Assembly (NCBI RefSeq): GCF_042453785.1
Contig: NC_091674.1
Coordinates: 29,275,501 to 29,339,500, forward strand
DNA from: Malus domestica
Lineage: Eukaryota; Streptophyta; Magnoliopsida; Rosales; Rosaceae
Length of the DNA: 64,000 bases
Reading direction: 5' to 3'
Both the position numbers and the translations under genes were made by a program. Under the pieces are notes generated by a model. That model saw only the letters and a list, made by a program, of their open reading frames with translations. It searched no databases and had not been told where the DNA came from. Below, piece after piece: positions 1-64,000 of the stretch. Positions within the stretch are counted from its first letter, which is position 1. Each line of letters starts with the position of its first letter.

Positions 1-867
1 AGATTGACATATTTTCTTGGTTTGCAGATCAAGTATAAATCCAATGGAGATATTTGTGTTAATCAGTCTAAGTATGTCAAAGATCTTCTTCACAAAGCTG
101 GCATGGACTCTTGTAAACCAGCATCAACACCATGCAAACCTCATAATCCTTTGCTTCTCAATGAAGGTGATCCATTATCAGATCCTACTTTCTATAGAAG
201 TATTGTTGGATCATTGCAATATCTAACCTTTACGAGGTCAGATATTGCATATGCAGTAAACACTGTATGTCAGTTCATGGCTATACCAACCGAGGTTCAT
301 TTTGGGGCAGTTAAAAGGATATTACGATTTTTAAAAGGCACTATGCATCATGGAATCACATTCTCAGCTAATACAGAAGTAGGGATTCATGCATTCAATG
401 ATGCAGATTGGGCTGCAGATTTAAATACCTGAAGGTCTATCACTGGATATGTAGTCTACATTGGTTGCAATCCAGTTTCTTGGCAATCAAAGAAACAGGA
501 TTCTGTGTCAAGAAGTTCTACCGAAGCTGAATATAAAGCCTTAGCTCATACAGCTGCTGATATAACATGGATCAGAAGTGTGCTAAAAGATATGGCTGTC
601 GTATTGCATTCTTCTCCTGTGATCTATTGTGACAACAAATCGGCCATTGCTATCAGTGCAAATCCAGTATTTCACTCCAGGATTAAACACTTAGACACGG
701 ATTATCATTTTGTTAGGGAGAAAGTTCAACAAGGAGATCTTCAAGTTCAATACTTGTCCACTGAAGAACAAATTGCTGATATTCTAACTAAGGGGCTGCA
801 TAGTCCATCATTTCTCAAGCATTCTTTCAATCTCAAGCTAGGAAACCCAGTTGAGATTGAGGGGGGA
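1..867 (+). mobile_element. Ty1/copia retrotransposon fossil, 3' part of pol (reverse transcriptase end and RNase H)
   Basis: The translated stretch reads as the C-terminal part of a copia-type reverse transcriptase followed by an RNase H domain. Family hallmarks are visible, such as the SRSSTEAEY block and the HxxxRxKHLDTDYHFVRE region near the end of pol. The upstream part lies outside the window. The reading frame is broken at least once, so this is a dead copy. A purine-rich run ending in GGGGGG just before position 868 is the expected polypurine tract. No host gene overlaps it. Confidence 0.93.
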
Positions 868-1195
868 TGTTGAATGATACACATAAGCATCATCAAGGTA
901 CCCACATCAGCAAGGTTGTTATCCACATCAGCTCAGTTAGATAGTTGGGATTGTAGGAAGTTATAAGGTGGTTATGAGTTTGTTAGAATGGTTATGAGTT
1001 TGTTAGAAACTGATAAAGATAGAACTGAGCATGTATAAATAGGGAACGTCTCTCTTAGACTTGTATTGAATTCATTACGAAATACACAAAACCTTATTCA
1101 TTCTCTCTCTCTCTCGCTGTCTATACTACATTACAGCTTAGCATTGTTTGTTCTTCTTCTTAGATTCATAGTGAACTGTTAATAATTTTCACAGC
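868..1195 (+). repeat. 3' LTR of the copia fossil (right edge uncertain)
   Basis: The sequence begins TGTTGAATGATACACATAAG directly after the polypurine tract, as an LTR should. It carries a TATA box near 1034 (GTATAAATAGGG) followed by a CT-rich stretch. The right edge cannot be fixed, because the 5' LTR and the target duplication are off the window. Candidate CA ends lie between about 1130 and 1195. The age cannot be estimated without the partner LTR. Confidence 0.75.
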
Positions 1196-2161
1196 CTTGA
1201 AGGCACACGACATTATTCTTCAGACCGGTAAGATCCATTTCTCGTTGATTTGAACGCAGCTATTCGCGCTACTCACATTCAGGGCACTATAGAACGCCCC
1301 TCCTGGCTGTTTGATTGGCATCAGTAGAAGTGTTGTGCTTGGTTTCGTTGTCAAGGATACTATTCCGCGAATAATATTTTGGTTGCCTATCTTATTGGGG
1401 CTGCTTCTTCTCCAAACCTTGGGTCCTAGAGATGTTGATGATTGGCGAAACGGTTCTCTGCCTGAAATCGCCAACCCCTCAGATTATGAACGTATTGTAG
1501 ACCGGCGTTTCCATGGTGCTTATGAGGTCAGGACCCTTGGACAAAGGGAAGTTACCGACCAAAGAGATTAAAAACGCAAAATCTCCCCATAGTTATTGAG
1601 GAGACAACGCGAGAATCTCCAAACAAAAGGAAGAAGACCGCCAAGTCCATGACCGCTACCTCAAACAATGCGACGCAGAGCGGAAGCAAACCGTGTGACG
1701 GTGTGAGAAGGTGGAAGTCACAGGCTGCACAGCCTGCCAGTTTCGGCTAACATTTTGGTCATCTTCCCTTATGGTTTCACTTGAATTTTTCTGTGACTTC
1801 TGTTCAAGGCTATATTTTATGCAACTGGTTTTGCAGGACGCCGTTTTTGAGGATTCGCTTGATGGGGTTTGGATATTAAGTCTCCCGTCTCGTGTATCAA
1901 TAAATTTTTCTACGTCCCGCCCCCTCAAGCGAATCCTCAAACAAAAACTCTAAAAGCCAATCCCATAATGAAACCATAGTCATAAAATTAAATTGCACCC
2001 TATTTTTCTTAACTGAGATACAATTGATCAGCTAACCCCATTACTAATTACCCGATTAACTACAAACTAATAGCAATTAGCTGATGATTAAGAACATCAA
2101 AAAACATCTACTCAATCAATTTCTTCCTTCCCAAAATACCCTTTTCCGGTTGGTTTCTTCC
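1196..2161. other. Unassigned region between copia LTR and SOFL gene
   Basis: An 86-codon open frame (1311-1571, +) and an opposing one occur here, but neither resembles a family I know and neither has clear splice or start context. I do not call a gene. A hairpin with 22-bp near-perfect arms sits at 1847-1940 (listed separately). About 200 bases before 2162 are AT-rich and probably belong to the 3' end of the SOFL transcript. Confidence 0.5.
1847..1940. repeat. Short inverted repeat (hairpin), about 22-bp arms
   Basis: The left arm at about 1847-1866 contains GAGGATTCGCTTGA; the right arm at about 1921-1940 contains TCAAGCGAATCCTC. With their flanks the arms match over about 22 bp with one mismatch and enclose a loop of roughly 50 bases. 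It could be a small foldback element or the relic of a larger MITE. No target duplication was found. Confidence 0.6.
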
Positions 2162-2530
2162 TCAGCGTTTCTTGCCGTGAATCAACAACGCCTTCTCTTT
2201 CTTCTCCTCCTGCTTTCTCCTTCCACCTCTGGTTTGCTTCTCCTTCGCCGGCTTCTTCTTCCCCTTTTTCTCAGCAGCTGCCACGCCCTGTCCTGACCTA
2301 GATGGACGGCCGTGATGATGGCTTGGGCCGGACGAGGCATCAGAGACCATTGAATCGTCACTCTCTTCACCCTTACGATGAACACCATAATTTTCTCCAC
2401 CTTCATCGTCTTCTTCGTGATGCATGCCACCGTCGTTTTCGCCTTCCAGGCGGGAGCCAATGTACATCGTCCACCCGGATTCACTGCTGTGGCATTCCTC
2501 CGCACCTCCAAGCATTTTTCCAGACTCCAT
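2162..2530 (-). CDS. SOB FIVE-LIKE (SOFL) family protein, 122 aa
   Basis: A single-exon coding sequence. Two short conserved boxes identify the family: the SOFL-A box SSESGWTMYI at residues 15-24 and the SOFL-B box SMVSDASSGP at residues 60-69. The region between them is acidic (EEDDEGGEN). The tail is very lysine/arginine-rich and looks like a nuclear localisation signal. In Arabidopsis, SOFL1 and SOFL2 act as positive regulators of cytokinin-mediated development, and their biochemical activity is unclear. The chosen ATG begins MESGKMLGG and is the first in frame. On the minus strand a GTAAGC donor lies near 2815 and TTTCAG/TTCAG acceptors lie near 2540-2575, which suggests an intron in the 5' leader. 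The length is in the usual range for the family. I am confident of the family but not of the paralogue. Confidence 0.88.
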   Translation of the reverse strand: MESGKMLGGAEECHSSESGWTMYIGSRLEGENDGGMHHEEDDEGGENYGVHRKGEESDDSMVSDASSGPSHHHGRPSRSGQGVAAAEKKGKKKPAKEKQTRGGRRKQEEKKEKALLIHGKKR

Positions 2531-3250
2531 AACTGAATTAACAGATCAAACCCAACAGAAAACTGAATTAACTGAAACCAAAAACAGGGGAAAACAGAGT
2601 AAAAACACAGTAAAACAGAGGAAAATAGAATTAAGATTTCTTATTGCAACACGTGGATTGCCCTGTCGATAGGATCTTTCTCTTTAACCGACTGCGTCTC
2701 GCATTCAAACCCTCCCCTCTCACCTTAGTTTAGCTTTAAGGTAATAATATCGCTTGTAATCAAATTAAAAAAGAAAAGAAAAGTTCTTATAAAGAGAAGA
2801 GAGAGTAAAGCTTACCAATCTCACATTTGAAAGCAATGCCACAAAAGCCAGAAGCACTTCTCTCCCTCTACTTATACAAAAAGCCAATAAGCTGCCTGCA
2901 ATAACTGAGAGTGCTACTACCACACTGCCTGGAAATCTAAATACCAATTAATTCTCCGGCTTTTTTACTGAGCAGAAAGACAGCTAGCCAGCTAGAAGCT
3001 GCTGTCAAAGAAAGTGAAACAATCCATCCTGCACATACCAAAGCTTAAAGCTTTTGCTATCTCTCATGAATTTGAAAGGACATTGGTGGTTGCTCACTCA
3101 CTAGGGCTCATTGGGTTTCTCTCCCCAAAGGTGAAGCCTTAAATGCAGATGCAGAAAGAAAAAACCAGAGAGAGAGAGAATAACATTGTATGAGTTCCAT
3201 ACAATAGGACCTCTTCTCTATCTCATTTTGCTTTCACACCTTTAATAAAA
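2531..3250 (-). other. 5' leader and promoter region of the SOFL gene
   Basis: On the minus strand this holds a probable leader intron (donor near 2815, acceptor near 2540-2575) and, further upstream, a GA-rich stretch at about 3160-3180. No TATA box can be assigned with certainty. No other gene is visible. Confidence 0.45.
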
Positions 3251-4073
3251 ATCCCTACTTGCCATTTAAAATGGAACACCCTTTCTCAATGGAACATGTT
3301 CGTTGTTACTGTAGTGTCGCAGTCTAATTATATATTGTCATTGGGGTGTCACGGTCTAATTATATATTGTCATTGTTAAAGAATGCAATCTTGCATCGAA
3401 AACTTGGATAGACGCAATATCTTACTACTTATGAATGAATGGTTACATTATTAATTACATTGAAGCCGTTTGTGATAAAATTTCACACATACTGAGTTAT
3501 GCATGTGGTTAAGTTGAGATAATATCGATGTGATTAGTTGTAGACAACTAGCCCAATTCTGAAATCTTAACAATTATGTGTAGAAAAACTTACCATTACA
3601 ATGAATTATTGAATCAGAATATCATATGATAATGAATCAGTCATATGTAAGTCTTACTTCCTTCTTATAAAGACAAGAATTTGCATAACTAAGATCATTG
3701 TGTCACAAACATATCACAAGTTGTTATGTGTTTTAACTTTTTCTCGTATAACAGTTTTGAGAGAAACGTCACATTAGCATTTCTCTTTTGTGTGAGTTCT
3801 ATCTTGGAGTTGTAGGTTTTATTTGATCAATAGATAGGAACTAGTCAAAAACCTATGTCTGCTAGGGGTAGCTATGTTCTCCACCAAATTGATTGTTTTG
3901 ATGATGTGTGTCTCCTAAAGGCAACGATTATGTCTTTTGTTTTGTTATTGGGGGAAGAGAAGAAAACAGAACACAGGTCCTAATCCTTTTAACAGCTCAA
4001 TAATCCCAATGTGCAATCCAGCTTGCTATGTTAATTCAATATATTTTAATACTGTCGACATCGTTTCAAAAAA

Positions 4074-4293
4074 GGACTTGGATTGTCTGCCCTTCCATTT
4101 CTATGCCCTTCTCGTGCCCTCCTATTTTTGTGATCACGGTTAAACCACGTCAACATTTTATATTACTATTTCTTTTTGTTTTATTATTTTTATAAAAAAA
4201 TAATATAAAATATTAATGTGGCTTAACCGTGACCGCACAAAACAGGAGGGCACGGGAAGAGCACCGAAATGGGAGGGCAGACAATCCAAGTCC
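4074..4293. mobile_element. MITE with ~90-bp terminal inverted repeats, Mutator (MULE) type
   Basis: The ends are GGACTTGGATTGTCTGCCC and its reverse complement, and the arms match over about 90 bp of the 220-bp element. It is flanked by TTCAAAAAA (4065-4073) and TTCAAAGAA (4294-4302), a 9-bp duplication with one mismatch. Long terminal repeats with a 9-bp duplication are typical of Mutator-like elements. It has no coding capacity. Confidence 0.9.
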
Positions 4294-4351
4294 TTCAAAG
4301 AATACTATCAACACCCAAAAATTATATATAATAATTTGTGATGGATTCGTA

Positions 4352-4353
<2 letters not shown>

Positions 4354-4393
<40 letters not shown>
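4354..4393. repeat. (AT)n microsatellite
   Basis: About 20 uninterrupted AT units. Confidence 0.97.
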
Positions 4394-4396
<3 letters not shown>

Positions 4397-4398
4397 TA

Positions 4399-4692
4399 GG
4401 TTCATTTTGTAATGTATTTAAACAATTTGAATTATTTATCTTTTAAATTTTTATTCAAAGATCATGTTTATAAAAAATTATCTAAATTTAAAATCATATG
4501 ATCGTTGAATTTAGAGTTTAAGATTTCTTTGTAAAATCGTATTTGTTCATTTTCTTCACTACAAATAAATATCTTAATGGTTTTGGATTTATCTAATTTT
4601 TGCAAAAATAATATATGAAATTATAAATGATGTTCTGAAAGATAAACAGTTCAAATAGTTAAAAAAAAAAACATTACGAAATGAGTTTCACA
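4399..4692. mobile_element. Foldback MITE-like element
   Basis: The left end (GTTCATTTTGTAATGT, followed by a motif ending TTTATCTTT) recurs inverted at the right end near 4645-4690, with moderate divergence. No target duplication is clear, so the superfamily is unknown. Confidence 0.6.
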
Positions 4693-5064
4693 AAAACATA
4701 TATTCAATTGTGTAAAAAAAGTGATATTATGGATCCAACTAATAATAATATTATTTATGAATTATTATATCACTAATATTATATATTTATACATGTTGCC
4801 GCAAATATTGAAATTTCATATCAACTTATCAGAAAATTCTTGAAGAAACCATGTGCTTGTCTTGTTATTTATTGCTCTCCTTCTGTGCTTCTTGTACTGC
4901 TTTCGCGAGGAGGTAAGTTTGGATGGGTGAATTTATAGTGATCCATCGGACAGATATCTTGATCGATCGGACAGATATCTTCCACAAGCAAAAGTAAAAG
5001 TAAATATTTACTTCTGCAATAACTCTTGAAACGACATACATTGTTGGATATCCAAATCTCATCT

Positions 5065-5065
<1 letters not shown>

Positions 5066-5109
<44 letters not shown>

Positions 5110-5110
5110 C

Positions 5111-5152
<42 letters not shown>

Positions 5153-5160
5153 GTGTGTGT
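5066..5160. repeat. Compound microsatellite (CT)n (AT)n (GT)n
   Basis: A long CT tract broken by CCCTCC passes directly into AT and then GT dinucleotide repeats. Confidence 0.97.
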
Positions 5161-6860
5161 AAAGTTAACAAAGATGTTAATATAGTTTAATCGCGGACGT
5201 TCAAATACTAAGGGATTGGAGAGAAGAAAAAATAAGAGAGGAAAGAATCTGAATCCTTCACTTTTGTAAGCCCTAATCAGTATCCAATGCATGAGCAGAT
5301 GAGATGAGCTGCTGACATTATAATGTGCAAACTCTAGAAGCCAATGGTAAAAGGCCAGTGCCCTATAATCCAAGAAGAACTTCCTTACAATGAGATGACT
5401 CTATAACGACATTTCAAACTAATCACAAACTATACTGTAAGATGTGCTTCTGGTAGATATGATTTTCGCCTATAAAATGCATGGATATATAATTGACAAC
5501 TCGTGTGATGGGGCCCTCTTTGATTAGGAAAGGGCAAGAACAAAACGAAGTTAAAGAGTTTAATAATCCAGAGGGTTTGGGGAACACCATGCCACCAATA
5601 CTTTTGAGCATGATTTTTGGCTGTTTCCCACTTCCAATTTCTCTTCAGTGGCTAGAATCGAACCGCTTAGCTACCATACAACACACACATATAAATACAC
5701 ACATATATATAATATTAGGAGGAGGAGGAGGAGACAGGGGTGAGGCCCATGCATAAGGTATTATTCTTGCTGCTTGTCCTTTTGCGGTGATCACGTCCCG
5801 ATTTGCTTCTCCCTTGTCTTCCTTCCCACGTGAGTACTGTTTTTGCAATCGGACAATGTTTGTCAACGCTGGTTTGCTTCTTTATTATTGACACAAAACA
5901 TCATTATAGAGAAATATAGTCGTGTCGTACAAGTTACTCTTAACAAAGAGAACATTTTTACTTAAAGGCTAAGAGTTTTCTCAAAATAAACTTCACAAGT
6001 GCATGTATGCACTCTATGCCAATACATATTTAATCCTTATATATAACGGTCATCCATCACTATGTTTAAACCGTAATAAAATTTAATAATTTTAAGTTCA
6101 AGCAGTTTGAGGCACATCATGTCATTGAAATAAACGATGTGCAGAACGCTACAGTGACAGTTTACTCATGTCATATAAATCTTTCTCGGCTTGAAGAGGG
6201 TTTGCCATCGATCTGGACTACATTGTACAGCCGATTGATGTAAACCCTAGACAGTAAATGCAAGCATGCCAAGGCACAGTACTAGTTGTCTCTGTAGGAA
6301 ATTTTACTCCGAATATTTCATGGAAATTGTTATATATTTTGCATGAAATGTGACTATTAGTTTACGTGACATTGCATGAAATGTGACTATTATTTCTATG
6401 AACAAAAAAGAAATAAGCTTAGGGAAGATTTGAGGAAATAATGGAGGGGGTTTGAGCATTGGTTGATGGGTGTAGACAGAGCTCGAGCAATGTTCGAGGG
6501 AGCCTCTTACAGCATCTCTAATGGAGTTTTTCGAATTAAGCGCTCATACAAGGTTTATATCAAGAGTATTAATTTTAAATAGGAAAAACAAAATGACCTT
6601 ACATGTACTTATGAGTAAGTAGGTTACTCCTCTAAATCTCTTGTACTATGTTATTTTTACCGAAATAAAAATTCAGTTTTCGATCAAAAAATTAGACTAC
6701 TCCTCATATTGCTAATTAATTTTATAGTGGAATCTCACTTTTCTTTGTTTTAGAACAAAATAGTTGTTTTACTAACCGACGGCCAAAAATTGAAAAAGGT
6801 GTGTGTATAGCACCGCTCTTTGAACAAGGACAAAGACGATGCCTATAAGATCGAATATAT

Positions 6861-6881
6861 CGTGTGTGTGTGTGTGTGTGT
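6861..6881. repeat. (GT)n microsatellite
   Basis: About ten GT units. Confidence 0.95.
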
Positions 6882-6929
6882 AGGAAATCTTTAAGGGAAG
6901 GGATCTCCATTTTTTTTTTTATAAAAATG

Positions 6930-7190
6930 AGGATTAGTTGTGGAATCCACATTACATCCTTACAAAATATTAGCCAAATCGAAAATGTTTAAGACATCTA
7001 ATTGGGTTCAAAGAAATTAACAAATACTTTGTTATATAAGAAACAATGAAATTTTATCTTGATAATTAAATAGGTAAATGGTTTCGGATTGAATTTAATT
7101 TTTACAAAAATGATCTATGAATCGAGACTTACAAAATAGACGGTTCAGATCGTTAAAGTTCGATGTGGAGTGGGCTCCACACCTAATCCC
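6930..7190. repeat. Interspersed repeat, diverged copy of the element at 59622-59893
   Basis: The stretch around 7095-7170 (GATCTATGAATCGAGACTTA, then ACAAAATAGACG and a GATCGTTAAAGTTCGATGTG block) is nearly identical to 59838-59893. Upstream parts match more weakly. The paired inverted arm is degraded here. Confidence 0.75.
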
Positions 7191-7858
7191 TATTTTTTGA
7201 AAAAAATGATAATCTCTCTTGTTAAAGGATCTGCTATATATATATCCTAGTATTATTCTGCATCATATGTTGCTAGTTAACCTAGCATCCACATGTGATA
7301 CTAGAAATAATACATGCCTAACTATAGTCAATATCCTTCCAAGAAAAAAAGACGACATATTCATTCTCAAACGTGCACTTCTTTTTTAAATAATTATCTT
7401 GTTTCGAAAGACAATTGAATGGATTAAATTAGTACACACGAAAAAATCATTTTGGTCTACCATATTTGTTTTCAGTCTAAAGTTTGACTCGCATGAATAA
7501 AGGTGACGATAACGAATATATATTTGTGATGAATTTGTTACATAGTTTAATGACGTAAAGCTTTCTTTTATTTAAACAATAATCTAATCTTAGACTCTTA
7601 CGGTGAGAAAAAATCGAATTTGAGTGCATAGGGATAAAAACTATGCCTTAGAACTTGGCTACACCCTGATCTGTTTTAATAACGTAGGTCACACCCTTCT
7701 TTCAGTTAAGATGTAATTTCAGCGGCGTCACCTGTCCACTATATGCTTTTTGCGTGTTCAGAGAATGTACCATCTATCTAATAGACACCAACCACGTCGA
7801 GAATTGGTGATAAGAGAGTCTCTCCTCGTTGCATTGTAAAGTCTTTGCAAATATTCTA

Positions 7859-8003
7859 GGGGTGTGATATCCACACATCTCATTTTACTTCTCACACACC
7901 TTTTTAATTTTCGATCGTCGGATCAAATGAATTGAAGAAGAGCAACAGACAAAATTTATCAAGGGTTATGTGAGAAGTAAAATGGGATGTGTGGACACAC
8001 ACC
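7859..8003. mobile_element. hAT-type MITE, GGGGTGTG family, copy 1
   Basis: The 145-bp element begins GGGGTGTGATATCCACACAT and ends in the inverted counterpart CACACACC. A perfect 8-bp duplication ATATTCTA flanks it (7851-7858 and 8004-8011). It lies in the promoter region of the ceramide synthase gene. Eight-bp duplications are typical of hAT elements. Confidence 0.92.
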
Positions 8004-8274
8004 ATATTCTATTGTTTTGTAAAAACAGAATACCATTCATTTGGGCCAATTGAATCGTCAAAATAGGCCCACGTCCAAAATCGGATACATCCAAACCGGG
8101 TCATCTTAGATTGCATGACCCGATTAAATATTCCGGTCAAAAACCGTTGAAGTAGTTTTGCGTACGCTTTTCAAAAGTCAATCGCCTTTTAATCTTCCCC
8201 TAACACCGACCTACGACGCCTTCCGCCGGCTCCTCCACCGCCTCCGCCTCCGCCTCTCCAAATTCTTGGGTTTG

Positions 8275-10524
8275 ATGGAGGAAATAATGGGTCTGTTCGG
8301 AATCAGTGATTTGGTCAAACTCAACTGGGAGGAGGAGTCGTACCCAGTGCCCAATGACTTCCTTGTCCTCCCCTTGTTCGTTCTTCTCTTCCCTTCACTC
8401 CGGCTCTTCCTGGACATCTTCGTCTTTGAGGTACAACTCCTGGTACTCTCAAATTTACCAGACAATTGAATTTTATTGTATTTTGGAACGGAACTAGTTT
8501 TGCACTCCGTAATTATTTGTGGGAGAAGATGATTTAATTTCGATTTCATTCACTTGATGCTGCTTTCCTTTTTATCAACAACTGTTTTGTGAGATTTGAA
8601 CTCGCTACGTGCTCCAATAAGGCGGAGACTGAGTGCCGCTAGACCAAATGATCACGTACATTCGCTTGATGTTACTTTAGTACCATCAAATTGTAGAAAA
8701 TGGTAATAAAATTGGGTCTCAGGCTGCATTGTTAACATTTACAGTTTAAAGTTGTGATCTTTTGGCTCTTATTTTGTTGGGTTTTTAATTCCTAGTATTG
8801 TCATTCATGAAAGTTGTGTTCCTTTCGCGGTTACTGTTGAAATCCCCAAATGAATGCAATCCCACGGATTCCAATTTTGTGCAAAGATAATTACCATGCC
8901 CAACTTATTAGTCATATGGAAATCCTAAGCTCGGAAAACTTCTTTTGTATCAATGTATGAGAAATGCAAATCTCACCATCTGAAGCTTTTCGTCGATATA
9001 ATGTTGATCCACATTACATGTTTCATTGCTTTGAGGGGGCCTATATCTTTGGTAGACTTGAAAACTATGGTCCTTACTGTTTGAATTGTACTTTATGCTT
9101 TTTGTTTTTTTGGCAGAGATTAGCAAAGCGCCTTTTGTTTGGAAAGAAGCATGCATTGGTGAATGTTGAGACACGCGATAATCGGAAGAAAGTTAGTAAA
9201 TTCAAAGAGTCGGCATTCAAATGTGTGTATTTTTTCACTGCAGAGATTTTGGCCCTTTCTGTTACATACAATGAGCCTTGGTTCACCAAAACCAGATGCT
9301 TTTGGGTAGGGCCTGGCAATCAGATTTGGCCCGACCAGAAAACTAAGTTCGTCTCTTAACTCAGTTTAGAAATCATTGTTCAGTGTCAAAAGTGAATAGT
9401 AGCTTTAGTTTACTTTGATTTCTGATCATATGTGTAATTTTGCTCTACAAACAATTGCCTTTTGCATCTCACTTGGCCTTGCATATTCCCTTTTGGCAGA
9501 TTAAAATTGAAGGCACTTTACATGTATTCCGCTGGATTCTACATCTACTCCACCTTTGCTTTGGTGTTTTGGGAAACAAGGCGTTCTGACTTTGTGGTGT
9601 CAATGGCTCATCATTTAGCAACTACAATTTTAATTGTCGCGTCTTACATATTCAAGTTAGTTTTAAAGCATTTCAGCTTGCTTCTTCGCTTTTTGTTATT
9701 CAGGCTTGCCTCTATCTTTTCTGGTGTCTTAATGATCTGTTTTGTCCCCCTGCAGGTTTTCTCGAGTTGGCTCGATCATTTTAGCTCTCCATGAAGGATC
9801 TGATGTGTTTTTAGAAATTGCAAAGTTGTCAAAATATTGTGGCTTTGAAATTCTTGCCGGCGTTGCTTTTGTTACTTTTGTTCTCTCTTGGACAGTACTA
9901 CGTCTTATTTACTTTCCATTCTGGATAATATGGAGTACCAGGTTAGCTAAATATGCAGAGAGAAATTTTCTGTTTTCCTTTCGCCGTTAACATTGCATAA
10001 AGAATATCATATACTTGTTGAATTTCCTCCTTAAATGACGTTTTTTTCTCGTTATGTCATATACAAAGATTGATTTTTGGTTCCATTTGTTTCTGGCAGC
10101 TATGAAGCTCTTCTGAAGTTGGACAAGGAGAAGCACATAGTGGATGGATCTATATACTATTACTTGTTTAATACTCTTCTAATTTGCTTGCTCATTTGTC
10201 ATGTTTATTGGTGGAAGTTGATGGTTCGGATGCTCGTGAAGCAAATTCAGGCTAGAGGGAAAGTTGATGACGACGTTCGATCAGGTAACAAGTTATTCCA
10301 TTCATAGTTCATAAGTTGGACAGATATCTTTACTTGCATAGGGGAAAACGGTAATTGAAAAATAGGATTACCAGCTAGAAACCATGATAGCAACTGGCCG
10401 AAAAAAATGATTTGAGGTTTAGGGTTGTTTTTTTCAAACCAACGTCATATGTTTTCCCCCGCTCACGCTACCTTTCATGTGGACTGCAGATTCTGAAAGC
10501 GAGGATGATGAACACGAAGACTGA
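8275..10524 (+). CDS. Ceramide synthase, LAG1 homologue (TLC domain), 315 aa
   Basis: Six exons: 8275-8430, 9117-9346, 9500-9655, 9756-9941, 10100-10284 and 10490-10524, all GT-AG. The product is an ER membrane enzyme that joins a fatty acyl-CoA to a long-chain base in sphingolipid synthesis. Evidence: an N-terminal membrane segment (about residues 28-51), the TLC domain from about residue 75, the paired histidines H166-H167 in SMAHHLATT, the Lag1 stretch [20 protein letters not shown], and a short acidic tail ([10 protein letters not shown]) with casein-kinase-like serines. The length fits plant LOH proteins (about 300-310 aa). I cannot decide between the LOH2 and LOH1/3 classes, which prefer different acyl chains. 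The chosen start (MEEIMGLFG) is the first ATG that fits the family; an in-frame ATG at 8158 would add 39 unlike residues. Confidence 0.95.
8580..8670 (-). repeat. tRNA-derived SINE-like fragment in ceramide synthase intron 1
   Basis: Read on the minus strand, it has an A-box-like GGTCTAGCGGCACTCAG and a B-box-like GAGTTCAAATCTC at SINE spacing. The edges are approximate and no duplication is seen. Confidence 0.6.
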
Positions 10525-11328
10525 CAGTAAAAAGACAGTGTTCAAACTCACCGGGAGAGTCAGCCGGAGATAGGTCTGTGCTTTCACCATAGGGTAGCTC
10601 GTCGTGTGAGGTGGTGCCTATGAATTCTTTAGATTACATTCAAACATTTTTTCCGAGATCCATATAATGTCGTATAAACAGGCAAGCGAATCTGTTCGTC
10701 CATTTTTTCGTATTCACACGAGCAAATGTCTATGTATTGTTGATATCTGTAACACAGTTGAGTGAAGCGAAGAGGTAGGATGAAAAAACACCATAGTTTT
10801 TTATACTAAAATTACTATCGTTCGAGTTGTAGTTGTACCATAATCAAGTTCTTGGTTTAGCGGTATTTATCTTCTCAGTAATTGAAGATGTTCCAAGTTC
10901 GAATGATTTGCGTCAGCATTTTCGCTGTTCTTCCTTTCATTAATCCAATAAAATGAACAAAATAAACTGCTTTGTAATTAAACTTGCAGCTTGCTTAATG
11001 AATCGAAATTATTGTATTTGTAACTAATCGAAAAAATTCGAGTCCAGGGAGACGAGCAGTTTGATAACTTACAAGGTAGAAAATCAAACAGTTGAGATAG
11101 GAGCACGATAACGATAAACCAATGCACAAACTGCCAATCCTACAGCAAAAAAGTAAGAAACTGTGTAATACTGGAGGAGCTGCTATAAACTCAGTTGCCC
11201 TATCGACCCTTGAGTACAAAAGAAAACGCACGACGTGACGTCTGGCTTCAAGAACGTTTGCCGAAATGTGCAAAGTCGACGCGTGCAGAGAAAGTTCGTT
11301 TTCATACTTTCTTTCCTTCTATATTATC
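10525..11328. other. Convergent 3' region, ceramide synthase / STK16 kinase
   Basis: It holds the two 3' UTRs and a tRNA-like SINE fragment at about 10850-10935. No further gene is supported. Confidence 0.6.
10850..10935 (+). repeat. tRNA-derived SINE-like fragment
   Basis: A-box-like TTGGTTTAGCGGTATTTATC and B-box-like CCAAGTTCGAATGATTT occur at the usual distance. The boundaries are uncertain. Confidence 0.55.
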
Positions 11329-13835
11329 TCAACTGGAGAACTTGGAGATCAACTTGTCCACATGGATCAGGATATCGTCAATGCGAGGGCGGACTGCAGC
11401 CTGCGGCTGAAGCATCCATGTGATGAACTGGTGAAGAGCGTCCGGATATGGAGGATTAGGTCCAGCTGGCCACTTTATCTGCACGTTGACTATCGCCAAT
11501 TGTAGGCTTCCTCCAGATTCGCCGAGTGCATATTCAAATGGAGACATTCCGTACCTTTTAAATAAGAACTGGGCATCAGAACTGAGAAAAAATAGCTACA
11601 GCAGCTAAATAGAGGCGTAGTTTTGCTTCCATGGCGGACAAGAATGATGCTGATTACAGTACCAATCGAGTATTTGGCAGTAAGCCGTTAATATGCAAGA
11701 TAAAGGTGTCATGTCCATGGCAGATACAGTTATGTATATGTAATATGTATGCATATATATAGGGGTGTGCTATCCACACACCCCAAATTACTTCTCACAC
11801 ACCCTTGTTAATTTCTATCCGTTGATCTTCTTCAATTCATCCGATCCGACGGCCGAAAATTAGAAGGGTGTGTGAGAAGTAAAATGGGGTGTGTGGATAT
11901 CACACCCCTATATATATACACATTAAAACAGTTTCTTAAACAATCCAACAGAAAACGTTCACTATGAAGTAGTGAGGCAGAAGGCAATAAGATGTTCAAA
12001 CTTTAGAGCTATAATAGAAAGTTCAAGAAAGAAAGCTCTGTACTCACAGTATTGCATACAAAGTGCATCCCAAGGACCATACATCAGTCCTCTCGTCAAT
12101 ATCGGCTTGGCTCGGGCAATCCCACAACTCTGGAGCTCGAAATGGTGCTGAGCAATGCTCAGACGCCCATTCCTACATAACAAGAAAGAAAAATCAACTC
12201 AATAGTTTTTTCAACTAAAAGTTTCCAGACAAGTGAACCCAACAATACAAAGGTGTCCTTTTACGGTATTAAACCTATTAAACCAATTGAAATCAAAGAG
12301 GTACATATAAGCAACATCAGTTTGTAGGCATTAAGTAAGCATACTGAAAAAAAACAATTGCAGTTACAACAACAATAACAAAGCCTTTTCCCACTAAGTG
12401 GGGTCGGCTATAAAGAGGTGGGGGGATGCAACACGAGGAAAAAAAACAATTGCAGTTACTACAACAAAAATAAATGTGTTTAGGAAAATCTAAAATGATT
12501 TTAAAACATATACCTGCAACTGTAGTGCCTCTGTACGAGAGCGAATTTGCCTCCTCGCAGGTCGAGCACTGCCAAAATCCATCAATATTGCAAGAGGTGA
12601 TTGTCCTTTTCTATGGGTTATCAGAACGTTACCAGGTTTGATATCATTATGTGCATATGGCGGATCCAAAGTGTGCATATGCTTGAGTCCTGCACAAAGC
12701 TGCGACATTGTTTTTTCTAGGTTAGAACGCTTTTGATGCTTCTAAATATGTTTTACCAACAAGATAAATCATCGTGGGACATGGAAAAGAAATCTGAACA
12801 TGGCACATCAATTGCCCCAGAACTTGGTAGCATTGTTGAAGGCTAATTTACAACGGAAAAAGAGAGGAATGATATATTCATTGACCTGCCGGAATATTTG
12901 AAGAACATCTGAGGTGGAAAAGAACTCCTTTTTAGCTTTCATAGTCTTAGCATTATCCAGTAAAGTTCCATCCAGATGAACTGGAAATAACAAGTATGCT
13001 TCATGGTTCCAAGATTGTTCTTGTGTTGTCTGTCAGCCAGAGAGTATTATATACGAATCAATTGCATGAAAAATATTAAGAAAACTGAAAACGATGTTTG
13101 ATTTCACGGAAGGCTACCATTCTGAGAAGAAAAAACCCAAAGTATTGTATAAGCCATATGAAATTAAGTATTCCAGATTTTAACCTTAACGGCAATAATG
13201 GCATGATCAAGAAGTGGAAGCAGATTGGGATGACTGAACAGCGATGAAACACGGATCTCCTCCTTCACCAACTCCAACTGCTCACTATTCTGAATGAGAA
13301 CCTTTTTCAAAGCATAAGTTCCATCATCTGCAAAAGAGTCACACTTTAAACTCGATTCAGCAAATTCAATGGCCAAATCACCATTGCTTCCCAGCTCAGA
13401 GAATAAAAACCAATAATTTCAGATTCACATATCCAAATGACCCAGATCACGAATTCCTCAAAGATACAGGCTTCAACCATTTTCGATTCAAATCACTGCA
13501 ACCCAGATCACAACATCCACAGCTCACTACCCAGATAACAAAACTTAAAACAGATCACTAACCAGATCCCAAAATCTCACAAACACATAAAAAATCAACA
13601 AAATTCCAGAAATTGAATCACCTGAGACATGAGAGGGATCCTTGAATTTCTTGGCGAGACCCCCACCGCCGGAGGCGGAGGAGTCGGCGACCACCTCCTT
13701 GACCAAAAACACATAAGCGAACCCACCTTCCCCGAGCTGCCTCACGATCTTGAACCGATTCTCGTTAATCCACACGTCGCCTCCGCCGTTCACGGCGTCG
13801 TACAGCGCGCCCAAACCAGAGAATGTGCACCCCAT
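11329..13835 (-). CDS. STK16/MPSK1-type serine/threonine protein kinase, 345 aa
   Basis: Six exons on the minus strand: 13622-13835, 13185-13327, 12886-13029, 12514-12699, 12048-12172 and 11329-11554. Kinase motifs in order are the glycine loop LGEGGFAYVF (34-43), the ATP lysine in YALKK (K79), the catalytic loop YAHNDIKPGNVL with D186, DFGSA (208-212), an APE-like APEL, and DVWSLGCTLY. The N terminus MGCTFSGL has Gly2 and Cys3, the layout for myristoylation plus palmitoylation, as in animal STK16. Family members are membrane-associated kinases (NAK family); the plant substrate is not established. The catalytic loop has Asn where the classical HRD motif has Arg. Intron 5 carries a hAT MITE and intron 4 carries a LINE-tail insertion. 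Compared with homologues the length is complete. Confidence 0.93.
11762..11908. mobile_element. hAT-type MITE, GGGGTGTG family, copy 2, in kinase intron 5
   Basis: The 147-bp element runs from GGGGTGTGCTATCCACACAC to its inverse. A perfect 8-bp duplication TATATATA lies at 11754-11761 and 11909-11916; because the site is an AT repeat, the duplication is a little less informative here. Confidence 0.9.
12368..12437 (-). mobile_element. RTE-type LINE tail, 70-bp insertion in kinase intron 4
   Basis: It contains the same 3'-tail sequence as the LINE fragment at 18719-18990 (AACAACAATAACAAAGCC, then CCCACTAAGTGGGGTCGGCT). A perfect 22-bp duplication (12346-12367 and 12438-12459, starting GAAAAAAAACAATTG) encloses it, so it is a real and fairly recent retrotransposition of a very short 3' end. 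Confidence 0.85.
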
Positions 13836-14916
13836 CTGGTGTACTCGTTCTTCAGCTGCTGATCCTCTCTCCCTCTCCAATAAATAAATAAATCCAAAAA
13901 CCAAAAAGGGATGTTTTCAAAAACGGAATCTGGTTTTCGAAAACGGATTCGGAAGAGCTGAGGAGTTCATGTCAATCAGTCAATGGAGGAGGAGGGCAAT
14001 GTGAATGAGTTTGAGTGTGATTTGGTGTTGGATCTCTCAAATGACAAATCTGAGCCAAACACATGGATGCTTTTTTTCGGTTCTTGAGTCACTCTCACTT
14101 CCCCTCCATTTTTTTCGGTTATGTCCTACCGAAAACCAACCTTTTCTGCTCAAACGCTCAAAGCAATATAATTAATTTTGAATTGTTTTTTTTTATTGTT
14201 TTTAAGAAATTGATATAAATTGATCATTTCTCGAATTTCAATTACTAAAACGATCATTTTTTCGATAGATATTTGATGTTTTATGTCGTCAGATTTTTGG
14301 CCAAGCCATTAATATTTATTTCTAGTCTAATTTTATTTAAGACGTTTTTTTAATGAGTTTTTTAACGCAGTAAAAAAAACATATGTCATTAATATTTAAT
14401 TTTTAGTCTAATTTATTCAAAATGGTTCTTTTTAAAGAATTTGTTAATGTGGTCAACAATTACACCCTCCTAAAATTCGAAATATTGTCCATAATTCACT
14501 TACTTCGAATTTTGTTGTTGTTGAAAGTTGTGATGTGCTTCTCTATATGAAAATTTTAAATCATCAACCATTCGAGCTTTTACGGTCATAAAATAATGTA
14601 AAACACAGATCAAACGGTATTATCATTCTATTATATATATTTTAAAAATAATAAGTAAACCCGCCTTATGTAATGGTTAAACATCTTATACTCGATGAAG
14701 TTAATAAGTAAACCCGTTACATGTAGTGACTAAAAGAGTTATATGTATGTCGAACGTTGGGGTTACAAGTTGCAGCATTTAAAACTTATGGGTGCGTTGT
14801 CCCTGTACACGATAGTACGATACACGATCGATCAGACAGTTACTGTCTGACTGGCGATGAATCTACGTTCTTCCAACTACCAACTTCCAACTTCCAAGTG
14901 ACTACCAACTTCCAAG

Positions 14917-15126
14917 TGAGTGAGGATCCTCGCCGGATTCTTTTTGTGAGGATCTAAAGATCCTCAAATCACATTCGTTTATCGTATATCATGCGATCAG
15001 AAATTATTATAAATTTTTTTATTTAAAATTGAATATAAATAATATCTGACGAAAACTGACCGCATGATGTACAATGAACGGATTTGATTAGAGGATTCCG
15101 AAATCCTCACCAGCGAGGATCCACTC
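14917..15126. mobile_element. MITE, GGATCCTCGC family, copy 1
   Basis: The left end GAGTGAGGATCCTCGCCGGA is matched inverted by the right end at 15090-15126 (CAGCGAGGATCCACTC). The interior shares the block TAATATCTGACGAAAACTGA with copies near 38550 and 44995. No duplication could be fixed. Confidence 0.8.
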
Positions 15127-15217
15127 TCCCAACCGACAACTCGAAGCTAAAAATTAAGCAATATTACCACAGTAAAAAATTAAGCAACATCACTTGGGAT
15201 TCAGTTACCCTCAGTTG

Positions 15218-15293
15218 GCCAAATTTAGACTTGCAGGCAGGGAAAACAAGAAACTGCCAAATTTAGACTTGCAGGCAGGGAAAACCAGAAACT
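15218..15293. repeat. Tandem duplication, two 38-bp units
   Basis: GCCAAATTTAGACTTGCAGG and the bases after it occur twice at a 38-base period with one difference. Confidence 0.9.
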
Positions 15294-15815
15294 TACTGCT
15301 ATGAAAATTTCATAACCATGAATGTTAAATGGTTGAAAGCTCTGTCAACGGAAAGATTTCACAAGAAAGCGAAAAAATTTCGTGCTGCAGTTACCTGAAA
15401 ACCTGCTCAAGCAAGCTACCGATCCTAAACCGATGAACTTAGATGTTTCACAGTAGTTATAGAAATTGAAACGTTTAATTTGCAAGCAATCGTCATATAA
15501 AAGACACTCAGCTGTTTCCGATGATGCAATGTATAAATGTTACGCAACTCGATTGAACAAGATTTCGTCGTAGCAATATTAGTACACCAAAAGCTCAATC
15601 AACAAGAATTATGATAACGTCTTTGTCTCTAGAGTCTAGACATAGGCACTTTATTACCTTGTACTTCAGAGGCTTGCAAGCCATACGCTGTAATGTTAGA
15701 ACAATTCGGAGATTAGCGGTCTCTGCTTGATTGAGTGCCCAGGACCCGAATGGAACTGATGAATCAAGCTATGTAGTTCCTGTTTGAGCTTAATCTCGCA
15801 CAAATGGTTTCTGCA

Positions 15816-19582
<3,767 letters not shown>

Positions 19583-19959
19583 CTAGAAGCGATGATCGAG
19601 TTTGGAGGAGAAAGAGAGAGGCTGAGAGAAGCTCTGAAGTGGCTTCTGGTGAGTGGGGGCCAAAAAGTAGGTCTTCAGAGAGATAATAAAGAAGTGTTGG
19701 CTGCTTTTGTCAGTCAGGGTTCCAACTTTATGGCTCTGTTGATTTGTATGAGAAATGCTTAGGTTAGGTAAGTTTCAAGGACTAGGATGCTCTCTTCCTC
19801 TTTTCATCTTCTCCTTTCATATTCTCTTATTTTGTTTTTCTCTTACTATAAAAAATTAATATAAGATGTTGACATTGACCGTTCAATTAGGAGGAGAGGA
19901 AAGGGGAGGGAAAAAGAGAGGAGAGAGAATCCTGCTCCAAGTTTCAAAATAGACTCTCA

Positions 19960-20079
19960 GGATGCGATCATACCAACTCACATGTATCAGATCTCATCAT
20001 AACTCCGAAATTAAGCGAGTCTGGGTGAGAGTAGTACTAGGATGGGTGATTTCCTGGGAAGTTCTCGTGTTACATCCCC
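19960..20079 (+). pseudogene. 5S rRNA-derived pseudogene (part of the composite element)
   Basis: The full 120-nt length of plant 5S rRNA is recognisable from GGATGCGATCATACCA to TCGTGTTACATCCCC, with scattered substitutions concentrated in the first half. It lies alone rather than in a 5S array. Cassandra-type TRIM elements also carry 5S sequence in their LTRs and were considered as an alternative source. Confidence 0.85.
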
Positions 20080-20397
20080 ATCTCCTTTTTACCAATACTT
20101 GGTGGTTCACGTGGTAAGGAGCAAGTTCCCCTTAAGTAAGGTTTCGAGTTCGAGTTTTGTGAATGGAGAAGCCAGCATTGGGAGAGCTTGCCTCCCAAAT
20201 GCGGTCCTTTTTACCAATGCTTGGTGGTTCAAGTAGTAAGGAGTTTGTTCCCCTTAAGCAAGGTCTCGAGTTCGAGCCTTGTGAATGGATAAGCCAGCAT
20301 TGGGAGAGCTTACCCCCCCCCCGAATGGGGTTCGACCCAGCTCGAGGGATTAGTCCTCGCCTATGTGCGGGGGATACCCTCGATTCATCCAAAAAAG
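19961..20397 (+). mobile_element. Composite retroelement: 5S rRNA-like head plus two tRNA-type SINE units and A tail
   Basis: Parts: a 5S rRNA-like sequence at 19960-20079 that keeps the internal promoter blocks (ATTAAGCGAGTCTGG and GTAGTACTAGGATGGGTGA), a T5 run at 20086-20090, a truncated SINE unit at 20091-20212 that also ends in T5, and a longer SINE unit from 20213 to about 20390 ending in A6. Each SINE unit has an A-box-like GGTGGTTCA[AC]GT and a B-box GAGTTCGAG. The perfect 11-bp duplication TAGACTCTCAG (19950-19960 and 20398-20408) encloses the entire set, so it was inserted as a single DNA copy. Confidence 0.85.
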
Positions 20398-21460
20398 TAG
20401 ACTCTCAGTAAATTCTCCGAACTTCATATTTTTGACACAATTGTTATATCAACGTTATAAAATATTATACCAAAAATAGAAGGTGGTAGAAAGATTATGT
20501 AGAGTCACACTTTAAGAGAGTTTTCTTAGCATTTAACCACACAACAATTAGGAAACCCACAATTATTTTTTTTTAATTTTGTCAAAGAAAACCCACAAAA
20601 TTAAAAACAAACAAATATTTAGATGTACGATTACTTTAGCCGTTACATTAGATTTTCACAACCGTTATTTTAGCCATTACATGAGATTTTTCAATATCAA
20701 TCATTTATTTCTCGAACCGCTTAATATTATGTGTTATTGAAAAAAAATTCAAATGGTTTATGTGTTCATAGTATAAAAAATGTGTTATTATTGACACTCC
20801 AAAATTTTTAATGTGCACTCTTCATAAATATATTTGTCTTACTAAATATATAAAATTTAGAGTGCCAATACATTTATATAACAGTTAGATGTTTATCAAC
20901 ATGAAATTTGAGTAAATGTAACATGTGCAAAGTAATTGTTTGAAATGTGACAAGCGAACGACGTCATTTGGCCAGCCACACATCCCACACATAAAGAGAA
21001 GTACCTCCTGCATTGGATGAGATGAGACCAATACGAGGCAATGTGAGTCCAATATAGGGCATCCGTTCTCTAACAATATGGTCAAATGAGTAACGTGATA
21101 ACTTGGTCGGACGTAATAAGCTGCTGCAATCTGAACTGAGTCTAAGTTCTACAAGCGACTTTCAACTTTTTAAGACATTAGATAATGTGCAAATTTGGTG
21201 CATCTTTAACTGCATTTTACTGTGAACAAGTGTTTAGCCAATATACCAACGTTTGCCTTATTTTATCGACAAGTTTATACTTTAGGATGTAGCGTGCTGT
21301 ACGGTTAACTTTTGTATTAAATGATAAGGGAATGTAGCTAAAACAAAATTTAAGCTACAGTAGACGGATGGGTCTGGCAATCAAGCTCTCTTTAGCCTTT
21401 GCACTTGAGGGCAAATCTTGATTTGACCGGAAAAAAACTTATGCAAGACAAATCAACGTG

Positions 21461-21630
21461 ATTTTTTTTTTTAGTACATCGATATTTTTACACTAAGGGG
21501 AGGAGGAGTTCGGCTAAGTCATACAATTGGTAGCCTAATTTGGTATCGAATTCGCCATTTACGAGATTCGAATCTAAGACCTTTCATTTTTAAATGAAGA
21601 GGAATACTACCAGATCGTAGTACTAAGTGG
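21461..21630 (-). mobile_element. tRNA-derived SINE with poly(A) tail, copy 1
   Basis: On the minus strand it has an A-box-like GATCTGGTAGTATTCCTC, a B-box-like TTAGATTCGAATCTCG, a shared body (ATACCAAATTAGGCT) and an A tail. It is flanked by CAAATCAACGTG (21449-21460) and CAAATCAATGTG (21631-21642), a 12-bp duplication with one mismatch. Confidence 0.88.
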
Positions 21631-21962
21631 CAAATCAATGTGTTATTAAATTGGAATATTTCTAGCGTAGATGATGGACAAGTCACCTGCTACATTTTGG
21701 CCAAAATTTAGAATCTTACATTTTTCTGGTAACTGAAAGTTAGTGGCGCAAAAAAAAAGGAAAAAAAGAAAGAAGATTCTTTCCCAACTTGTAGTGATTC
21801 AGTCCAAATCAACGGTGGTCCCTTCAGGCCACTACCTAATCCAACGGCTCTGTCTTTGTAATTTCACAGCTACACCCGATCTTATCCATTTTTTCCTGAG
21901 GATTTTTTTGCATCTGATCTGTTTCGCGCGTGCCTCTCAGACTCAACCAACCGCTCGCCGCC

Positions 21963-22691
21963 ATGTGTCATCAATTTCTACATAAATCCTTCGCGCAATC
22001 TGACAAGAATTATAGGAACATATTAAATTCTCCCAGAAACTCCAAGAATTCAGAGAAGGCAGTTGCAGCAGCTTTGACACGTACTTTCTCTCCTGAAAAA
22101 GGTGTGAGCGCTGATCACTCTGTGTCGATCAAATCTTACAAAGTCTTCAACTTTTTGCGGTTTTAATTTCTGGGTTTCTGTTTTTTGATGATTTCTTCAT
22201 CTGGGCAATCTCCAATTTCATGTGTGTTTTCATCTGGGGAGGAGTTCTTGGATGCTAATTAATCAGTGTTATTGAATTGTTAATTGTTAACTTGATGTTT
22301 GAGCATGGACATTTATGAGTTTCCCAGTTCACAGTTTTGCAATTTTATTACTGCTTGGTTCTTGTTCTATTTTTCTCTTGAAAATGTTTGATCACTAGGA
22401 AGTTTCCAACTTCATGAGATTTTAAATTTCTGGGGTGATGTTTCTTGTTGATTTATTCATGTGGGCAATCTGCAATTTTCATTAATATTTGGAGTTCGTT
22501 TTTGTATTTCTGTAATTTTGTCGGCTGGGGAGGGTTATTGAATGCTAATTTATCAATATCAATGGATTGTTAATTATTAACTTAATGTTCAACCATGTAC
22601 ATTTATAATTTTCCCGGTTTAACGTTCTGCAATTTCACAATTAGAATGTTGCTTTTGCTATGTGTTGAATCTTGCAGCGTGTAGGAAATAA
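21963..22691 (+). promoter_or_regulatory. Predicted upstream ORF spanning the leader intron of the TTM gene
   Basis: An ATG at 21963 in good context (GCCGCCATGT) opens a frame that reaches a GTGTGA donor at 22102. If it is spliced to the acceptor ending at 22677 (TTGCAG), the frame closes at a TAA at 22689-22691 after 50 codons, 19 bases before the main ATG. The transcription start and the splice are inferred. Confidence 0.45.
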
Positions 22692-22710
22692 CACAGATTT
22701 TGAGCTCTAA

Positions 22711-24675
22711 ATGGTTCAAGATACAAGTTCTGGTGCTGAATCACCGCGGCTGCGCACTGGTCTGTTGCGGGATCAGGTGCAGCTTGTGAAGAGAAAGGAG
22801 TGTGATCGTTATGAGATTGTCCAAATTCCAGATGTCCTGTCATTTGAGAAAGGTTTCTTTATAGTTATTCGGGCGTGTCAGCTGTTGGCTCAAAAGAATG
22901 AGGGGATAATACTAGTTGGAGTGGCAGGCCCCTCTGGAGCTGGTAAGACTGTTTTCACTGACAAAATGCTCAACTTCATGCCCAGCATTGCAGTTATTGC
23001 AATGGACAACTACAATGACGCTAGTCGAATCATCGATGGCAACTTTGATGGTAAAGAATCTCAACTTTGACGCTAATAGTTCAATTATTCTCCTGTTTTG
23101 AGTGATTTTCCTTTTACAGTAATTGAGTTCTTTACTTCGTTTCCAAATTGTTCACTTCCTTTTTTATAGTGTTCTTTAAAGTTTTGTCCTTCTGATGTCT
23201 TCCTCCATTGTCATCTCTGAATCTTTTTGTCCAATTTTTGATCATGGAATAAGTGATTTTACATCTGAGAGTCATGGCTGAACTCTAATTGTCATATTGT
23301 TTTGGAACAGATCCACGCCTGACAGATTATGAAACATTGCTTGAAAATATACATGGTTTAAAGGCAGGCAATCCTGTTCAGGTTCCAGTATATGATTTCA
23401 AGACTAGCTCCCGCATAGCGTACAGGTAGTGCATCTCTGCATGATGTGGATATGCTTTGCCACATACATAACGTGATAGCTTTTATTTTCTTCTGATTCT
23501 ATTGTATATTGATGGTCCTTCTGGTGCTTCTAACAGGACAGTAGAGGTCCCTAGCTCCCGTATTGTGATCATTGAGGGCATATATGCTTTAAGTGAGAAA
23601 TTGCGACCTTTGCTAGATCTTCGTGTATCTATAACTGGTGGAGTTCACTTTGACCTTGTAAAGCGGGTTTTAAGGGACATTCAGCGTGCTGGCCAAGAGC
23701 CTGAAGAAATTATCCATCAAATTTCTGAGACGGTTACCCCTTTATCCAGTGTTAGAAAGTTTTTGTTATCAGTACAAAAGATTTATGGTGATTCTCATCC
23801 AGAATTTTGTTACAGGTGTATCCTATGTACAAGGCCTTTATTGAGCCAGACCTTCAGACAGCACATATAAAAATCACCAACAAGTTTAATCCCTTCACTG
23901 GTTTTCAGAACCCTATTTATATTTTAAAGGTTGACTATTAAATTTTCTTGTTTTGGTAAATCTTTTTCTCCAGTTGTTTGTTTCAAGAAATACGTAATCA
24001 TTTTCTTTTCTGACTGTATGTTATATCTTATTGCAGTCAACGAAGGCAGTGACAGTGGATCAAATCAAGGCTGTTATATCTGCAGATCACAAAGAAAGCA
24101 CAGAAGAAACTTATGACATATATCTTTTACCACCAGGAGAAGATCCTGAAGCGTGTCAGTCGTATCTAAGGATGAGGAACAGAGATGGCAAATACAATCT
24201 CATGTTTGAGGTTCGACATCTGTAAACTAAAGTTCCTAAAGGATATTACATGCTTTTGACTTTATCCGACCAGTGTCATTGCCTACATATATATCGGAGT
24301 TGTTTTCATCATTGATCAACAGTAAAGAAATGAATCTACAAAGGCTTACCTAGGAGTCTGGATAACAATTTACATGTCTTTCCATTTCAGTCAGGAACCC
24401 TGCTGTTTTTCTTAGTGAAATGAATTTCTGATTCCATATGCAAATAAGCTTGATCATCATCTGGACAATGGACATTTTAAGGAAAAGATTTCAAGATTGT
24501 GACATGGGGATTTTGATGGAGAATTCTTACACGGTTGTATTTTAATTACATGGGGGCGCAGGTGAAAACTTTTGTATAAACTTGTGTGTAGGATTCTGCT
24601 GATATGTGCTTGGTGTGGATCGTTGTGTCTAAATTTCATAGTTTGTTCCGGAGTAGGATCTCTGACTAGCTTTAC

Positions 24676-24713
<38 letters not shown>

Positions 24714-26298
24714 GAGTGGGTCACAGATAGTCCCTTCATAATATCTCCCAGAATAACTTTTGAAGTTAGTGTGCGCCTTCTTGGAGGTCTCATGGCCTTG
24801 GGGTATACAATTGCATCCATCTTGAAAAGAAGCAGCCATATCTTCTGCGACGAGAAGGTTTGCGTGAAAACTGATTGGTTGGAGCAACTTAATCGTCAAT
24901 ATGTTCAGGTATCATGCCAGGCATTCATTTTTTTCAGATTATTTTGAAACTTGTGATACTTTTTGTTTTTCTGTTCTTCATGTCAGATGTTTATTTCTGG
25001 AAACGAAAACAAGACTTGGTGTTTTCTTTTTAGATAAATTTTGTGAAGCTTAGCACTAACTTGCTGGAATTGTTCGAAGGTGCAAGGAAAGGATCGGTTA
25101 CATGTTAAAGATATTGCACAGCAGCTCGGCCTGGATGGTTCATATGTTCCTCGTACTTACATCGAACAAATTCAGCTGGAGAAACTTGTAAATGATGTTA
25201 TGGTATGACTCTCTCTCTCAACTGATCATGCATTTTCATGTTTGTGCATTGTCGTGATGTGATCAATCTACAGACATTGCCAGATGATTTGAAATCAAAG
25301 CTCAGCATAGATGATGATTCTTCGAGCCCTAAGGAAGCGCTTTCCCGAGCCTCAGCTGATCGGAGAAACAAGTATCTCAACCGGTATTTTTTATTTTTCA
25401 GCTATTTTCTCAGAATTGAAAGGATAATAAACTATCATCCAGCTGATCATGCTTGTATGTATTGATTGGTTCCTTTAACATCATATTCCATACTGGGCAG
25501 GGGTATATCGCAGTCTTACTCGAATCAAAGGGACAAGACTATTTCCAAACTAACGAGACTTGCTGTTAACAGCAGAAGGTTTGATGGACGAAACCCAGTA
25601 TCACCTGCAGCAATTTCGAACCAGGTGAGTTACCGATTTTTCATGTAGTCCTGTTGATGGCACATAACTATGAAATTGTTTTTCACCAATAATTTTGCCT
25701 TGTATTATTTCAGGGAATTTTTACTCAACTTTCAGAACAAATTTCTACGCTGAATGAGAGGATGGACGAGTTTACATCCCGTGTTGAAGAGGTGAACTCC
25801 AAGATATCACTCAGAAGAGCTTCAGCTAGCCAGCAAAATTTGGCTCTGCAGGCCAAAGCCTGCAATGGATCCGAACCAACTTCTCTGTTTGTTACTGGCT
25901 TGAGTAATGGCTCGTTGGCAGGAACGCTACTGCCCAATTCTTCGTCGTCCTCCCAGTTGGTCAAGGATTCCCCACTGATGGAAGAGGTACTTTGTGATAA
26001 ACACTTGTGACGACATATTGATCTATCTTCTGTTCTTTTCCTTCTGATATGCTTATTTAGTTAATTGGTGTACACGCAACAGATACTAGCCATCACACGA
26101 GGCCAACGGCAGATCATGCACCAAATAGACAATTTGAGCAATCTTCTGCGAGAGTATACGGCAGAGAGGGTTCGCCAAGGAAGAACAGATACTGCTGGAA
26201 GAATGCCTGATATCGAATCAGTTGTCCCACTTGTTCTTGCTTTGGCGATTGGCGGTTTAGGTGTCTTCTTCTTCAGGGGTCTGACTTCTCCAAAATAA
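22711..26298 (+). CDS. Triphosphate tunnel metalloenzyme TTM1/TTM2-like (uridine kinase-CYTH-TM), 659 aa
   Basis: Eleven coding exons: 22711-23050, 23311-23425, 23537-23732, 23816-23929, 24037-24210, 24714-24908, 25080-25202, 25274-25383, 25501-25624, 25714-25986 and 26083-26298. The N-terminal half is a P-loop uridine-kinase-like domain with Walker A GPSGAGKT (73-80) and DNYND. The middle is a CYTH/triphosphate tunnel domain. A coiled coil follows (about 500-530, FTQLSEQISTLNERMDEF), and then one C-terminal membrane anchor (VVPLVLALAIGGLGVFFFRG) ending GLTSPK. Arabidopsis TTM1 and TTM2 share this layout, are mitochondrial outer-membrane proteins with pyrophosphatase activity, and act in leaf senescence (TTM1) and salicylic-acid immunity (TTM2). 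The length fits. The acceptor of exon 6 is preceded by an uninterrupted CT microsatellite. I cannot decide between TTM1 and TTM2. Confidence 0.95.
24678..24711 (+). repeat. (CT)n microsatellite forming the polypyrimidine tract of TTM intron 5
   Basis: About 16 CT units run directly into the CAG acceptor at 24711-24713. Confidence 0.95.
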
Positions 26299-26930
26299 TT
26301 TCATGGCAAGCAGCTAACTTTCAGCATAGAACCTGCCATAAACACGTTGTATAAACCCGTGCCGACGTTCTGTATACCGAACAATGGTAGTCTGCCTTTG
26401 TGATAGGGGGCAAATATGGATTTCTAGGTTTATGCATGGTCGGCCAATGTTGTAAATACTAAATAGTTGGTATACTGTATACGGAAAGAGAGATTCAAAC
26501 TTGAGTACAACAGACGGGCAGTGCTCTGGCCCATGTTTGCATACCATAATTGTACGATAACTTCTGATGGCCTTACAAATGCAAGCGACGGTGTTTCAGA
26601 TTAGCCAGTCATATCCATATCTGTTTTATTTGAAATCTTTTACTTTGCAATGGTACGGAAGATCTTGCAATTCATAATTTCATTTAGTTCTTAGATTTCG
26701 ATCCAGGCGTCCGAACACAAGGAGGAAGTTGATTCAGAACACCATATCGCTGGCAAATTTGTGATCTCATATCAAAATCAACTCTGCATAGCGTTCGACT
26801 TCAATAGTTACACAAAACAAACACATTCTAAAATCTTCTAAAACGAAGTACAACGACAGCTTTCAGAGGCCGCAAAAGAAAAAACCTCAAGTAAGATAAT
26901 CGGTACAAGGACAAGTAATCCGTCCAGCCT
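26299..26930. other. Convergent 3' region, TTM / NHP2
   Basis: The two 3' UTRs meet here. No open frame of note and no recognisable repeat were seen. Confidence 0.6.
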
Positions 26931-28716
26931 TCAGAAAAGGTTGGCGTGAAGTTCTTTGACGTCTCCTACAACTTCGTCGTGAATTGCCTTTATTTTATCT
27001 TGATCCTCTTTGGATAGTTCCCCCTTGTTAGGCTTAGTTGTCACCAGGACACAGCAGGTTGGCCTCTTGGTGGCACCGGCATTTGCAAGATCCTGAAGAC
27101 GACATTCACAATACTAGCATTAGCGTGTTTCTGATCAATGAAGTCGATGGCCATAGGCAATAACTTTAAGGAATGCTCAGCTATTGAATAATACAATGTA
27201 TGATAAAGTAAATTTCCGAATTCTTAAGGAACAGAAAAGACATCTGAAAGAGAAGTTTCTGTATGACTAACTACTCGTCCTGTTGGTTTGTTTTACTTAT
27301 AGATGTGCAGGCAAAGAAATGTCGCTCAACTTCAATGTAGGTAGGTTGGAGAACAATAGTGTTGAGTAAACTTACTTCTTTTGAAGGCACGTAAACATAT
27401 GGAATTTCCGCCTCTTCACATAAGATTGGAACATGAGTAACCACATCGATAGGAGAAATGTTACCAGCTATAACACAAAACCTGCACTCCAGCACAAGGT
27501 ATACAAAAAGTCAATGAAACATTCATAGGAGTAACTCGAGCAGCGAGCGCAATCTACATGCTAAGCCGCTTATATCTATAGGAACTAATAAACTAATGAT
27601 TGCATTTGAGCAACCACCTCTGATCCAACAAATGCATAAAAAACTAGAGCCAGCAGATCAAGCCAAGTTTCTGCATCAGATAAATACACGGATTGCACGG
27701 CATCGACAGTACATAGATTGTCAAATTAAGTTCCTACTCTCTCTACACGAATCTACTCCAAAACACTTCCCTCGACACTCATAATGTAGCCGTCTAAGGC
27801 CTGGTTTGGTACTGAGGTGATTATGAAAAAAGCTGGTATCAAAAAAAGCTGAGAGCTGTTTTTGTGTTTGGTAAACATTCAGCTTCAGCTTTTCTTCACA
27901 GTTTTGGGTGAAAAAAAGCCAAAAACAAGAAGCTGCAAAACCAAGCTTTGAAAAACCGGCTTTTTTCACATTTGTTTTACATAAAAGTTTACCAAACACT
28001 ATAATACTGCTTTTTTTTTTCAAAAGCACTTTTACAAAAAAGTTTACCAAATACTCTGCTACTTTATTTCACAGCTGCTTATTCTCACAACACAGCAGAA
28101 GCAATTTTTTTTCAAAGCACGGCAATACCAAACCAGCCCTAAATCATGTTAGAATTGGACAGTTTGACCGCAATCTCTCACTAAATCATGTTTCTACACT
28201 CCCTTCCAGCTCAACCCATAATTTCATAGCGTTTGAATTAATACCAATATAACACAAGCAAAGAAATGCTAACGAAAAACTCGAATCTACTAACAAAGTT
28301 GCATCCTTTCCAATTCAATTCAGTTTTTTTTACAACAAATTGATTTCCCAATACAAATTAGCAAAGTAAAAAAGACGAAATCGATAAAAACAAACTGACC
28401 CCTTTTGACCGCGCCTGATGCTTTTCACCACCTCCTTCACTCCCCTCTTCAAGCATTTGTGCTCAGCAGCTACAAGAAAAACAACAATATCATCAAACTT
28501 TCTTTCGCCCATATACAAACATCCATATATATACACGCACACATTTATACATGTATGTTTATGTACGTATGCGTGTATACCTTTACGGACGAGCTTGAGG
28601 GTTCGTTTACAAAGCTTCTTTCCGGCGAGGGGTTTGGCGATCGGAGCAAGAGCCTGCATCTTCTTCTTCTCCCTCTCCTTCTGCGCCGACTTCTCGACTT
28701 CGCTATCGCTTCCCAT
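26931..28716 (-). CDS. NHP2: H/ACA ribonucleoprotein subunit 2 (NHP2-like), 157 aa
   Basis: Four exons: 28581-28716, 28400-28469, 27376-27481 and 26931-27092. It is an L7Ae-family RNA-binding protein of H/ACA snoRNPs, which guide pseudouridylation of rRNA in the nucleolus. Evidence: a charged N terminus (MGSDSEVEKSAQKE), MQALAPIAKPLAGKKLCKRT, AAEHKCLKRGVKEVVKSIRR, then the L7Ae core CVIAGNISPIDVVTHVPILC, EEAEIPYVYVPSKEDLA and GATKRPTCCVLV. The length agrees with plant NHP2. Intron 2 (27482-28399) has taken up a 342-bp Harbinger-type MITE. The gene starts 359 bp from the oppositely oriented PheRS-beta gene and shares its promoter. Confidence 0.96.
27798..28139. mobile_element. Tourist/Harbinger-type MITE in NHP2 intron 2
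   Basis: The ends GGCCTGGTTTGGTA and TACCAAACCAGCCC are inverted repeats. The 3-bp duplication TAA flanks it (27795-27797 and 28140-28142). The interior is rich in AGCTGCTT/AAAAAGC-type repeats. Its sister is at 37300-37652. Confidence 0.88.
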
Positions 28717-29075
28717 CTCTCTCCTCCTCTATCTTTCTCTCTCTTTCTCTCTCTAGCTTTCTGGAGACTGGGATTTTTCACCGTGCTCCGAGTCTCGCAG
28801 AAACGCCTCTGGAGATTAGGGTTTTTATTTTCGTTTTGTCGAAAGGGTTTAAGGAATTATGGGCCTTGGGATGGGCTTGAACAATGTACATATGTTTGGT
28901 CCGTAACCCAATTATTGGCCCAACTTTCGGCCCAAATAAAACTACCCGATAGGCCCAAAGAAAAAAAAAAAGAATCGGAAAAGGCCAGAGCTCAGGGTCT
29001 TGCGTTTCTCTCTTGTGGTGGCAGCCTGCGTGAGAGCTACGTCGGAGGGAGACTCAGAGTCCTCGAAAGTCCGCC
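28717..29075. promoter_or_regulatory. Bidirectional promoter of NHP2 and PheRS-beta
   Basis: The two start codons are 359 bp apart and diverge. Between them lie a telo-box (TTAGGGTTT, 28816-28824, i.e. AAACCCTAA on the minus strand) and five site II elements: TGGGCC 28860-28865, TGGGCT 28872-28877, and GGCCCA at 28917-28922, 28929-28934 and 28952-28957. In plants, telo-box plus site II is the known signature of ribosome-biogenesis and translation genes active in dividing cells. Confidence 0.85.
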
Positions 29076-31031
29076 ATGCCTACCGTCAGCGTCGGCCGCG
29101 ATCGTCTGTATGCAGCTCTAGGAAAAACTTACAGTGAGCTCTCAGTCTCTCTCTCTCTCTCTCTCTCTCTTCATTTGATCGATGCATTTATCTATGAATT
29201 CAGAAACTCACACTATCTCTCTGCGTTGTTGAATTTGAATCTGACAGCTCAGGAGCAGTTCGAGGAGTTATGCTTCGACTTCGGCATCGAGCTCGACGAC
29301 GTCGTAAGCAGTTTTTACAGTCTCTAGTTTTTGTTCAATTTAATTTGTTTTTTGTTTATATTTCTCTGATTTATCGTGATTAATGTGTTTTTGTAGACAA
29401 CTGAGAAGGCAATTATTCGGAAAGAGAAGAATTTGGATGATGATGAAGGCGGCGAAGACGAAGAAGTTATTTACAAAATCGAAGTTCCGGCGAATAGGTA
29501 CGTTGTTGTTTTTCAATTTTCGATTTCTTTTTGCGTGTAGAATCATGTATTTACTAATCGGATTGGTTTTGCGGATTGATGTCTTATCATACTCCATTGA
29601 ATCGATTGGTTCGAGATTTTAATACAATGTTGTTATTTGATTTGTATGCAGATACGATTTGCTTTGCCTCGAAGGGATTGCTCAATCGCTGCGTGTTTTC
29701 AATGGCCAAGAGGATAATCCTACGTATAAGTTGGCGAACATTAGTAAGGAGTCGATGATTAAAATGCATGTAAAACCAGAGGTAGTTATATTATGCGAAA
29801 GGACTATTCTAGGTGCTTTTTATTTGATGGTGATACTTGTTATTTTAGAAAGGATTCTTTTCCGCGTGCAGACGTCTTTGATTCGCCCTCATATTGTCTG
29901 TGCCGTTTTAAGAGGTGTAGCATTCAATGAAGCTAGTTATAACAGCTTTATTGATCTCCAAGACAAGCTCCATCAAAATATCTGCCGGTAATCTTTTCCG
30001 GCTCGTAGATTTGATTCGTAGCTTGTCATGTTCTCAATTGCTTGTCATTTGTCCAAAGATCGTTTGCGGTTATTGAGCTCTAGTGCTTACACCTGCTATT
30101 TATTTTACAGGCGAAGAACCCTAGTTGCCATTGGGACTCATGACTTGGATACATTACAAGCCCCCTTCACATATGAGGTGGGCTTTTGATACTTGTTCTC
30201 TTTGCTACATTCTTGTATTCTACATTTTTTTATGAAGGTTCATTTGGTATTGGATTTTATTGTAAAATTATGGTAATGGTTTAGATCCTTTATTGAAACT
30301 TATGGTTCTTGGAAGGAAAAGTAGAAAGGCAAAGATTTCTTGATACAACTCGCATTTCAATGAAAGAATTTTCATGTTCTTTGTTGTGGCTTACAATTCT
30401 CTTTCCATGTTCAGGCTTTGCCACCTTCAAGCATAAATTTTGTGCCTCTAAAACAGGTAATTCTTTAAGTTTTATACTATTGTCAATAAGCAGTATATGG
30501 TTTAGTAACCTTTTTAGTAGTTTGTTAGCACTAATATCATGTTGTTTTGATTTCTACATTAGGTGAAGAACTTCAGAGCAGATGAGCTCATGGAATTTTA
30601 TAAAGTGAGTTCTTAACTGGGTGGTTTTTAATTTTTATCTTCTTTTTCCCCCCTTTTGGGGATGCGTTATAGTTTGTCCAAACCAAACAACAAATAGAAT
30701 TTTAGAAACCATTGCCATAATAGCCAATTCGCACAAATCCTTTTCCATAATCTCCTGTTTTCATGACCTAGTAATATCTTGATCCGTATTTTTACCATTG
30801 TATTCTCGCAGTCGGATTTGAAGCTGAAGAAGTTCTTGCACATAATAGAGAACTCACCAGTGTTTCCTGTTTTATATGATCACACCAGGTATGATAATTT
30901 CTCTCTTAATAGATTATTTTGACATTTCTCATCATCTTTTAACTACCTCCCGCCCTTTTCCTAGTGTTGTAAAGAGCTTGACTTCATTGGGATTGTGTCC
31001 AATGACTGCTTGTATAACATAGTGTTGATTA

Positions 31032-31062
<31 letters not shown>

Positions 31063-33161
31063 GGCTTTGTATTTCTTTAAATCTTGATAAGTGCTGTTCC
31101 ATTTATTTTGGCAGAACTGTTTTGTCTTTACCGCCCATTATTAATGGTGCACATTCAGCAATCACATTAAAGACAAAGAATGTGTTCATAGAATGTACAG
31201 CCACTGATTTGACAAAAGCCAAAATTGTTCTGAACACAATAGTAAGAACCTGAAATTTTAGAATGCATTTATTTCCTAGTTTTTGGTTCACCTGTCAGTG
31301 GATAATGGCATAAACTTTTATTCCTTTAGGTAACAGCATTTTCAGCATATTGTGAAAGGAAATTTGAGATTGAACCAGTTGAAGTGTTATATTCTGATGG
31401 AAACTCACATGTTTATCCTGATTTATTGATCTACAACATGGATGTTTCTCTATCGTATGTCAATAGTTACGCTGGAGTGTCTTTGGAAGCAAAAGAGGTA
31501 TATCAATAACTCCATGTTACTTATTCCTTATTCATTCTTTAATATTGCTTATTGTTTCCAATGATTTTTTTATTTGCATAATCATATGTTGTAGAAATAA
31601 TGCTGTTATCGATTGCATAGCAACCCTTTTCATGAATTATAGCAGATTAGTTGATATACTGCATCCTTTTGCTTTTCTCATCATTCTTTATTATTACCGT
31701 GTAGGTTACTGATCTGTTGAAGAGGATGCAATTGAATGCTGAGCAATCTAAATCTGACAATATTACTGTATCTGTACCTCCAACCAGAAGTGACATTCTT
31801 CACCCTTGTGATGTTGTGGAGGTATAATTATTCATAGCGCGCTCACTGTATTAATAAACCAAACTCTTTTTGTTTTTTTTTATTTTCTTTTTTTTGACAA
31901 AGTATTCTCTTTTGTGTTTAGGATGTTGCAATTGCTTATGGATACAATAATATTCCAATGAGAAAGCATATTCCAACGAGCGAGCCTGTTTCTTTGAAGC
32001 CACTAGCCTTGAATGAGTTCACTGAACTCATTAGATTAGAGGTCTGTAATAAAAAAAATCAGTTGACACATAAACAGTTTTAAGTGTGTGGCTTATTCTA
32101 ATTTCTTTTGTGTTGTTTCAAAATTGTGTTAGATTGCAATGATTGGGTTTACAGAGGTCTTGACATTCGTATTGGGCTCGTGGAAAGAAAACTTCCCAAT
32201 GTTAAGATGTAAAGATGACAAATCGAAGGCTGTGGTCATTGCAAATCCTCGCTCATCTGATTTTGAGCTTGTCAGAACCAGTCTGATGCCTGGCATTTTG
32301 AAAACTGTTAATAACAACAAAGATCATCCGAAGCCCATAAAGGTATATGTTACCAAGTTCTCTTCCACAATATAGTTTCTCATCTGGGGTTGCACTTTTT
32401 GCCCTTTTCTGGTAAGTTATTGTATGAATTTTAGCAAGGATGGATATAACTTTCATTTTGTTACAGATTTTCGAAGTGGGTGATGTAGTACTGTTGGATG
32501 AGAAGACCGATGTTGGTGCAAGAAATCATTGCCAACTAGCAGCTCTATACTGTGGTGCTACATCGGGGTTAGAGGTACAATACCTAATATCCTGCTGCAT
32601 ACTGTTTGTTTCTCCTACTTTAGAACCTAGTAGCATTTACAAATAATGATTACATGTTGCTGACCTTTGGTTTATGATCTGCAGCTGATACATGGCCTGG
32701 TGGACAGAATTATGGGAGCGGTTGGGGCTTCTTGGGTTCCTATTGGTGACAATACAGGATACTTCATCGAGACTTCAGATGTGAGTGTATCTTTTACTTT
32801 TGTCTTTTGCTAGCTCTTTTGGTTGGTATGGATCATTTTCATGCAATTTTGACATGTCCCGAAGGATCCCGAGTTTCTTCCCGGGAGACAAGCAAGCATC
32901 ATCTATAAAGGGAAGCACATTGGAATTTTTGGCATTTTACACCCCGAGGTACAAATTGTAACTCAGTTTTTGGATAAGGCTATAGCTACGGACTAGATTC
33001 TGTACTATAAACTTTCCCATTCTTGCTTTGAGTCAATCACGACCGATAGCCAATTTCTATTACCTTAATTGTGCATTTTGGTCTCTTTTCAGGTGTTAAA
33101 CAACTTTGACATTCCCGATCCGTGCTCCTATGTAAAACTTAACGTTGAGAGCTTGTTGTAG
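29076..33161 (+). CDS. Phenylalanine-tRNA ligase beta subunit, cytosolic, 595 aa
   Basis: Eighteen exons: 29076-29133, 29248-29303, 29397-29497, 29652-29781, 29872-29987, 30111-30177, 30415-30456, 30563-30604, 30812-30888, 31115-31241, 31330-31497, 31705-31821, 31922-32041, 32133-32342, 32467-32574, 32685-32780, 32865-32948 and 33093-33161. It forms the alpha2-beta2 enzyme that charges tRNA-Phe. Evidence: the eukaryotic N terminus [16 protein letters not shown], the B1 region ([32 protein letters not shown]), the B3/4 editing domain around residues 110-280 ([14 protein letters not shown]), the B5 domain ([20 protein letters not shown]) and the B6/7 domain ([36 protein letters not shown]). It has no targeting peptide, in contrast to the separate organellar enzyme. 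The length is typical of the family. Confidence 0.97.
31031..31062. repeat. (AT)n(GT)n microsatellite in PheRS-beta intron 9
   Basis: A short AT run is followed by about 11 GT units. Confidence 0.92.
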
Positions 33162-33700
33162 GTCTGTATAACAACAAATGTAAGCTTTGTCTTTCGTTCT
33201 TCCCATAGGTTTATACTCTTTTTTTTCTTTTTTAATTTAATATCTTTCCTCTCTTCGTCTTTCATTCGGCATGCACAGAGCTTTGTCGAGCTCATTTTCT
33301 TGATTTGCAGCTGACTGCTGTACAAGAAATAGATAGTCTTTCTTCTGCACAAATAATTTAGTACGAAATCAGGAAACCACAACGAGGATACAAATGTCGG
33401 TTTTGTTCTCTTGGTTTCGACTTTTATGAAACTATTGATTAGTGAATTGAGTTTTTCTAAAAACATCGATTGTAAGATGCATTCATACAAGCTACCATTT
33501 GTTGCCAAACCGTAATGTTGAATAGAGATATCTTGTTCTTCTAACTTTTGTGTACGGATGGCTTCCGGTTTTGCATCCTTTGTGTTTTATTTCTGTTTAG
33601 CTTCAGATTTTTCGGGTGACTGCAGAATTCAGTTGTGGATTAGAACTATAACAGTTATGGTGTTTTTGAAAGAGAGTTGGAAGTTTACTCATTTATTTTA

Positions 33701-33857
33701 AGAAAAACTAATGAAAATAGCTTGAAAACTTTGAGTTTTAATGATAAAAACAAAATAAAGGATAAAGTGAATAGTACCAGAATTGATTTTTTTTTAGTAT
33801 AAAAATGTAATTTTTCGTTAAAGTAAACAGTATCAGGAGCTTTTCGTTAAAATTCCT
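33701..33857. mobile_element. Short MITE, 9-bp duplication family, copy 1
   Basis: The 157-bp element begins AGAAAAACTAATGAAAATAG and ends TTTCGTTAAAATTCCT. A perfect 9-bp duplication TTTATTTTA lies at 33692-33700 and 33858-33866. The terminal inverted repeats are weak (AACTAATGAAAA against AATTTTAACGAAAA). The 9-bp duplication suggests the Mutator group. Confidence 0.85.
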
Positions 33858-34139
33858 TTTATTTTATGCTTTCGTCAAGAAATTAACGTCACGCTTACAG
33901 GGTAATTTCTTGTTCCCCCTTCAGCAATAGTAATTTCTTTTTCTTACAGGATTATGCCCCGTTGTCAACAAAAAATATATTATGAAAAATAGCTTTGTGA
34001 TGGGTTCTGTAGCTTACAGTTTTTGTGATAAAAATTTAATTATCGAGTTTTTACATGATCTTTTGCATGCCTAGTACAAATAAAAATAGAAGTATCACAC
34101 TCGATACCCATTTTACAACATTATTAAGTCATACAAACG

Positions 34140-34293
34140 ATATTCTCTACACTGAGGGAGAGGTGAGGGTGATTTAACCTCACCATGCACTAACAATAAT
34201 GTGGTTTAAATTCACCTTTGACGAGAATCGAACATAAAACCTCTCACTTACAAATGAAAATGTATACCATTAGACCGTAACATTAAGTGGCTC
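34140..34293 (-). mobile_element. tRNA-derived SINE, diverged copy
   Basis: It shares the minus-strand head (CGGTCTAATGGTATACATTT, B-box-like TTCGATTCTCG) and body with the SINE at 21461-21630, with more divergence. The edges are approximate. Confidence 0.7.
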
Positions 34294-34420
34294 TTCTGAT
34301 CAAATTTTTAAGTTGAAAATTCATACATAAAAGTTCACAAGTTTATCATATGGACTAAAAATTCTCCAACATCTTCCAACCTCACACCAGAGAGCCTGCA
34401 AAATAGAGCATGATCGAAGC

Positions 34421-36687
34421 TCATATGTTTTTGATATGGGCTATAAATGCTTCAAGATCTTCCAACTTAGCACTATAGAAGCCTGCAAAACAGAGTATTG
34501 TATAACCAAATATGCAATTCCAACGCTGTAAAACAAAGTAAGTTGGACTTGAAAGGCCACTAGTTAAACATGAATATAGTCCGTAGTCCGTTGCTGTTAC
34601 CTCTGCGAATTTCCGTAACAGACGGGTCTCTCTGCGCGTTGTTGATCCAATCAATCTTCCGGCGTTTGGATTCTTCCATCTTTTCGGTCTGCAGCTTTCC
34701 TACCTTCATCCGAAGTGCTGATGCCGTTTTCACCATCTCTGCATAAAACCGTAATCTACTAAAACTTTTGTCTTTTCAATACTTCAAATTGTAGCTCGAG
34801 ATGCAAACTTTCGAATGCCTAAATGCTTGAGGTTTTAACACCAGAAAATTTCAGAACAACCAGAACGTATAGTCACCGATTGAAACTTTTAAAACAAAAA
34901 CAAAATCATAGCAAAACTTGATGAGAGAACAAATATTTCGACCAACTCCTGAGTGTCTAAGAGATCAAAAGGTGTGCATCTTACAGAAATCGGCAATGGC
35001 TGGGAAATCTTTACGAAGTGATCAATACATCTCGGCATACTGGTTGATCAACGCTTACACACAACATTTAACCGTAGTAACTTCGTTGAAGGTTTCAGAT
35101 ACACGATAGGGAAAAAAGCGTAGGGAAATATGGTAAACGCAAAACACAAGCGCAGAACAACGATCTCTAGACACAGACTAAATCCATGCTTCCTAAATTT
35201 ATACATATTCGAAGGAAGTATTTAGTTAGTTACCTTGGAAATTTTCATGGTAAGAGTTTAGGTCATATTGTTGCAATGTCTCGTTGACAAGCGCAGAACA
35301 ACGATCTCTAGACACAGACTGTCCTTCTAATGCTTGGATCTCTCGATTCAGCGCAGCATTCTCCTTACTAACCTGTATGCGTATTTCATTAAAGGACTGT
35401 CGATCAGGAATTCAATTTCATGCAGACAAGACATTCTTGCAACCTCTGGTATTATAATTACCTCAGTGAGTTCGTTCCTCAACAAATCCAGCTGGGCATC
35501 CAGGTCTGTGTCAACTATTGCATTTTGACATAAAGAAGCGTCGACAGGTGGTTCATCCTAGAAAGAACTTTCTTTAGTCGACAAATTATACAAGTTTACA
35601 GAACGGAAAAATCATCGGTCACCAAATCATCAAGCAGCATATGGAACTTGATTTCTCTTACAGTCGGAGTGTGGATTAAAACGTAACTGAAAGCATCAAT
35701 AAACTGAAAAGAACATACATTCTTCGACGGGTCGAACCCCTCTGGAACTTGAAAAACGTAGTCAAGGCAGTACTGCTCCCAGACAGCCAGCTTTTTATCA
35801 AGATCTGATTGAACCTTTTTGCGGATGATATCAACACCCTACAGAGGAATAAACAAACAAATAAACAAACGAGTAAACTCGACAGCGGATTATCGAAAAA
35901 GATTGCATCTTCCTACTAAGTTCGAATACGAAAATTATAATCCTCAATCAATTTTCTTTTGTTTTAAAGTAATCATCCAATGCAATAGCGACTCAGTACT
36001 ACGGTCTGGTGGTATTCCTCTTCACTTGAAAGTGAGAGATATTAGGTTCGAATCTTGTGGATGGCGAATTCGATACCAAATTAGGCTGCCCATTAGTGTA
36101 AAAATATTGTACTAAAAAAAAAAAATTCATCCACTGCAACTTATCAAGCACCAAAAGAATTCAAATTTAAAAAAGCTACAAAACATTTTTACCAAAAGTA
36201 AATAATATGAACTAACCCACCAAAAATAAAATAAAAAATGTGTTGACAAATACTCTCACTCACACAAAACATAGAAATTAGTAAAATTTGTGAAGGGGAA
36301 AACCCTAGAATTTTGAAATAAATTGAAATTAAGCATAGTGGGGCAAAACAAAACAAAAAAGATGGTGTGTAGAAATTAGAATTATACCCTGGATAGATCT
36401 TGGGCTCTGTCAGTGCCCTCAATTTTCAGAGAGGTTGATGCTTGTCTGGAAAAAAAAAATAGTAGAAAAATATTGAAATAATCACAATAATTCACATCTA
36501 ATAATAATAATAATAGTAAAATTAATGAAAAAGAATTAAATTAAGATCATTAGAGAGAGATTTACTGGCGGAAATGATCGAAGGCGTCGTCGACCAAGTC
36601 ATCGGCGATGTTTAAGACGTCGTTGATGAACAGCTGCGGATTCAGATTCAGCGAATTGAATGCTGCCTCGCTTTCGCTGCCTTCCAT
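34421..36687 (-). CDS. MIS12: Kinetochore protein MIS12 homologue, 244 aa
   Basis: Seven exons: 36566-36687, 36388-36445, 35719-35838, 35462-35557, 35234-35372, 34601-34738 and 34421-34482. MIS12 is a core part of the Mis12 complex, which links centromeric chromatin to the outer kinetochore. Evidence: the Mis12-domain N terminus MEGSESEAAFNSLNLNPQLF, INDVLNIADDLVDDAFDHFR, LKIEGTDRAQDLSRGVDIIR and VWEQYCLDYVFQVPEGFDP, then a coiled-coil half (LDLLRNELTEVSKENAALNR). The length fits the Arabidopsis protein. Introns hold a SINE (35986-36126) and a 34-bp copy of exon 5 sequence (35146-35179). An E2F-type site lies about 85 bp upstream of the ATG, which agrees with expression in dividing cells. Confidence 0.92.
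35146..35179. repeat. 34-bp perfect copy of MIS12 exon 5 sequence inside intron 5
   Basis: Positions 35146-35179 are identical to 35287-35320, which lie in exon 5 (both start ACAAGCGCAGAACAACGATC). The flanking bases differ. Confidence 0.93.
35986..36126 (+). mobile_element. tRNA-derived SINE in MIS12 intron 2
   Basis: It has an A-box-like GGTCTGGTGGTATTCCTC, a B-box-like TTAGGTTCGAATCTTG, the body ATACCAAATTAGGCT and an A tail. The flanking duplication is TCATCCAATGCAA (35973-35985) against TCATCCACTGCAA (36127-36139), 12 of 13 matching. It is antisense to MIS12. Confidence 0.9.
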
Positions 36688-36771
36688 TCTCAAGATACGC
36701 GAAGCTCTATTCCACAGAAGCACTCGCAATTACTCCACAAAGTTGCTGGTTTTCCGATTCGCATTAGGGAT

Positions 36772-36779
36772 TTTCCCGC
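36772..36779 (+). promoter_or_regulatory. E2F-type site TTTCCCGC upstream of MIS12
   Basis: This is an exact match to the plant E2F consensus, 85 to 92 bases upstream of the MIS12 start codon. Confidence 0.6.
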
Positions 36780-37044
36780 GCAAAGTGTCTGTAAAATGGC
36801 GGAGGAGAGCGGAAAGGGCAGGACTTGAATTTTGAAAAAGTGCAAAATAAAAGCAGTTTTCGAGACAGCGAGCCGCTACACACGTGTACTAATTCGGTAC
36901 ACCTAGCATTTTGGACCCGACCCAACATATTAATATTAATATTTTGATGGATGTTTAACATGCCAGGTTGCTAAGGAGTGAACCCGTTAAATAACAAGTC
37001 ACTTTAGATCAACCCGTTAGCACCTGTTATAAATTATATTGAAA

Positions 37045-38040
37045 TGCCCCCACGGGCCACTTTGGGTTCTCCGCTCCCTCCACCATCTTTCCCAAGAAAT
37101 CTCCTCCCTCGAACCGCTACGTGATCTGCAAGTCAACCCTTGTCTCCATCCTCTTCGAAGACATCATTCGCAGCTCCACTGCCATCTTCTCCCACTCCGC
37201 CAACCTTTGCTTCCAGGAGCTTTACATCTTGCTCCAGAAGATCCAAACCCTTCTCGAAGACTCCTCCAACGGCAGCCGGATGTGGCTCCTCTAGACTAAG
37301 GGCTAGTTTGGTATTGATGTGCTGTGAAAAAAAGTTGCTGTGAGAATAAGCGGCTGTGAAATAAAGCAGCAGAGTGTTTGGTAAACTTTTTTGTAAAAGT
37401 GCTTTTGAAAAAAAAAAAGCAGTCTAATAATGAGTCTTTTCATTAAAGGAGCACTATAGCTCCATGTGCTTTGAAAAAAAGCCAGTTTTCCAAAGCTGCA
37501 AATAGCAGCTTCAGCTTTTTCCTTTGATTTCAGCTTATTCTCACAGCAGCTTCCAAAATAAACCATTTTTTTTTAGTTTACCAAACACCTAAAACCCTCA
37601 CAGCTTTTTTTCATGAGTGTTTTTTTTAAGCACCTCACTCCCAAACCACCCCTAAGTCTCTAGCGAACAGCTTCCACGAGCTCACCCTCGACCTCTCCAC
37701 CTTACTCGATCGACATCATCCCCGTCAAGGAGCTAAGATTAAACGACGACGTAGAAGAAGTCGTCTCCTTTCTCCACACCCAGTGCTCTCACAGCACCAC
37801 GGGTCGACGAAGTCGTTTGTCGATCCAAGAGACGACGGCCTCCGTCTCAAGGTCTGCTCCATACTTGACCGCTTCAAGAGTGAGATCGTTCTCGACCACT
37901 CCAAGCTCTCCGATATTTTCATGTAATTAGTGATTCGCGACGTTTCAAATTGCAAAGAGGAGCTCAAGAGCCTCCATGAAGAGTTCCAAAACCAGACGGA
38001 GGATAAATCCAGGTCGCAACTCCTTGTATTGGATTGAACC
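37045..38040 (+). pseudogene. U-box E3 ubiquitin ligase (PUB) N-terminal fragment, interrupted by a MITE
   Basis: Frames on the plus strand read KSTLVSILFEDIIRSSTAIF and LCFQELYILLQKIQTLLEDS before the insertion, and ANSFHELTLDLSTLL plus DDVEEVVSLLHTQCSH and DGLRLKVCSILDRFKSEI after it. These resemble the conserved N-terminal region of plant U-box/ARM-repeat proteins. The U-box and ARM repeats are missing. The frame is interrupted by a stop just before the MITE, by the 353-bp MITE itself (37300-37652) and by frame changes after it. It has no introns, so it may be a degraded copy of an intronless gene. There is no sign that it is functional. Confidence 0.75.
37300..37652. mobile_element. Tourist/Harbinger-type MITE inside the U-box pseudogene
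   Basis: The ends GGGCTAGTTTGGTA and CCAAACCACCCC are inverted. The duplication TAA lies at 37297-37299 and 37653-37655. The interior is shared with 27798-28139. Confidence 0.88.
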
Positions 38041-38048
38041 CCACCCAA

Positions 38049-39044
38049 ACCCGATAAACCTGATTCGTTTACAAGTCTAATTTTGCCACGTCATGAATTG
38101 TTTTTTATTTTTTTGATGGTCGGGCTAAAAAAAAAGCATGTAACGGTTATTGATACGGGCTGCTTTTGTGCCGATTAAGTTTTTGACGAGATCTCTTGTA
38201 AAGGTATCTCAACAACATTTGACGTGATGTTAACATCATTCGGCATGGGATCTCAACATCACTCGGCTAATTACTTTAACATTTGTCGACATGAATGCAT
38301 ATGAAAATAAGTCCACTAAGCACTTCACGAACTTCCTCATGGAAAAAATTTCCCTCTTCGAAAATTATAAGGGATAATATAGGAGCCACACGATAACACA
38401 CACAAATAAACGAGGGTTTGATGTGCATCTAAAGATTCAACAATCAATAATCTGACGGTCACATATATTACTAATATACTTGTACCTACTAGAAAATTCT
38501 GACATTTGTCTCAAATACAGTGAGAGTGGGGACCACAGTCAAATAACTGATAGTATATAACGAAAACTGACTGCACGATATATGATGAACGGTCATGATT
38601 GCTTGATCCCTGGATCCCCACAAAGAGGATCTGGCCAGGATCCTTTTATTTTTTGCTCTCATATTCCTTCGTCGAATTATGTGAATTGAAAAAAAAATAA
38701 ATGATAGAAATTAACAAAGAGGAAGTGAGAAGTAAAAATGAACCTATTTAATATAATATTGTGTAATTATGTAAATTCTTGATATATTTGGTTTAAGATT
38801 CCTCGCTAATTCTTTTTCATTAGGTTTTGTATTATTTAGAGAACAAATTTATTTCTCAATTTACTATCCACATACACTTATTTTATATGTTTGATTGTGT
38901 AAATTCTTGATAAATTAAGTTCAAGATTCCTCAATTGTAAAGAAAAAGAATTGAATCTCATCCGGATTTCTCCTTTCTATCCTTGCCGCACATATCCTTA
39001 ATTTGGACCCAACAATTATTCTGTAATTTGTGGTGGCCACCAGA
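38049..39044. other. Interval between U-box pseudogene and cysteine oxidase
   Basis: It contains a partial GGATCC-family MITE (about 38508-38648) and AT-rich sequence leading into the cysteine oxidase promoter. No other gene is seen. Confidence 0.55.
38508..38648. mobile_element. MITE, GGATCCTCGC family, partial copy
   Basis: It shares the ACGAAAACTGACTGCACGAT block and a GGATCC-rich right end (AGAGGATCTGGCCAGGATCC) with the copies at 14917 and 59285. The left end is not recognisable. Confidence 0.6.
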
Positions 39045-41219
39045 ATGCTTCCAAAATTTCAGAAAGCAACAGATAAGTTGCGGACGTTTCGAAGCCATAC
39101 AAGCATGGCGAGGAAGAACTCCAAAGTCCAGGCTCTCTATGAGCTCTGCCAAACGATCTTCACGCCGTCAGGGTCTCCTCCGCCTTCTCCTCCGGCTATC
39201 GATAAGCTCTGTTCTGTCCTTGGTAATTTCCCATAATATTTTGTCTTCAAATTTTAATTAAACTGCCCGTCTGATTTGTGATTCTACTAAATTTTGTAAC
39301 TTTGAAATTGGGTTTGCTTTTTTTCGGGGTGTTTTGAAGAATTGAGTGATATATTTTATGGGGTTTTGTTAAATTGTAAGAGTGTATAATTTTTCACTAA
39401 TTACAGTCCAAAGTAACTTTTTTTTTTCTTCTTCAGAATTAATCCTGCATTGATGTATAATTTAATATGAAATTTGTGAATTGGAAGCAAATTTGTGTGA
39501 AAAGCATGTTTGGATTATGTAATATTTACATTATTGTTCTTGGATGTATGTTTTCAGCTCTTTAAAGAAAGATTTTGCATCCAAAATGCTAACTTTGTTA
39601 ATCCTGTTGAAAACATACTTTGCTTAATCAAGAATCGACCCTGAATCGACCGGAGTATCATTGCTTATCGAAGATTCAGGGTCGACTCCAGCTTGATCAA
39701 GAATCGCCCTTGTTTTATATTTTCCATTTGCAGCGAAGTCTTGATGTTTTTTCCTTGAATTGATGGTATAGACTTGGTTGATAGGGCTTTGTTGCTTATT
39801 GATAGAAATGCCTAGTGGCCGATGCTGCCTGTGATATAGATTTCCATGGACCGTATATGGAATGCCTCATTGCTCCATTGACAATGATATCTTTGCTTTT
39901 GTTCTTTTGTTGTCATATGTGTTATGTTAATACATCATACGTACGTGTCTTTTGTGCACGTATTAAAAGATTCCTGCTTAAAACGAGCCTGAACCGGAAT
40001 ATCAGATCTTGAGCCCTAACTCAAAACGGTGATGACAGTTTGAGTTGCTTCCTATATGTTACACCATATGAGAGAATCTTGTCTTAATATTCTGATTTTG
40101 GTTTGAATTCGCAGACACGATATCTCCTGCTGATGTTGGGCTTAAAGAGGAAAATCTGGATGACGATCGAGGGCTTGGTTTTTTTGGACTTGACCAACTA
40201 AATAGGGTTTCTCGATGGGCTCAACCCATAACATACTTGGATATGTATGAAGGTGATAGTTTTACGGTAAGCGTTATAAGTTATCACTCAAAAAGGAATT
40301 TAGGTTGTTCGTTATATTCAAAGCTCTCTGAAATTTATACTCAAGGATTAAGCAATGATTTTATGCAGATGTGTATATTCTGTTTTCCTACTTCCTCAGT
40401 CATTCCGCTTCATGACCATCCTGGGATGACTGTTTTTAGCAAAATTCTCTATGGCTCTTTGCATGTGAGATCTTATGATTGGGTCGAGCCTGCCCAGGAG
40501 ATCAAGGGACCAAATTACTTTCCAGGTCTGTTTTTTCATGTAACTTTTAATACATACTACGATGATTATCAGTAGACAATGAGCATGGCGAATGAAAATA
40601 TTTGTTAATAAAATATAGTATGGAATGAAAATGTTTGCATCATCATATCCTTACGTCTAGTTACAAATGCCCGTTGAATGATTTTCAGAAGCTAAGCTTC
40701 ACGAGAGAGATACAACTGTATGCCATGCTCATGATTTTCGTAATTAGAGGGTTTAAATACGGGAGAACTGATGAAATTGCTCTCCAATGCAGTAAAATTG
40801 GCGAAGCTGGCAGTGGACAAGGTTTTAACGGCACCATGTGCAACATCAGTTTTGTATCCAAGGAGTGGGGGGAATCTGCATAACTTCACGGCAGTCACTC
40901 CTTGTGCTGTTCTTGACATTCTCACACCTCCTTACAGAGAAGATGCAGGCAGAAAATGTACCTACTACCGTGATTATCCGTACACCGTGTTTGGTAAGTA
41001 ACTTTGATTTCTAGTTAGGGTTTTCTTTCCTTCTTGAAGTTAATTCGCATGAAAAGAAAAGCTGATGAGTTTAGCGGTCTGATGAAAACTGCAGCTACGG
41101 AAAACAAAATTAAAATAGAGGACGGTAAAGAAGAGGAGTATGCATGGCTTGCTGAGACAGAACCGGATAATCTTTACATGCGCTCGGGAAATTACACAGG
41201 GCCGTCTATTCAGGTTTAA
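39045..41219 (+). CDS. Plant cysteine oxidase (PCO), 281 aa
   Basis: Five exons: 39045-39222, 40115-40266, 40369-40525, 40793-40993 and 41062-41219. PCOs use O2 to oxidise an N-terminal cysteine to sulfinate. This feeds ERF-VII factors and other targets into the Arg/N-degron pathway, so PCOs act as oxygen sensors. Evidence: the cupin-fold iron ligands H125 and H127 in PLHDHPGMTVFSK and H192 in GGNLHNFTAVTPC, the stretch ILYGSLHVRSYDWV, and CAVLDILTPPYREDAGRKCT. The C-terminal part (EEYAWLAETEPDNLYMRSG) also fits. A later in-frame ATG at 39105 (MARKNSKVQALYELC) is an equally possible start. I favour the PCO3-like subgroup, but only from memory of its sequence. Confidence 0.93.
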
Positions 41220-41922
41220 CCTTCATCACTGTCGGTAGGGACGATCACTAAATGAGCCGATGCTTCTTAATGTGTGTGGTTTGGCTTTAGCACCGTAGAG
41301 AAAGCATACCATTGCGGTTGATGACAGAAAGGCAACGAGGTAACTAAGGCGCCGAGAAGTGATTTGAGAGAAGTGCTTCTTGTTAGACGATGATATCAAG
41401 TTTATCGAGTCAAGTCATCCCGTATGAACCGCTCTCCTTGTTTGTGTTGGCCTTCATTAACCAACTCAGCAGAGTTGTGATTGTGATGAATGCATCCAAG
41501 GATTTGTTATGATAGTAGTGATTAGTGAAGCTCTCTGTTTGAGTTTATGTTTGTGATGTTATGTTGTGGCATTCAAACACGGACATGTCCGCACAAGAAA
41601 ACACAATCTGCGCCGCCGACGGTTAAAGCTCTACTTAAAACGACAAGAGATTCGGGAACTCAAAACACTTTCACTAGTAAAATTGATGTTTTGCCTCTGA
41701 ACCATTGCAAGATTCGATCGACAAATCGAGATGTAATACACGGTACATTACATTACAAGGCCGCACAAGAACTACAAAGTTGAACCGGATGACGCCGGCA
41801 CACGGAACTGCACCTGACTTGATAAACTCTATCAAAAATTTCTGTAGATTTTCCAGGAAATCTGAATTGGCTGGAAGGGAAGCTTAGATGACTTGGATGA
41901 ATGATCTGATAAATTTCGTCGC
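41220..41922. other. Convergent 3' region, cysteine oxidase / plastid enolase
   Basis: 3' UTR sequence of both genes. The short open frames at 41547-41887 look like chance. No repeat is recognised. Confidence 0.6.
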
Positions 41923-44407
41923 TTAGGGAGATCTGAAAGCTTCGCCAGCATAACGCACATTGCCGAGTTCCTCTTCAATACGCAGAAGCTGCATCCAAAT
42001 CAAAACACAGATAAAGAGATAATTTCAGTCACTCTTCAATTCTAATGCTTTGTGCACATTCAGGAAAACAAGTCGAAAGTGGATGGTGTTGAGGGAATGG
42101 AAATGTTCTGGTTTTAACCTGATTATACTTGGCCAACCGCTCACTTCGGCAGGGAGCTCCTGTCTTGATCTATTCAGAACAAAATGAAATCGTCGATTTC
42201 ATGTATAAATGAAGTCGAATATAGAGAGCATAGTTATAGGAATTAGCCAACAAACCTGTCCACTAGCCAAACCAACAGAAAGATCAGCGATAAAGTTATC
42301 TTCAGTTTCTCCACTCCGGTGGCTGACCATAACACCCCAACCTGCAGCTTTTGCGTCGAGTGCTGCCTGAATAGATTCAGTTATTGTGCCGATCTGGTTA
42401 ACCTGCAATTCAAAGGATGAAAATGAGCTCGATCAAGTTACTCAAATCACAAGGTTAACCATTTAAAGGAAAACAATCAACAACAACAACAACAACAAAG
42501 CCTTTTCCCACTAAGTGGGGTCGGCTATCATTTAAAGGAAAACAATTGACGCAGTTAAATATGCTTGCCTTTAGAAGTAAACCATTGCATGCCTTCTTCT
42601 GAATGGCTTCAGCAATTTTTGTTGGATTTGTGACCAACAAGTCATCTCCTACAAGTTGGATATCAACAGAAGACTGAAGTGAAGACCACGAGCTCCAATC
42701 GTCTTGGTCAAATGGATCTTCAATAGACACAATTGGGAATTCCTTAATGAACTCCTTGTACAGCTCCCCAAGGTTCGGAGGCGAGAGCACATGGGCCCCG
42801 TCATTTGGTTGTTTCTTAAAGTTGAGATCGTATTTCCCTTCTTTGGTGAGAAATTCTGAAGCTGCAACATCCATTCCTATTTTGATCTGCATCAATGACA
42901 TTGTTGTGAGTCCGCATAACACATTTCTATAAGAAATTGCAAGAGAGAAATAATGCCAACACCTACTACGGTCCTACCTTTCCGGTGTATCCAGCCTTTT
43001 CAATAGCATCAATGAGCAAAACTAGACCCTCCCTATTATCCTGCACATTGGGAGCAAACCCCCCTTCATCTCCAACATTGCAAGCATCCTGTCCATATTT
43101 TGCCTTGATAATTCCCTTTAGTGTATGATAAACTGCTCCATGCAATCCAGAACACTTTATCAATTATCAACCGTTCAAAAAACGCCAAGAGCATACTAAT
43201 CAATAGCGATTCAAGCATTTTCTGCTCCATAAACCATATATGCGGAAAATGAATAACAAATCTGACTAACCTTCACTACCCATGCGGAGTGCCTCAGCGA
43301 ACGAGGATGCACCAACAGGCAAGATCATAAACTCCTGCATTGCCAGATTATTTCCTGCGTGGCTGCCTCCATTTATCACATTGAAAGCTGGGACGGGCAT
43401 AACAAGCTCCTTCGTTCCTGAAACTTCCTGGATGTGCTTGTACAATGGCACTCCCTTTGCTCCTGCTCCCGCTCTACACACGCTCAGAGATACTCCCAAT
43501 ATGGCATTGGCCCCCAGTTTCGACTTGTTTGGGGTTCCATCGATTTCCAACATAAGTGCATCAACCTCATTTTGATTTCTGAAAAAAGCAAAAACTTCGG
43601 AACTTCATAACCAGCACTCAACAAAATATGCCTAAACAACTCATATAAACATAATCAACATCAAGGCTAACAAGTTAGTGCTGTTTGAGACAGCTTCTGG
43701 AATGGCCAAAAGTGCTTTAGTGCTTCTTCAACAAGCAAATCCCTGTTCTTTCTTGAAAAGCACTTGAATTTTTAGTAAAGATTTTGACATGCTTCTAACA
43801 AAAGCACTTCGAGCAAGAGTAGAAGTCCCCGACGGGCTTCCAAGCGGTCCCTCAGTAAATTTTCTTTAACATTCCTTAAATCAGTGAACTTTTTCTAACA
43901 TCTATTCCTAAACTATTACTAATTAGAATTAAGAAAAGGATTAACTATAAAAGAGATTAAACAAAAATGCTTAAGCTTAATTAACCTGACATCGACGCCA
44001 ACGAGCTTGGGTCCCAAAATCTCATTGATGTTCTTCACAGCAGTGAGCACACCTTTCCCGCCGTAGACAGCCTTGTCACCGTCTCTGAGCTCCAACGCCT
44101 CGTAAATTCCGGTGGAGGCGCCACTGGGCACGGCCGATCGGTACAGATCGTCAGTGACCAGATCAACCTCGACAGTCGGATTACCCCTGCTGTCGATGAT
44201 CTGCCTCGCCTTCACCGACTTGACCTTGTACTCCTTGGAGGCCTTGGCGGCCGCGGTGGGCGCGACGGCGACTGAGCATTGGACGGAGCCAGAACGACGC
44301 CGGGCCAGGCAGGGGACGCCGGTGGGGAGCTGGGGTCTGGGCTGGGGTTTGGAGCAGAGGAAGGGGTTTTGGAGGAGGTTGGTGGTGGGCTGGGTAGCTA
44401 GAGCCAT
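41923..44407 (-). CDS. ENO1: Enolase, plastid isoform (ENO1-like), 488 aa
   Basis: Seven exons: 43986-44407, 43271-43578, 42978-43132, 42569-42886, 42256-42402, 42119-42169 and 41923-41988. It converts 2-phosphoglycerate to phosphoenolpyruvate in plastid glycolysis. The first 58 or so residues ([27 protein letters not shown]) are a Ser/Ala/Arg-rich transit peptide. The enzyme then starts at [17 protein letters not shown]. Catalytic marks: [30 protein letters not shown], the metal ligands in [20 protein letters not shown] and [11 protein letters not shown], the base lysine in LLLKVNQIGT, and [15 protein letters not shown]. All are intact. Intron 4 (42403-42568) begins with GC instead of GT (AAG|GCAAGC) and contains a 51-bp LINE-tail insertion. 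The leader has a (CT)n tract just before the ATG. Confidence 0.97.
42478..42528 (-). mobile_element. RTE-type LINE tail, 51-bp insertion in ENO1 intron 4
   Basis: It is only the (CAA)n block plus the CCTTTTCCCACTAAGTGGGG tail block. A perfect 18-bp duplication CATTTAAAGGAAAACAAT lies at 42460-42477 and 42529-42546. It inserted about 22 bases inside the donor end of the intron. Confidence 0.92.
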
Positions 44408-44410
44408 GTT

Positions 44411-44411
44411 T

Positions 44412-44439
<28 letters not shown>
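44411..44439. repeat. (GA/CT)n microsatellite in the ENO1 5' leader
   Basis: About 14 GA units on the plus strand, starting 4 bases upstream of the ENO1 ATG. Confidence 0.95.
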
Positions 44440-44447
<8 letters not shown>

Positions 44448-44650
44448 GGAGTATTAGAGAGAGAAAAGTGTTTGGAGGGACAGAAAGTTTGGGGAGGAGA
44501 GATAAAAAAGGGGAGAGAGTGTGGGAAAATCCGTCGAGGTGGCGATGAATATAACGTGCGGGTTGTTGGTTGGTGGTGTCGTTTGGACTCGCGGAGACGT
44601 TGAGACTGAAGCAGCCAGCTCTGGAGAGAGGAAGGTAGATGGCTGTGCGT

Positions 44651-44656
44651 CACGTG
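44651..44656. promoter_or_regulatory. G-box CACGTG upstream of ENO1
   Basis: A palindromic CACGTG about 245 bases upstream of the ENO1 start, followed by (CGTG)n. G-boxes bind bZIP and bHLH factors. The role here is only inferred. Confidence 0.4.
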
Positions 44657-44720
44657 CGTGCGTGCGTGCGTGTATATGCTGAGGTGGCATGTGGGGTCCG
44701 TTTAACTACCTTAAATATTT

Positions 44721-44874
44721 AAAAAAACTAATGAAAATGACTTGAAAACTTTGAGATTTAACGATAAAGATAAAATAAAGGGTAAAATGAATAGTATCAT
44801 GATTGATTTTTTAATGTAAAAATGTGGTTTTTCGTTAAAGTGAACAGTACCGGAAGCTTTTCGTTAAAGTTCCC
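44721..44874. mobile_element. Short MITE, 9-bp duplication family, copy 2
   Basis: The 154-bp element is closely similar to 33701-33857. A perfect 9-bp duplication TAAATATTT lies at 44712-44720 and 44875-44883. Confidence 0.88.
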
Positions 44875-44894
44875 TAAATATTTTTGGTCCCGCT

Positions 44895-45068
44895 TTGGAC
44901 GGATAAGGGTCCTTCCAATCATATGCGTTAATTATACATTATAACATTATGCGGTTAAAAGTTATTATAAATTGTTTTATTAAAAATTAAATATAAATAA
45001 TATCTGACGAAAAATAATTGTACAATATACGATAAAAAAGAATCATGAGAGGTTCCTCATTCGCTTTG
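44895..45068. mobile_element. MITE, GGATCCTCGC family, diverged copy
   Basis: It shares the block AATATAAATAATATCTGACG with the copy at 14917-15126. A CGCTTTGGAC motif occurs at both edges. The boundaries are approximate. Confidence 0.55.
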
Positions 45069-45801
45069 GACAACCGACAACGGTGCGTGCATGCGATGCA
45101 ACCTACCACCCGGGTTTTTTTTTCACTAGTTTGGACTTTGGGGCCCAAACCCACAAGAAAAAAGTTGTTGTTCATATATGGGCCACAAGGCCCACAACAA
45201 CACAATGGAACAAGGGTAAAGTGGTAGTTAAATGTAGAAAACGATAAACTTCAGTTGCTATTTCGAGAGAGACTTACATGAGACGAAGTATAAGCCCATC
45301 TATTTTAGAAATTTTATAATATAATTGTAACATAAACATGTAGTGCTACTAACTCACGTATTAAACAGTTTAAGTGAATGACATGATTGATACTTTATTA
45401 ACCTAAGAGTGTACTAATAATAAAAACTTCATGTTAAGTTTATGACATATCATTGATTGATACGTATTATGAGACAACAAAGTTAAGAAGGAAAGATTTT
45501 TCAATGTGCCAAGAACACAGCCCGCTACACCAAATGTCATAATAGATTCATGTTAGTGGTTGAAATATTTTTCAAGTATTCTAACACATATTATGAAGTT
45601 GGTAAGCCGAACAATGTTCCCAACACAATTCCAGAAGGAAACAAAAAAAAAAAAAAAATCCCAAACTCTCAAATGCATAAGCTGTAAAGTGGCGGACTCG
45701 TAATTCATCAAGACGAAACATACAAGCTTTGGCTGAGTTCACAACTATCAGAAAAATGTGACTTCTAAACGATGGAGCCTGACAAAATAATTTGAGTTCG
45801 A

Positions 45802-47976
45802 CTACTTGAGAAAGGTGCAAGCAAGAAACAAGAACAGGTACACTACGAGTGAAGTTAGAAGTTCGAGGGTCCAAGTCGGGTGCAAGAGCATTGATGGAAT
45901 ATTCGGGACCAAGACCGAACCGCATACCCAACCAGTGACAAGAGCTCCAAGTCTGCAACAGGGGCAATGTGTAAGTAACGAGAAGAGTGAGGGAAGAAGG
46001 CAGACAACTATGGCCACTGTCCAAACTTACCCGAAAATGGAAGCTCTGGCCAAGCTCTTTGTCTTCTCGTTGAGGAAATAGATGCAAGCTGCCAAGGAGA
46101 CCGCCACCTGTAGTAACAAATATTTCGATTATTTCCAAATTCCAGAAAGGGGCACCAACATTGCAATCTATTTTCTGCGTGCTTAAATGCAAATTATAGT
46201 GTTTTAATCAAGATCAACAACGAGGAAGGGTGCATTTATCTAGGATGATGGAGAAGCACAGAAGGATGGGGGAGGATATATCTTATGGAAGAAAGACGAC
46301 TTAAAGATCCCAATGTTGGATTCAGCAAAAGAAGGTAGGCATTTGCTCTGTACGTCGAGAAATGTCTAAAAGTCTAATTGTGTCAGCAAGGCATGCTTCA
46401 CAAAGAGACTGATGCAATGCCACTACCATATTTCTATTCCAAACCGTTTGTGCTCATCATATGACGAGAGCAACTCAATCAAATATATCATCCACATTGT
46501 GAACAAACGAAGATGTCTCATGAACGGCTTAAAGGATATCTAAGAACAGCACACCAAAAAAACAATGTCTAACTAAGTAACTGAGAGAGTAAACCTCCTC
46601 CTCAAACTTGCACAAATCCGTCACAAATAAAACAAGTTTCAAATCAATGCTTCCAATAAAGGATGCACTAAGGACAAGCTGATATTAGCCTACGCATTCA
46701 ATTACCATGACTGAAGGTTTCACTTGGATAAAAGAAAATGATAAAAATGGCAACAGGTATGATTAAAAGATATAAGGCGATTCGAGCCTTGGCAATCAGA
46801 ACAAACCTGAAATGCAGGTCCACCTTCAGCTGAGTTCATGATACTCCAGCCACCCATGAACGCAAAGAGGAACAATCTTCTAAAAATAACTTCAACAGGT
46901 GGAACTTCCACAAAATTGAGCAGGTTCTTAACCCAAGGCGGAGACTCTTCAACTTTCTTTTTCAACTTGCTCTTCAAATTAATTTTTGTTTTCTTCCTCT
47001 GCTGGAAGCTGGTCATCAAGATTTTCTCAAAAGCAGCTTCAATTGATTCTTCACTTCTTTCATGTCCAGCATACTGTTGTAAGAGAAAATTGCGTGATCC
47101 CCAAATTTCTTCCTCAGACGCATCATAGGTCACACCAAGACGTTTATACGGATCCCAAACACTGATTCTAGGGAATTTTGGAGCATTACCTACAGAGGCA
47201 ATAAAAATGCGAAATGAGCAAAGGTCAGCCGTCTACTTATCCAGGCAGAACTCTCAAGTCAGATATATTAAACCACTAAGTACTGGTACTAGTACTACAT
47301 ATCCAACATAAGTTCTAAGTGTCGGGTATAATAAAACAAGATTTATCTGTCATGCAAGTGTTTTAATCATTCACCACATAACGCAATTGCTAGAGTAAAA
47401 TTGGAAATTCCTAAACAAAATGCAACCGATTCACCCCCCTCTAGGTTAAACTAGTACCCATCCTAGAACCTTCAACAATGGATAGCTGCCATTCACCCGA
47501 GGGGCAAAAAAGAGCAGGGTGAGACAACAACTACTTGATTCTCGATGCTCACAAGAACTTCGCTTCGCAATTCCCATCAACTCGATTTCAACTAGCATGA
47601 GCAAAAGTTTGTGTCTTTTATCCTTACTACAAAATCTTGTGTCCTAAAATCTAAATTCTGGGTCTGAACAGTGAAATCAGGCAACCAAATAAATAAAAAT
47701 TCTCCAAATTACAATAAAAAGAGCTAGGGCAGAAATGAATTTTACCTCCATAAGATGTACCAGCAGCAGCACATCTAGGAGCTCGTACAACGGAGCAACA
47801 AGTTGGCAGCTTCTTCGAATTTTCGAGAAATTTACTGCAAGAAAACATCCAAATCAATAGATATAATCACAGATATATACATATAAACAGAGAGGAAAGA
47901 GGGGGGAGAGAGAGTACAGTTTGTGGCCGAGGAAAGCGGTGGTGAAATTGGGGGAGGAGATGGAGAGGGAGGCCAT
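45802..47976 (-). CDS. CPP1: CPP1/CDF1-type chloroplast J-like protein (chaperone-like protein of POR), 252 aa
   Basis: Five exons: 47918-47976, 47746-47834, 46807-47189, 46031-46107 and 45802-45952. The N terminus [17 protein letters not shown] is a chloroplast transit peptide. A J-like domain follows ([20 protein letters not shown] to about residue 111) without the HPD motif of true DnaJ proteins. The rest has a basic linker ([14 protein letters not shown]) and four membrane segments ([59 protein letters not shown]). In Arabidopsis CPP1 (CDF1) stabilises protochlorophyllide oxidoreductase and supports chlorophyll synthesis and chloroplast development. The length agrees with that protein. 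Confidence 0.95.
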
Positions 47977-49079
47977 GGCTTTTTTTCTTGGGGAGGTCTG
48001 CGAACTGAGAAAACCCTAATTCGAATGGTGGTTGGACGCCATGGAAATAGGCTCCGAAGCTGCAAGCCAACAGGGGGTTTTGGGGGTGGCTGGGGATGGA
48101 AGAGGAGTAACTATATCCGCTGCTGCCTTGTATATTTCAACAGAGTGAGCCGGCCCCAACTACCTTGTGCGACGATGCGCACTGCGCACATTTTCTTTTT
48201 GCTTATTTACGTCAGTGCCCCCAAGAATCAATTTTAGTCACTTTGCCCTTGTTTAACTAAAAATGTGTCATTTACACCCAAAAAGCTAGCTTTGTGTCAC
48301 TTCGTCCTATCTCGTTTTTTTTTTAGTATATCAATATTTTTACAAGAAGAGGAGGGGAGTTCTGCTAAACCACATAATGAGCAGCCTAATTTGGTATCAA
48401 ATTTGTCATTCACGAGATTCGAATCTAAAACCTTTCACTTTCAAGTGAAAATGAATATCACTAGATCGTAATATTTTATCTTATCTCGTTATCTTCATTA
48501 AATTCTGTTAAATCATTGTGGCATTGATATTAATAAGCCTTTTGGTGAGAGGAGTATCTGCTGAGATAAAGATAGAGGGGGCATCATTGGTGTAGATTTA
48601 GAGTAGTCGCGGGGGAGCCGGGGGGTGGGGGAGTATCCGGCGGCGGCGGGGATGACATGCAGGAGACTGTACGGGTGAAGATGGGAGCGGTGGGGCCAAA
48701 GGAAGTATGATTTTGGAAGCAAAGCGTAATTTTTAAGTACGAAAGTGAAATAAAAAAACTAAAAGTAATAAAGTGTGAATTTCATGATGCAACGAGGGTA
48801 GTAAAATAAAAATCAACTGAGAATTACGCTATTTCCATCGACGAAAATGCTCAGATATTAAATTGCAACAGTGCAGTAAAACGATTGTACAACAATGTAG
48901 AGCTGAGACAATCTTTGTACATCAAATTTATTTCTTCTTTCTGTTGGTGCAACATGCTTGATATCGAGGGCCGCATGTAATTCAACAGTCTATGGCGCTG
49001 CGCGGTTCATATTCCGCTGCGCTACAAAGTCTGGACCGTGACGCGTGGCACCGCCTTTACACGGAGGAGCACCCCATTG
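47977..49079. other. Interval between CPP1 5' end and acyl-activating enzyme 3' end
   Basis: It contains the CPP1 promoter, a SINE (48315-48480) and the 3' UTR region of the acyl-activating enzyme gene. A G-rich stretch near 48600-48650 is low in complexity. No further gene is seen. Confidence 0.6.
48315..48480 (-). mobile_element. tRNA-derived SINE with poly(A) tail, copy upstream of CPP1
   Basis: It has the same minus-strand head and body as 21461-21630. It is flanked by CTATCTCG (48307-48314) and TTATCTCG (48481-48488), a short duplication with one mismatch. Confidence 0.85.
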
Positions 49080-52000
49080 TCACAGCTTAGGACCTTGGTC
49101 GAGTTGAGCAAACTGCAGCCGCAAAATCCTTCGCATGACCTTATTTGTTGCTGTTCTTGGAAGAGACGGGAGAGGCACAACTTTGGAAACCTGCGCGGCC
49201 GAAGGAAAAAGTCAGCAAATTATCCATAAATATACAAATGTAAGGCATGTTGTTGGTTAACTTAGGAGCAGAGGATCGATACCTTGAACAACGGATTTAA
49301 TTTCTTCTGCACGGCTGAATTGAAGGACATTCTCAACTGATTCAAGTCTGCAGTTGGGTTATCTGAGTTCTTGAATACGACGGCAATTACTAGCTGCTCA
49401 GGCCCGCCTCCAGCAAGCGGCACTCCAATCGCAGCTGTCTCGAGAACATTGTTATCAACTGCATTACAGATTCGTTCAATCTCAACCGAACTAACCTGGA
49501 AAAAGAAAATGGAGTGCATCAGAGCAAACGTATCGTGATTATAACTAGTGAGTTCATTTCAGGCTAAACTGTGTATACTTGGAACTTTACGTCAGAAGGT
49601 TCAGGTCAGAATATTTCATGTGCATGCGTATCCCAAATATTGAATTTCTTTGTGTTTTCTCTCCAAAAGTACCTTGATGCCCCCAATATTCATTGTATCA
49701 TCTGCACGACCGTGCGCATGATAGTAACCTCTAGATGTCCGTTCAAACACATCTCCATGCCTCCTTAACACCTGCATTTTGCAAAATCAGAGAAATTTTT
49801 ATTGAGCTTACATGGTATATTGGTATGACAGTGAAGAAGAAATTTGCTCACCTTTCCATTCCAAATTGGCATTCCCTTGAAATAAACGTCATAATGATTA
49901 GCATTCAGTAATGTACTAGAAGCTCCAAACATGACGGGATCAAGCGCCAATTCACCAACCCCTGGCTCATTTTGTGGCTGCAATAGAAGATGAAACTTTC
50001 TACGATAAGTATGTGAGTACTTGACCATGCAAAAAAGTTGCTGCGACTTGAAAAGTACAGATGCAAAATTTCTTCAAATGTGAGGTATTTTTGGTGCTTA
50101 CAATAGGAACACCATCATTGCCAAGAATATACAAACTGCAGCCCATAGCTGGTGTGCTAAAAGCAGCCAACGACTGAGCCTGCAACAACGACCCAGTAAC
50201 AAAACCACCACCAATCTCTGTACCACCACAGTACTCAATGATAGGCTTGTAGTGAGCCCTCCCCATCAGCCATAGGTATTCCTCTACATTTGATGCTTCG
50301 CCGGTGGATCCAAAGCAACTATCACATTTCATAGGAAGGAAAGAAAAGAGATTATGGCTTGATCAACACCAATAGCAAAGATCATTACTGATATAAAACA
50401 TATTTCATTCAAAAATGCAACGCAAGAATCCAGATGTTCAGACTAATATGGTACATACTAAGAAAGACAACTAAAACTTACCGAATGGCAGACCAATCAT
50501 AGCCGGAAACAGAATTTGTACTTTTCCATGACCGAACAATGCTCGGGATTACACCAAGCATTGTTACTTTGGCATCCTAGCAGATTGCAAGAGTTTTAGT
50601 TCTAAGAAAGTATTTACAACTAAAATATCATATAGACAATTAATGAGAATATCTTATCATATATGCGCATTTTCTATCAAGCCAAAATACTTTTAATTTA
50701 CTGTTCCGAGCATATAACAGAGCTAACTACCTGAACAAACTTGGCAAAGCCGGATCCAAGTGGAGATCCATTATATAAGGCAATGGAAGCTCCATTTAAC
50801 AATGAAGCATATACCAGCCAAGGGCCCATCATCCACCCAAGATTTGTGGGCCAAGCAACAACGTCACCTATACGGATGTCCATGTGACACCAGGCATCTG
50901 CAGCAGCTTTGAAAGGAGTTGCAAGGGTCCATGGAATTGCCTTTGGATCCCCTACATCAAAGTTAAAGCCCAATTAGGACTGTTGCTGGATGTCACATAA
51001 CCGTTGGCTGATTTGAAAACTTAAATTTATCTAAGACTTGACAAATTTTTCATTCGTGGAAAAGCAACATAGAATTATTGCAGGGCTAAGTTAAATTCAA
51101 CATTCAAATTACCAGTAGTTCCAGATGAGAAGAGAATATTTGTAAATGCTTCTATGGGTTGTTCTACAGCAGCAAATTCATTGTCTCTGAAGATATGAAA
51201 AGGAACAATCCAACATCGGTATCAGAGCCTGCTGATAATTAGATTCTTTCAAGATAATTATGTAATAGGTCAAGTTATTTTAATGCACGCAGACAGCATC
51301 GACAAACTTAAAGAGGATCCCATCCGAGACAATAAATCGAAGGAAAACTGGTCCATAAACAAGAATGGAGATGGAACGAAACAACCTAATGTTGCCCATC
51401 CAAATGTTATATTGGCTGGTTCACACACAATGGTATGCCAAGATTTTGTAATCAAGTTGAATCATGCAGATTTCATAAAGGAAGAAAAATAGTGCATACT
51501 TGAAATCTTTTACTGTTTCTAGAAAATCATGCCAGGAAATGTCACCATCACGCAATTTCGTGCTAGAACTGGAACCTTTGGTAAGAATAACGATTGCCAT
51601 AGGAGACTCTGCTGCCACAATTTTACTGCACAATTGAAGCTAAATGTGAGACACACTGTCTGGGAAACCAAAGCATGAAACATACTATTTCAACTCATAG
51701 CTAGAGTACTTTACCTATACAAGGGCAGACTTTTCTCGCCGCGTTTTATTAGATCCTAACCAAAAGAAAAGAAAAGACAAAGATTAAGAATTTGAGACTC
51801 AAGGGACTAGATTTGTAAAAGTCAAGTTTTCCTTGTTCAAGTTGGAAACTAGATCATGAATTGAGACTCAAAGAGCTACCAGTAAAACACGAGAACTGTT
51901 TCCAAGTGACTTATATTAATACCAAAAACCAAAAACAAAGAAAATCAAACTACAAACAAAATTGGAAAACAAGGTGGCGATGTTTCATTCAAAACTACCA

Positions 52001-54495
52001 AGTCCTTTTTATGTTGAAGCAGAAACATAGACATGGAAAAAAAAGGAAAGGAATAAGGACGAAAATATGGTGACTGTACATATATAACCCTAAAGAAACT
52101 GAGGCAATATCAAATTCGTTCCGTAACAATCAGAACAAAAATCATCAAGTTAGATGTAAAACCCGAAAATGATTCAGTAATTTCAAGTGGAAGAAACAAC
52201 AATGGAGCTAGTGTATGACATACATGGTGAATTGAGGCTAGCAAAAAGAGACTTCAACAATCAATGACAGAAACAAATGATATAATTCGATAACAGAGGA
52301 AAGCCTTGTTACCTATTTCTCATAGCATCCATGTCAGTACAACAATCTCCCACTAATATCTTGAAATTGAATAGAATACTTTTGTATCCTAACATGAAAC
52401 TAAGGTATAGACCCACACCCTCCAGTTTACACATCAAGAGGATCGAATAGATTACGGAAAAATGAAAAAGTAACCTGCAATGTTTTTGGTTATCCAGTGA
52501 AAAGAAGGACCTGGGTAAATATGGCTTTTGCCTCTGATATTTTAAGCCTTGTTGATATTTCAGGAGGAGCAAAACTATCAGCGATTGATACAACAACACA
52601 TCCTGCCAGAACAATAGCAAGGTAAATAACTATGGCATTGACATGCATCGGCATATCAATTGCGATTGCAGAGCCTTTCTCCAAACCCAGTGCTTTTAGC
52701 GCATGTGCAACTAACCTGCATATTGTAGCACCAAAAATGTGTTAAACAAAACTCTTCCCTTTATAAATGCATAAATACACATATTCCCCTTTGTTGTGTG
52801 ATAGGTGCAAATAAATAACTAAACATACATTAAATCTCAAAAAGATTTCAACATGAAAAAACTTAGATGATCAAAAGTAGCATACCAAACCTCTGTGCGC
52901 AATTCTTTAAGCGTCATCTTATTCAAAGGCAGATCATCATTTCCTTCATCGCGCCATATCACCATGGTATCATTCAAGCTCCTCTTACGATTTACAATCA
53001 AGCAATTTTTGGCCGGATTCCCAAACGCTCCAGGAAGCCATTGACCTCCAGGAACTAACAAATGCCCATCTCCAGACAAATTCTCACGTAAAATGCATTG
53101 GGGAGGTGTATCAAAGGATGCGTTCATCTCATCTAGTAGTACAGTTTTCCAATAAACCTGTCGAACAAAGACAGGAATCAGATATGTGAAATGAGTACCA
53201 AAGCGATAAACATCTCAGCATTCGATAAATACTACCTCAGGGTTTGACACCGAAAATTCCTGAAAATCCGAAAAGCTGGATATGGGATCCCTGTATCTGG
53301 AACCCAAGAGCTCTTTTCCCCTCCTCTCAAGTAGCTGGCCAACATTTGTTAGTCCTGCAGTCTCCCTTATCACACAAAAAGAAATGCACTTTCAGAATTT
53401 ATTATCAAAATCTCAGTGTAAAAACTTCAAAGTTTCCTACTTTAACAACCCTCTAAACTCTAATAGCTTCATTTGTTCACACGCGATTCATCGCCAAGAA
53501 AAACTGTGAACAATTTTCCCCAAAACAACGTTTCCAAGGAACCAAACACTCCCCGTAAGAGAAATGGCGCCGCTTTCATTAAAAATTTAAGTGCTTCCTG
53601 GAAAAGCACATGAAAGTCAGAGCATTTATAACCCAAAAGCATTTTTTGGGGTCAAATTTAGCGGCTTAGTGCTTTTGTTGCGCTGAAAGTGTTTTTGGCC
53701 AAGCACTTCCAAAATGGCCCCGACTTTCCTAATTGTTGTAGAGTTCACAGGCGTTTCGTCACCTAGGAATTACAGAAATCTCTTCCAGGAACTAAACACA
53801 CCCTTTAAACTTTAAGCTCTTCTGGGAAGCAGTTATGTTCCTAAGAGCTTTTGCAGAAAGTGCTTTGTTTAGAAGATGGCGCAACTTTTACCAAAAGTTG
53901 AAGTCTGCTTCCTAGAAAAGCACTTGAAAGTAAGTGCACGTATAACCCATAAGCATTTTAGCTTTTTCTGTGAAATTATTCCACAAGCGTTTGTTGCTCT
54001 GAAACAGAAAGTGCTTTTGGCCATTCTAAAACCGCTTCTAAACTATCAGAATTTCCCACTGGTTCGTTTGTTCGTTATGCTCACAGGCGCGTTTCATCAC
54101 CAAGGAAACACACAAATTTTTCCAGAAAACAACTTTCCCAGGAACCAAACACTCCCTCTAAACTTTGTAAGTAAATAATTTATAACTCCAAGGCTAAAAA
54201 CCAAATATTAAACTTTTTTTCTGGGTTGGAGAACTAACGGGTCGGGCATCCAGGCGGGCGGGTCGGGTCCGAAGTCCTTGTAGCAGCCGTAGTACAACAT
54301 CCGGTGGAACGAGAAGGGAAGCTCGGGGCTGAGGACGTGCGCAGTGATATTGCGCCACGTCTCCGGTGTGGCGGCTCCGTAATTAGCGATGATATCAGTC
54401 AAACTTCCATGGAGTCTCTTCGCAGCACCCGATTCGATCCCCAGAACTTCGATGTCGGAAATTGTAACGCCGTCCAGGCTCTTATACGCCATCAT
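49080..54495 (-). CDS. Acyl-activating enzyme 17/18-like (peroxisomal AMP-dependent synthetase), 728 aa
   Basis: Fourteen exons: 54239-54495, 53236-53365, 52886-53157, 52511-52715, 51715-51755, 51500-51625, 51113-51186, 50731-50951, 50482-50576, 50102-50318, 49852-49977, 49673-49771, 49283-49495 and 49080-49190. It belongs to the ANL superfamily, whose members form acyl-adenylates and then acyl-CoA. Evidence: the AMP-binding motif SSGTTGDPK (364-372), [30 protein letters not shown], and the C-terminal lysine motif [11 protein letters not shown]. The length matches Arabidopsis AAE17/AAE18. AAE18 activates 2,4-DB and its natural substrate is not firmly known. The last three residues are PKL, a weaker variant of the SKL peroxisomal signal. 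Exon 2 uses the acceptor ATAAG at 53366-53370, because the nearer CAG breaks the frame. Intron 1 holds degenerate direct repeats. Confidence 0.93.
53450..54170. repeat. Degenerate direct repeats in intron 1 of the acyl-activating enzyme gene
   Basis: The phrase AGGAACCAAACACTCCC and a companion block about AAGTGCTT...AAAAGCACTTGAAAG recur at about 53540, 53790 and 54130. They look like diverged tandem copies of a 250-300-bp unit, perhaps from nested MITEs. Confidence 0.6.
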
Positions 54496-54798
54496 CTTCC
54501 GGCCGCCGTCGCCAATAATTAGTGAGAGAGAGAAATGAGAGCTAAGCTGGTGAGCTGGGTAGGTTGGAGGGGTGGGGAGGTGGGGCCCGGTGGGTAGTGG
54601 TTGAGGGTGTGGGTGCTTCTACTACGTTGTTTGTTTGTTGGCTCATTTTGGGTATGCGTGTAAGATAAAAGCTTCTACTACGTTGTTGGTTAGTTCATTT
54701 CGAGGGAAGATTTTTCAATGTGATCGGTAGACGGAGGTGTGCCTGTGTGAGATAACAGCTTCTACTAGGTTGTTGGTTGGTTCATTTTTCAACTTTTT

Positions 54799-54945
54799 GG
54801 GAGTTTTAACTAAAAGCTCTCATTACTGTTGACTTTTAAAGAAAATGATATTTTTACTCTAAAAAGTCTACTATTTACTTACAATATTTTTTTGTCATTT
54901 TTTATTAAAACTCAAATATTTCAAGTCATTTTCATTTTTTTTTTT
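54799..54945. mobile_element. Short MITE, 9-bp duplication family, copy 3 (inverted, older)
   Basis: It begins GGGAGTTTTAACTAAAAGCT and ends CAAGTCATTTTCAT followed by a T run, the reverse of 33701-33857. The flanks CAACTTTTT and CAGCTTTTA match at 7 of 9 positions. Confidence 0.75.
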
Positions 54946-55600
54946 CAGCTTTTAGATTCAAGTCCAAAAACATAAATGATTTTTAGGAGGGAGTTCAATT
55001 ATTTAATTGCATATTTTTATTTCTTTTATACTCATTTTATATTTTCTAAAAATATTAAAAATCAATTAAAATCTTCTAATATTATGCATTTTTCAACTCC
55101 AAAAAAATCTAATTAATATCTTATAACAAAAAAAAAAACTAATATACTAACATAAATCTATCTTCCAAACATTCTACCTTAACTCAAGTAACAAATATAT
55201 GAATGTATTTTATACCTGTAAGCAAGATATGAAACCTAATTAAAGGGTAGAAGAAAAAAAAACATAATATACCTACAAACAAGACATTAATCTGTGACAG
55301 GTTAATTATAAAAAATAATTTGTTATATAGATACATAAAAATAATTCCTATGATATAGATTGATTATAAAAATTAAAAATATAATTTATAAATAGGGTTT
55401 AAAGTAGGAGGAAGAACAAGAAATTACAAAAAAATAAAAAAAAAATAAAAAGAAATAATTAAAGAGATAATTAGGAATAAATTTGATTTTTATAATATAT
55501 CTTATCATTGAATAGATAATTATTAATAATTAAATAATTAAATTTAAAGAATTAGACTTATTTTAATAAATTGGACTATTTCTACTATCGGTTAAAAAAA

Positions 55601-55726
55601 GGGGTGTGATATCCACACACTCTTCTAATTTTCAGCCGTCGGATCGGATGAAATAATGAAGATCAACGGACAAAATTAACAAAAGGTGTGTAAGAAGTAA
55701 AAATGGGTGTGTGGATAGCACATCCC
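55601..55726. mobile_element. hAT-type MITE, GGGGTGTG family, copy 3
   Basis: The 126-bp element has GGGGTGTGATATCCACACAC at the left and its inverse at the right. The 8-bp duplication TAAAAAAA lies at 55593-55600 and 55727-55734. Confidence 0.9.
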
Positions 55727-55914
55727 TAAAAAAATTGGACTTATATCAGGTTTTTTTTTTTTTTTTTTTTTCTCTTCTGTTTGTGCTCTGTCGTTTCATG
55801 GGGAATCTTGTGCGTTTTATGCATGAAGTTGTTCTCTGCTGCAGTGTTCGATGTTCCCTTGGTCACGTCGTGCATGCAGCTTATCTGGTTTTATAGTTTG
55901 ATATAATTAAAGTA

Positions 55915-56062
55915 GGAAAATGATAAACACACACCTTTTATAGCTTCCTACACACCCCTGGCTAATCATGTCCGTTGTTTTCATTTGATTTATTCAATCC
56001 GATGGCCTGGAACAAAGAGGGGTGTGGGAAAAGCTATAAAAGGTGTGTGAAAATCAGCTCCC
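55915..56062. mobile_element. hAT-type MITE, related family (CACACACC core), 148 bp
   Basis: Inverted arms carry ACACACCTTTTATAGCTT near both ends and a CACACCCC block inside. The perfect 8-bp duplication TTAAAGTA lies at 55907-55914 and 56063-56070. Confidence 0.9.
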
Positions 56063-56681
56063 TTAAAGTAATGGTTCCTGAATTTTAATTCAATTAGAGT
56101 AATGGTGTTTCAATTTTAGCTTAATTGAAGCAATAGTCCATGAACCAAAAATTCGTGAGCATTGGCCCCTAAACTTGAAATTTGTGAGCTTTGGTCCTGA
56201 ACTTGTTATAATATGTGACAATGATCATTTTAACCAACTCCATTAGACTTTTCATTCATTTTTGACCCATTTAAACTCTATTTTTTGTGGAATTTCTACC
56301 GGTGTTACTCAAAATGTCATTACTCTCCATTGTGCCAAGTTCAGGAACCAAGACTTCAATTCAGGATCATTGCCCCAATTAATCCAACGTCAGATACCAT
56401 TACTCTAGTTTTCTCTTATAATTTTATTGATCTTATGACTTACGCACGCGCGGTTAATGGTTCTTGTTGCATGCATGCACGCACGCTGATAAACTGTTTT
56501 CTTGGCGCAGTTGAAGTTTTGGTCTGATGAGGAGATGTTTAAAGCATATAAAGGGGCCAAATGCCCACACCATAACCTCAAGGTAGTACAAGTACTCAGT
56601 TATTGCCGTCGTACAAATGCTGTTTTACACGTGATGTACAAGCTTCCGACCAGGAAGAACACGAAACAATTTACAAGCTAC

Positions 56682-59044
56682 TCAGTCGGATCCAGGAAGA
56701 AGCTTTCGCCCGGACTGCGCTGACGTGCTGCTTGTGCCAAAACGTCCAGCCGCTGCTGGGATGATTCTTGATGGCGAAAGGACCTCCGCAAAAGATAAAT
56801 TGTACGAATCTGCGCCTAAACGGCTCTGTAACCATCCCTTGCTTCCTGAGAACCCATCTGCTACTGTCCAACAGTTCTTGAACCCTAGACTAGTTAGTGC
56901 TCTTGCAACTATTTTTCCTGAATCCGAGTACCTGTTTACGAGAAACAAAAAACAAGAACGAAAGCAATGTCATAACTCATAATTTAGCTACTTAATATGA
57001 CCCAGAGAGCAATATCTATGTCAGGTAGTAGTTTTAAGTGTTGGAGCTTAATACGAAAGAACTCACGAGTCCAGGATCACGATGTTGGAGCCTTTGTTAA
57101 CTCTCTTGAGGTAAGAAATCTTCAGCGCGGCTATCTCTGCCTCTACTTTCTTCACGTTTCTGACAAGGCCTCGCAATTTGTTTGGTAGTTCTTCCAAACT
57201 GGAAAGAAAAAAAATATTTGAGGCAACGAAAGGTTCATAAATGGGATGCAGGAAGGGTACAAATTAGAGGATTGAGGATGCCGGGGAGAAGTTACTCACG
57301 GAATGGCAATCATTTTGCTTTTGGCACTTGATGGTAGGCGGGGAATGCCTGCCTTGTCCTTGTCCTTCTCTGGTCGAATATCGATCAAAAGGTAATTCTT
57401 TGTTGATACGAGATCAAGGGTTTGAGCAGGAGTAAGCGAACCTGGAGTTAGTACAACACAAAACCATAGAACAATTAGTCCATCCCAACTTCACAATACA
57501 TGAATTTAGTAAAAGTACCATCCAAACCAAAACTTGTTTTGAATGTGTTGAGTAAGCAAACCTAAATTTTAAGTACTCGAATTTGAAATTGATCGATATG
57601 GTGCGTAAATGCAGTTATACGTGCTATTTCAAGCAGAAGACGCCATTGTTTATTCTTGTTTCGAATATGTTTACTGTTATACAGACATGAAGCAATTCCA
57701 TTTCGTAATAAGCTTGTATACCTTGGTAACCACGGAGGCTAAAAGATAGAGCAGACCAGACAGGAGGAAGAAGGAGGTACGCGAGGAATAAAGCTCCAGC
57801 AGTTCCGGCAATCACAATAGGATCTGCAGATGAGATGGTCTTGATAGTTGACGAAGCAATGGGCTTGGCCTCTTCGATTGCTTTGGTGGTCTCCCCTGCT
57901 ACATCAGCTACCGTCTGAGACCAAATCGATCTTTCAGGTAGTGTCTTTAATTTAAGTAAACGGAGTGCTTGTACACTAGTCAAACCTTACAATCATCCAT
58001 TTCCCAATAAGCAATGGATTTTACAGTGTCAATTTGTTCACTTAAAAGTATATGGAAGCGTTTTAATGCTCTACTAGAGATGAAGACTGTTGCATAGTGA
58101 ACCGCTTCCGACTACATTATATTGATGAGAATGTTTCCTGACATAGTGAACCTAAAACAACTACATTTAGCGGTGTTTGTATCTCAGTTGGTTAAGAACT
58201 TAGAGAGCATTCTCCCTTGCACCCGAGGTCCGAGTTCAAAATGAAAACTGCATTGCTCATAGATATCCAAAAGTCAGGTACTCAGAAATTAGATCTCAAT
58301 TCGAAGTTCGAACCACACTAACCACTTATCTGAAAAATTAAGTTAATCAGCAAACCCCTTGTGATTGCATATGGAGTGATGCTCTAATATCAAGCAATTC
58401 ATTGGGCTTTTCACTAATTTTTCGGCAGATCATTGCAAATGGAAATTAAGTTGTTAAAGAATAAACCTTTGCAGCACTGAGAACAGGCTGTGTGTCAACC
58501 CCAGCGCCTTGGATTGCTTCTTGAGCAATCTTCGAAACCTCGGAAATCGCCGGAGAAGCAATCTTCAGCGCCTGCTCTCCGGCCTGTTTCGCAATAGGCA
58601 AAGCCACATCAATGCCGGGCTTCACTGCATTCAGAACAGCTTCCAGAACATGTGCCGTGCCGTCGAAAACGGTCGAACCCACTTGCTGTATCTGATCAAT
58701 CGTCTGCTCCACCTGCCAATTCAAGCAAACAATTGGCGGCAAAAAAACCAGAAAGATCAGAACTTTGAACAATTGGCGGCAAACCCAATTCAAAGAAAAC
58801 AACTTTATACAATTCTTACTTCAGTGAGTGAAGAGACAATCTGGTCCTTGGAGAGGCTGAAAGCTTTGGCTTCAATGGGGGAGGTGAAGAGGGCTAAAAG
58901 GGAGATTGTGGTTGATGTTGGTAGGGAAACAGAGGTGGGTCTAAATTTGGGTGGCTTGAGAGAAAGTTTGGGTGTGGCCGGAGATGGTTGAGGCAGGGAG
59001 GGTCTTGGGGTGGCGGAAGCTCTGATGGCCATCTCCACCGCCAT
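56682..59044 (-). CDS. CAS: Calcium-sensing receptor, chloroplastic (CAS), 395 aa
   Basis: Six exons: 58820-59044, 58467-58712, 57722-57914, 57300-57441, 57067-57198 and 56682-56931. CAS is a thylakoid membrane protein that helps shape stromal and cytosolic calcium signals, stomatal closure and light acclimation. Evidence: a transit peptide to about residue 60 (LPTSTTISLLALFTSPIEAK), the repeats VEQTIDQIQQVGSTVFDG and ALPIAKQAGEQALKIASPA, one membrane helix (about 190-213, AGTAGALFLAYLLLPPVWSA), and a stromal rhodanese-like domain (LTPAQTLDLVSTKNYLLIDI, DGFSGSKGWLQSRLGADSYN) whose catalytic cysteine is absent, as in the family. The tail AGRFGTSSTSAQSGRKLLPG is the region that is phosphorylated in Arabidopsis. 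The first ATG at 59044 was chosen. Intron 2 holds a SINE-like fragment. Confidence 0.97.
58165..58275 (+). repeat. tRNA-derived SINE-like fragment in CAS intron 2
   Basis: A-box-like ATCTCAGTTGGTTAAGAACT and B-box-like GAGGTCCGAGTTCAAAAT occur at the correct spacing. The edges are approximate. Confidence 0.6.
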
Positions 59045-59202
59045 CTCTGCCACCTCTCACTCAGTCTGAGTGGCAGAAGTTTGAGTTTATTTTGGATGGA
59101 TCAGAAGGATTTCTTATGTGGTGAGAAATAAGTGGACAAGATAAGGAACTTTACTTTTTGGCCAGTGATAAAATGGCTTTCTGCCATTGGCTAATGATAC
59201 CT

Positions 59203-59252
59203 ACGTGGCATTTATTGTAAAGGACCCCACACCAAGCAAATCCTACGTGGCA
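59203..59252. promoter_or_regulatory. Two ACGTGGCA elements upstream of CAS
   Basis: CCTACGTGGCAT occurs twice, with ACGTGGCA at 59203-59210 and 59245-59252, about 160 and 200 bases upstream of the CAS ATG. ACGTGGC is the core of ABRE and G-box-type sites that respond to light or abscisic acid in many plant promoters. Confidence 0.5.
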
Positions 59253-59284
59253 TATTAGTGGTAGTGGGAGATGAATAAGCCAAC

Positions 59285-59506
59285 AGGATCCTTTCCAGAT
59301 CCTTTTTGGTGAAGATTTTGAAAATTCGTAAATTAAATCATGTTCGTTTGTTTTACATTGTACGGTCAGTTTTTGTCACATACTGTTTATGTTTATTTTA
59401 AAATAAAAATATTTAAAATAGTTTTTAACTGCACGATATACGATAAACGGACACGATTCATGAATTCGCAAAATCCTCACAATCAGGATCCAGCGAGAAT
59501 CCGGAC
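59285..59506. mobile_element. MITE, GGATCCTCGC family, copy upstream of CAS
   Basis: The left end AGGATCCTTTCCAGATCC and the right end AATCAGGATCCAGCGAGAAT are inverted relatives. The arms share GAGGATTTTG[ACG]GAATTC-like blocks. The target duplication is unclear. Confidence 0.75.
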
Positions 59507-59621
59507 TCATGAATGAGGATCATCTCTTTTTTTTTTTTTTTTTTTTTTTTGAACGAGGAGATCTGATCTCTCAACTCTCAACTAAGTAGTATGGCTTCTC
59601 ATAAGTTTGCCAATCCACCCT

Positions 59622-59893
59622 ATATCAAATTTGAACAATCTAAATTGTCTATTTTTTAAGTTGCACTTCATACTCATAGATCATCTTTGCAAAAATTGGT
59701 CATATCGAAAAACATTTGAATGATCTAATTGTGTTCAAAGAAATTGACGAACAATATGTTCTAATAAATATTGAAATTTCATCCTAACAAGAAAAGGGAT
59801 AAATGATTTTAGATTGAATTGAATTTTTGCAAAGATGATCTATGAATCGAGACTTACAAAATAGACGTTTCAGATCGTTAAAGTTCGATGTGA
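59622..59893. mobile_element. Foldback MITE-like element
   Basis: The block CATAGATCATCTTTGCAAAA at about 59674 recurs inverted at 59826 (TTTTGCAAAGATGATCTATG), inside longer imperfect arms that include GTCTATTTT near both ends. A half copy lies at 6930-7190. Confidence 0.75.
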
Positions 59894-60217
59894 AGTAGGT
59901 TCCATAATTTCAAAAAGTGGGAATCAACTATATATTCATAGGGAATATGCATATATTGCAGCAACCATTACTTTATTTTTGGTTCCAAACTTCCAACCAT
60001 ACAAAATGAGGGCTAATCTACCATAATAATTCCGAAGATCGGCTTTAGTTTGAGTACTTGACGTTGCAGAACTTGGGCTAGCAATTCATATATTTATGGT
60101 GGAGAGTTATATTCCAACTGTGGGAAGAAATACAGAAGGCTGTAAGAAATCTAATTCAAAATCTTGACAGTTAGCATTAAGTTGGTCCCAAAAGAAGTAT
60201 TTGTTTTAGTTTTTTTA

Positions 60218-60612
60218 GAGCATCTCCAAAGGAAATATCAAATTTTAAATATCAAAATGATATTTGACGGCTTATGTGACAATTTGACATTTTGTACAAT
60301 ATTTTGCTTCATCCGATATATTAAATAATAATGTCTTTTAGTGAAAAAAAATTATATTTCTGTGGGGTCCAATAATTGAGACAATCAATCAAATACTTGA
60401 AAACCATAACAACATTTATCATATATTATATTAATCTATTTAAAAACCATTTAATAAATTTGACATCTATTGTCAAATTTGATAGCAAAAGGCTTTGTCT
60501 TCAATTGACTCAGCGCCATGTAAGAAATTGAAGCTCGGTTGAAGAAAGTTTGTTGCCATTTTTACTGTTGTATGTCTACGTGGTAGTTTTAACATCTCCT
60601 TTGGAGATGCTC
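60218..60612. mobile_element. Harbinger-type MITE, GAGCATCTCC family, 395 bp
   Basis: The ends GAGCATCTCCAAAGGA and TCCTTTGGAGATGCTC form perfect inverted repeats. The 3-bp duplication TTA lies at 60215-60217 and 60613-60615. GAGCATCTCC ends and TTA duplications fit the PIF/Harbinger group. Confidence 0.92.
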
Positions 60613-61329
60613 TTAGGTGTGCAAATTTCATAAAACAAGAGTTCCTTGCTCTATTGGAAATGAATGAGAAATCTGAAATCATACAAAGTAACGATAAAAA
60701 AGGGATTATGATCAGGGGCAGAACTAGGATTGAGGGATGTTTTCTTGAGTTGTTGCCTGTTGGGATTGTGCGAGGGCTAATTTTGTTAGAGTAGAGCGGG
60801 TTAATTTTCGAAAAAAAGGGGCGAACCTCGTGCACCAAAATCTATTTGTCCTAAACCACGTCTTCAAATGAAACAAGGCTTGAGAAAGAGAGAGTGGGGA
60901 GAAAATCTACTTTACTGCTAAGTTGTATACATTTATGTATCTATCTTTATCATTACAAGGCTAGTCATGTCTCATGTGATGAGAAAGAAAGACGCATGAT
61001 TATGTACAACTCATCAGTGACATAGTCAAGAATCGAGGCTAGGAGGGGCTCTAAGCTGTATTAAAGAAATTGGACAAAAAAAAAATATAACTAATGGGAG
61101 AAAAATTGAAGGTTCGTTTTTTGTATTGGAATGAAAAAATTATAATCAAAAGAGTGTGACGGAGTCACGAAAAAGAATTAACATTGAGATAGTTATATCA
61201 AGCATCGAACTTCTTTATAAGCTCTTACATTGAAGTTGAACAAAAAATTAATAATCATGGCTCAAAATTGTAGCTGTGCAATTTTCCTTCAAGATAAATT
61301 CTTCATCTATTCCATATACGCATGTTGTC

Positions 61330-61545
61330 ACTGTAGACAACATTGTGTCATGCAAAATTGTGAACTAAGGAAGGATAGTTGATATGTATAAGGTTTTGGT
61401 TTCATAACAATACTACTGTAAAACCCATTTTTTTGGTTTCACTATAGACAACATTGTGTCATGCAAAATGGTGAATTAAATAAGGAAGGATAGTTTATAT
61501 ATGTAAGGTTTTGGTTTCATATAACAATATTACTGTAAAACACAT
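61330..61545. repeat. Direct duplication, two ~100-bp units
   Basis: Units start at 61330 (CACTGTAGACAACATTGTGT) and 61440 (CACTATAGACAACATTGTGT) and stay alignable to ACTGTAAAAC, with small insertions. Confidence 0.9.
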
Positions 61546-63174
61546 TATTTTAGTCATTCAGAATAAACATAATAAAACTAGTTGAGAGAAAAAACACATA
61601 AGTCGATAACTTTAGAGTATCCACCAAAAGCACACAAACAGAAGCTACAAAGCAAAAAACTTCAAGATAGGCCGAGACCTCTTTTCATCCTCAAGTGGCT
61701 CCGCCACTCCAACTCGTGACAACTAAAATTCCATCTGAGAGAGAATATAAACATATATTATATACGTAAAACCGGATGAAACCTAAAAATTCTGTCTAAG
61801 AGTAAGAAAGTACATTAAGAATCCATCAATAAAGTTGAAGATTTGGATTATTTTTCAGAAGACAAGAATTCCCCACAGGGATTCAAAATTTGAATAGAAA
61901 GTAAAACTTGTTCTGCGAAAAGTGCCAGAGTTTCAGTATTTTTAATTTCAAGTATATTGGCTTTTGAGGTGTGTTTTTTGTTTCCTGGTAATTGGATGTA
62001 TACCGACTTGAAGTATTCCCTAATTGGGGTTGACAGTGAGCTTAATTATATACTAATCACGATTATCATAGCATGCATCTGTCGACACCTCATTGGTTTG
62101 GACATTTCTGCACTACTCGAGCCAAATATTCCCTCCCAGATCGTCATCCTGGCAGGATGTTAAACTACTAATCTAACCCTAAGATTTGCATGTTGTATGG
62201 ATTTGGATCCATGTCAATTAATGTGTGCACCTGTACCATCCATGTGGGAGACGTCCAAATCATCTTCAACCTTTTCTGCTCTGCAACCAAACCCTGGGAA
62301 TCATGCTAGCTGCGTATGGTGGCCGGTACAATTCCAGCACACATCACGTGATGTTACTAATTTATATTGCTTGAAAGTCACACTAAAGAATTTCTCCTAT
62401 TGACGTTGAAGTTGATTGACTTATACAAGATAAATTTCAATTACAAAATAAATGTTTATAACCAAAATTTTAGATTTCTTCTTCACTCCAAATATGACAA
62501 TACTGATGCTAATTATTCACCTCAAAAACTCAAGAACTGAATTTAATGATTTGGAATTAAGCTTGCTTGCACCTATAGTCATTAGAAAAGAGAGAAAAAA
62601 AAGAGACTTTATTTATACTAACTTAAATAATCTGGTCAAGTAAGTACGATATAGGATGATTAGAAGAAAACAACATTAATGCTTATCAACTCTTCTCTTG
62701 ACGTTTTCTAAAGTAAATGATTAACATTAATCATATTAATTACATAATTAGTGTAACTCTTGACAACTGTTAATGTTAGTGAAAAAGAATTAAACTACTG
62801 AGAAAAAGCCCTTTAGCTATCGTGCAATAACAATCGGGATCCTAAACTTCAATTGTTTTCGAATGTGATTGAGAGTTTTGAGGAGCTTATTTGTGAAGAA
62901 CCTTATTCATTTTTTTTCTTCTCTCTCCTTAATAAATAGGAACCTGCAATTATTTTTGGGAGTCTGCATTCCCTGATTAATTAATACCTTAACATATGTT
63001 GATATATACTTTGTAAACAAACAAACCCTAGATGAGACAATCAACATGCCATGATCCCTGTAATCATTCTTACAGTACTCAACATATTTACTATAATAAC
63101 GCATAATTACATATGTCTTCTCTTTCATCCAAAGCCTAAAGCTATAACCCCAACCCTTGTGATCTCCAACTCTC

Positions 63175-63837
63175 ATGGACTCATCCTCAGTGTCCCAACC
63201 TATACAAACACATACTTTCCAAGAAAACAAAAAGAAAAACATGAGAAAAGGTAACAAAAATGGAAAAAGGTTTCTGGGAGTGAGACAAAGACCATCAGGA
63301 AGATGGGTGGCTGAAATCAAGGACTCCTCACAGAAGCTGAGGCTGTGGCTAGGGACTTTCGATCAGGCGGAGGAGGCGGCGTTGGCGTACGATAAGGCTG
63401 CTAGGCTCCTAAGAGGCAGGAATGCAAAAACCAACTTTCCCTCATGTCACACGTTGAACACACATGAAGAAAACTGCAGCATATTGAGAAAAAATCCAAG
63501 GCTTTATCAGTTCCTTCAGCATGCAATCATGAAGAACCATGCAAGATCCTCGTCTCTAAATAGCGCGAAGATTAAACCGTGGGATCGAAACCAAATTAGA
63601 GGAATCGATTTTGATATACTTGTCGAAGAAACTATAGTTTGTTCTTCGAGTGGTGCTGCTACTACTTCTGGTCAAGATCATGGTGATCACGATGAGGATA
63701 GGAATAAAAAGCTTTGTGCACTTTCATTCGGTAGTTGTAAAGTTTATTCTTCTGTGGTTGTAGCTCCTTCTTTCAGTGCTTCTTCTCAGTGCCAACAGGC
63801 GCATGATGAAGAAGAAAAAGGTTATCAAGAGCCCTAA
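63175..63837 (+). CDS. AP2/ERF transcription factor, RAP2-11/ERN-like, 220 aa
   Basis: A single exon with one AP2/ERF DNA-binding domain at residues 33-88 ([53 protein letters not shown]). The WLGTF and [16 protein letters not shown] versions of the motifs fit the RAP2-11/ERN group, which includes the legume ERN nodulation factors and RAP2-11 of the low-potassium response. The remainder is Ser-rich and acidic ([13 protein letters not shown]) with no EAR motif, so activation is more likely than repression. An in-frame ATG at 63241 (MRKGNKNGK) is the alternative start and would remove 22 residues. The upstream region lacks an obvious TATA box. Confidence 0.9.
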
Positions 63838-64000
63838 TTAATTAGTCTCTTAATTTGTTATATGCAAATTTGGGTGGTTATTTTTGTGACAAATATGTGA
63901 AACAAGAAGATAATCAAAGGTAATTCGACTTTGGAAAATGATTAGATTTGTGTGTACGTCTGTATGTGGCTTCTGTTTAACGTGTTCTTCCAGCTTTTAC

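Follow-up and report, generated by a model that had tools for sequence, protein, structure and literature searches.

The window, as we call the whole 64,000-nucleotide stretch of Malus domestica DNA analysed here, corresponds to G000:C14:29275501-29339500 of the searched assembly. Between a minus-strand open reading frame with a PAD_porph domain, which we take to be agmatine-deiminase-like, and a plus-strand open reading frame with a PRK/uridine kinase domain (window 17018-23867) lies an insertion composed of a 5S rRNA copy and two SINE units. A MITE-like repeat with inverted ends recognised by eye (GGACTAGGATGCTCTC / GAGAGAATCCTGCTCC) occupies window positions 19768-19944, a few bases away, and has related copies on C12, C2, and C8. 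The insertion spans window positions 19950-20408 and comprises the following parts.

19950..19960, plus strand: left target-site duplication TAGACTCTCAG, extendable to 19946-19960 with 14/15 positions matching
19960..20078, plus strand: full-length 5S rRNA copy, unlike the genome's 5S array at 12/119 positions, 10 of which are C>T or G>A
20079..20090, plus strand: decayed 5S 3' trailer CATCTCC and T5, forming joint 1; fits the 5S-gene trailer and terminator CCCCACCTCTTTTTT
20091..20207, plus strand: unit 1, the 5' 117 bp of SINE-A, ending directly after the consensus GGGGTCC; 12/117 positions off consensus
20208..20212, plus strand: T5 at joint 2, outside SINE-A, of which 19/28 other copies align from ACCAATG
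20213..20390, plus strand: unit 2, a full-length SINE-A (tRNA-type SINE); 9/175 positions off consensus
20391..20396, plus strand: A6 tail; most other SINE-A copies displayed have an A-rich tail likewise placed
20398..20408, plus strand: right target-site duplication TAGACTCTCAG, a perfect 11-bp repeat of the left one

Read through, the insert consists of TAGACTCTCAG, 5S, CATCTCC, TTTTT, a 117-bp SINE piece, a second TTTTT, the full-length SINE unit, A6, G, and the closing TAGACTCTCAG. The 5S part matches all of Rfam RF00001 (model positions 1-120 of 120; 19960-20078, 78.9 bits, E 4.5e-15) and carries a 7-nt trailer at 20079-20085. The two T5 runs are found at 20086-20090 and 20208-20212, and the two SINE units align over 114 bp at 89% identity with an offset of 122 bp. 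A preliminary description gave the first unit as a 122-bp SINE ending in T5; the T5 end holds, while the unit proper is 117 bp long (20091-20207), the larger figure counting one T5. The same description had a perfect 11-bp duplication enclosing the 5S, the T5, this unit, and the longer SINE ending in A6, and this was confirmed in the window.

The plus strand of the window contains TAGACTCTCAG exactly twice, beginning at 19950 and at 20398, and the outer duplication stretches to 14/15 positions with one mismatch (AAAATAGACTCTCAG / AAAGTAGACTCTCAG). Among random placements in the window with 3 bp of slack, a repeat at that spacing of at least 11 bp arose in 1/20000 and one of at least 10 bp in 7/20000. 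The G at 19960 can count as the last base of the duplication or as the first of the 5S. The first-strand nick would fall at TTTT/G on the lower strand, near the usual LINE endonuclease preference. No target duplication of its own (at least 6 bp, 6 bp of slack) was found for the 5S, units 1 and 2 together, unit 2, or the 5S with unit 1. The sole repeat bordering unit 1 is CTTTTTACCAAT, the beginning common to both SINE units together with the accompanying T run. Relative to its own consensus, the 5S has decayed at 12/119 positions, unit 1 at 12/117, and unit 2 at 9/175; unit 2 has decayed half as much as the other parts, a difference that is not significant (pairwise Fisher tests, p 1.0, 0.11, and 0.11), and the three parts are compatible with a single age. 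With neither an inner duplication nor a decisive age difference, the earlier proposal that all parts arrived in one insertion stands.

SINE-A could be characterised from the rest of the genome, as 28 of the 33 matches outside the window to a query across both joints were read as SINE-A loci. In 19/28 the alignment opens at base 1 (ACCAATG), and 25/28 extend to the 3' end (at least query position 176 of 179); a perfect 10-17 bp duplication no more than 2 bp from the 5' end flanks 12/28, the other 16 having none by this strict measure. SINE-A is a separate, dispersed SINE family with a common 5' end, a 3' tail, and duplications of its own. Strict patterns for Pol III boxes gave a box A-like match at position 22 and none for box B, to which AGTTCGAGCC is close by eye. 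The consensus reads ...GAATGGGGTCC GACCCGG..., and unit 1 tracks it up to GGTCC (AAATGCGGTCC), after which T5 follows. Since the consensus contains no T run above 2, the T5 runs are neither SINE sequence nor internal terminators. The possibility that T5 belongs to the SINE was considered because the Tandem Repeats Finder unit begins TCCTTTTT, yet it was rejected: copies begin ACCAATG, and TCC is the consensus immediately before the break.

As units 1 and 2 both come from SINE-A, the insert attests no more than two kinds of transcript. The units have a single non-consensus state in common, T86G, which is found in 10/28 copies, so their separation is probably about as old as the element itself, and a late duplication at the DNA level is unlikely. 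They are not mutual nearest relatives, ranking 12 and 25 of 30 (10 and 26 by transversions). At 15 sites polymorphic in the family the units agree at 11, including both sites that are not simple C/T or G/A alternatives (80 and 86); the four at which they differ (32, 47, 109, and 113) are all C/T or G/A.

The genome's own 5S genes provide a reference for the 5S part. An array on C4 with a 323-bp unit supplies most of the 249 5S matches (overlapping loci counted), of which 228/249 read an identical 5S and 218/249 then continue with CCCCACCTCTTTTTT. The array trailer is CCCCACCTC followed by T6; the T run is T6 in 235/243 trailers, T5 in 7/243, and T7 in 1/243. In the window the corresponding stretch reads CATCCC-CATCTCC-TTTTT, which would be derivable from CACCTCTTTTTT by shortening of the C run plus two changes. 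Because this trailer and its T5 match the terminator of 5S genes, the template was an unprocessed 5S transcript, trailer and terminator included. The suggestion that the T runs represent the 3' oligo-U of Pol III transcripts is well supported at joint 1, given that the genome's 5S genes end CCCCACCTCTTTTTT; at joint 2 it is what we infer for the second run.

Cassandra elements are unlikely as the 5S source, judging from sequence comparison with the Cassandra-like locus L090 (G000:C7:2313980-2314800), in which two 5S-bearing repeats lie 490 bp apart and ATCCTTG precedes the first 5S. At seven sites separating the array from L090 the window carries the array base at six, and its base at the seventh also occurs in 4/249 array matches. 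L090 has no such trailer and no T run within the trailer span. The window insertion has an 11-bp duplication, not a 5-bp one, no LTR-like repeats around it, and an rDNA-type 5S. We also dropped the idea that the 5S head had diverged before insertion: the 19/119 differences (6 transversions) behind it were counted against an Arabidopsis-like 5S, and since the genome's array shares part of them, including 5/6 transversions, the argument fell.

A search with the two junctions, as the preliminary description had proposed, was run in the window's assembly (651 Mb, 19 contigs). The whole-element query returned one full match, and the others were SINE-only or 5S-only (at least 38 matches; best 37 of 495 candidates scored). 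The query across both joints returned 35 matches (34/34 candidates scored), two being the window itself; none of the other 33 begins before the T run, runs past the end of unit 1, or spans a joint. As this search skips very common words, a pattern scan for T5 plus the SINE start (TCCTTTTTACCAATRCTTGGTGG, up to 3 mismatches) was added and found 5 sites genome-wide, against 3 when the pattern was reversed as a control. Two of the 5 are the window's own, one is a SINE-A copy (L003) with its own target duplication in front of it, and two on reading have neither SINE nor 5S. Pattern scans of viral_contigs and genome_contigs, and a search of papers for fragments of the sequence, gave 0 matches and were uninformative. 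No donor locus for a U5-tailed, shortened SINE-A RNA was present among the joint-query matches. A homoeologous stretch on C6 lacks the insert, but its flanks are not alignable at the target, so it provides no exact empty site.

Both junctions were found once only in this assembly, and the SINE is found inserted separately elsewhere. This agrees with the earlier preference for a one-off template-switch chimera over a 5S-headed composite family: with both junctions found only here and SINE-A having other copies, the insert does not represent a composite SINE family of this genome. Its junctions, in the one assembly examined, are not common to other copies, in keeping with a tripartite template-switch chimera.

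The window is not the only place where 5S has been fused. A 5S-start pattern tolerating C>T decay, with arrays excluded, gave 22 matches (reversed control 0), which by their flanks are 8 Cassandra-like (the C7 pair alone was read), 4 array-like, and 10 dispersed in 9 loci. Two more loci bring the dispersed 5S loci to 11; these come from targeted patterns and represent at least 11, not a census. Including the window, they contain four 5S-SINE fusions and two 5S concatemers, and those outside the window are as follows.

G000:C12:3204300-3205000, about 250-546 (L040): 5S-SINE-B fusion with full 5S, trailer, T3 or T4, and SINE from base 1
G000:C11:34274850-34275480, 191-489 (L091): 5S-SINE-B fusion with full 5S, trailer, T3 or T4, and SINE from base 1
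C11 (L085): fusion of 5S 1-61 (to query 66) with a third SINE from about its base 1
G000:C10:26237050-26237780 (L084): 5S concatemer, three head-to-tail 5S and an A-rich tail, without array spacer
G000:C12:29797040-29797560 (L105+L107): 5S concatemer, two head-to-tail 5S and an A-rich tail, without array spacer

Four further dispersed loci (L041, L042, L086, L087) have a short extra tail and an A run, and the eleventh, L044, falls outside these classes. The short tails of L041, L086, and L087 are TTCGCC, TTCGACC, and TTCACC, each followed by the A run; they may represent the few terminal bases of a LINE or SINE from which the enzyme then jumped, or mark a tiny 5S-derived family. Five sites matched a pattern for 5S with a TTCRCC(A)n tail, and none matched the control. 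Three of them are the loci already known on C2, C10, and C16, the others being C12:29797174, which is the 5S-5S dimer ending CAAC(A)n, and C14:19300775. Five matches are too few for calling a 5S-SINE family with this tail.

Target duplications accompany 7/11 dispersed loci, L044 being outside the test. They measure 11 bp in the window, 13 in L040, 11 in L085, 11 in L084, and 15 in L087; that of L042 (15-17) is weaker as it is A/G-rich, and that of the C12 dimer, about 13 by eye, is less certain since its motif recurs in the flanks. None was found for L041, L086, or L091, so that among the fusions other than the window 4/5 have one. In the ten classed loci, all but L044, the 5S is the 5'-most RNA part, and its trailer is plain in 8/11 loci, loose in L086 and L087, and absent in L085, where the 5S is cut at 61. 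Of seven joints downstream of a 5S in the six fusions, four are end to end (the window, L040, L091, and the first joint of L084). The remaining 3/7 are off RNA ends (the partner starts from 5S position 3 in L105, and the break is inside the upstream 5S in L085 and at the second joint of L084), so that a jump need not land at the end of an RNA. Where the trailer is kept, at five joints, the T runs are 5, 3, 4, 4, and 2 long, compared with mostly T6 in the array, and such lengths would be expected for Pol III 3' ends. The third SINE, in L085, begins at query 62-74 in 38/40 other matches and at 47 and 52 in two. In two of the 5S-SINE fusions the 5S part has 0 and 2 of 119 changes, so these look young.

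SINE-B, the partner in L040 and L091, is a young SINE and presumably has an Au-like start. Compared with the consensus of 12 ordinary SINE-B copies, the copy on C12 has 1 change and that on C11 has 4 others, with none in common, and their joints carry different trailers and different numbers of T. In L040 the target duplication and the 5S are separated by 11 additional bases, while L091 bears a 20-bp inverted fold-back copy of 5S at its 5' end. Sequence comparison thus favours two independent fusions, short of proof. Elsewhere, on C9, a SINE-B dimer (L095+L108, G000:C9:32249290-32249620) consists of a 5'-truncated copy, TTT, and a full copy, with no clear target duplication.

We consider it probable that the window element arose by a single LINE-type, target-primed retro-insertion with template jumping between Pol III transcripts. 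Reverse transcription would start at the A tail of a SINE-A RNA and copy through to its 5' end. The enzyme would then jump to another SINE-A RNA, presumably an independent molecule, which was 3'-shortened and ended in U5; starting at that 3' end, it would copy through to the 5' end. A further jump, onto the oligo-U with which an unprocessed 5S transcript ends, would let it copy that RNA to +1, and the whole cDNA would be inserted to give one target duplication. The outer duplication and A tail point to target-primed reverse transcription by LINE machinery, the enzyme we infer. A jump from a finished 5' end to another RNA, in this presumed direction, would account for a partner starting at its first base and a 5S ending at its trailer. 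The observed supports are the one outer duplication, the order and orientation of the parts, SINE units that both begin with base 1 of the family, a 5S that extends to its trailer and terminator, the junctions found only here in the assembly, decay compatible with one age, and the other 5S fusions. The double switch proposed earlier thus fares unevenly: a template switch at joint 1 is supported, and at joint 2 a second jump and slippage are not separated.

Slippage is the chief rival for joint 2, and we regard it as a serious if rather doubtful alternative. One jump would first produce 5S-T5-SINE-A, and the SINE would be recopied after the cDNA re-annealed at a 3-nt match, the TCC before the T run pairing with the TCC in GGGGTCCGACC, to yield a 122-bp tandem unit that includes T5. 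The tandem period does begin TCCTTTTT in both units, unit 1 ends exactly at the consensus TCC, the T5 is identical in both, and the agreement at 11/15 polymorphic sites, sites 80 and 86 among them, is in its favour. Against this, the units are not each other's nearest relatives by either ranking. The array trailer, moreover, is CT6, and CTCCTTTTT was in none of the array loci fetched, so that a CC-T5 common to both joints would require either an identical change at each of them or a 5S variant that has escaped notice.

RNA ligation, the chief rival for both joints, we judge unlikely, and jumping is preferred to it. A cellular RNA ligase would join the three Pol III RNAs, and the ligated RNA would be reverse transcribed once; ligation before reverse transcription would leave identical anatomy. 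Several joints are at RNA ends, as ligation would have it, and the accessible part of PMC13174262 names it alongside one other mechanism for U6/L1 chimeras. The joints away from ends (5S 1-61 with SINE in L085, the break inside 5S in L084, and the start at 5S position 3 in L105) fit jumping or broken RNAs about equally.

A 5S-headed, SINE3-like composite family moving as a unit is very improbable. The 5S gene has an internal promoter, which would help such a family, and two copies joining 5S to an Au-like SINE exist in the genome. Several copies with the same junction were sought in this assembly and not found, the window junctions each occurring once, and the two 5S-SINE-B copies lack a common derived SINE variant and differ at their joints in the trailer and the number of T. 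That the three parts were inserted on separate occasions, one nested in another, is hardly credible: TCCTTTTT on both sides of unit 1 is readable as an 8-bp duplication, but its TCC is SINE consensus, unit 1 is without the 3' end where target-primed copying begins, and no duplication was found around the other parts.

Comparable chimeras have been published for a fungus and mouse. Tripartite chimeras flanked by duplications of 14-16 bp are reported in the available text of PMC2104539, namely WEIRD / Mg-SINE / MGL in Magnaporthe and B2 / U6 / L1 in mouse, for which double template switches were proposed. The window element appears to work alike; it differs from those in that text in being from a plant, having no LINE part, consisting of three Pol III-type parts, and keeping the 5S trailer and oligo-T at joint 1. 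Human U6/L1 and 5S/L1 chimeras, in the accessible part of PMC13174262, likewise have a small structural RNA 5' of a retroelement, one insertion, and target duplications. The 5S segments of human 5S/L1 chimeras are there typically antisense and truncated, whereas the window 5S is sense, full length with trailer, and joined to a SINE.

SINE3 and AmnSINE1-type SINEs (PMC10886601, PMC3747384, as far as these are available) have 5S at the SINE 5' end, as in the window; they are families, whereas the window element was found as a single copy. Cassandra TRIMs (available portions of PMC10886601 and PMC10853983) also place a 5S-like sequence in a plant retroelement, but they are LTR elements, and the window matches rDNA 5S, from which the L090 5S differs at 7 sites. 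Among Malus SINEs, table 2 of PMC3747384 gives SINE-1/2/4_Mad with (A)n and the Au-like SINE-5_Mad with (T)3; SINE-A has an A tail and SINE-B a T tail and presumably an Au-like start, a likeness by table description and not by sequence. No report of a plant 5S-SINE fusion was present among the matches listed in searches on plant 5S-SINE fusions and plant or dimeric SINEs, which left subscription papers mostly outside. The kind is thus already published for fungus and mouse, with no plant report found in the literature searched.

To our knowledge, the fusions that found 5S-headed SINEs have rarely been described before they multiplied. SINE3-type SINEs presumably start from fusions of 5S RNA with a retroelement, and this one plant genome contains several 5S-SINE fusions that are probably independent. 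We suggest, tentatively, that the LINE machinery here repeatedly strings Pol III transcripts together, completing one SINE or 5S RNA to its 5' end before hopping to another, often at an oligo-U end, and commonly with unprocessed 5S as the last template. The fusions would then represent, in plants, the raw material, still in single copy, of composite and 5S-headed SINEs. Fusions of this kind mark the positions of jumps and indicate that unprocessed Pol III transcripts with U tails were templates, which offers those who work on plants a trace of reverse-transcriptase jumps that can be counted. They also serve as a warning that dispersed 5S matches in genome annotations can be retro-chimeras.
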